From positions 1-37,472 of the forward strand of contig JAFUHX010000052.1 in assembly GCA_017474045.1 (NCBI GenBank): DNA of 37,472 bases, in the 5' to 3' direction. Positions 1 to 37,472 of the stretch are shown piece by piece. Under the pieces are notes generated by a model. It worked only from the letters and a program-made list of their open reading frames with translations, had not been told where the DNA came from and ran no database searches. Source of the stretch: Clostridia bacterium (GTDB lineage: Bacteria > Bacillota > Clostridia > Oscillospirales > Acutalibacteraceae). How positions within the stretch are numbered: position 1 is the stretch's first letter; each line of letters begins with the position of its first letter. The position numbers and the translations under genes are program-made.

Positions 1-335
1 AAAAGGTTTCTCCAAATTTTGCAATCTGAAGAAACCTTTATTTTGTTTAGGTTCATGCGCTCTGCGCTTTTTTACCAGACCCTCGGGACGAGGAAAAAAT
101 GATGCAGAATAAGCAAACTGAGCAAAAATGAAGCTTCAGCTTCGTTTTTGGCAACCCGAAGGCGTACAAAGGTACGCCGAGAGGCGAAGTTTGTTTATAG
201 CATGAACCATGATGTTTTTACGATCTAAAAGTTTTAGACTTATAAATGTTAAAAAGGTTTCTCCAAATTTTGCAATCTGAAGAAACCTTTATGTTATTAA
301 GGTTTATGCGGTCTGCGCTTTTTTTACCGCCCCGA
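1..335 (-). repeat. Tandem array (1.3 units) of a ~250 bp dispersed repeat
   Basis: Read on the minus strand, one full unit spans about 335 down to 86 and a second begins near 85 and runs off the window. The unit starts with TCGGGGCGGTAAAAAAAGCG and ends with a sequence whose complement is CGGGACGAGGAAAAAA, so its ends are imperfect inverted repeats. Inside are a terminator-like hairpin (AAAGGTTTCT / AGAAACCTTT), a GGCGTAC/GTACGCC hairpin, and a conserved block around GAAGCTGAAGCTTCA. The same unit occurs inverted at 37144-37472 and in diverged form at 35388-35631. No ORF of note lies inside. The array fills the gene-free stretch 1-347 and begins 13 bases after the stop of the zinc-ribbon gene. 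Confidence 0.85.
251..290 (-). terminator. Terminator hairpin inside the repeat, behind the zinc-ribbon gene
   Basis: On the minus strand, AAAGGTTTCT (290-281) pairs with AGAAACCTTT (262-253) and is followed by a short T run at 255-251. The 10-bp stem is perfect. It lies about 60 bases past the stop codon of the minus-strand gene ending at 348, so it probably ends that operon. A twin hairpin lies in the next repeat unit near position 1-40. Confidence 0.6.
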
Positions 336-347
336 GTGAGTGTTCGC

Positions 348-2096
348 TCAGTTCTTTTTATATTTTAAGGAACCCTGAAGCATATTGTAGGGAAGAAGAA
401 CCTTTTCATAAACTCCGTTTTCATCCTGATAGCTAAAGGATACACCGTCTTTTTCAAGTGACCAGGCAGAAGAATAAATTGCTTCTCCTATCAACTCTGT
501 GTCTGTTACGGCTTCTTCCTGTGAATACCCTGAATAAATTCTGTAAAGTGCCTGCTGAACAGAAAGATAGTCTTTTCCCAGAACATCATCCTTTTTAACG
601 AATTCACCGCTTTGAATTTCAAAAGCATAACCTTCAAAGGTTACTTCAGGGAAAGCCACGGCTTCAGAAACATCGCCATGCTCAAGATGGTCGCAGGAAG
701 CAGTTCTTTCAACAGTTGAGAAAAATCCGTTTTCGTTGTAGGTTACACAAACCGTCATGTTTTTATAAACGGGAAGATTCTCTTTCAGTCCGCCTTTTTT
801 AAGATAGTTTTTGTAAAGCTTGTCTGCTTTTTCTGCCTGAGCCTCAAGGGACGAAATTTTTTCTTCATAGAGACTTTCAATAAGCGTTTCGGTTTTTCCC
901 TCGGTTTTAAAGGTGGGGTACACCACAACATATCTTGCAAACAAAATTCCGTCTGAGGTTTTTATTTCAATAACCTTTCTTTTGTTTTCATAAGAAAGTC
1001 CGTCTTCAACGGTAACTTCGTTTTGCGAGCCCATAGTGCTGTAAAGCGGTTCATGGGAAATTTTGAGAAGGGAAAACTCTTCTTTTTCGTTTTTATCGGC
1101 AAGAACATAAATTGCTTTTTCTTCTCCAAGACTGCAGGTAACATAATAATGCCCGTCAGCCGTTTTTTTGGAATCAGAAATCGAAACTGAATATTCTGCA
1201 GCTTTTTCGCTTTCTTCAGCTCTGAAATAATAATATCCGTTATAGTAATAGTGATTTTTGCAGTTAGCGTCGTTAAGAACAGCCAGATTGAGACTTTCAA
1301 GAATTTTTGCAATTCTTTTTTCTGAAACCTTGCAATAAGAATAGGTTCCGTCTGAAAGAACAAATCTTCCTGCGGGATCGGCAACATCATTTATAACCTT
1401 TTCTTTTCCGAAAAGACCGCCGTAAAGCCCGTCTTCACAAGAAGGCTTCATTTTTTCAATAAACTGCGTACTTACGGAAAGAGCGCTGTCATATCCGTCT
1501 TCAAAAAGACTGCTGTATTTTTCAATGAAGACTTTGAATTCTTCTTTTTCCTCTTCCGAAAAAGAAGAAAGAACCACCGTGTTGTCTTTTCCCTGAGAAT
1601 TGAAAACATCGGTTGAAACGCTGACAACCATCAACGCAACCATTACGCAAAGGCAAAAGCAAACCAAAGCCCGCATCCATATTGTCAGCTTTTTCTGTTT
1701 CTTTTCAATTTTTTGTTTTTTTAAGCTTGCAGCTCTTTCTTCTGCTTTGCGTTTTTTTTCTTCTTCAAGCTCTCTTTGAGCCTCGGCAAGAAGAATTTCG
1801 CTTTCTTCATTTTCAAACAAAGCCTCTTCACCATCTTCGAAGGCTTTTTTCTCAGAAGCTTCTTCTTTTTCAAAGGAGTCTTGTTTTTCTGAGGAAACTT
1901 CCTTTTCTTCGCCTTCTTCAAAGCTCTGAAGTTCTTCTTTTTCCTCTTCTGAAGTTTCTTCCTTGATCTCAAAGCAATCGTCCACAGGAATTGTTACTTT
2001 GAAAACCTTTTTTGGCTTTGAAACCATGTTTTTTTCGCAATTTTCGCAATAATCTGTGTTTTCGGGAACTTCTTTACCGCATACTTTACAGTTCAT
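348..2096 (-). CDS. Zinc-ribbon, single-pass membrane protein with extracellular DUF4163/DUF3298-like region
   Basis: 582 aa, function unknown. Residues 3-20 form a short zinc ribbon (CKVC...CENC). Residues 45-135 are a highly acidic, then basic, low-complexity and probably coiled-coil segment. Residues about 139-162 are one hydrophobic membrane span. The remaining ~420 residues should lie outside the cell. Their last ~200 residues (from about ARYVVVYPTF to KVLLPYNML) remind me of the DUF4163/DUF3298 module of RsiV/PdaC-type proteins, but that is pattern memory only. The start ATG has a GGGAGG ribosome site 8 bases upstream. It begins 27 bases after ribF, so it is probably the last gene of the rimP-nusA operon. 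Zinc ribbon inside and sensor-like domain outside suggest a regulator or envelope-stress protein; this is inference. Confidence 0.8.
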   Translation of the reverse strand: MNCKVCGKEVPENTDYCENCEKNMVSKPKKVFKVTIPVDDCFEIKEETSEEEKEELQSFEEGEEKEVSSEKQDSFEKEEASEKKAFEDGEEALFENEESEILLAEAQRELEEEKKRKAEERAASLKKQKIEKKQKKLTIWMRALVCFCLCVMVALMVVSVSTDVFNSQGKDNTVVLSSFSEEEKEEFKVFIEKYSSLFEDGYDSALSVSTQFIEKMKPSCEDGLYGGLFGKEKVINDVADPAGRFVLSDGTYSYCKVSEKRIAKILESLNLAVLNDANCKNHYYYNGYYYFRAEESEKAAEYSVSISDSKKTADGHYYVTCSLGEEKAIYVLADKNEKEEFSLLKISHEPLYSTMGSQNEVTVEDGLSYENKRKVIEIKTSDGILFARYVVVYPTFKTEGKTETLIESLYEEKISSLEAQAEKADKLYKNYLKKGGLKENLPVYKNMTVCVTYNENGFFSTVERTASCDHLEHGDVSEAVAFPEVTFEGYAFEIQSGEFVKKDDVLGKDYLSVQQALYRIYSGYSQEEAVTDTELIGEAIYSSAWSLEKDGVSFSYQDENGVYEKVLLPYNMLQGSLKYKKN

Positions 2097-2123
2097 CTTT
2101 TTGCCTCCCTTAATTCACATTTT

Positions 2124-3692
2124 TTAGTCAAGATAATTTAAAACTTCTTTAATACTTTCAATTTCTGCCGCAACGCCCGGCTGACCAAGACCCTTACCCT
2201 TGAAATCGCCGTAATTCATTCTGATTACCTTCATATCAGCTCCCAAAGCTCCCTGAATATCGTTAACAGGGTGGTCACCGACAAAAAGAGCCTCTTCGTT
2301 TTTAACTCCTGCTCTTCTGATAGCTTCATCAAAAATTCTTCTGTCAGGCTTATATATTCCGATGTCGCCTGAAACCACAACAACATCAAAAAGGTCTCTG
2401 ATTCCCGCTGTGTCAAGCTTTATGTTTTGAAGAGAAGAAACACCGTTTGTAATTGCACCAACAATATAACCTCTCTTTTTAAGCTCCTTGAGAACGTCAA
2501 CAGCTCCGTCAAGCATAACAATAAACTTTCCGAAATCATAGTTGAAGCTGTCATAAAGCTCCTGAAGAGGCGGATGATTTTTCCAATTCCACAGTTCAAT
2601 CATTTCAGGGAAATAAACCTCTCTGTCTTTATAACCACCGTCAACGTGCTCTTCCATTTCATCAAGCTTCTGAAGTCTTTCGGCTTCATCAATTTCAGGA
2701 AAATATTTTGAAAGAAAATGTTCGCAATAAAGTCTGTAGGCACCCTTTCGGCTCTGAAGAGTATCATCAAAATCAAAAAACACCGCTTTTACTTTTAATT
2801 TTTCCATTTTTTCATACCTCTTAAAAATTTCTTCTGCTTTTTCGGCGTCGCTTTTTATTGCAGCCGAAAGTTCTTCAAGATTTTCAAACTTCTTTTCGTC
2901 TCTGATAAAATCAAGAAGAAAAACCTCTATTTCAAGGCCGTAAAGATCACCGCTGAAGCCCAGAATACAGGTTTCACTTCTAAGACTTCTTGTTTCAATG
3001 GTTGGTCTGACGCCGATATTGGTAACGGCGCTGTACCATTTCTTTCCAAGCTTTACCTTTGAAGCGTAAACTCCGAAGCGCGCTGTTACAAAACATTCGG
3101 GAAAGAACTGATTGATTGTGGGGTAACCCAGAAGTCTTCCTCTTCGGTCACCGCTGACAACCTCGATTTTATAAGAAAACTCTCTCCCCAGCATTTTGTT
3201 TGCCGCTTTGATATTTCCTTTTTCAATTTCACAGCGAATTCTACTGGAGCTGACCGGCTCATTTTCAAACTCTATGCTGCCTGAAGAATAAACCTTGAAG
3301 CCGATTTTTTCTCCGTCTTTTTTCAGCGTTTCGGTGTTTCCTGCGGCATTTTTTCCATAGTGATAGTTAAAGCCGCAGCAAACCGCCTTTGCATTATATT
3401 CAGAAGCAATGAACCTTGCAAAATCTTCACAAGATAAATTGCAGATTTCTTCAAAATCAATTTTTATTATTGAAAAGCCCATTTCTGAGAGCTTTTCGTC
3501 TCTTGCCCTGTCTGTCATAAGACCGGGCGGTCTTTTTCCGGAAAGATGTTTTTTCGGGTGACTCTTAAAAAGAAGAACGCAAGGAACAAGACTGTTTTTC
3601 TTTCCAACCTCCAGCGCCTTTTTTAAAACCGCCATGTGTCCAAGATGAAGACCGTCAAAATTTCCTAAAGCAAGAACAGTTCCGTTTTTCAT
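2124..3692 (-). CDS. ribF: Bifunctional riboflavin kinase/FAD synthetase fused to a HAD-family phosphatase
   Basis: 522 aa from the ATG at 3692, chosen because GGAGGA lies just upstream; a GTG at 3719 is a weaker alternative. Residues 1-165 are the FAD synthetase (nucleotidyltransferase) domain with GNFDGLHLGH at 10-19. Residues 170-290 are the riboflavin kinase domain with GYPTIN. Together they make FMN from riboflavin and FAD from FMN. From residue 296 the frame continues, with no linker, into a complete ~227-residue HAD hydrolase: FFDFDDT (nucleophile D307, D309), AITNG, YKPDRRIF, and FVGDHPVNDIQG. The HAD part resembles the YjjG/YigB group, some of whose members dephosphorylate FMN or the riboflavin precursor ArP. 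RibF is normally ~305-315 aa, so this is an addition. It lies directly downstream of truB, as is usual. The HAD substrate is unknown. Confidence 0.9.
   Translation of the reverse strand: MKNGTVLALGNFDGLHLGHMAVLKKALEVGKKNSLVPCVLLFKSHPKKHLSGKRPPGLMTDRARDEKLSEMGFSIIKIDFEEICNLSCEDFARFIASEYNAKAVCCGFNYHYGKNAAGNTETLKKDGEKIGFKVYSSGSIEFENEPVSSSRIRCEIEKGNIKAANKMLGREFSYKIEVVSGDRRGRLLGYPTINQFFPECFVTARFGVYASKVKLGKKWYSAVTNIGVRPTIETRSLRSETCILGFSGDLYGLEIEVFLLDFIRDEKKFENLEELSAAIKSDAEKAEEIFKRYEKMEKLKVKAVFFDFDDTLQSRKGAYRLYCEHFLSKYFPEIDEAERLQKLDEMEEHVDGGYKDREVYFPEMIELWNWKNHPPLQELYDSFNYDFGKFIVMLDGAVDVLKELKKRGYIVGAITNGVSSLQNIKLDTAGIRDLFDVVVVSGDIGIYKPDRRIFDEAIRRAGVKNEEALFVGDHPVNDIQGALGADMKVIRMNYGDFKGKGLGQPGVAAEIESIKEVLNYLD
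2805..2820 (-). promoter_or_regulatory. Internal Shine-Dalgarno and ATG at the RibF/HAD junction
   Basis: Minus strand GAGG at 2820-2817, then 9 bases, then an in-frame ATG at 2807-2805 that begins the HAD domain (MEKLKVKAVFF). This is a textbook initiation region lying inside an open frame. It suggests the HAD part may also be made as a separate 227-residue protein. Whether it is used cannot be told from sequence. Confidence 0.5.
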
Positions 3693-3719
3693 ATTCGGTT
3701 TTTCCTCCACAGTTCTCAC

Positions 3720-4613
3720 TTACCTTTCTACATATACTCTTTTAACCTTAAGTAAACCTTCATTGCGGCAACATTCACCTATTCCGATAAAAACGCCTTC
3801 CGGAGAATATACGTTATAAAATCCGTCTTTATCGGCTTGTTTAACTCTTTCAAGATCAAGCTCTCCGCCGTTTGAAAAACGCTTTGCCTGAGCTTGACTG
3901 ACTGTTATTTTTTTATAAGAAATGAAGCTGTTAACACTAACTAAAGCTTCGTTTAGTCTGCCTTCTTCCTTAAGCTTTTCCAGCTGTTCAAAAGAAAAGC
4001 AATTTTCAATTTTTACCGAGTTTGCCTCTGTTCTTTCAAGAGCCGTCATAACAGCTCCGCAACCCAAAGCCTCGCCGATATCTGAAATCAACGAACGAAT
4101 ATATGTTCCTGATGAACAGAAAACAGAAATTGTGTATTCGTTTTTTTCTTCATTGCAGGAAACAAGCTCAAGAGAATAAACGGTAATTTCCCTTTCTTCT
4201 CTTTCAATTTCAATTCCCTTTCTTGCAAGGTCATAAAGACGAACACCGTCTTTTTTTATGGCAGAATACATGGGAGGAAGCTGTTTGATTTTTCCCTTGA
4301 AGCGAAAAAGAATGTTTTCAACATCTTCTTTTTTTGCCGAAACCTCTTTTTCTTCGGTTGTTTTTCCCGTTATATCAAGAGTGTCGGTTGTTTTTCCCAG
4401 AACAAAAGAAGCTTTATAAGCTTTGTCGTGGGAAGAAATCAGCTCAATAAACCTTGTTGCGCCCCCTAAAGCAACGGGTAGAACTCCTGTTGCCATAGGG
4501 TCAAGAGTTCCTGTGTGTCCGGCTTTTTTTTCGCCGAAAATTCTTCTGAGCTTCGCCGCCGCAACAAAGGAAGTTATTCCCTGCGGCTTATTGAGAAAAA
4601 CAAAACCGGTCAC
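3720..4613 (-). CDS. truB: tRNA pseudouridine(55) synthase TruB
   Basis: 297 aa. Converts U55 of the tRNA T-loop to pseudouridine in the cytoplasm. The TruB signature GHTGTLDPMATGVLPV is present, with the catalytic aspartate at D38, and the N-terminal GFVFLNKPQGITS is typical. The C-terminal part (from ~residue 235) matches the usual PUA-like tail. Starts at GTG (4613) with GAGG seven bases upstream. The gap to nrnA is 12 bases, and its stop abuts the region carrying the ribF ribosome site. The order rbfA-nrnA-truB-ribF is the standard Firmicutes arrangement. Confidence 0.95.
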   Translation of the reverse strand: MTGFVFLNKPQGITSFVAAAKLRRIFGEKKAGHTGTLDPMATGVLPVALGGATRFIELISSHDKAYKASFVLGKTTDTLDITGKTTEEKEVSAKKEDVENILFRFKGKIKQLPPMYSAIKKDGVRLYDLARKGIEIEREEREITVYSLELVSCNEEKNEYTISVFCSSGTYIRSLISDIGEALGCGAVMTALERTEANSVKIENCFSFEQLEKLKEEGRLNEALVSVNSFISYKKITVSQAQAKRFSNGGELDLERVKQADKDGFYNVYSPEGVFIGIGECCRNEGLLKVKRVYVER

Positions 4614-4625
4614 ACTATCACCTCT

Positions 4626-5573
4626 TTAAATAACATTTTCAAGAATATAACTAATAACCTTTTTTTCAACCTCTTCAATAGGTTCTCTGAATTCACAGCC
4701 GGCAGCGCGGATGTGTCCGCCGCCACCAAAATGCTTACAGATTTCTGAAGCATCATAGTCTTCATTGCTGCGGATTGAAACGCCGATTGCATTGCCTTCA
4801 TATTTTATTGTTACGCCAATTTTTACGCCCTCAATCTGTCTGGTGAGAGGCTTGATGATATCAAGGTCTGATTTAACAGCGCCTGTTTCTTCAAACATTT
4901 CTTTGGTAACGGTTATCAGCGCAACTTTTCCGTCAGCAAAAAACTTCAGTCGGTTAAGACACATTTTTTCAAGCATTATGCTGCTTTTTGTTTTAGAGTC
5001 AAACATTTTTGCGTTGATTTTTCCATTTTCAGCGCCGGCAGAAATAAGCTCAGCAGCAATAAGATGGGTTCTTGCCGTAACATTGGCATATTTAAAGCAA
5101 CCCGTATCAGTTGAGCAACCGGTGAAAAGGCAGTTTGCAATATCCTTGTTTATTTCAACACCCATTGCCTTTATTAAAAGATAAACAACCTCACAAGCCG
5201 AAGCGCTGTCTGTTTCGGTATAGGTTTCTTTGGCAAACAGTTTTGAGCTGCTGTGGTGATCAATGGCAAGGTCAACCTTATCGCCGTATTTTTCTGTTAA
5301 CTCACTTCCCAGGAGCTTTTTTTCGGCAACATCAACAGAAACGATGAATTCTTCACAAAAATCATCTTCCTGCAAGTTTTCAAAAAGATAGGAATATTTT
5401 TGAGGAATTTCGTCGTTATTAATAAGTCTTGCTCTTTTTCCTGCTTTTCTCAAAGCATAAACAAGGGCGAGACCGCCGCCTATTGTGTCTCCGTCGGGAT
5501 TAGCGTGGGTCAAAACCAGAAAGTTGTTTTTTTCTTTAAGCAGTTCTACTGCTCTTTCAAAATCAATCTTCAT
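4626..5573 (-). CDS. nrnA: DHH-family phosphoesterase, NrnA-like oligoribonuclease/pAp phosphatase
   Basis: 315 aa from ATG 5573. A longer frame exists upstream, but this ATG has AAAGGA just before it and begins with the family-typical helix. Motifs of the DHH/DHHA1 fold are present: THANPDGD (residues 22-29), DVAEKK, DHHSSS, and the C-terminal FGGGGHIRAAG of the DHHA1 substrate-binding domain. NrnA proteins degrade 2-5 nt RNA fragments and 3'-phosphoadenosine 5'-phosphate with Mn2+. The start overlaps the end of rbfA by 11 bases, indicating translational coupling. Some family members act on cyclic dinucleotide breakdown products, so the exact substrate is open. Confidence 0.9.
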   Translation of the reverse strand: MKIDFERAVELLKEKNNFLVLTHANPDGDTIGGGLALVYALRKAGKRARLINNDEIPQKYSYLFENLQEDDFCEEFIVSVDVAEKKLLGSELTEKYGDKVDLAIDHHSSSKLFAKETYTETDSASACEVVYLLIKAMGVEINKDIANCLFTGCSTDTGCFKYANVTARTHLIAAELISAGAENGKINAKMFDSKTKSSIMLEKMCLNRLKFFADGKVALITVTKEMFEETGAVKSDLDIIKPLTRQIEGVKIGVTIKYEGNAIGVSIRSNEDYDASEICKHFGGGGHIRAAGCEFREPIEEVEKKVISYILENVI

Positions 5574-5928
5574 TTTCTGTTCCTTTTGATTCGGCGGTTT
5601 CAAGCTTTTTAAACATGTCAAAACCGCGTTCTATTGAGTCGTCAGCAACAAATTTCAGCTCAGGCGTCTTTCTCAGATGTAATCTTGAGCCAACCTCCCG
5701 TCTGATATAGCCTGTTGCTGCAGTCAGACCCTTAACAGCTTCTTTTGCTCCTTCAATTCCGGTTATATCGCTGATATAAACCTTGGCAAAGGAAGCGTCT
5801 GAGCTGACTTCAACTCTGACAACCGTAAGCATTTTATCCTTGACCCTGGGGTCTTTGAGTTCTCTGACGATTGCCGTTATTTCTCTTCGTATGTCTTCAG
5901 ACACACGGCCTATTCTGTAACTTGGCAT
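5563..5928 (-). CDS. rbfA: 30S ribosome-binding factor RbfA
   Basis: 121 aa. Assists late maturation of the 16S rRNA 5' domain and cold-shock growth. The family pattern is clear: RIGRVSEDIRREI at the N-terminus, KDPRV, VSSDASFAKVYIS, and GYIRREVGSRLHLRKTPELKFVADDS. Length is normal. It overlaps nrnA by 11 bases at its end. No Shine-Dalgarno lies in the 9 bases between the start codon and a stable hairpin; the only good one (AAAGGA) lies on the far side of that hairpin. There is no alternative start, because the conserved sequence begins within a few residues of the ATG. Confidence 0.95.
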   Translation of the reverse strand: MPSYRIGRVSEDIRREITAIVRELKDPRVKDKMLTVVRVEVSSDASFAKVYISDITGIEGAKEAVKGLTAATGYIRREVGSRLHLRKTPELKFVADDSIERGFDMFKKLETAESKGTENED

Positions 5929-5937
5929 TTCAGTTTG

Positions 5938-5976
5938 GCAGAGCCGCAGTTTTGTTTTGCAGCTCTGCTTCCTTTC
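5938..5976 (-). promoter_or_regulatory. Hairpin between the Shine-Dalgarno and the start codon of rbfA
   Basis: On the minus strand, AAAGGA (about 5975-5970) is followed one base later by an 11-bp hairpin, GCAGAGCTGCA (5968-5958) with TGCGGCTCTGC (5948-5938), loop of 9. Then come CAAACTGAA and the ATG at 5928. Linear spacing from the Shine-Dalgarno is about 41 bases; with the hairpin folded it is about 10. There is no T run, so it is not an intrinsic terminator. Confidence 0.55.
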
Positions 5977-5987
5977 TTATAAATTTA

Positions 5988-8477
5988 TCAGTCGCGATAT
6001 TCTTCCATAATAAAGGCTTCAAAAATATCGCCTTCTTTGATGTCGTTGAATTTTTCAAGACCGATTCCGCATTCAAAACCGGTTGCAACTTCTTTAACAT
6101 CGTCTTTGAAACGGCGAAGTGAAGAAATAGTGTCTTCAGTTATAACAATTCCGTCTCTTACAACACGAATCTGAGCGTTTCTTTGAACCTTTCCTTCAAG
6201 AACATAGGAGCCTGCAATTTTTCCTGCAGAAGAAAGGTTCATAACTGTTCTGACTTCAATTCTTCCCAGAGCAATTTCTCTGAATTTAGGAGCAAGCATA
6301 CCCTTCATAGCAGCCTCAACCTCTTCAATGCAGTCGTAAATTACTCTATACATTCTCATTTCAACGCCGTCGCGCTCTGCTGAAGCCTGAGCGTTGGGAT
6401 CGGGACGAACATTAAAGCCGACAATAATTGCGTTTGAAGCGTTGGCAAGCATAACGTCGGAGTCGTTGATTGCACCAACACCGCCGAGAATAACCTTAAC
6501 GCGAACCTCTTCGTTTGAAAGCTTTTCAAGGTTTTGTGTAACAGCTTCAACAGAACCGTTAACATCAGCCTTAACAATAATTTTAAGCTCCTTCATTTCG
6601 CCTTCTTTAATTGAATCAAAGAGGTTATCAAAAGTAACCTTATGCATTGCGTTAAACTGCTCTTCCTTAGCCTTTTGCTTTCTTTCTTCAACAAGGTCAC
6701 GGGCTTTCTTTTCGTCTGATGCAACGTCAAAGCTGTCACCTGCGTTGGGAGTTTCGGCAAGACCCATAACCTCAACAGGAACGGAAGGACCGGCTTCTTT
6801 GAGCTTTCTTCCTCTTTCGTTGACCATAACACGAACACGGCCGACTGTTGAGCCTGCAACAACAATATCTCCGGTGTGAAGTGTTCCGTTCTGAACAAGC
6901 AAGGTTGCAATAGGACCTCTGCCCTTGTCAAGTCTGGCTTCAATAACAACACCTTTGGCGGCTCTGTTGGGGTTAGCCTTGAGTTCAGCCATTTCGGCAA
7001 CAAGAAGAACGTTTTCAAGAAGAGTGTCAATACCCATGTGGGTCTTTGCTGAAACGGGAACACAAATTGTGTCTCCGCCCCATTCTTCAGGAAGAAGATT
7101 GTATTCAGTCAGCTGCTGCTTAATTCTTTCGGGGTTTGCACCCTCTTTATCCATTTTGTTTATTGCAACAATAATCTGAACTCCTGCGGCTTTGGCGTGG
7201 CTGATTGCCTCAACTGTCTGAGGCATGATTCCGTCATCTGCAGCAACAACAAGAATGGCAATATCAGTTGCCATTGCGCCTCTGGCTCTCATTGAGGTGA
7301 AGGCAGCGTGACCGGGAGTGTCAAGGAAGGTGAGCATCTGGTCACCCACTGCCACTCTGTAAGCACCGATATGCTGAGTAATTCCGCCGGCCTCAGTTGC
7401 GGTAACAGCAGTGTTTCTGATAGCGTCAAGAATTGAAGTTTTGCCGTGGTCAACGTGACCCATAACAACAACAACGGGGTCGCGGGGAAGAAGATCTTCT
7501 TCTGAGTCAACGCTGTCGTCGATGATCTGCTCTTCAATTGTTACAACAACTTCCTTTTCAACCTTTGCTCCAAGCTCAGTTGCAACGATTTCAGCTGTAT
7601 CAAAATCAATAACCTGATTAACCGTTGCCATTACACCGAGAGCAAAAAGCTTTTTAACAACCTCAGCTGAGGTCATGTGAAGTCTGAGAGCAAGCTCGCC
7701 AACAGTAATTTCGTCGGGAACTTTAATTGTAATTGTTTTCTTTGAGCGCTCCAGAGCAATTCTCTTAAGTCTTTCTGCTTCTGTTTCTTTTTTAGAAGAA
7801 CGCATTCCCTGCTTTCTGTATTGCTGAGATTTCTGTTTGATTTTTTGCTTGTTTGAGCTTCTGTCAGACATACGGTCAGCCGGAGCAATTTCTTCGTAGC
7901 GTTCATTATATTTATCCAAGTCAACATTACTGCTTCTTGTGTCAACAGTACGCTTTTCGCCCTTCGTTCTTGACTGAATAGGAGCGTTTTGTTTTTTCTC
8001 TTCTTTTTTCTTCTGGGGCTGAGGCTGAGCTTCTTTTTTAGCGGGAGCCTTAGCCTGTTCCTTTTTAGGTTCAGTCTTTTCTGTTTCTTTTTTCTCTTTC
8101 TTTTCAGAAGGTGCCTTTTTCTCAGCAGGAGCTTTCTTTTCTTCGGGAGCTTTTTCTTTCTGCGGCTCTTCCGGGGTTGCTTCCTTTTCAGCCTTAGCTT
8201 CAGCGGCTGCTTTTTCGTTGGCCTTCTTTTCAGCAAGCTTCTTTTCTTCCTGTTTTTCTTTTATTTTTCTTTTAGCAACGGCAATATATGAATCAAAAGA
8301 TTCAACCGCTGTTTTTTGTGTAATTACTTCAAAAAACAAGTTTAATTCACGGTCACTAAGTACAGTAGAAGCCTTTCGCTCTTTGGGTGAAACTTCTGCA
8401 AGAGCATCAATAACATCTTTGCTTGACAAGTCAAAGTCTTTTGCAATTTCATGCACCTTATATTTTTCTTTTGGCAT
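5988..8477 (-). CDS. infB: Translation initiation factor IF-2
   Basis: 829 aa. GTPase that places initiator fMet-tRNA on the 30S subunit and promotes subunit joining. Residues 5-55 form a first IF2_N-type module ([22 protein letters not shown]). Residues 65-165 are a Lys/Glu/Ala/Pro-rich linker with repeated EKKAP units. Residues 255-300 are the second IF2_N module. The G domain starts at GHVDHGKT (340-347) with DTPGH and NKMD, followed by the beta-barrel domains and the C-terminal fMet-tRNA-binding domain. The ATG has AAGGAAAGGA upstream. The long plus-strand frame opposite the linker (7989-8291) is a compositional shadow. Confidence 0.97.
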
Positions 8478-8522
8478 AGTATCATTCCTTTCCTTCTGCC
8501 GTGTTGATTGTTTTAATTGGGC

Positions 8523-8837
8523 TTAGTTACTCTTTAAAAGAGAAGCGATTTTTTTCGCAAAGCCCTCGTCGTCAACTGTTAAAACCGCCGCCTTACTGCC
8601 GACTGCTTTAGACAGACTGAGCATATCTGTTTCTATTTCGATAAAATCAATGGTTTTTCCTTCATAAGAGCAAGCGTGGGAAAATTCATTTTTAAGTCTC
8701 TGAGATGCATCTGAAGCAATTAAACAAAGCTTTGCGCTGTTTTTAACAATTGCGCCGATTGCGGCGTCATGGCCTAAGCTTATTTTTCCGGCTCTTCTGG
8801 CAAGACCCAGAAGAGAAAGAATTTTTTCATTCTTCAC
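8523..8837 (-). CDS. ylxQ: L7Ae-family ribosomal/RNA-binding protein (YlxQ type)
   Basis: 104 aa. Kink-turn RNA-binding fold: LSLLGLARRAGKISLGHDA at the N-terminus, then AKLCLIASDAS, typical of YlxQ/RplGA. The exact RNA target of YlxQ is not settled. The start is GTG (8837), with AGGAG ten bases upstream inside the end of rnpM; the ATG a few bases later is out of frame. It overlaps rnpM by 11 bases and sits in its usual place between rnpM and infB. Confidence 0.88.
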   Translation of the reverse strand: MKNEKILSLLGLARRAGKISLGHDAAIGAIVKNSAKLCLIASDASQRLKNEFSHACSYEGKTIDFIEIETDMLSLSKAVGSKAAVLTVDDEGFAKKIASLLKSN

Positions 8838-9120
8838 CCTGCTTCATCTCCTGACTCATTTTTTCATAAACCTCTTCAGAAATGTTGCAATCAAGAGCTC
8901 TCTCAAAGCGTTTGGCTTTTCTTGCCATGGCAAGACATTTTGAATTTTTGCAAACATAGGCGCCTCTGCCTGCCTTTTTTCCCGTCAGGTCAAGAGAAAT
9001 TTCATAGGTCTCTTCGCCTTCTGAAGCAATTTTTGTTTTAACAACTCTGACAAGCTCTTTTTTGGGAAACATTTGTGAGCAGCCCATACACTTTCTCATG
9101 GGAACCTTTTTTTGTTGCAT
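8827..9120 (-). CDS. rnpM: YlxR/RnpM family RNA-binding protein
   Basis: 97 aa. The family pattern is clear: PMRKCMGCSQMFPKKELVRVV, then GRGAYVCKNSKCLAMARKAKRFERAL. In B. subtilis YlxR has been renamed RnpM because it binds RNase P RNA and modulates its activity; that this homologue does the same is inference. Its cysteines (CMGC and C...C) resemble a degenerate zinc-binding site. It lies between nusA (18-base gap) and ylxQ (11-base overlap), the conserved order. Confidence 0.9.
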   Translation of the reverse strand: MQQKKVPMRKCMGCSQMFPKKELVRVVKTKIASEGEETYEISLDLTGKKAGRGAYVCKNSKCLAMARKAKRFERALDCNISEEVYEKMSQEMKQGEE

Positions 9121-9138
9121 TTGTTTTCGCCCCTTATC

Positions 9139-10671
9139 TTATGCTTCAGCGTCCTCAGCCTTAATGTCGATTTTCCAGCCGGTCAGTTTGGCTGCAAGAC
9201 GAACATTCTGGCCTTTGTTACCGATTGCAAGTGAAAGCTGATCAGCGGGAACCACAACATAGCAGGTTTTCTTTCCACTTGAAACAGCCTCGCTGTCAAC
9301 TGTTACGCTTGTTACCTTAGCGGGAGCAAGTGCTGCTGCAATATATTCTTCGGGAGCATCGCTGAAACGAACGATATCAATTTTTTCGCCGCAAAGAGTT
9401 TCAATAACGCTGTTGACACGCTGACCTCTGGGTCCGATACAAGCTCCGACGGGATCAACATTTTCAACAGTTGATTTAACAGAAATTTTTGTTCTTGAAC
9501 CGGCTTCTCTTGAGGTTGAAACAATTTCAACTGTTCCGTCTGAAATTTCGGGAACCTCAAGCTCGAAGAGACGTCTTACAAGACCGGCTTCTTTTCTTGA
9601 GATGTTAGCATAGCTTTGCTGACTGTCTTCATTAGTAACAACAGAAACATAAACTTTAATCTGCTGACCGACTTCAAGAACTTCGCCGGGAATCTGGTCG
9701 CCCTTTGCCAAGGTGAAGAAGGATTTTCCGATTTCAATTCTTGCGTCACCTGTTTCGTCGTTGATATACTGAACAACCGCATTAACAACCTCGCGGTCCT
9801 TTTCAAGAACATCTCTCTTGCCCTTTTTCTTTTCTTCTTCGCTGATTGCCTGTCTGATAATGTTTTTAACGCTGAGTGCGAAGAGTCTTCCAAGGTTTTT
9901 GGGCTCGATTTCAATTTCAATGTTTCCGCCCACAAGACCTCCGCCGTAATGCAAGGCCTGAGCTTCTGTTATTTCACATTTAGGATTGGTTACTTCTTCA
10001 ACAATTGACATTCTTCTGAAGATTCTGATGGTTCTCATTTCTGTGTTGATATCACAGAAAATGTTTTCAACCTCCTGAGGCTTCTCCTCTTCGGCTTCTT
10101 CCTTCTCTTCCTCTTCAGGTTCTTCAATTCCGAGAGCTTCTCTTTCAAGCTGAGCTTTTCTCAGTTCAGCTCTTCTCTTTGCCTCAGCCTGTTTTCTGGC
10201 TTCAGCATCAAGTCTTTTAGCTGCCTTGACGATTGATTCTTTAAACTGTTCAAAAATAAAATCAACGGAAATGTCTTTTTCTTTGGCAAGAGTTTCAACT
10301 GCAAAGAAAAACTCCATGTTTTTAACTTCCTTGGCTACCTGCTCTTTTCCGAGAGCGTTGATCATTTTTGTAATTCTTGATGAGTCAATTTCGATATATG
10401 CCCAGCCGCCTTCGATAAACAAGGCTCTTTCTTCTGCGTCTTCTTTTGTTATCTGGGTATAGGGGTCAACAACTTCGTCAACAACAATCATTTTGTTATA
10501 GATAAATGCCTCTTTTGTGGTCAAATCAAGTGTTGAAACGATGCAGTCTCTGTTTGCTCCGGGAAGAAGAGAAACCTTAACCTTATTTGTCATCCATTCA
10601 AGTGCAAGATCAACGCTTGTTGCGTATTTCTTTGAAAAATTATCAAGGTTCTTATATAATTTGTTGCTCAT
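9139..10671 (-). CDS. nusA: Transcription elongation/termination factor NusA with a duplicated N-terminal domain
   Basis: 510 aa, against roughly 350-400 in most Firmicutes. Residues 119-285 are the usual NusA N-terminal domain, beginning MEFFFAVETLAKEKDISVD, but with a charged, probably coiled-coil insert at ~157-200. Residues 292-360 are S1. KH1 (GPRG, 413-416) and KH2 (GNKG, 484-487) follow. Residues 4-116 are extra and read as a second N-terminal domain: VVDEVVDPYTQITKEDA (63-79) parallels IVEEVTNPKCEITEAQA (223-239), SVDLALEWM (19-27) parallels SVDFIFEQF (135-143), and both end GG.x.IEI...  The start ATG has AAAGGA upstream and follows rimP by 23 bases. An internal ATG at 10317 with AAGGA ten bases upstream could yield a 392-residue NusA of ordinary form. 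The domain binds RNA polymerase in the known protein. Confidence 0.95.
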   Translation of the reverse strand: MSNKLYKNLDNFSKKYATSVDLALEWMTNKVKVSLLPGANRDCIVSTLDLTTKEAFIYNKMIVVDEVVDPYTQITKEDAEERALFIEGGWAYIEIDSSRITKMINALGKEQVAKEVKNMEFFFAVETLAKEKDISVDFIFEQFKESIVKAAKRLDAEARKQAEAKRRAELRKAQLEREALGIEEPEEEEKEEAEEEKPQEVENIFCDINTEMRTIRIFRRMSIVEEVTNPKCEITEAQALHYGGGLVGGNIEIEIEPKNLGRLFALSVKNIIRQAISEEEKKKGKRDVLEKDREVVNAVVQYINDETGDARIEIGKSFFTLAKGDQIPGEVLEVGQQIKVYVSVVTNEDSQQSYANISRKEAGLVRRLFELEVPEISDGTVEIVSTSREAGSRTKISVKSTVENVDPVGACIGPRGQRVNSVIETLCGEKIDIVRFSDAPEEYIAAALAPAKVTSVTVDSEAVSSGKKTCYVVVPADQLSLAIGNKGQNVRLAAKLTGWKIDIKAEDAEA

Positions 10672-10694
10672 TTTTTGTTGTTCATCCTTTCTTG

Positions 10695-11162
10695 TTATTG
10701 TTCAAAATCGTCAAGCTTGATCCATGACAATTCTTTTTTATTAAAAGAAACCTCGGTTTCTTCGCTTTTGATTGTTATAACACCGTCTTTATAGCCTTCA
10801 AGAATTCCTTTGAAATCTCTTTGGTTTTCAATCGGTCTGATTGTTTTGATCATTACCTTTTCACCCAGGGATTTTTCAAAATGCTCGTCTCTGACCAACT
10901 CTCTTTCAATTCCGGGTGAGCTAACCTCAAGGCAATAAGCCTGTTCAATGGGGTCTGCCTCGTCAAGAGGCTTGTTGATTGCGTGGGTCATATCAACGCA
11001 GTCATCAATGGAAACTCCGCCTTCTTTGTCAATGAAAATTCTCAGATACCACTGTGAACCCTCTTTAACATAGCGAACGTCCCAGATTTCAAGACCTAAC
11101 TGTTGAGCAATCGGCTCAGCAATTTTTCTCACTGCGTCAACTGTGTTTCCGCCCTTCGCCAT
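10695..11162 (-). CDS. rimP: Ribosome maturation factor RimP
   Basis: 155 aa from ATG 11162, preceded by AAGGAGG at a spacing of eight. The frame stays open 33 codons further upstream, but that stretch runs through the leader hairpin and is not RimP-like. Family motifs are present: GLEIWDVRYVKEG, LRIFIDKEGGVSIDDC, and the highly conserved LEVSSPGIERELVRDEHFEK. RimP is needed for 30S maturation. It is the first gene of the operon, which is its normal place before nusA. Confidence 0.95.
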   Translation of the reverse strand: MAKGGNTVDAVRKIAEPIAQQLGLEIWDVRYVKEGSQWYLRIFIDKEGGVSIDDCVDMTHAINKPLDEADPIEQAYCLEVSSPGIERELVRDEHFEKSLGEKVMIKTIRPIENQRDFKGILEGYKDGVITIKSEETEVSFNKKELSWIKLDDFEQ

Positions 11163-11207
11163 AGGATCATCCTCCTTAAAATATTCAATTGTCGGCTCCG
11201 TAAAGGT

Positions 11208-11251
11208 GAAAAAGCAATAAAGAAGAGCGGACTTTTTGAAAAAGCCCACTC
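11208..11251 (-). terminator. Leader hairpin with T-rich tail before rimP-nusA (probable attenuator)
   Basis: Minus strand 11251-11225 forms a ~12-bp stem (GAGTGGGCTTTT with AAAAGTCCGCTC, including G-U pairs), followed by a T-rich stretch TTCTTTATTGCTTTTT. It lies between the promoter and the rimP start. This has the form of an intrinsic terminator in the 5' leader. In B. subtilis the corresponding leader is known to terminate in a NusA-dependent way as autoregulation; here that is inference. Confidence 0.55.
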
Positions 11252-11272
11252 GCACACTCACGGATTGTTTGT

Positions 11273-11301
11273 ATTATAACACACAAATTAGAAAATATCA
11301 A
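11273..11301 (-). promoter_or_regulatory. Promoter of the rimP-nusA operon
   Basis: Minus strand TTGATA (11301-11296), 17 bases, TATAAT (11278-11273). Near-perfect housekeeping sigma match, about 105 bases ahead of the rimP ATG. The next gene upstream ends at 11316, so the operon starts here. Confidence 0.8.
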
Positions 11302-11315
11302 TAGTTTTATTAAAA

Positions 11316-12494
11316 TTAAATCAAGCTGTCAACAAACTGTTTTGCAGCTCTGGCAGAACGTCCGCCTTTTCTCAGCGCAAAGGCTTCAGCCTTGATTGAA
11401 AGCTCTTCATCTGAAACAGCAAGACAATGTTTTTCGGCAAGACTTCTGACAATTTTCAGATAAAGGTCTTTATTTGGCTTTGAGAAATGAACGGTTAAGC
11501 CAAAGCGTTCAGAAAGCGAAAGAAGCTCCTGAATAGTGTCTGAACGGTGTATATCGTCGCCGTCTCGGTCTGAAAAAGACTCTTTAACAAGGTGGCGTCG
11601 GTTGCTCGTTGCGTAAATTACTGCATTATGCGCCTTTGCCGAGGCTGAGCCTTCCAGAATTGCCTTAAGAGTTCCGAAGCCGTCTTCTGATTTATTGAAA
11701 GAAAGGTCATCAATGAAAATAATGAACTTCAAAGGATTGTGGTTGATTTCTTCCATAATCAGCGGAAGACACATAAGCTGTTCCTTCTGAACTTCAATCA
11801 GGCGAACACCTTCTGAAGCAAACATATTGGCAACTGCCTTGACCGTTGAAGACTTGCCGGTTCCTGCATCGCCGCAAAGAAGAATGTTGGCGGCAGGCTT
11901 GCCTGAAATGAGAGCTTTTGTGTTGTTTATTACCTTTTCTCTTTCAGCCTCATAGCCGATAAGATCTTCTGTTTTAATTTTGTCAGCACTTTTAAGAGGG
12001 GTTATTTCACCGCTGTCTTTAATGTTAAACATTGAATACGCTGCAAAAATTCCATAGCCGTCTTTTGAAAGACGGGAAAGCTTTTTGCTGTATTCCTCTT
12101 TGAAATCAACAGCCGTGTTTTCAAAAGAAGGAAGAAAGCCCTTGTAAGAAAGCTTTTCCGTCAGAGCTTCTGAGGTAAGCTGAGAAACAAAAGAAAAAAT
12201 TTCAAGCTCAGCCAACGCTGCTTCATGCATACATTTTGAAATTTCTTTTTTCTGAGAAGCCAGAATAACATATTCATTTTCATCTTCAAAAAGGGTTTTA
12301 AGAAGATATTTTCCCAAATTGCAACCGTTATTATAAAGAGAAGAAACAAAAGAACAATAAAGACGAACCTTTTCGGTCTCTCCCCCATTAAATTCAAGAA
12401 AAGCCGATAGTTTTTTTAAAACCTCGCTTTCAGTAATGTTTTTAAAAACCGTTACCGAAGCTAATTTAAGCGTTAATTCGCTGACGCTTATCAT
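11316..12494 (-). CDS. AAA-type ATPase, DUF815-like
   Basis: 392 aa. Walker A GDAGTGKS at 208-215 and Walker B FIIFIDDLSF at ~257-266; further motifs include YATSNRRHLVKESF (sensor 1-like) and a C-terminal lid with KGGRSARAAKQF. The layout, with a ~180-residue helical N-terminal part followed by one AAA module, fits the DUF815 family of ATP-binding proteins found in Clostridia, whose function is not established. The ATG has AAGGA about ten bases upstream. It lies between the leu operon terminator and the rimP promoter, so it may be a separate unit or read-through from the leu operon. I saw no clear promoter of its own. Confidence 0.8.
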   Translation of the reverse strand: MISVSELTLKLASVTVFKNITESEVLKKLSAFLEFNGGETEKVRLYCSFVSSLYNNGCNLGKYLLKTLFEDENEYVILASQKKEISKCMHEAALAELEIFSFVSQLTSEALTEKLSYKGFLPSFENTAVDFKEEYSKKLSRLSKDGYGIFAAYSMFNIKDSGEITPLKSADKIKTEDLIGYEAEREKVINNTKALISGKPAANILLCGDAGTGKSSTVKAVANMFASEGVRLIEVQKEQLMCLPLIMEEINHNPLKFIIFIDDLSFNKSEDGFGTLKAILEGSASAKAHNAVIYATSNRRHLVKESFSDRDGDDIHRSDTIQELLSLSERFGLTVHFSKPNKDLYLKIVRSLAEKHCLAVSDEELSIKAEAFALRKGGRSARAAKQFVDSLI

Positions 12495-12520
12495 ATAAAC
12501 ACATCCTTAGTCACGATAAG

Positions 12521-12555
12521 AGGAAAGAAGCTGTAAAAACCGAGGTCTTACAGCT
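12521..12555 (-). terminator. Terminator at the end of the ilv-leu operon
   Basis: Minus strand AGCTGTAA (12555-12548) pairs perfectly with TTACAGCT (12536-12529) across an 11-base loop, followed by TCTTTCCTCTT. It lies just after the leuB stop. The tail is a broken T run, so termination may be partial. Confidence 0.55.
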
Positions 12556-12568
12556 CCTTAAAAATTTT

Positions 12569-13642
12569 TCAGATTCTTTCAAGAACTGCCGCTGTCATTT
12601 CTGTTGTTGAAAGAGGCTTTGTGTCGCTGTCTCCAACAAGGTCAGCGGTTCTGAGCCCTGAATCAAGAACAAGGTCAACAGCCTTTTCAATGGCGTCTGC
12701 CTCAGCAGTTAAATCAAAGGAATAGCGAAGCATCATTGCTGCTGAAAGAATAGTCGCAATGGGGTTAGCTTTGTTTTGCCCTGCAATATCGGGAGCTGAA
12801 CCGTGAATAGGCTCATAAAGACCTCTCTTGGTTTCGCCGAGAGAAGCTGAAGCCAACATTCCGATTGAACCGGTGAGCTGAGAAGCCTCGTCTGAAAGAA
12901 TATCGCCAAACATATTTGAAGTTACGGCAACATCAAACTGCTGAGGATTTCTCACAAGCTGCATTGCGGCGTTATCAACCAGCATATCAGTAACGGTAAC
13001 CTCGGGATAATCCTCGGCAACCTCATGAACCACCTTTCGCCAGAGTCTTGAACTTTCAAGAACATTGGCTTTGTCAATGGAAATTACCTTTTTTCCTCTT
13101 TTCATTGCCGTTTCACAAGCAACCTTGGCAATTCTTCTGATTTCTGTTTCGCTGTAGCATTCGGTGTCATAGGCTTCAAGGCCATATTTTCCCTGACGGT
13201 AGCCCCTTTCGCCGAAATAAATTCCACCGGTAAGCTCACGGACAATCATAATATCAAAGCCCTTTGAAACCAGGTCTTCGCGAAGAGGACAGGCCTCTTT
13301 TAAAGCTGAATAAAGCTTTGCGGGGCGAAGATTTGTGAAAAGCTCCATTGCGGCGCGAATTCCCAGAAGAGCCTTTTCAGGACGGATATCACCGGGAAGT
13401 GAATCCCACTTGGGTCCGCCCACAGCACCAAGAAGAACGCTGTCTGATTTCAGGCAGCCTTCAACTGTTTCTTCGGGAAGAGGCTTTCCGACGGCGTCAA
13501 TTGCGCAGCCGCCGATAAGATAAGGTGTAAAATTAAATTTGTGGCCGAATTTTTCGCCGATTTTTTCAAGCACGGAAACAGCGCTGTCAACAATTTCGGG
13601 GCCGATTCCGTCGCCCTTCAAGAGAGCAATATTGAATTCCAT
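12569..13642 (-). CDS. leuB: 3-isopropylmalate dehydrogenase
   Basis: 357 aa. NAD-dependent oxidation and decarboxylation of 3-isopropylmalate to 2-ketoisocaproate, third step of leucine synthesis. Isocitrate/isopropylmalate dehydrogenase motifs: [10 protein letters not shown] at the N-terminus, RPAKLY, the substrate loop [43 protein letters not shown], and [16 protein letters not shown] for the cofactor. Last gene of the operon, 73 bases after leuD; ATG with GGA nine bases upstream. Confidence 0.96.
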
Positions 13643-13715
13643 AGTTATATCCTGTAACCGCCGTTAAAGCGTTTACAAATCCTTTCTTCAGCCTGGCTGA
13701 AAAATCATTTGAATT

Positions 13716-14210
13716 TTATTTGATGATTCCGTTTTTTATTGACTCGACCAAACCGCCGTTTGAAATGATTTCCTGAATAAACATTGGGAAGGGCTCTGTT
13801 TTGAAGCTTTCGCCCGTGGTTTTGTCGGTAATAATTCCGTTATCTAAATCAGCCTCAACCTCATGGCCGTTTTCAATGGCTTCTGCGGCGGCTTCACACT
13901 CAACAATGGCAAGACCGATGTTTATTGAGTTTCTGTAGAAAATTCTTGCGAAGCTTTTAGCAATAACAAGAGAAATTCCGCTTTCTTTAATGGCAATGGG
14001 AGCGTGCTCTCTGGAAGAACCGCAACCGAAGTTAAAGCCGGCAACCATAATGTCGCCCTCTTTAACCTTTTTAACGAAGTCGATATCAATGTCTTCCATG
14101 CAATGAGAGGCAAGTTCCTTTTTATCAATAGTGTTAAGATATCTTGCAGGAATGATAACGTCTGTATCCACATTGTCGCCGTATTTTAAAACAGTACCTG
14201 TAAATTTCAT
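13716..14210 (-). CDS. leuD: 3-isopropylmalate dehydratase small subunit
   Basis: 164 aa from ATG 14210, which overlaps the leuC stop by one base (TGATG) and has AAGGAGG seven bases upstream; the GTG one codon earlier is less likely. Partners with LeuC to isomerise 2- to 3-isopropylmalate. Swivelling-domain motifs: [30 protein letters not shown], and [17 protein letters not shown]. Length is typical of the short archaeal/clostridial LeuD type. Overlap with leuC implies coupled translation and equal amounts of the two subunits. Confidence 0.96.
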
Positions 14211-15472
14211 CACATTACCTCCTTAGGATCGGCTATTCTTCCCATAATTGCGCTGGCAGCAGCAACAGCGGGAGAAGCAAGATAAACCTCTGACTCAACG
14301 TCGCCCATTCTTCCGACGAAGTTTCGGTTGGTTGTTGCAACAGCTCTTTCGCCCTTGGCAAGAATTCCCATATAACCTCCGAGACAAGGTCCGCAGGTGG
14401 GAGTTGAAACAACACAGCCTGCTTCAACAAAGGCTTTTACAAGGCCGTTTTCAACAGCTTTAAGATAAATATCCTGAGTTGCAGGAATAATAATTGCTCT
14501 GACATTTCCGGCAACCTTTTTGCCTTTGATAATTTCGGCAGCTTCTTCAAGGTCTTTATAGTGACCGTTGGTGCAAGAGCCGATTACCACCTGATCAATA
14601 ACGATTTCTTCAATTTCATCGGTGGTGTGAGTATTTTCAGGAAGATGGGGGAAAGCAACGGTTGACTTGATTTCAGAAAGGTCAATTTCAATAACCTCGT
14701 CATAAACAGCGTCTTCGTCTGCCTTGTAAATAACAGCTTCGCGGTCGCTGTGCTCTTTTATGTAGGCAAGAGTCTGCTCATCAACCTCAAAAATTCCGTT
14801 TTTGGCACCGGCTTCAATAGCCATGTTTGCCATGGTGAGTCTGTCGTAAATAGTCAGAGACTTCAGACCCTCACCGCAAAATTCCATTGATTTATAAAGA
14901 GCACCGTCAACGCCGATTTTTCCGATAATATGAAGAATAACGTCTTTTCCGGAAATATATTTGTTAAGCTTGCCCTTAAGAACAAACTTAATTGCTGAAG
15001 GAACCTTGAACCATGCTTTTCCGATTGCCATTCCGCAAGCCATATCTGTTGAGCCAACACCTGTTGAAAAAGCGCCTAAAGCACCGTAGGTGCAGGTATG
15101 TGAATCAGCGCCGATAACAACATCTCCGGCAACAACAAGACCCTTTTCGGGAAGAAGTGCATGTTCAATACCCATTCTGCCAACATCATAGAAATGTGTA
15201 ATTTCTTTTTCATTACAGAAATCACGGCACATTTTGCACTGAACTGCGGCTTTGATGTCTTTATTGGGAGCAAAATGGTCCATTACCATTGTTACTTTCT
15301 CTTTGTCATAAACACCGTCAAAGCCAAATTTGTTAAATTCTCTTATGGCAACGGGTGAAGTGATATCGTTGCCTAAAACTCTGTCAAGATTTACTAAAAT
15401 AAGCTGACCTGCCTCAACCTTTTCAAGTCCTGCGTGGGCAGCGAGTATTTTTTGAGTCATTGTCATTGACAT
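14210..15472 (-). CDS. leuC: 3-isopropylmalate dehydratase large subunit
   Basis: 420 aa. Aconitase-family [4Fe-4S] subunit. Cluster cysteines are in [17 protein letters not shown] and [11 protein letters not shown]; the [22 protein letters not shown] block is conserved. The ATG follows GGGGTGACC; two further in-frame ATGs at codons 3 and 5 are possible starts. It precedes leuD with a one-base overlap and follows ilvD by 13 bases. Confidence 0.96.
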
Positions 15473-15485
15473 TTTTGGTCACCCC

Positions 15486-17150
15486 TTATTTTTTATTGAT
15501 TATTGCTCCTTTGTCTGCAGAAGAAACGCTTTCACTATAGCGCTTGAGATAGCCGCTGATTCCCTCTTTTTTGAGAATGGGCATTTCTTTTTTGCGCTTT
15601 TCGATTTCTTCGTCTGAAACCTTGAGCTCAATTTTATATTCGGGAATATTGATTGAAATAATGTCGCCGTCTTTTACATAAGCGATTAGACCGCCCTTTG
15701 CAGCTTCCGGAGAAACATGGCCTATTGAAGCGCCTCTTGTTGCGCCTGAGAAACGGCCGTCAGTAATAAGAGCAACCTCTTTGTCAAGGCCTGCGCCGGC
15801 AATAGCTGAAGTCGGAGAAAGCATTTCTCTCATTCCGGGACCGCCTGACGGACCCTCATAGCGAATAACAACAACGTCGCCCGCTTTGATTCCGCCCTCA
15901 TAAATAACCTTGATTACTTCTTCTTCGCTGTTGAAAACTCTTGCCGGACCTTCGTGGACAAGCATTTCCGGAGCAACTGCACTGCGCTTGACAACGCAAC
16001 CGTCTTTTGCAAGATTACCTCGGAGAACAGCAATTCCGCCGGTCTGGCTGAACGCTGTTTCTTTTGTTCTGATAACAGCTTCGTCAAGATTTTCAACGCC
16101 TTCAAGATTTTCTTTGAGTGTCTTTCCGCTGCAGGTTAAAACATCGGTTTCAAGAAGACCAAGCTTTTCAAGCTCTTTAAGAACAGCATAAACGCCGCCG
16201 GCTTCGTTAAGGTCTTCCATATATGTGTTTCCTGCAGGGGCAAGGTGGCAAAGATTCGGTGTTCTTTCGCTGATTTCGTTTGCCAGGTCAAGATTAAAAT
16301 CAACACCACATTCATTGGCAATAGCAGGAAGATGAAGCATGCTGTTTGTTGAGCATCCAAGAGCCATATCTGCAGTCAAAGCGTTTCTGAAAGACTTTTC
16401 TGTCATAATGTCAAGGGGCTTAATGTCTTTTTTAACAAGCTCCATAATCTGCATACCGGCGTGCTTTGCAAGCTCAATTCTTGAAGAATAAACAGCGGGA
16501 ACAGTTCCGTTTCCGCGAAGTCCCATTCCGAGAACCTCGGTCAGACAGTTCATTGAGTTTGCGGTGTACATACCTGAGCATGAGCCGCAGGTGGGGCAAG
16601 CCTTCTCTTCAAATTCAAGAAGCTTTTTTGAATCGATTTTTCCCGCTGCATAAGAGCCTACAGCCTCAAACATACTTGAAAGGCTTGTCTTTTTTCCGCC
16701 GACGCGACCGGCGAGCATTGGACCACCGGAAACAAAAATCGTCGGAATATTAAGTCTTGCGGCAGCCATGAGAAGACCGGGAACGTTTTTGTCGCAGTTG
16801 GGAACCATAACAAGTCCGTCAAAGCCATGAGCCAGAACCATTGCCTCGGTTGAGTCAGCAATAAGGTCACGGGTTACAAGGGAATATTTCATTCCCTTGT
16901 GACCCATAGCAATTCCGTCGCAAACTGCAATAGCAGGAAAAACAATCGGTGTTCCGCCCGCCATGGCAACGCCCATTTTAACCGCCTGAGTAATTTTATC
17001 AAGATTCATGTGGCCGGGAACAATTTCGTTATAGGAAGAAACAATTCCGATAAGAGGTCTTGATGTTTCTTCCTCTGTCAGTCCCAGAGCATGATAAAGT
17101 GAACGGTGAGGTGCATTATTAAAACCGTCAACGATTGTGTCTTTAATCAT
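15486..17150 (-). CDS. ilvD: Dihydroxyacid dehydratase
   Basis: 554 aa from ATG 17150. Earlier in-frame starts exist, but AAAGGTG stands nine bases before this ATG, and the family begins near here with [14 protein letters not shown]. Dehydrates dihydroxy acids to the keto acid precursors of valine, isoleucine and leucine. Iron-sulphur ligands are visible in [12 protein letters not shown] and [35 protein letters not shown] and [15 protein letters not shown] are also conserved. Sits between ilvC and leuC. Confidence 0.96.
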
Positions 17151-17207
17151 AAGATTCATCACCTTTTGCTTTTTTAAAGCTGAAAAATTCAAAATGAAAA
17201 TATAAGC

Positions 17208-18233
<1,026 letters not shown>

Positions 18234-18289
18234 TTACTCCTTTTATAAAAAATGATATTTATTTTATAACCGCTGAATTTCAGTAGCTA

Positions 18290-18787
18290 TTATTTACCTA
18301 AAATGCTGCCTTCGCCTCTTTCCAATGCAACAATTCCCGTCCGGCACATTTCAATGATTCCATAGGGCTTGAGAACATCAATAAAGGCGTTGATTTTTGA
18401 AGGTTCGCCGGTTATTTCAACGCAAATTGCATTAACGGAATAGTCAACGATTTTTGAGCCGAAAATCTGAATTGCCGAAAGAACCTCTTGTCTGTTTTTA
18501 AGTTCATTTTTGATTTTGATAAGCAACAGCTCTCTTGTTAAAGAGTTTTCATCAAGATATTCAACCTTTTTAACGCTATGAATCTTTCTGAGCTGATTTA
18601 TCATCTGCTCTCTTGCGTAGCCGTCACCACTCATAGAAATGGTTATTCTTGAATATTCGGGATGCTCGGTTTCACCAACGGTGAGAGCGTCTATATTGAA
18701 GCCTCGGCGGGTAAACATACTGGTTACTCTCGTCAGAACGCCGAATTTGTTTTCAACATAAACCGCAATAACAAATTTATTGTTCAT
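18290..18787 (-). CDS. ilvN: Acetolactate synthase small (regulatory) subunit
   Basis: 165 aa. N-terminal ACT domain (VENKFGVLTRVTSMFTRRGFNIDALTVG) followed by the conserved C-terminal half (IFGSKIVDYSVNAICVEITGEPSKI...). Binds the catalytic subunit and confers valine feedback inhibition in known systems. Begins three bases after ilvB, with its ribosome site AAAGGAG inside the end of ilvB. Confidence 0.95.
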   Translation of the reverse strand: MNNKFVIAVYVENKFGVLTRVTSMFTRRGFNIDALTVGETEHPEYSRITISMSGDGYAREQMINQLRKIHSVKKVEYLDENSLTRELLLIKIKNELKNRQEVLSAIQIFGSKIVDYSVNAICVEITGEPSKINAFIDVLKPYGIIEMCRTGIVALERGEGSILGK

Positions 18788-18790
18788 CGC

Positions 18791-20488
18791 TTACTCTCCT
18801 TTCTCGGTGATAATGTCATCCATACTGCCGCCGGGAGGAAGCATTGGAAGAACGAATTCATCGCAATCAATAGCGCAATCGATAAGAACCGGACCGTCGG
18901 TTGCGTTAGCTTCTTTAAAAGCCGCCTCAAACTCTTCGGCTGTTGTTGTTCTTATTCCCTTAAGACCGAAAGCGTCGGCAAGCTTGACAAAATCGGTTTT
19001 TCTTTCAAGAGTCGTGTTGGAATAATGGCGCTGATAGAAAAGCGTTTGCCATTGTCTTACCATTCCCAGAACGCCGTTATTGAAAATAACAATTGTTACG
19101 GGAAGGTTATAGGAAACAACTGTTGCCAGCTCGTTCAGATTCATTCCGAAGCTTCCGTCGCCGGTTATTAAAACAGTTCTTTTCTTTGTTGCGGTTGCAC
19201 CGCCTATAGCGGCTCCCATTCCGTAACCCATGGTTCCCAGACCGCCGCTGGAAGAGAAGGTTCTTGCTTTTTCAAATCTGCAAAACTGGGCTGCCCACAT
19301 CTGATGCTGACCAACATCGGTTGCAACAACGGTTTCAGATGCTTTGTTTTCGTTGATTATGTCAATAATCTGTTTCGGTGTGGGAACACCGCCCTTGCCC
19401 ATGTCTTTATATCTGTCTTGCGCCTTGCGCTCATGAGCAAGCTCGTCATTTTTATATTGATTGATCATCTGCATCCATTCGGGACGCTTTTTAGCTCTCA
19501 CCTTGTCGGCAATTCGCTTGAAGGCATCGGCAACGTCAGCAATTATTCCAACGTCAACACCAATGTTTTTGTTAATTTCAGCAAAGTCAACATCTATCTG
19601 AATAATTTTTGCTCCGCGGGCATATTTCTTTTTATTTCCCGTAGCTCTGTCGCTGAAACGGACGCCGACGGCAAAAATCAGGTCAGCGTTATTCTGAGCA
19701 ACAGAGGAAGCATAGTGACCGTGCATACCCTGCATTCCGAGGAAACGATCGCAATCTGTGGGAATAGCAGAAATACCCATAAGGCTACAACCTATTACAC
19801 CGTCGATTTTTTCAGCCAATTTTATAACATCATCATAAATCCCCGTTCCGATAACGCCGCCGCCTACATAAATATAAGGCTTTCGGCAGGAATCAATAAG
19901 CTCAGCCGCCTTTTCAATCTGTTCTTCTTCGGCATTGGGAATTTCAAAAAGAGGAAGAACCTCTTTGTTTTCAAACTCGCATTTTGCTGCCTGAACATCC
20001 TTGGGTACGTCCACAAGAACGGGACCCGGTCTTCCTGACCTTGCAATCTGAAACGCCTCTCTGATTGTGTCGGCAAGGTCTTCAACTCTGCTGACAAAAT
20101 AGTTATGCTTTGTTATTGGAAGTGTTACGCCTGTAATGTCAATTTCCTGGAAGCTGTCTCTTCCGATAAGGTCACAGGAAACGTTGCCCGTTATGGCAAC
20201 CATTGCAACGCTGTCAAGCATTGCCGTAGCAATTCCGGTAACAAGATTTGTTGCGCCCGGGCCTGAGGTTGCAATGCAAACTCCGGTTTTTCCCGTTGCG
20301 CGAAAATATCCGTCAGCTGCGTGGGCTGCCGCCTGCTCATGCGCAGTGAGAGTGTGGTGAATTCTGTCTCGGTTTATATAAAGCTCATCATATATGTTGA
20401 GAACCTGACCGCCGGGATAACCGAAAACATCAGTAACGCCCTGCTCAATAAGAGTTTCGATTATAATTTGTGCTCCCGATAATTTCAT
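18791..20488 (-). CDS. ilvB: Acetolactate synthase large (catalytic) subunit
   Basis: 565 aa. Thiamine-diphosphate enzyme that makes acetolactate from pyruvate. The ThDP glutamate region is LTAHEQAAAHAADGYFRATGKTG; the ThDP motif begins at GDGSFGMNLNEL and ends in NNGVLGMVRQWQ. The FAD-binding middle domain and TSGPGATNLVTG are typical. ATG has AAAGGAAAGG upstream. It follows leuA after 42 bases; a possible extra promoter overlaps the leuA end. The long plus-strand frame opposite (19304-20038) is a shadow. Confidence 0.96.
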   Translation of the reverse strand: MKLSGAQIIIETLIEQGVTDVFGYPGGQVLNIYDELYINRDRIHHTLTAHEQAAAHAADGYFRATGKTGVCIATSGPGATNLVTGIATAMLDSVAMVAITGNVSCDLIGRDSFQEIDITGVTLPITKHNYFVSRVEDLADTIREAFQIARSGRPGPVLVDVPKDVQAAKCEFENKEVLPLFEIPNAEEEQIEKAAELIDSCRKPYIYVGGGVIGTGIYDDVIKLAEKIDGVIGCSLMGISAIPTDCDRFLGMQGMHGHYASSVAQNNADLIFAVGVRFSDRATGNKKKYARGAKIIQIDVDFAEINKNIGVDVGIIADVADAFKRIADKVRAKKRPEWMQMINQYKNDELAHERKAQDRYKDMGKGGVPTPKQIIDIINENKASETVVATDVGQHQMWAAQFCRFEKARTFSSSGGLGTMGYGMGAAIGGATATKKRTVLITGDGSFGMNLNELATVVSYNLPVTIVIFNNGVLGMVRQWQTLFYQRHYSNTTLERKTDFVKLADAFGLKGIRTTTAEEFEAAFKEANATDGPVLIDCAIDCDEFVLPMLPPGGSMDDIITEKGE

Positions 20489-20529
20489 CTTTTCGCCTTT
20501 CCTTTCTTTAAAAATGAATATTATTTTTT

Positions 20530-20559
20530 ATTATACCATACGGTTGATAGCGCTGACAA
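20530..20559 (-). promoter_or_regulatory. Possible internal promoter ahead of ilvB
   Basis: Minus strand TTGTCA (20559-20554), 18 bases, TATAAT (20535-20530) with an extended TGG before the -10. It overlaps the final codons and stop of leuA. If active it would let ilvBNCD be transcribed independently of the leucine T-box. A match within coding sequence can be chance. Confidence 0.35.
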
Positions 20560-22189
20560 GAGCTTTAACGGAAGAAACGATAATATCGCTGTCTATTCCC
20601 ACGCCCCAGGTTACTTTTCCGTTTTCTTCCTTCAGTCCAACATAAGAAGCTGCCTGAGATTTTGAGCTGACCTCAAGAGCGTGCTCTGTGTAGGTTTCAA
20701 GAACATATTGGTGGTGAGTTACCTTTGCAAGAGCATCAACAACGCTGTCAAGACGGCCGTTACCTTTTCCGATAACTTCAAATTCTTCGCCGTTCCATTC
20801 ACCGGAAACAAAGGCTTTGATGTAGCCGTTTTTCTGAACATAGTGGAACTCGGTCAATTTAAGATTGTTTTCAACATTAACATAGTCGTTGATAAGGATT
20901 TCATAAACCTCCTGGGGAAGAAGCTCTTTGTGGGCATGGTCTGAAATACTCTTGACATGATAGCCGAAATCTTCGCGCATTTTCTGAGGAAGAACAAAGG
21001 AGAACTGGGTTTCAAGAAGATAGCCGATTCCGCCCTTTCCTGACTGAGAGTTGATTCTGATAACGTCAGCTTCATACTGTCTTCCCACGTCGGTGGGATC
21101 AATGGGAAGATAGGGAACAGTCCAATGCTCTGTTTCTTTTTCTTCTCTCCATTTCATACCCTTGGCAATAGCGTCCTGATGTGAACCGCTGAAGGCGGCA
21201 AAAACAAGCTTTCCGCTATAGGGCTGACGTTCATAAACATGCATTCTTGTAACCTTTTCATAAATCTCGCAGATTTCGGGAAGATTTGTGAAATCAAGTT
21301 CGGGGTCAACGCCCTGAGAAAACATATTAAGCGCAAGGGTAACAATATCAACATTACCGGTTCTTTCGCCGTTTCCGAAAAGAGTTCCTTCAATTCTGTC
21401 TGCTCCGGCAAGAAGACCCATTTCGCTGTCGGCAACAGCACAGCCTCTGTCGTTATGAGGATGAAGCGAAACAATAAGATTTTCTCTTCTGTTCATGTTC
21501 TTGCACATATATTCAACCTGATTTGCATAGACGTGAGGCATTGAATGAGAAACAGTAACGGGCAGGTTGATTATCACCTTGTCTTCTGCAGTAGGCTGCC
21601 AGATATCAATAACTGCGTTGCAGATTTCTGCAGCGAATTCAGGCTCAGTTCCTGTAAAGCTTTCAGGTGAATATTCAAAATGGAAGTTTCCGGGAGTTTT
21701 TTCTCTGTATTCCTTGCAAAGCTTGGCGCCGAAAACAGCAAGGTCAACAATCTGTTTTTTGTCTTTTTTGAAAACCTGCTCTCTCTGAGAAACAGAGGTT
21801 GAATTATAAAGATGAACAATTGCGCTGTGGCAACCTCTGAGAGCTTCAAAGGTTTTTGCAATAATATGCTCTCTTGATTGAGTAAGAACCTGAATTGTAA
21901 CGTCTTCCGGAATAAGATTTCTTTCAATCAGAGCGCGGCAGAATTCATATTCTGTTTCTGAAGCGGCAGGAAAGCCGACTTCGATTTCTTTGAAACCGAC
22001 CTTAACGAGAAAAGTGAAAAACTCCAGCTTTTCTTCAAGGCTCATGGGAATAATTAAAGACTGGTTTCCGTCTCTTAAGTCAACGCTGCACCAGATGGGA
22101 GCTTTGTCGATATAGGTTTTGTGTCTCCAATCCATGTCAACGCCTTTGGCTTCAAAAAATTGTCTTGTATATTTTTCATAACCTTTCAT
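20531..22189 (-). CDS. leuA: 2-isopropylmalate synthase (long, LeuA2-like form)
   Basis: 552 aa. Condenses 2-ketoisovalerate with acetyl-CoA, the committed step of leucine synthesis. Metal/active-site motif DLRDGNQSL at 38-46 and HPHNDRGCAVADSE; a C-terminal ~130-residue allosteric domain for leucine inhibition ends in KALVSAINRM. The opening (KYTRQFF..., then IDKAPIWCSVDLRDGNQ) matches the longer LeuA class rather than the ~500-residue one. ATG has GGAGG eight bases upstream. First gene of the operon behind a T-box leader. Confidence 0.96.
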   Translation of the reverse strand: MKGYEKYTRQFFEAKGVDMDWRHKTYIDKAPIWCSVDLRDGNQSLIIPMSLEEKLEFFTFLVKVGFKEIEVGFPAASETEYEFCRALIERNLIPEDVTIQVLTQSREHIIAKTFEALRGCHSAIVHLYNSTSVSQREQVFKKDKKQIVDLAVFGAKLCKEYREKTPGNFHFEYSPESFTGTEPEFAAEICNAVIDIWQPTAEDKVIINLPVTVSHSMPHVYANQVEYMCKNMNRRENLIVSLHPHNDRGCAVADSEMGLLAGADRIEGTLFGNGERTGNVDIVTLALNMFSQGVDPELDFTNLPEICEIYEKVTRMHVYERQPYSGKLVFAAFSGSHQDAIAKGMKWREEKETEHWTVPYLPIDPTDVGRQYEADVIRINSQSGKGGIGYLLETQFSFVLPQKMREDFGYHVKSISDHAHKELLPQEVYEILINDYVNVENNLKLTEFHYVQKNGYIKAFVSGEWNGEEFEVIGKGNGRLDSVVDALAKVTHHQYVLETYTEHALEVSSKSQAASYVGLKEENGKVTWGVGIDSDIIVSSVKALVSAINRMV

Positions 22190-22215
22190 GAAAATTTCCT
22201 CCTGAATAATAAAAT

Positions 22216-22268
22216 AAAAAAGCCTCTTTCACCCAAAAAAACAAACAGCTTTTTTGTGTAAAAGAGAC
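22216..22268 (-). terminator. T-box intrinsic terminator
   Basis: Minus strand GTCTCTTTTACAC (22268-22256) pairs with GGGTGAAAGAGGC (22234-22222) with one mismatch, followed by six T at 22221-22216 and more T-rich sequence. It is mutually exclusive with the T-box antiterminator. Confidence 0.85.
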
Positions 22269-22516
22269 GAAGATTTCTCCGCGGTACCACTCTTTTTGGT
22301 GCCTCAGCACCCACTCTGCCGCATCTGACAATGCGCGTCTCTGTAACGGGAGGACCCGTTCAGACCTAATCAAGTTTCTCAGTCTGAAAGCTCCGGGACG
22401 AGTTATCCTTCAACTGCCATATCATCTCGCACCAACCGATGACTCTCTGAAAAAGGCACGGTGAATCTTTTTTCCCTTCAACGCCTTTGGCGGTCGCTTG
22501 ACCGCTTTAAAAGATT
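22216..22516 (-). promoter_or_regulatory. Leucine-specific T-box leader
   Basis: Minus-strand leader between the promoter and leuA. The T-box core TGGTACCGCGG lies at 22289-22279; its TGGT can pair with the ACCA end of tRNA-Leu. Stem I contains AGAGAGTC, GGTTGGTGCGAGATGATATGG and the specifier region GATAACTCGTCC, where CTC (22402-22400) is a leucine codon. Uncharged tRNA-Leu stabilises the antiterminator and allows leuA-ilvBNCD-leuCDB transcription. This leader fills the gene-free stretch 22190-22563. Confidence 0.93.
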
Positions 22517-22522
22517 AAACCA

Positions 22523-22551
22523 ATAATACTACTTAATTCTGATTTTGTCAA
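22523..22551 (-). promoter_or_regulatory. Promoter of the leu-ilv operon
   Basis: Minus strand TTGACA (22551-22546), 17 bases, TATTAT (22528-22523). Very strong match. It starts only 12 bases after the stop codon of the upstream glycan gene, so no independent terminator fits between. Confidence 0.88.
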
Positions 22552-22563
22552 CAGTTTTTTAAA

Positions 22564-23688
22564 TTATTTTTCTGCTTTTAAAACAATGCTGTCAATTATT
22601 CTTTTTGCATTTTTATCGTCGGCAAAATCAAAATTGAAATTTTTAAACCTTTCGTTCTTTTCCTTGTTTGTTTCTTTTAAGATTTCTTCAATAATTTCCT
22701 CTGTTGTTGCAACAACCTCTCCGGGAACATAGCTGTCATATTGAAAATAAAAATCTCTGTCGGTTATGTATTTTTCTTTATCGTAGGCAAAGAAAACTGT
22801 TTTCTTGTCAAGATGAGAAAACTCCATGCAGACAGAAGAATAGTCTGTAATTAAAACATCGCAGGCAAGAATAAGCTTTCTGACGTCTTCAAAATCAGTA
22901 ACATCAAAAACTCCTTCGGGAAGAGCACATTCTGAATGAATCTGAGGGTGAAGTCTGACAAAGAGAGCATGGGTTTCTGAAAGCTCTTTTTTAAAAAGTG
23001 AAAAATCAAAATGAGACAAAATGTTTTCGTTTTCTTTCAAATCATCTCTGAAAGTGGGCGCATATAAAACTGCGGTTTTTCCCTTGACAGAAGGAAAAAG
23101 CTTTTCAAATTCAGCTCTTGCCTTTTCGCTGTTTCCATTTTTAAAAAGATAGTCCGATCTGGCGCTTCCCAGCGGAAGAACCTGACTTTCTTTTACTCCG
23201 AAGGCTTCGGCATAAAACGGAACCACAGCCTTTGAAGAGCAGACAACATAGCTGAGCTTTTTGTTGGCAAGAATTTCTCTTTCTCTGACCTTGTGGGGCT
23301 GATTGACAGAAAGACCGAACTTCTTAAAAACGCCTTCTCCGTGCCAAAGCTGAGTTATAACCGTTTCTTTTCTGAAATTCAGCTTAGACATGGGAAGAAA
23401 ATTGTCGTTTAAAAAAACATATTGAGCCGTTGCAAGCTTTCTCGATTTCAGAAGGAAAAAACTGACAACGCGAAAAACATTTTTAAGTCGGATTTCCAGA
23501 TCCTGCCTGGTTATAAAAACAAAATCATAGTCTCCCTTTGTTTTCAGCTCTTCATAAACACAGCCCAGGCTGTCTTTAAAATTTTCGTTATGCATTGAAA
23601 CAAGGGCAACCCGATTTTTCTTAACAGACAGAAAGGAACTGAAAAAATTAAAGATCAACGCATATATATTGTAAATCAATTCTTTCAT
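22564..23688 (-). CDS. CDP-glycerol:glycerophosphotransferase family protein (TagB/TagF-like)
   Basis: 374 aa. The family transfers glycerol- or ribitol-phosphate from the CDP-activated form to teichoic acid or other surface polymers at the membrane. Diagnostic blocks: ITQLWHGEGVFKKFG, VLYAPTFRDDL, LFVRLHPQIH, DVLITDYSSVCMEF, and KKTVFFAYDKEKY. The N-terminal ~20 residues are hydrophobic/amphipathic, fitting membrane association. Start overlaps the preceding glycosyltransferase stop by four bases (ATGA). Acceptor and product are unknown. Confidence 0.88.
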   Translation of the reverse strand: MKELIYNIYALIFNFFSSFLSVKKNRVALVSMHNENFKDSLGCVYEELKTKGDYDFVFITRQDLEIRLKNVFRVVSFFLLKSRKLATAQYVFLNDNFLPMSKLNFRKETVITQLWHGEGVFKKFGLSVNQPHKVREREILANKKLSYVVCSSKAVVPFYAEAFGVKESQVLPLGSARSDYLFKNGNSEKARAEFEKLFPSVKGKTAVLYAPTFRDDLKENENILSHFDFSLFKKELSETHALFVRLHPQIHSECALPEGVFDVTDFEDVRKLILACDVLITDYSSVCMEFSHLDKKTVFFAYDKEKYITDRDFYFQYDSYVPGEVVATTEEIIEEILKETNKEKNERFKNFNFDFADDKNAKRIIDSIVLKAEK

Positions 23689-25019
23689 TTTAAAAATTTC
23701 CTCAAAACAAGGTTCATAATTTTTGCTAAGGGAGAAAAAAATGCTCTTTTAAAGGCTTCGGGAAGAGGAAGACGAAAAACAGTTCTGAAAAGTCTCTGAT
23801 CTAAAGAGTTTCCTTTTGAAATAATGAGTTTTTTCTTTCCTTTCGCTGATTTTCCGGCTTCTCTTAAAAAGCTTTTTTCAGGAAGAACCTTAAGGTTAGA
23901 GCAGTTTCTGTATTCCTCGGGTAAAGCACCTTCTTCAACTGTTTTCTGAGAAACGATCACCTCAAAAAAAGGAGCCGTCTGATCATAAATTCCGTGAAAA
24001 AGAGCTTTTGAGCCTTTTTTTATGATAACGCTGACTTCCGGATTTTCAGAAACCTCTTTTTTGCTTTTTAAAAGAGAGTCGAGATGGAGGTCGGCATTTT
24101 CTTTTTTTAGTTTTTCATAGGTTTCTTTTGTCATCAACGAACGAAGATAAGAAAACCTTTCTGAACAGAACGATACGCAGCCGTCGTCGCCATGCCACAT
24201 GAGTCTGTAGAACTGTGAAAGAAGAATATGGGCGGTTTTATAAAGAAGCTCCTGAAGGTATTCCTCTTTCTGAGCATCACTTTCAAAAAAGTTTTCGGCT
24301 GAAGCTGCGCCGTTGTAAATTTCCTCCAGCGCCGCGCTGAAGCTTCTTGCAAGCTCTTCGCTGACGCTCTGACTGACAGAAAGACCCTGCTCAGCTGTAT
24401 GGCGTCTGTAATAAGAAACGCTGTTTTCTGTTCCGCTGAGGGTTGCGCCCGAAAAGACGCACGCCATAAAAAAGGCGCCCTCTTCGCAATATTTATAGCC
24501 GGGAAATTTTAATTGAGATTTAACAAGAAACTCTCTTTTATAGCATTTATTGCCGACAAGAAAATTCCACAGAAGGTCCTTGCTGTTTCCTTCGATTTTT
24601 TCAATTTTTGAAAGCTTTTCAGCGTAGGCATGAAAAGGGAACATTCCCTTTTCATCAAACATTCTCAGCCTTCCGAGAATAATGTCTGCGCCGCTTTTTT
24701 CTCCTTGTTTATAAAAGCCCTCCAGAGAAACTTCATCAAAATAATCGTCGGCGTCAAGAAAAACAACATATTCTCCCGTTGCCTCCTGAAGCCCACGGTT
24801 TCTCGCGGCTGAAACTCCTGAATTTTTTTGATTTATGAGCTTAAAGATATTGCTTTTCTCAGCGTATTTTTCGGCGATAGACAGAGTTTTGTCTGAAGAG
24901 CCGTCGTTAACCACAACAACTTCAATATCTTTCAGGCTTTGCGCCAGCATATTATCTAAGGTTTCGGCAATAAATTTTTCGCTGTTATAAGCTGGAATAA
25001 TAACCGATATTTTTGGCAT
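23685..25019 (-). CDS. Glycosyltransferase family 2 with C-terminal extension
   Basis: 444 aa from ATG 25019, with GAGGAG six bases upstream; the open frame extends 16 codons earlier without a site. GT-A fold domain in residues 1-~230: ISVIIPAYNSEKFIAETLDNML, VVVNDGSSDKTL, VSAARNRG, and the metal-binding VFLDADDYFD. The following ~200 residues are not a recognisable domain; they include a helical part and a basic C-terminus (RFLK). Typical of enzymes adding sugars to surface glycans. Follows the next GT2 gene by 32 bases and is coupled to the TagF-like gene. Confidence 0.85.
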   Translation of the reverse strand: MPKISVIIPAYNSEKFIAETLDNMLAQSLKDIEVVVVNDGSSDKTLSIAEKYAEKSNIFKLINQKNSGVSAARNRGLQEATGEYVVFLDADDYFDEVSLEGFYKQGEKSGADIILGRLRMFDEKGMFPFHAYAEKLSKIEKIEGNSKDLLWNFLVGNKCYKREFLVKSQLKFPGYKYCEEGAFFMACVFSGATLSGTENSVSYYRRHTAEQGLSVSQSVSEELARSFSAALEEIYNGAASAENFFESDAQKEEYLQELLYKTAHILLSQFYRLMWHGDDGCVSFCSERFSYLRSLMTKETYEKLKKENADLHLDSLLKSKKEVSENPEVSVIIKKGSKALFHGIYDQTAPFFEVIVSQKTVEEGALPEEYRNCSNLKVLPEKSFLREAGKSAKGKKKLIISKGNSLDQRLFRTVFRLPLPEAFKRAFFSPLAKIMNLVLRKFLK

Positions 25020-25051
25020 AAATTCTCCTCTTTCAACTTTGGAAAACCGAT

Positions 25052-25819
25052 CTATCTCAGTCCCCATTTCAGAAAATATTTGATTATTGAATGAATATGA
25101 ATCATAAGAAGCTTTTTGTTTCTCTTGCTTTCTCTTTCCCAGCGGTGATAAACATCAGCCATGGGATAATGAAGAGCTTTATATTTCTGAGAAACTCTTC
25201 TTGTAATATCGCAGTCTTCAAGATACATAAAAAATCTTTCGTCAAAACCGCCGATTTCTTTGAAAACCGATGTTCTGAAAAACATAAAGCAGCCTGTTGC
25301 ATTGGTAATTTCAAAAGGCTTATCTCTCGGCATGTCGAGCATGCAATATTCAATCATTGTTTTTGAAGGCTTGTCGCCCTTATGGAAGCGGTGGGAGCCT
25401 AAATATTTAATCGTAGGGTTTCGTTTTCCCAGTTGTTGAAGTCTTCCGTCTTCAAAACGAATCTGGGGCGAAAGAAGACCGATTGTCTCGTCCCTATCGG
25501 CGTATTGAGAAAGCTCGGTTATAACATCTTCTTTGAGAAATATATCGGGATTTATTACAACATGATATTTAGATGTTAAAAATTCCAGAACTTTGTTGTG
25601 GCCTGCTCCGAAGCCCAGATTCTTCTTTGTGTCAATAACTGTTACCTGAGGAAATTTTTCTTTAATCAGCTCAATGGTTCCGTCTGTGGAGCCATTGTCA
25701 ACAACAAAAAGCTTGAATTCAACACCTTTTGTTTCTTCAAGAACACTTGCAACAGTTTTCTCTATTTTATCGGCATTGTTATAAGTTACAATACAACCGG
25801 AAACAGAATATTTTTCCAT
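25052..25819 (-). CDS. Glycosyltransferase family 2 (rhamnosyltransferase-like)
   Basis: 255 aa. VSGCIVTYNNADKIEKTVASVL, FVVDNGSTDGTIELI, KNLGFGAGHNKVL, NPDIFL (the DxD position), and FFRTSVFKEIGGFDERFFMYLEDCDITRR. This pattern is that of WbbL-like rhamnosyltransferases; the sugar is not proven. ATG preceded by GAGGA at a spacing of about seven. Second gene of the glycan operon, 15 bases after the first. Confidence 0.87.
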   Translation of the reverse strand: MEKYSVSGCIVTYNNADKIEKTVASVLEETKGVEFKLFVVDNGSTDGTIELIKEKFPQVTVIDTKKNLGFGAGHNKVLEFLTSKYHVVINPDIFLKEDVITELSQYADRDETIGLLSPQIRFEDGRLQQLGKRNPTIKYLGSHRFHKGDKPSKTMIEYCMLDMPRDKPFEITNATGCFMFFRTSVFKEIGGFDERFFMYLEDCDITRRVSQKYKALHYPMADVYHRWERESKRNKKLLMIHIHSIIKYFLKWGLR

Positions 25820-25834
25820 AATATATTCCTCACT

Positions 25835-26542
25835 TTATTTTTTGAAGAAGACCCTTGAAACAAGTCTTCTGGTAATATATCTTCTCCAACGAAGCTTCTG
25901 AGAAAGACTGCTTTCTTTTTTTCCTGCAGTAACATTATCGCCGTGAACGCGGTAATAAATAAGCGGAGTATCAATTAATGTTACCTTGCCGTAAATTTCT
26001 CCCATAAGGCCTATCCACTGGTCATGCATGGGAATATGGCGGGGGATGGGCATTATTTTTTTAAGAAGCTTTCTGTCAAATGCCATACAACAGCCCATAT
26101 AGGAGTTTTTGAGAAGATTTCTGATAATTCCTTTTTTGCTTCCTCTTTCGTCAAAAAAAGAATATGCCGTAATGTTCAGCTTTTCGTCGGTAACATAAGC
26201 GTTGTGAAGAACCAGCGTTGCGCCGTTTTCAAAAGCCTCTGTTACTCTCTTAACCTTTTCGGGAAGCCAGACATCATCCTGATCACAAAGAAAAATTTTG
26301 TCACCCCTGCAATATCTTATGGCATTGGTAAAATTGGCAACAACGCCTCTTCCCCTTCCTTCAACATAAACAATTCTTTCGTCTTCTTGCATAAGGCGGC
26401 GAACAACAGTTTCCGTAACGCCGCCCGGTTTATCATCGGACACAACAATTTCGTCTTCATGAGAAAGCTGAGGAAGAATTGAACGAATCTGGTCTTCAAT
26501 ATATTTTTCGCCTTTATAGGCCGCCATTGCAACAGAAATCAA
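25835..26542 (-). CDS. Glycosyltransferase family 2
   Basis: 235 aa starting at TTG 26542, with GAGGAC immediately upstream; the family sequence ISVAMAAYKGEKYIEDQI begins at the second residue, so this start is forced. DEIVVSDD, FLCDQDDVWLPEKV (metal-binding DQDD), and PRHIPMHDQWIGLMGEIYGKV are characteristic of RgpF/WcaA-like GT2 enzymes of surface polysaccharide synthesis. First gene of the four-gene operon. The C-terminus is very basic (RRYITRRLVSRVFFKK), as in membrane-surface enzymes. Confidence 0.87.
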   Translation of the reverse strand: MISVAMAAYKGEKYIEDQIRSILPQLSHEDEIVVSDDKPGGVTETVVRRLMQEDERIVYVEGRGRGVVANFTNAIRYCRGDKIFLCDQDDVWLPEKVKRVTEAFENGATLVLHNAYVTDEKLNITAYSFFDERGSKKGIIRNLLKNSYMGCCMAFDRKLLKKIMPIPRHIPMHDQWIGLMGEIYGKVTLIDTPLIYYRVHGDNVTAGKKESSLSQKLRWRRYITRRLVSRVFFKK

Positions 26543-26577
26543 AAGTCCTCATCCCCTAAGCAACATAATATCAGTTT

Positions 26578-26606
26578 ATTATAGCACCTTTTAAATAGAT
26601 TTACAA
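26578..26606 (-). promoter_or_regulatory. Promoter of the glycan operon
   Basis: Minus strand TTGTAA (26606-26601), 17 bases, TATAAT (26583-26578) with extended TGC before the -10. It leaves a leader of about 30 bases before the TTG start at 26542. Confidence 0.8.
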
Positions 26607-26759
26607 TACAAAAATCAAACATCTGTTACCTAAAACCTGAAGCATTTTTTGTTCCTGATATATAATTTTTGTTTTTATATTCTTTCCGAATTCTAAATCT
26701 GAAGGTTAAACTTAAATTAAAACTCTGTCATCATGAATGAGTCAACAAAGAAAACAAAC

Positions 26760-26783
26760 AATACTTTAAATAATTAAAGTATT
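26760..26783. other. 24-bp perfect inverted repeat upstream of the lysine operon promoter
   Basis: AATACTTTAA (26760-26769), spacer ATAA, TTAAAGTATT (26774-26783). It is perfectly symmetrical and AT-only apart from one C/G pair in each arm. It ends 14 bases before the -35 of the L-box promoter. Its form suits a dimeric protein operator better than an RNA hairpin. The rest of the gene-free stretch 26607-26797 shows nothing else I can name. Confidence 0.4.
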
Positions 26784-26797
26784 ATTTCCAAAACCTC

Positions 26798-26826
26798 TTG
26801 ACTTTCTTTCTTTATAGTGTTAAACT
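26798..26826 (+). promoter_or_regulatory. Promoter of the lysine operon
   Basis: TTGACT (26798-26803), 17 bases, TAAACT (26821-26826), with TGT directly before the -10 (extended form). About 20 bases upstream of the L-box. Confidence 0.6.
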
Positions 26827-26850
26827 ACTGAAAACCGAATATTTCAATTA

Positions 26851-27010
26851 AAGATAGAGGCGCATCGTCTCATCAGTACCTTTGGGCAAAAGGATATCGC
26901 AATATCTGCCCTCGGGAAAGGGAGCGTTGCCGAAGGAGGCTGCGGCGGCAGTTATCCTGGGCGGATGAAATAAGATTCATTCGACTGTCGCATTTTGCGG
27001 AGTGCTATTA
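26851..27010 (+). promoter_or_regulatory. Lysine riboswitch (L-box)
   Basis: Conserved elements occur in order: GATAGAGGCGC (P1 and core), CAGTA, GGGAAAGGGAGCG, GCCGAAGGAGGC, CCTGGGCGGATGAAAT, GACTGTCGC, and the closing GGAGTGCTAT. This is the standard L-box arrangement. The 3' P1 strand (GCTATTATAATT, 27004-27015) is complementary to AATTATAATGGC (27058-27069), giving an antiterminator that competes with the terminator. Bound lysine should therefore turn dapA-dapB-ddh-lysA off. Confidence 0.95.
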
Positions 27011-27064
27011 TAATTGTAGAATAACAGCAGTGTTTCTGTTTTGTTTTTTAACCTTGTAATTATA

Positions 27065-27098
27065 ATGGCCGTTGCAATCAACAGGTCATTTTTTATTT
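27065..27098 (+). terminator. Lysine-riboswitch terminator
   Basis: ATGGCCGTTG (27065-27074), loop CAAT, CAACAGGTCAT (27079-27089, one bulged A), then TTTTTTATTT. The first five bases of the stem are shared with the antiterminator pairing partner at 27058-27069, giving an on/off choice. Confidence 0.85.
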
Positions 27099-27140
27099 GC
27101 GATATATCGGTATTAAACTTTTAAAAAGGAGATACTAACC

Positions 27141-28031
27141 ATGAAAAAAGAAACTATTTTTAAGGGCGTAGGAACCGCCCTCGTTACCCCTCTCAACGAA
27201 AACGGAATTGACTATGATGCTTTTGAAAAAATCATCAACTGGCAGATTGAAGAAGGCGTAAACGCCCTTGTTATCTGCGGAACCACAGGCGAAGGCTCAA
27301 CTCTTTCAGACGAAGAGCACAGAGACGCTCTCAAGTTTGCCTATGACGTAACAGCAGGAAGAGTTCCTCTTATTGCCGGAACCGGTTCAAACGACACCGC
27401 TTATGCTATTGACCTGACAAAGTTTGCCTGCGAAATCGGCTACGATGCAATGCTTGTTGTTACTCCTTATTACAACAAAGCCACTCAGAATGGTCTTATT
27501 AAAATGTTTACCGCCATTGCCGACGCTTCAACAAAGCCCATTATTCTCTATAATGTTCCTTCAAGAACAGGTGTTAACATTGAACCTTCAACCTATGCTG
27601 TTCTTGCTGAGCATCCTATGATCTGGGGAATTAAAGAAGCCAGCGGAAATATTGCAAAGATTGTTGAAACAAAGGCTCTTTGCGGCGACAAGCTGGATAT
27701 CTGGTCAGGTAACGACGACCAGATTGTTCCCATTCTTGCTTGCGGCGGAGCAGGCGTTATCTCTGTTCTTTCAAACGTTCTTCCCAAAAAGACCGTTGAG
27801 CTTTGCAACAAATATTTTGAAGGCGACGTTGCAGGCAGTATGGCTCTTCAATGCGAAATGTTTGAGCTTATTAAGGCTCTTTTCTGTGAGGTTAACCCGA
27901 TTCCCGTCAAGGCTGCAACTGCTGCTCTGGGCTTTGGCGAAAACTATGTTCGCCTTCCTCTCACTCCCATGGAGCCTCAGAACGAAGCCAAGCTTCTTGC
28001 AGCAATGAGAGTCTTTGGACTTGATGTTTAA
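27141..28031 (+). CDS. dapA: 4-hydroxy-tetrahydrodipicolinate synthase
   Basis: 296 aa. Condenses pyruvate with aspartate semialdehyde, the entry to DAP and lysine. Schiff-base lysine K165 in GIKEASGN, Y137 in YNVPSRTG, and GTTGE at 47-51. AAGGAG upstream of the ATG. First gene behind the L-box; the four genes appear in pathway order. Confidence 0.97.
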   Translation: MKKETIFKGVGTALVTPLNENGIDYDAFEKIINWQIEEGVNALVICGTTGEGSTLSDEEHRDALKFAYDVTAGRVPLIAGTGSNDTAYAIDLTKFACEIGYDAMLVVTPYYNKATQNGLIKMFTAIADASTKPIILYNVPSRTGVNIEPSTYAVLAEHPMIWGIKEASGNIAKIVETKALCGDKLDIWSGNDDQIVPILACGGAGVISVLSNVLPKKTVELCNKYFEGDVAGSMALQCEMFELIKALFCEVNPIPVKAATAALGFGENYVRLPLTPMEPQNEAKLLAAMRVFGLDV

Positions 28032-28059
28032 AAAATTTTTTCCGGAAAGAAGTAATTTT

Positions 28060-28800
28060 ATGAAAATAATTGTTAACGGTGCCGGCGGAAGAATGGGTCA
28101 GGTTCTCTGTTCACTTATTGAAAACAGCGAAAAATATTCCCTCGCCGCAAAAGTCAGCGCAGAGTTTGAAAGTGATTCTGAAAACCTTGTTTTTAAAAAT
28201 ATTTCTGAATTTCAGGGTGAGGCTGACATAATTATTGATTTTTCTCACCACAGCGCAACAAAAGACCTTTGCGACTATGCAGTTAAAAATTCTCTTCCCC
28301 TGATTGTTGCCACCACCGGCCACACCGAAGAAGAAACCGAGCTTATAAAAAAAGCATCTGAAAAAATTGCTGTTTTTAAAAGCGGAAACATGTCTTTGGG
28401 AGTTGCTCTTGTTGCATGCCTTGCCAAAATTGCCGCAAAAGCATTTCCTGAAGCTGACATTGAAATTATTGAAAAGCACCACAACCAGAAGCTCGATGTT
28501 CCCAGCGGAACGGCTCTTATGCTTGCCGACGCCGTAAAATCCGTCAGAGAAGATCTGACCTATAATGTCGGAAGGCACGAAAATGGAAAGAGAACAAAAA
28601 ACGAAATCGGAATTCACTCTCTTCGTATGGGAGGAGAGGTCGGAACTCACGAAATCATTTTTGCCGCCGGTTCTCAGGTCATCACCCTCAAACACGAATC
28701 TGAAAACCGCGCACTTTTTGCCGAGGGAGCTCTTTCGGCTGCCGATTTTCTTGTTAAGCAGGAAAGCGGAATCTATAATATGGATAACATTCTTGAATAA
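28060..28800 (+). CDS. dapB: 4-hydroxy-tetrahydrodipicolinate reductase
   Basis: 246 aa from ATG 28060, preceded by GGAAAGAAG. An in-frame upstream ATG at 28015 lies within dapA and has no family sequence. NAD(P)H-binding GAGGRMG at residues 7-13, TTGHTEEE, EKHHNQKLDVPSGTA (catalytic His and Lys), and the C-terminal GALSAADFL. Slightly shorter than the ~265-270 residues of many DapB proteins. 28 bases after dapA. Confidence 0.96.
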   Translation: MKIIVNGAGGRMGQVLCSLIENSEKYSLAAKVSAEFESDSENLVFKNISEFQGEADIIIDFSHHSATKDLCDYAVKNSLPLIVATTGHTEEETELIKKASEKIAVFKSGNMSLGVALVACLAKIAAKAFPEADIEIIEKHHNQKLDVPSGTALMLADAVKSVREDLTYNVGRHENGKRTKNEIGIHSLRMGGEVGTHEIIFAAGSQVITLKHESENRALFAEGALSAADFLVKQESGIYNMDNILE

Positions 28801-28823
28801 ACCCTCATGGGAGGTATTACTTT

Positions 28824-29804
28824 ATGAACATTGGAATTTATGGCTACGGCAACTTAGGAAAAGGCGTTGAAGACGCCATTAAAAGAAACGAAGACATGAC
28901 CCTTTCGGCTGTTTTTACCCGTCGTTCTCCGGAAAGCTTAAAAATTGCAACCGAAGGTGTTCCCGTTGTTTCTTGCAGCGAAATTATGGAATGGAAAAAC
29001 AAAATTGATGTTTTAATAATCTGCGGCGGAAGCGCAACTGACCTTCCTGAAATGACTCCCGAGCTTGCCAAAAGCTTTAATGTTGTTGACTCTTTTGATA
29101 ATCACTCTTCCATTCCGAAGCATTTCGAAAAGGTTAATTCTTCTTGCACCGAAAACAACACCACAGCTTTGATTTCTTGCGGCTGGGATCCGGGAATGTT
29201 TTCTCTTAACCGTCTCTATTCCCTTTGTGTTCTTCCCGGCGGAAAAGATTTCACCTTCTGGGGCAAGGGCGTTTCTCAGGGTCACAGCGACGCCATCAGA
29301 CGAATTGAGGGTGTTATTGACGCAAGGCAATATACCATTCCCGTTGAAGAAGCAATGAACCGCGTCAGAAACGGTGAAACACCGGACTTCACCGCAAGAG
29401 ACAAACACCTGAGAGAATGTTTTGTTGTTGCTGAAGAAGGCGCTGATAAAGAAAGAATTGAAAAAGAAATCGTTTCAATGCCCGCTTATTTTGAGCCTTA
29501 TAACACTACTGTTCATTTTATTTCGTTGGAAGAAATGAAGCGCGACCACGCCGAGCTTCCTCACGGCGGAAGTGTTATTGTTTCAGGCGAAACAGGAAAA
29601 AACGGCTGTCATAAGCAGGTTATTGAATATAAGCTTTCTCTTGATTCCAATCCTGAATTTACGGGAAGCGCTTTGGTTTGCTTCGCAAGGGCTGTTTATA
29701 AAATGTTTAAAAGAGGCGATTTTGGCTGCAAAACCGTTTTTGATGTTGCCCCCTCCGACCTTTCAGCTATTGACCGAGGCGAATTAATTGCCCACCTTCT
29801 CTAA
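28824..29804 (+). CDS. ddh: meso-Diaminopimelate dehydrogenase
   Basis: 326 aa. NADPH-dependent one-step conversion of tetrahydrodipicolinate and ammonia to meso-DAP, bypassing the succinyl or acetyl branch. Rossmann motif GIYGYGNLGKGV (4-15), DSFDNHSSIPKHFE, CGWDPGMFSLNR, TFWGKGVSQGHSDAIRRIEGV, and PHGGSVIVSGETG are characteristic of Ddh. Length matches the C. glutamicum type. GGGAGG precedes the ATG by a normal distance. Its place between dapB and lysA is logical. Confidence 0.95.
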   Translation: MNIGIYGYGNLGKGVEDAIKRNEDMTLSAVFTRRSPESLKIATEGVPVVSCSEIMEWKNKIDVLIICGGSATDLPEMTPELAKSFNVVDSFDNHSSIPKHFEKVNSSCTENNTTALISCGWDPGMFSLNRLYSLCVLPGGKDFTFWGKGVSQGHSDAIRRIEGVIDARQYTIPVEEAMNRVRNGETPDFTARDKHLRECFVVAEEGADKERIEKEIVSMPAYFEPYNTTVHFISLEEMKRDHAELPHGGSVIVSGETGKNGCHKQVIEYKLSLDSNPEFTGSALVCFARAVYKMFKRGDFGCKTVFDVAPSDLSAIDRGELIAHLL

Positions 29805-29828
29805 TACTAAAGAAAGAATTGAAAAACC

Positions 29829-31127
29829 ATGATTTGTGAAAACATCGGCGTCAACGGCGCCAATCTGACCTTTGCAGGAGTTGACACAACTGCTCTTGCA
29901 AAAAAATACGGCACTCCCCTTTTCCTTATGGACGAAGACAGAGTCCGCTTTAATTTAAGATTATATCAGAAAGCCATGAAAGAAGCCTTCGGTGAAGGAA
30001 GCTTCCCTCTCTATGCAAGCAAAGCAAACTGCTTTAAAAGAATTTATGAAATTATGAAAGAGGAAAACATGGCTATTGACCTTGTTTCACCGGGCGAAAT
30101 TTTCACCGCAAACAAGGCCGGATTCCCCATGGAAAGAGCTTTTTTTCACGGAAACAACAAAACTGACAGCGACATTGCCTTCGCTATGGAAAGCTCTGTT
30201 GGATTTTTTGTTGTTGACAACACAAACGAGCTTAAAGCCATAAACGAGACTGCAAAGAAAAAAGGAATTATTCAAAAGGTTATTCTTCGCCTTTCTCCCG
30301 GAATTGATCCTCACACCTATGCCGCTGTGGCAACGGGAAAGGTTGACTCAAAATTCGGCGTTGCCATTGAAACCGGACAGGCTGCTCTTATTGTTGAAGA
30401 AACCCTTGGCTATGAAAACATTGAGCTTTCAGGCTATCATTGTCATGTCGGCTCTCAGGTTTTTGACGAAGAGGGCGACGTTTACATTAACGCCGCAACC
30501 ATTATGATGAGCTTTGCCGCCGAAATGAAAAAGAAATTCGGCGTTGAAATCAAATATCTCAACATGGGCGGCGGCTTCGGTGTCCGCTACACAGAAAATG
30601 ACCCTTATATGAATATTGAAGCCAACATCAAGGCTTTGGCCAAACATATTTCATCCTTGGCTGAGGAGCTTGAAATTCCGATGCCCTGCGTTTTAATGGA
30701 GCCCGGCAGAAGTATTGTTGCTGACGCAGGAATGACTCTTTACAGCGTTGGAACAATCAAAGAGATTACGGGCTACAAAAACTATGTTTCCATAGACGGC
30801 GGAATGACCGACAATCCCCGTTTTGCTCTTTACGGCTCAAAATACACCGTTCTTCTTGCCAACAGAATGAATGAAAAATCAGACTTCCTTTGCGACATTG
30901 CAGGACGTTGCTGTGAAAGCGGCGACATTATTCAGCCAAATGTTTTAATCCCCAAGCCTGTGAGAAACGACATTGTTGCCGTTTGCACAACGGGAGCATA
31001 TAACTATTCCATGGCTTCAAACTATAACCGTATTCCCCGACCTCCCGTTGTAATGCTCTCTCAGGGAAAAGACTATATTGCAGTTAAAAGAGAAAGTTTT
31101 GAAAACCTTACAGCGCTTGATGTTTAA
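29829..31127 (+). CDS. lysA: Diaminopimelate decarboxylase
   Basis: 432 aa. PLP enzyme that decarboxylates meso-DAP to lysine. PLP lysine K65 in YASKANCF, HGNNKTDSDI, SGYHCHVGSQVFD, GGGFGVRY, EPGRSIVADAG, and the C-terminal GRCCESGDII and TGAYNYSMASNYN. The ribosome site is weak (AAGAAAGAA). Last gene of the operon; a strong terminator follows. Confidence 0.96.
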   Translation: MICENIGVNGANLTFAGVDTTALAKKYGTPLFLMDEDRVRFNLRLYQKAMKEAFGEGSFPLYASKANCFKRIYEIMKEENMAIDLVSPGEIFTANKAGFPMERAFFHGNNKTDSDIAFAMESSVGFFVVDNTNELKAINETAKKKGIIQKVILRLSPGIDPHTYAAVATGKVDSKFGVAIETGQAALIVEETLGYENIELSGYHCHVGSQVFDEEGDVYINAATIMMSFAAEMKKKFGVEIKYLNMGGGFGVRYTENDPYMNIEANIKALAKHISSLAEELEIPMPCVLMEPGRSIVADAGMTLYSVGTIKEITGYKNYVSIDGGMTDNPRFALYGSKYTVLLANRMNEKSDFLCDIAGRCCESGDIIQPNVLIPKPVRNDIVAVCTTGAYNYSMASNYNRIPRPPVVMLSQGKDYIAVKRESFENLTALDV

Positions 31128-31146
31128 TTCTTAAGTCACAAAAATT

Positions 31147-31182
31147 ACCACCCGACGAAATGAAACTCGGGTGGTATATTTT
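31147..31182. terminator. Bidirectional terminator between lysA and the XRE gene
   Basis: ACCACCCGA (31147-31155) and TCGGGTGGT (31167-31175), a perfect 9-bp stem, with TATATTTTTAT on the plus side and AATTTTTGTG on the minus side. It serves the convergent lysA and XRE transcripts. Confidence 0.85.
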
Positions 31183-31197
31183 TATAGGCTCTGACCT

Positions 31198-31605
31198 TTA
31201 TTCAATATTTTTCTTCAGGGAAGGCAAACTTTCATTGGGAGAAACAGGATTGTTTTCTGCAAGATTTTCAACAAATTCAACCGCTTCTTTTTTTGCGTCA
31301 TCTCTAATCAGTCTGAAGCAGGAAATCAAAAGTCTTTCTTCTTTTGTCAGCGAAACGAAAGCATCATAGTCTGAAACAACAGCCATAGCACTGTCAGAAG
31401 TGCTTTTTGTTTCTTCGTCACCCAAAAGATAGTCCACAGTTACGTTATATATTTTTGAAAGCTTGTAAAGATTTCTGACAGAGGGAACAGAGGTGTTAGT
31501 TTCATAATAAGTGTATGAGGTTCTGTCGATACCTAAAAAGTGAGCAACATCTTTTTGGGTGAATTTATTTGCAAGCCTGAGGCTTCTGAGACGGTCACCA
31601 AGCAT
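31198..31605 (-). CDS. XRE-family transcriptional regulator
   Basis: 135 aa. Helix-turn-helix of the Cro/CI type in residues 3-60: DRLRSLRLANKFTQKDVAHFLGIDRTSYTYYETN, VPSVRNLYKLSKIYNVTVDYLLG. The C-terminal ~70 residues are acidic, then helical, without a known domain; they probably serve dimerisation. AAAGGAGG precedes the ATG. A 10-bp tandem repeat overlaps the -35 of its promoter, suggesting autorepression. Targets are unknown. Confidence 0.88.
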   Translation of the reverse strand: MLGDRLRSLRLANKFTQKDVAHFLGIDRTSYTYYETNTSVPSVRNLYKLSKIYNVTVDYLLGDEETKSTSDSAMAVVSDYDAFVSLTKEERLLISCFRLIRDDAKKEAVEFVENLAENNPVSPNESLPSLKKNIE

Positions 31606-31636
31606 AAAACTACCTCCTTTTTAAACTTCTTTTTCA

Positions 31637-31680
31637 ATATTACCACAAATTTCGATTTTATTCAACTTTTTTCAACTTTG
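31637..31680 (-). promoter_or_regulatory. Promoter and tandem operator-like repeat of the XRE gene
   Basis: Minus strand TTGAAT (31665-31660), 17 bases, TAATAT (31642-31637) with extended TGG. On the plus strand TTCAACTTTT and TTCAACTTTG stand head to tail at 31661-31670 and 31671-31680, one helical turn apart, covering the -35. The region is squeezed between uvrC and the XRE gene. Confidence 0.6.
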
Positions 31681-31682
31681 TT

Positions 31683-33518
31683 TTACATTTTTTCATGGAA
31701 GAAATTCCAGATATTCTCCGCGTCTTTTTTTGAAATACCTTTTATCTGAGAAAGAGCTTCAATATCTGCCGCCTTAATTGCTTTCAGCGTTTTAAACCTT
31801 TTCAACAAAATTGCTGCCTTTTTTTCGCCTATTCCGGAAATTCCGGTCAGAGTTGTTCCAATGGACGAACGGGCGTGCTTTTCCTTGTGATAGGTTATGG
31901 CAAAGCGGTGAACCTCTTCCTGAATTGTTGAAATCAGAGTGAAAACCTTTCGCCCTTCATTTATTGAAATTTCTCTTCCGCCGGTGGCAATGGCTCTGGT
32001 TCTGTGGCGATTATCCTTCACCATTCCGAAAACGGCAATATCAAGTCCGAAGGCCTCAATAACAGGTAAAACAGCATTCACCTGACCCTGACCGCCGTCA
32101 AGTAAAATCAGGTCGGGAAGAATTCCAAAGGTGCTGTCTGTTCCCTTTTCTTCAACATATCGGTTCAATCGGCGGCTTATTACTTCATTCATTGAGCCGT
32201 AATCATCCTGACCTTCAAAGCCTTTGATTGAAAATCGCTTATAGGCTGCTTTATAGGGCTTCGCGTCTTTGAAAACCACCATTCCGGCAACATTGTCTGC
32301 GCCGGCTGTGTGTGAAATATCATAAGCTTCAATGTATTGCGGTGTTTTTTCAAGCCCCAGAACCTTTGCAAGCTCATCAAGAGCCGCAATTTCTGTTCCT
32401 TTTTTTCCAAGGTGTTCTCCCAGCTTCTGATTGGCATTGTTTAAACACATTTCCATAAGCTTTGCTGCTTCACCTCTTTGAGCAACGGTGATTTCCGTTT
32501 TCTTTCCTCTTTTTTCTTCAAGAAAACGAAGGAGAATTTCTTCGTCGGCAACATCTCCGTCAACAACAATTTTCGGCGGAATATCTCTTGAAAGGCCATA
32601 ATAGGAAATGAGAAGCTGAGCCCTTGTTTCTTCCGGTGATTCAGAAATTTCAAAAACAAAATGGTCACTTCCGCAAAGAAGTCCGTTTCTGAAGTTTAAA
32701 ACAGCGAAGCAAGCTTCTGAGCCGCTTTGAGCCAGAGCCATTATGTCTTGATTTTTGTTTTGGCTGTAAACCACCTTTTGTTTGCTTGAAATTTTTTCAA
32801 TGGCTTTAATTTTATCTCTGATTTTTGCCGCCTTTTCAAAATCAAGCCTTTCAGAAGCTCTGAGCATTTCCTCCCGGAGTCTGTTAACCGTTGCCTTGCT
32901 TCCGTTTTTAATGAACGCAACCGCCTGAGAAAGATTTTCTTCATATTCCTGTCGGCTGATTTTTCCTGCGCAGGGAGCGCAGCAGCGTGAAATGAAAAAA
33001 TTCAGGCATGGCCTTGATTTTTTAATGTCTCTGGGAAAAACCTTTGAGCAGGTGGGAAGCTTAAAAATCTCTTTGGCTTCATCAACAGCGTTGGTTACTG
33101 AAAAATTCCCTGTATAAGGCCCGAGATACTGAGCCGTTTCGTCGTCCTTTCTGAAGCAAGCGCTGATATTACCCCATGGATTTCCGGTAATTTTAATATA
33201 GCTGTAGCCCTTGCTGTCTTTTAAAAGAATGTTATATTTCGGAAGGTTCTGTTTTATAAGACTACACTCCAGAACCAAGGCTTCAAACTCACTGTCGGTG
33301 AGAATATAGTCAAAATCATCAACATTTTCAACCATTTTTCTAACCTTGATGCTGTGGCCATTCTGAGAGCCGAAATATTGGCTGACTCTGTTTTTCAAGG
33401 CTTTTGCCTTTCCGATATAGATAATTTTTCCGCTTTTGTTTTTCATAATATAAACTCCGGGGGACAGCGGAAGCTTCATTGCTTTTTGGCGAAGCTCTTT
33501 GAGCTTTTGATCAGACAT
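31683..33518 (-). CDS. uvrC: UvrABC excinuclease subunit C
   Basis: 611 aa. Makes both incisions in nucleotide excision repair with UvrB. GIY-YIG nuclease at ~18-95 (GVYIMKNKSGKIIYIGKAKALKNRV), a cysteine cluster in RPCLNFFISRCCAPC, UVR/UvrB-binding helices at ~200-235, the RNase H-like 5' nuclease region (EAYDISHTAG, LILLDGGQGQVNA), and a C-terminal helix-hairpin-helix (GISGIGEKKAAILLKRF). AAGGTGAAG precedes the ATG. Length is normal. Confidence 0.97.
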   Translation of the reverse strand: MSDQKLKELRQKAMKLPLSPGVYIMKNKSGKIIYIGKAKALKNRVSQYFGSQNGHSIKVRKMVENVDDFDYILTDSEFEALVLECSLIKQNLPKYNILLKDSKGYSYIKITGNPWGNISACFRKDDETAQYLGPYTGNFSVTNAVDEAKEIFKLPTCSKVFPRDIKKSRPCLNFFISRCCAPCAGKISRQEYEENLSQAVAFIKNGSKATVNRLREEMLRASERLDFEKAAKIRDKIKAIEKISSKQKVVYSQNKNQDIMALAQSGSEACFAVLNFRNGLLCGSDHFVFEISESPEETRAQLLISYYGLSRDIPPKIVVDGDVADEEILLRFLEEKRGKKTEITVAQRGEAAKLMEMCLNNANQKLGEHLGKKGTEIAALDELAKVLGLEKTPQYIEAYDISHTAGADNVAGMVVFKDAKPYKAAYKRFSIKGFEGQDDYGSMNEVISRRLNRYVEEKGTDSTFGILPDLILLDGGQGQVNAVLPVIEAFGLDIAVFGMVKDNRHRTRAIATGGREISINEGRKVFTLISTIQEEVHRFAITYHKEKHARSSIGTTLTGISGIGEKKAAILLKRFKTLKAIKAADIEALSQIKGISKKDAENIWNFFHEKM

Positions 33519-33544
33519 TATTCTTCACCTTCTTTCAATTTTAT

Positions 33545-33553
33545 ATTTTATCA
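33545..33553 (-). promoter_or_regulatory. Possible extended -10 promoter of uvrC
   Basis: Minus strand TGATAAAAT at 33553-33545, giving a very short leader before the uvrC ATG at 33518. No convincing -35 hexamer at the right distance. Tentative. Confidence 0.3.
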
Positions 33554-33623
33554 TACATATCTTGCGTTTTTTGTTCCGAAAAAGAAAAATATCTCTTTTG
33601 GTTTCTTAGCCTTTTTACAGGAT

Positions 33624-33652
33624 TTGCAATTTTATTATTAATGTGTTATAAT
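33624..33652 (+). promoter_or_regulatory. Promoter of the secreted SH3/Fn3 protein gene
   Basis: TTGCAA (33624-33629), 17 bases, TATAAT (33647-33652) with extended TGT before the -10. About 45 bases upstream of a TTGGAGG ribosome site serving the ATG at 33704. Confidence 0.8.
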
Positions 33653-33703
33653 AGAATTTAGCGTGCAAAAAACTATGTATTAATTTTTGGAGGTTTAAAC
33701 TAT

Positions 33704-35383
33704 ATGCTAAAGAAAACTGCATCTCTTATTCTCTGCGTTATGATGCTTGTTTCGTGCTTCACCATGGCGTCACCGAGTTGTCTTGCAGCGGCAGAAAGTG
33801 TCAGCGATCTGCAGAGTCTTGCGCTGAAATTCCCCCACGGAAAATATTGGAACCACATCGGATCAAAAGAAAATAATCCCGACGGCTACACCTCAACCCC
33901 CTGCACAAAACACAGCAGCAGATGTGACTATCAAGAAGGTGCCTGCGAATGTAACAGCTTTTTAAATGCGATTCAATGCAGGGGCTATGCCTTTAAATTA
34001 GCAAATGAAATCACCGGCTCCGATCCTCGTCAATGGAGCAAATCCTATCGTCTCAGTTCCTCTTCTCTTCGTGTTGGCGATATCATCAGATATTTAAACG
34101 ACGGTCACTCAATTGTTGTCGTAGGCATCAAAGGCAACACCATTGCCTTCACAGGAGCCAACTGGGGCGGAAACTGCCTTATTAAATGGGGAACTATGAG
34201 CCTCAGCAGTATCAGAGGCTTCAGCTATGTTCTTCATCAGAAGGGAAACAACAGAAAAAACAGCGATTTATATTTTTATAATGACCTTCCTGAAGAGGTT
34301 ACAATCAAGGCAGAGGAAAAAGAAGCTCAAAGCCTTGAAAAATGGAAAATGGTTGGCGACGCAAGCCTTAACATCAGAAAATCACCTTCCGTCAAAAGCA
34401 AGGTTGTCGGCTCAATCCCCGTTGGAAAAACCTTTTTTGTCAGCGACAAAAAGCTTAAAGGCGGCTATCTTTGGGGAAAGGTTAAATATGGCTCAAAAGA
34501 GGGATGGGCTGCTCTTAACTATTCAGAATATATCAGCGGTGCCTATGAAAAGCCGGTTGTTGCTCCTTTCAGCGAAGTGTGTGAAGGCAGCAAGGTCAAG
34601 GTTTCATGGTCAAAGGTTGACGGCGCTTCAAAATATATTCTTTGTCTTTATGACAATGAAGGAAACCGAATTTTAAAAAAATCAACAAAAAAAACGTCTT
34701 ACACCCTGAAGCCCTCTAAAGCCGGAGTTTATTATGTTAAGGTAACAGCCAAAAGCAGCAAGGCTTCTTCATGGAAAATAACAAGTGAAAGCGAAGGCTT
34801 TATTTTCGCCGGCGCACACAAAGAAACAGGCTGCAGCTTTGCTCCCGATGCACCTTCAAAGCTAAAAATATCAGACCGAAGCGAAGCTTCCTACACACTC
34901 TCCTGGAGCAAGGTTAAAAACGCCGAAAGCTATGTTATTTATAAATACAGCTCAGAAAACAAAGCCTATGAGGTTTTCAAAACCACAAACAAAAACAAAA
35001 TTGAAATTTCAGAAAGCTCCATAAGCCGATTTAAAGTTTCCGCCATCACCCTTGAAGGCGAAACTGCTCACGAAAGTGCTCTTTCAAAAGAAATTTATGG
35101 TTTCGCAAAGCCCTCAGCCGTAACTTTTTCTGCCACCCCAAAGAAGCAACGTGTTAATCTTTCATGGGAAAAGACAGATAACGCATCAGGCTACATAATT
35201 TATCAAAAAACCAACGGAAAATTTGAAGAAATCTATCGCTGCAGCTCTTCAAAAAGCTCCTTCAGCGTTAAAAATCTTAAATCCGGAAAAAAATATAGCT
35301 TTAAAATCAGAGCTTTCACAAAAAAAGGCTCTCAAACTGCCTACGGTGACTTTTCAGGAATACTATCCGTTAAAACAAAATAA
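33704..35383 (+). CDS. Secreted papain-like (CHAP/NlpC-type) peptidase with SH3b and Fn3-like repeats
   Basis: 559 aa. Residues 1-30 are a signal peptide (KK, hydrophobic core, cleavage near CLAAAES). Residues ~40-180 look like a small cysteine-hydrolase domain with a Cys-rich front (C67, C74, C81, C83) and candidate catalytic C92 (AIQCRGYA) and H135 (NDGHSIVVVGI), followed by FTGANWGGNC. Residues ~215-278 are a bacterial SH3 domain (LNIRKSPSVKSKVVGSIPVG, GWAALNY). From 285 to the end lie three Fn3-like repeats marked by VSWSKVDGASKY, LSWSKVKNAESY and LSWEKTDNASGY. It probably acts outside the cell on peptidoglycan or protein. No cell-wall anchor is visible. Preceded by its own promoter and ended by a terminator within the repeat that follows. 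Confidence 0.82.
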   Translation: MLKKTASLILCVMMLVSCFTMASPSCLAAAESVSDLQSLALKFPHGKYWNHIGSKENNPDGYTSTPCTKHSSRCDYQEGACECNSFLNAIQCRGYAFKLANEITGSDPRQWSKSYRLSSSSLRVGDIIRYLNDGHSIVVVGIKGNTIAFTGANWGGNCLIKWGTMSLSSIRGFSYVLHQKGNNRKNSDLYFYNDLPEEVTIKAEEKEAQSLEKWKMVGDASLNIRKSPSVKSKVVGSIPVGKTFFVSDKKLKGGYLWGKVKYGSKEGWAALNYSEYISGAYEKPVVAPFSEVCEGSKVKVSWSKVDGASKYILCLYDNEGNRILKKSTKKTSYTLKPSKAGVYYVKVTAKSSKASSWKITSESEGFIFAGAHKETGCSFAPDAPSKLKISDRSEASYTLSWSKVKNAESYVIYKYSSENKAYEVFKTTNKNKIEISESSISRFKVSAITLEGETAHESALSKEIYGFAKPSAVTFSATPKKQRVNLSWEKTDNASGYIIYQKTNGKFEEIYRCSSSKSSFSVKNLKSGKKYSFKIRAFTKKGSQTAYGDFSGILSVKTK

Positions 35384-35387
35384 AAAA

Positions 35388-35631
35388 TCGGGGCGGTTAA
35401 AAAGCAAATTTTTTCTCGATGCAACGGACACGGCAAGCCGTGTCCCTACTAAACATAAAACAGCAAAAACCATTGTATCAGCTTAAAAACCCGGCTTTTA
35501 CAATGGTTCTTTTTATATTGATTTGCCTGTTTTAATGGCTTTGTAACACTTTTAGTTTTTTACAGCGCCTTCGGGTAACCAAAAACGAAGCTGAAGCTTC
35601 ATTTTTATTCTGCATCTTTTTTCCTCGCCCG
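35388..35631 (+). repeat. Diverged copy of the ~250 bp dispersed repeat
   Basis: Begins TCGGGGCGGTTAAAAAGC four bases after a stop codon and ends TTTTTTCCTCGCCCG, the same inverted termini as in the copies at the window ends. The distal block GCGCCTTCGGGTAACC...GAAGCTGAAGCTTCA...TTCTGCATC is shared with them, while the middle differs: it holds a palindrome GGACACGGCAAGCCGTGTCC (35426-35445) and a different terminator hairpin. Orientation matches the preceding gene. Between 35632 and 35785 there is one more small hairpin with a T run (35642-35667) and AT-rich sequence with no promoter I can defend. Confidence 0.75.
35466..35514 (+). terminator. Terminator of the secreted-protein gene
   Basis: AACCATTGTA (35468-35477) pairs perfectly with TACAATGGTT (35499-35508), then TTCTTTTTAT. 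An inner AGC/GCT pair extends the stem. It occupies the same relative place as the AAAGGTTTCT hairpin in the other repeat copies. Confidence 0.75.
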
Positions 35632-35785
35632 TAGAACTTTCAAAAGAGCTCAGACTCCTCTTTTTTATTTCCTCGGATTCCTTAAAGCTTATAAACTGTA
35701 CACTAAAAAAATATAGTTTTTGTATGTTTTAATAAGGACAAAATTGATATATACTTTTTTCACAAGCTGAATTGAGGTGATCTCA

Positions 35786-36631
35786 TTGAAAAAAATTGCT
35801 GCAGTTAATGATTTGTCGGGCTTCGGAAAGTGTTCGCTCACAGCCGCTTTGCCCATTATTTCTGCCCTTGGCGTTCAATGCTGTCCTTTGGTAACGGGTG
35901 TTTATTCAAATCAGACAGACTATGAAAGCTATTACGGAAAAGATCTTACCGAGAACCTTTTACCTTGCATTGAGCAATGGAAAAAGCTGAATGTTTCTTT
36001 TGACGCAATCATTACCGGCTTTATTTCAAGCAGCAGACAAGGCGCAATTATCAATCATCTTATAGATTCTTTTAAAACCGAAAACACTGTTCTGACTGTT
36101 GACCCCGTTATGGGCGACAACGGAAAACCCTATAAAAGCTATGACAAAAAATGTATTGATGCTGTAATCAGTCTCGCCGAAAGAGCAGACATCATAACCC
36201 CTAACCTGACAGAGCTTTGTATTCTCGGCGGAAAAGATTACGAAAGTCTTTTTGCCCTCTCTGAAAAAGAGACTTTAAGAGAGGTTGAAAACATCTGCCG
36301 TGAGCTTTCAGAAAAAAAAGAAAGAATTATCATTACAACGGGAATTCATTTTGAAGAAAAAATCGTTACCTCTGTTTATGAAAACGGAAAGTTTGATTTT
36401 GTTGTTTCTTCTTGTCACAAAGGAAGCTTTTCCGGAACCGGAGACATTCTCGCCTCTTTTGTAACAGCGCAATATATTAAAGGAACTCCCATAAACAAAG
36501 CTGTTAACCAGGCCTGCCGTTTTATTTATGAAGCCATTGACCTGACAGTTAAAGAAACCGGCGGAAACTTCAACGGTGCCGACGGAATTAATTTTGAAAA
36601 AATTCTTTTTAAACTTGGTGATCTCAAATGA
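35786..36631 (+). CDS. pdxK: Pyridoxal/pyridoxamine kinase (PdxK/PdxY family)
   Basis: 281 aa from TTG 35786, chosen because GAGGTGA lies five bases upstream and the family sequence KKIAAVNDLSGFGKCSL begins directly after; the GTG at 35777 would sit inside that ribosome site. Phosphorylates B6 vitamers with ATP to make PLP precursors. Ribokinase-fold motifs: CPLVTGVYSNQTDYE, ITGFISS, DPVMGDNGKPY, TPNLTE, and the anion-hole/catalytic GTGD in FSGTGDILASF. Stop overlaps the next gene by four bases (ATGA), so the kinase and a transporter component are coupled. Confidence 0.9.
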   Translation: MKKIAAVNDLSGFGKCSLTAALPIISALGVQCCPLVTGVYSNQTDYESYYGKDLTENLLPCIEQWKKLNVSFDAIITGFISSSRQGAIINHLIDSFKTENTVLTVDPVMGDNGKPYKSYDKKCIDAVISLAERADIITPNLTELCILGGKDYESLFALSEKETLREVENICRELSEKKERIIITTGIHFEEKIVTSVYENGKFDFVVSSCHKGSFSGTGDILASFVTAQYIKGTPINKAVNQACRFIYEAIDLTVKETGGNFNGADGINFEKILFKLGDLK

Positions 36632-37155
36632 AAAGAAACAACGCTTATTACCTTTGTCTGACCGCTGTTATGGCAGCCCTCATTACTGTTTTTACCTTTG
36701 CCGTTCACTTCAGCGTAGGCAGTTCTAACGGATACATACATTTTGGTGACACGCTTATTTATCTTTCGGGCTGTCTTCTCGGGCCTTTCGGAATCATTGC
36801 TTCTTCAATAGGCGGTGCCCTTTCAGATATTATTTCGGGCTTTCCCTTGTGGGCTTTGCCAACAGCAATAATAAAAGCTCTTAACTGCCTTCCTTTTGTT
36901 CTGGCAACAAAAATTCAAAAGAAAAAAAGCCGATTTAAAATAATCTGCTTCCCCACAGTTCTTGCCTTGATTGTTTCTTCGCTTGTTACCGTAGCAGGAT
37001 ATTTTGTTGCTGAGATTTTTCTTTATTCAAAAGAAGCCGCCCTTCTTGACATTCCTTCAAACTCCGTTCAGGCGGCAGGAAGCGCCGTTTTATTCTTCCT
37101 TGCAGGTGCAGCGTTAGACAAACTTCACATAGACAAATATTTATCGGGGCGGTAA
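36628..37155 (+). CDS. ECF transporter S component, probably for a B6 vitamer
   Basis: 175 aa, about five to six hydrophobic segments (for example residues 9-29, 40-60, 68-90, 108-132, 148-163). The pattern ITVFTFAVHFSVGSSNGYIHFGDTLIYLSGCLLGPFGIIASSIGGALSDIISGF is that of small substrate-binding S subunits of energy-coupling-factor transporters, which use a shared EcfAAT module encoded elsewhere. Translational coupling to the pyridoxal kinase points to pyridoxine/pyridoxal uptake, as proposed for PdxU-type S components; this is inference. The last codons and stop (TCG GGG CGG TAA) lie inside the dispersed repeat, so the C-terminal SGR is supplied by the repeat. Confidence 0.82.
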   Translation: MKRNNAYYLCLTAVMAALITVFTFAVHFSVGSSNGYIHFGDTLIYLSGCLLGPFGIIASSIGGALSDIISGFPLWALPTAIIKALNCLPFVLATKIQKKKSRFKIICFPTVLALIVSSLVTVAGYFVAEIFLYSKEAALLDIPSNSVQAAGSAVLFFLAGAALDKLHIDKYLSGR

Positions 37156-37472
37156 AAAAAGCGCAGATCGCATAAACCTTAATAACATAAAGGTTTCTTC
37201 AGATTGCAAAATTTGGAGAAACCTTTTTAACATTTATGAGTCTAAAACATTAAGAAAGTGAAAAACAGCGGTTCATGCTATAAGCAAACCTCGCCTCTCG
37301 GCGTACCTTTGTACGCCTTCGGGTTGCCAAAAACGAAGCTGAAGCTTCATTTTTGCTCAGTTTGCTCATTCTGCATCTTTTTTTCATCGCCCCTCGGGGC
37401 GTTAAAACGCGCAGATCGCATAAACCTGAACAACATAAAGGTTTCTTCAGATTGCAAAATTTGAAGAAACCT
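37144..37472 (+). repeat. Tandem array (1.3 units) of the ~250 bp dispersed repeat, inverted relative to the copy at 1-335
   Basis: Full unit 37144-37393 and the start of a second at 37394 that continues beyond the window. It begins TCGGGGCGGTAAAAAAAGCG and ends CTTTTTTTCATCGCCCC; the ends are inverted repeats (GGGGCGGTAAAAAAA against GGGGCGATGAAAAAAA). It shares nearly its whole length with the complement of 1-335, including CGCATAAACC, the AAAGGTTTCT hairpin, the GGCGTAC/GTACGCC hairpin and the GAAGCTGAAGCTTCA block. It fills the gene-free end of the window. Confidence 0.87.
37189..37228 (+). terminator. Terminator hairpin in the repeat, behind the ECF S-component gene
   Basis: AAAGGTTTCT (37189-37198) with AGAAACCTTT (37217-37226), then a five-base T run. 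It sits about 35 bases past the stop codon and should end the pdxK operon. The same hairpin recurs in the second unit at about 37438-37472. Confidence 0.6.

Follow-up and report, generated by a model that had tools for sequence, protein, structure and literature searches.

Background

NusA is a transcription factor of most bacteria, with an N-terminal domain (NTD) commonly regarded as its one anchor on the polymerase. In Bacillota the gene usually stands in the order rimP-nusA-ylxR-ylxQ-infB-rbfA. For Escherichia coli NusA, the available text of PMC4642336 describes an NTD that anchors the protein on the beta flap tip of RNA polymerase and is joined to S1-KH-KH by helix alpha4; the NTD residues affected by polymerase were L27, L31, I43 and V45, located in and around alpha2 and beta1. 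Another face of the E. coli NTD is bound by phage N, according to the accessible part of PMC4499122, so the binding partners of an NTD are not limited to the flap.

A nusA gene encoding two NTDs in tandem was found in the stretch of DNA analysed here (37,472 nucleotides, referred to as the window). Its product shares an NTD (NTD2), S1, KH1, KH2 and the operon place with the Bacillus subtilis-type NusA of Bacillota, and differs from it in having two NTDs instead of one and a charged insert of 43 residues in the second. E. coli NusA is likewise enlarged by a repeated domain pair, AR1/AR2, one of which provides a second polymerase contact (PMC4642336, available text). The E. coli repeats are C-terminal, whereas the window protein repeats the NTD itself and ends after KH2. 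No description of a doubled or second NusA NTD, or of a NusA-RimP fusion, was found in the literature searched, most subscription papers being outside its scope. The preliminary description of this DNA knew of no described NusA of such form; this agrees with the literature searched, but the form is not unique, since tandem NTDs were located in another genus (g50, the genus of genome G064) and in genome G501. NusA is a known factor, and the doubled NTD gives it a new architecture that has recurred.

Domain organization of the window NusA

The features of the locus are collected in Table 1. Translation of the open reading frame gave the 510-residue product reported in the preliminary description, and the sequence motifs quoted there were all located in the protein.

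Table 1. Coordinates of nusA, its domains and adjoining features in the window.
Feature	Position	Strand	Basis or remarks
nusA, NTD1-NTD2-S1-KH1-KH2	9139..10671	minus	ORF and translation, 510 aa, ATG start
NTD1, extra diverged NusA N-terminal domain, residues 1-118	10318..10671	minus	Pfam, own profile, AF2
NTD2, orthologous NusA NTD with linker helix alpha4 to S1, residues 119-282	9826..10317	minus	NusA_N, tree
NTD2 charged insert, residues 157-199, between alpha2 and beta1	10075..10203	minus	alignment with 17 NusA
S1, about residues 290-362	9586..9804	minus	placed between NTD2 and KH1; TIGR01953 span
KH1 (KH_5), residues 390-457	9301..9504	minus	PF13184, 88.8 bits
KH2, residues 470-507	9151..9264	minus	PF00013, 26.2 bits
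Shine-Dalgarno of nusA, GAAAGG, ahead of NTD1	10686..10691	minus	similar leader before congeners' single NTD
rimP, just before nusA	10695..11261	minus	PF02576, PF17384
ylxR/rnpM, after nusA	8827..9120	minus	NF047356, 109.9 bits, cut-off 80

The protein was matched by TIGR01953 (NusA) over residues 197-507 with 288.9 bits, above the curated cut-off of 253.4, and by the Pfam models NusA_N, KH_5 and KH_1 in that order. The Pfam match of the S1 region itself was weak (E 3.7), S1 being seen through the longer TIGR01953 model. A search of the window's own genome (G000) with the window NusA returned a single match, the protein itself, which was therefore taken as a working NusA; the operon neighbours rimP, ylxR and infB were present, as expected for NusA. 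A single NTD is usual though outside the curated definition, so the protein with two copies was classed as a NusA variant and not as a non-member. The chain stops 3 residues past KH2, and the C-terminal acidic repeats are thus absent.

Assignment of the upstream domain

Residues 1-118 (NTD1), searched alone against Pfam, matched NusA_N (PF08529) over profile positions 38-81 with 20.7 bits (E 5e-4). The curated cut-off is 23.8, and NTD1 was accordingly named a diverged homologue and not a Pfam-level member. A further profile was built from the native NTDs of relatives, utilizing 70 of 84 sequences; the 14 omitted were the window, tandem, insert-bearing or very diverged. Residues 3-117, i.e. the whole of NTD1, scored 30.8 bits against this profile; 7000 shuffles of NTD1 reached 12.7 bits at most. 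A phmmer search of NTD1 against the PDB gave no significant match; the top row, at E 0.3, was NusA.

NTD1 was then used as the query against 34 genomes of the genus. Matches at E<=1 were obtained in 26/34, G000 included. The native NusA NTD was matched in 22/33 congeners with E values of 2.6e-5 to 0.02; the match lay elsewhere in 3/33 and none was obtained in 8/33.

An AF2 model of NTD1 (pLDDT 88.4), for which the input alignment contained NusA NTDs, had the NusA-NTD layout, and its top structural rows were NusA. NTD1 keeps the head motif VVDEVVDP..I...DA and the predicted alpha/beta layout. The alpha4 linker motif, FGRIAAQTAKQV in its kin, reads ITKMINALGKEQV in NTD1, i.e. the conserved motif is lost. 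Flap-contact positions are not safely readable in NTD1 because alpha2 can be aligned in alternative registers. Taken together, the assignment of residues 1-118 as a second, diverged copy of the NusA NTD is supported. The resemblance proposed earlier for the upstream stretch was borne out by the profile score relative to the shuffles and by the predicted fold, the structure prediction suggested at that time having given the NusA-NTD layout. The profile search suggested for each half was clear for NTD2 (68.1 bits when excised alone) and divided for NTD1, which fell short of the Pfam cut-off yet was recognised by the relatives' profile.

Start site and integrity of the gene

The ATG at 10671 has a Shine-Dalgarno energy of -10.1 kcal. 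The ATG of residue 119 has -5.8 kcal; of 2000 positions drawn at random within the gene, 19% reach that value. These energies are noisy, as seen from the GTG of residue 247, an internal codon that scores -10.4. Residue 119 had been taken as the ordinary NusA start; this stands by homology only, its ATG having a poor Shine-Dalgarno match. Two isoforms are probably not made by an internal start at residue 119, since the noisy Shine-Dalgarno comparison gave no support for one.

The leader before ATG 10671, GAAAGGATGAACAACAAAAAATG, is near-identical to that of the single-NTD nusA of some congeners, e.g. GAAAGGATGAACAGAAAAAATG. With a native-like nusA leader before it, NTD1 occupies the starting place of the ancestral NTD. 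NTD1 and NTD2 are about 22% identical over 108 aligned residues in a simple global alignment that the insert distorts in part. A duplication introduced by assembly, a possibility named in the preliminary description, appears unlikely given this low identity, the one open frame and the native-like leader.

NTD2 and NTD elaborations within the genus

NusA_N matched residues 120-282 over profile positions 1-119, and helix alpha4, which links the domain to S1, is retained in NTD2. The alignment with 17 other NusA sequences gave the length of the charged insert, estimated earlier at about 45 residues, as 43 (residues 157-199); NTD1 is without it, as had also been reported. The insert adjoins the positions of the E. 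coli polymerase-responsive residues, so NTD2 might be the altered copy.

In a survey of 34 genomes of the genus, NusA_N was matched in 32/34, the exceptions being G007 and G015. A single whole NusA_N match (positions 1-119) was present in nusA of 28 congeners, and the others were the window, G008, G020 and G048. The open frames of single-NTD NusA in the genus were 349-404 aa among the matches listed. A doubled NTD was present in the window's genome only (1/34 genomes, two of them without a NusA_N match). The survey of relatives proposed earlier therefore placed the doubling in one genome of the genus, and tandem NTDs were found in other groups, as set out below. One congener, G003, carries two different nusA genes (G003:C66 and G003:C108), possibly a paralog or a mixed assembly.

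At the alpha2-beta1 point a plain congener has a span of 7 residues; the window has 48, G008 and G020 have 72 each and G048 has 191. The insert follows AAKRQDAEARK in G048 and AAKRLDAEARK in window NTD2, which is the same point. NusA of the sister species G048 (L171, 55-1710, minus strand, open frame 559) has a long charged insert in a single NTD. NusA of G008 and G020 contains the RimP C-terminal SH3 domain (PF17384) inside the NTD, between alpha2 and beta1, scoring 46.0 and 48.2 bits respectively with a cut-off of 26.3. The inserted SH3 was 35% identical to that of the genome's own RimP in G008 (score 139, best of 1000 shuffles 51) and 39% identical in G020 (score 143, best of 1000 shuffles 46). 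These nusA genes lie at 1207-2448 of L002 (G020) and 1180-2421 of L003 (G008), with a separate rimP just upstream in both. The window insert was rejected as a RimP remnant: its local score was 28, and shuffling the real RimP inserts 1000 times gave best scores of 43-51.

A tree of 86 NTD rows placed window NTD2 and G048 as sisters (100/100), G008 and G020 next (97/87) and plain G044 next (100/99). Every NTD elaboration seen in the genus thus falls in one clade. G008 and G020 resemble the window in belonging to this clade and in having their insert at the same alpha2-beta1 point; they differ in that a foreign domain lies within a single NTD, whereas the window NTD is doubled. The RimP domain within the NTD of these congeners suggests that NusA is connected with ribosome maturation.

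Tandem NTDs beyond the genus

The order survey comprised 394 genomes at E<=0.1. Match positions were inspected in 40 genomes with at least two NusA_N matches, chosen by eye, and in two low scorers. True tandems were the window, G064, G128 and G181. In g50 tandem NTDs were found in 6/10 species (G064, G128, G181, G804, G805 and G806, all with the architecture NTD-NTD-S1-KH-KH) and a single NTD in 4/10. The class survey of 391 genomes at E<=1e-4 gave two matches, by eye, in four: G064, G128, G501 and G787. G501, of the same class but another order and the one genome representing its genus, carries a tandem within a single frame of 494 residues, its copies scoring 69.9 and 142.4 bits. Two matches were obtained, again by eye, in two of the 398 genomes of the phylum survey, G064 and G956, those of G956 lying on two contigs. 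The class and phylum surveys are blind to a copy as diverged as window NTD1, the window itself counting as one match, and the order, class and phylum samples overlap; the tandem counts are lower bounds. No second NTD was seen in the first 100 residues of 31 NusA loci from named genomes (six short peptide patterns).

Several candidates were rejected as tandems. The matches in G787 and G263 lie at contig ends and were read as cut genes, and those in G196 and G956 lie on separate contigs. Two matches each in G093, G278, G249 and G347 correspond to one NTD with an acidic insert. These four (L175-L178), together with G210 (L179), belong to another family of the order and carry acidic inserts in the beta part of a single NTD.

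The downstream NTD outscored the upstream one in all tandems: 84.9-97.7 vs 43.4-57.0 bits in the six g50 species, 142.4 vs 69.9 in G501 and 63.3 vs 19.9 in the window. The alpha4 motif is absent from the upstream copy in the window, G128, G064 and G501 (the four shown). The tandem NusA of g50 and G501 is therefore like that of the window in its NTD-NTD-S1-KH-KH order and more diverged upstream copy; unlike it, these proteins arose by separate duplications and have copies that are more alike (30-48% identity vs 22%).

Phylogeny and selection

Nine sequences in which a script found no end motif and five with inserts (L140, L175-L178) were left out of the 86-row tree, and L001 and L172-L174 were entered as cut copies. 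A 57-row set was prepared by removing 29 rows. In the 86-row tree the g50 upstream (N1) and downstream (N2) copies formed sister clades within g50, the joining fork having 90/81, and the two G501 copies paired with 100/79. Constraining the tested g50 and G501 copies to one clade was rejected (p-AU 0.002), so the g50 and G501 duplications are independent.

The placement of window NTD1 was unstable: it fell outside the genus near another family, on a branch of 3.66, with 86 rows and with the genus (100/99) with 57 rows. A sister position to NTD2 was not rejected (p-AU 0.257). As NTD1 was not seen in G048, G008, G020 or plain congeners, the simplest reading is that the duplication in the window's line was a separate event. 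Tandem NTDs seem to be rare, with at least three separate origins.

For five close g50 species, sum dN/sum dS was 0.058 for N1, 0.094 for N2 and 0.008 for S1-KH (215 codons). The N1 value indicates that the extra NTD is constrained there, under purifying selection. By analogy with this separate duplication, which is not proof, window NTD1 may likewise be maintained by selection.

The beta flap tip

Twenty-eight genomes were queried for rpoB. G020 gave no match, and G022 (partial) and G134 were left out, giving a set of 25 RpoB. The beta flap-tip core EERLLRAIFGEK was identical in 23/25, among them the RpoB of the window, of G048 and G008 and of plain congeners; the other two, from the tandem g50 species G064 and G805, have V in place of I. 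Apart from this change, co-variation of the tip core with NTD number was absent from the 25 RpoB. The residue just ahead of the motif T[AP]EERLLRA was M in G000 (L218) and G008 (L226), Q in G048 (L233) and L in the other 22/25. The M/Q-for-L change goes with the elaborated clade, and some co-change at the flap may have occurred.

A single rpoB match was obtained in G000. With one rpoB match and an unchanged tip core, no second flap tip is available for a second NTD. Since G000 has no second flap tip, re-purposing of one copy would be likelier than two polymerase contacts.

Proposed role of the doubled NTD

On balance it is probable, as judged from sequence comparison, that NTD2 is still the polymerase anchor and that NTD1 has been retained as an additional contact module with a new purpose. 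The gene would have arisen in the window's species when the nusA NTD was duplicated in tandem and in frame, alpha4 of NTD1 then running directly into alpha1 of NTD2. NTD2 would stay anchored on the beta flap tip. NTD1, released from its linker role, would project from this anchor as an extra protein-contact module and could contact a further partner close to the RNA exit, most likely the elongation complex at a different surface, or else a neighbouring factor or ribosome. This contact might thereby tune pausing, termination or coupling. NTD2 is preferred as the anchor because of the higher downstream scores, the upstream loss of alpha4, the grouping of NTD2 with the NTD of congeners and the unchanged flap-tip core. 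The very long branch of NTD1 and its sub-cut-off Pfam score count against the proposal.

Reversed roles, with insert-free NTD1 as the flap anchor and NTD2 with its insert as a spacer or RNA/protein-binding linker, are considered unlikely. The insert between alpha2 and beta1 of NTD2 does adjoin the flap contacts given for E. coli in the available text of PMC4642336, and NTD1 has no insert there and a body predicted to be intact. However, the only NTD of G048, G008 and G020 bears an insert at the same point, which shows that an insert there is compatible with a serving NTD, and NTD2 far outscores NTD1 and keeps the linker helix.

It is also doubtful that the protein takes two grips on polymerase, simultaneous or alternating. 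NTD1 would then sit on a second site, with beta prime, alpha-CTD and the opposite flank of the exit channel as candidates, or compete with NTD2 for the one flap tip and act as a regulatory lid. Both copies have the NTD layout, and the additional face with which the E. coli NTD binds phage N (PMC4499122, accessible part) would allow a further contact. Moreover, the window NusA ends after KH2 without acidic repeats, and AR2 bound to alpha-CTD is a second contact of the E. coli protein in the available text of PMC4642336. Against this, the one rpoB match in G000 and the unchanged core offer no second flap tip. The listed single-NTD NusA of the genus, at 349-404 aa, is also too short for two acidic repeats, so the absence of repeats calls for no second NTD.

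That NTD1 is a neutral, decaying by-product of duplication is rather improbable. Its very long branch, its lost alpha4 motif and the failure to see NTD1 in the 31 other genus genomes with a NusA_N match would fit decay, but 118 residues are still open and foldable at about 22% identity, and the parallel case in g50 is under purifying selection. An unrelated N-terminal extension is very improbable, as the sub-cut-off Pfam score and non-significant phmmer search are outweighed by the whole-length profile score, far above that of any of the 7000 shuffles, and by the predicted NusA-NTD fold, though its modelling alignment held NusA NTDs.

For the preferred reading, a re-purposed NTD1 beside an anchoring NTD2, the wider meaning is that at least three origins and a constrained extra copy in one lineage suggest that the polymerase anchor can be copied and re-purposed. 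Tandem-NTD NusA also provides natural material for asking which NTD surface does what. More speculatively, and with little probability attached, the NusA NTD in the window's clade could be an evolvable docking platform on transcribing polymerase: duplicated in the window, insert-filled in G048 and fused to RimP SH3 in G008 and G020. If so, the doubled NTD would be one of several physical ties linking polymerase with the assembly of ribosomes or with the leading ribosome.

Neighbouring genes

The gene order around nusA was DUF815 AAA ATPase, rimP, nusA, ylxR/rnpM, ylxQ, infB and rbfA. The rimP start is probably ATG 11162, behind AAGGAGG (Shine-Dalgarno -13.0 kcal), and not GTG 11261 of the longest ORF. 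At 348-2096, on the minus strand, lies a 582-residue ORF whose sole Pfam match, to the C-terminus of an antiporter, is marginal at 24.2 bits (cut-off 23.7). Leucine/isoleucine synthesis genes were identified with Pfam upstream of the nusA operon at 12569-22189 on the minus strand, namely isopropylmalate dehydrogenase, aconitase-family, dihydroxy-acid dehydratase and isopropylmalate synthase genes.
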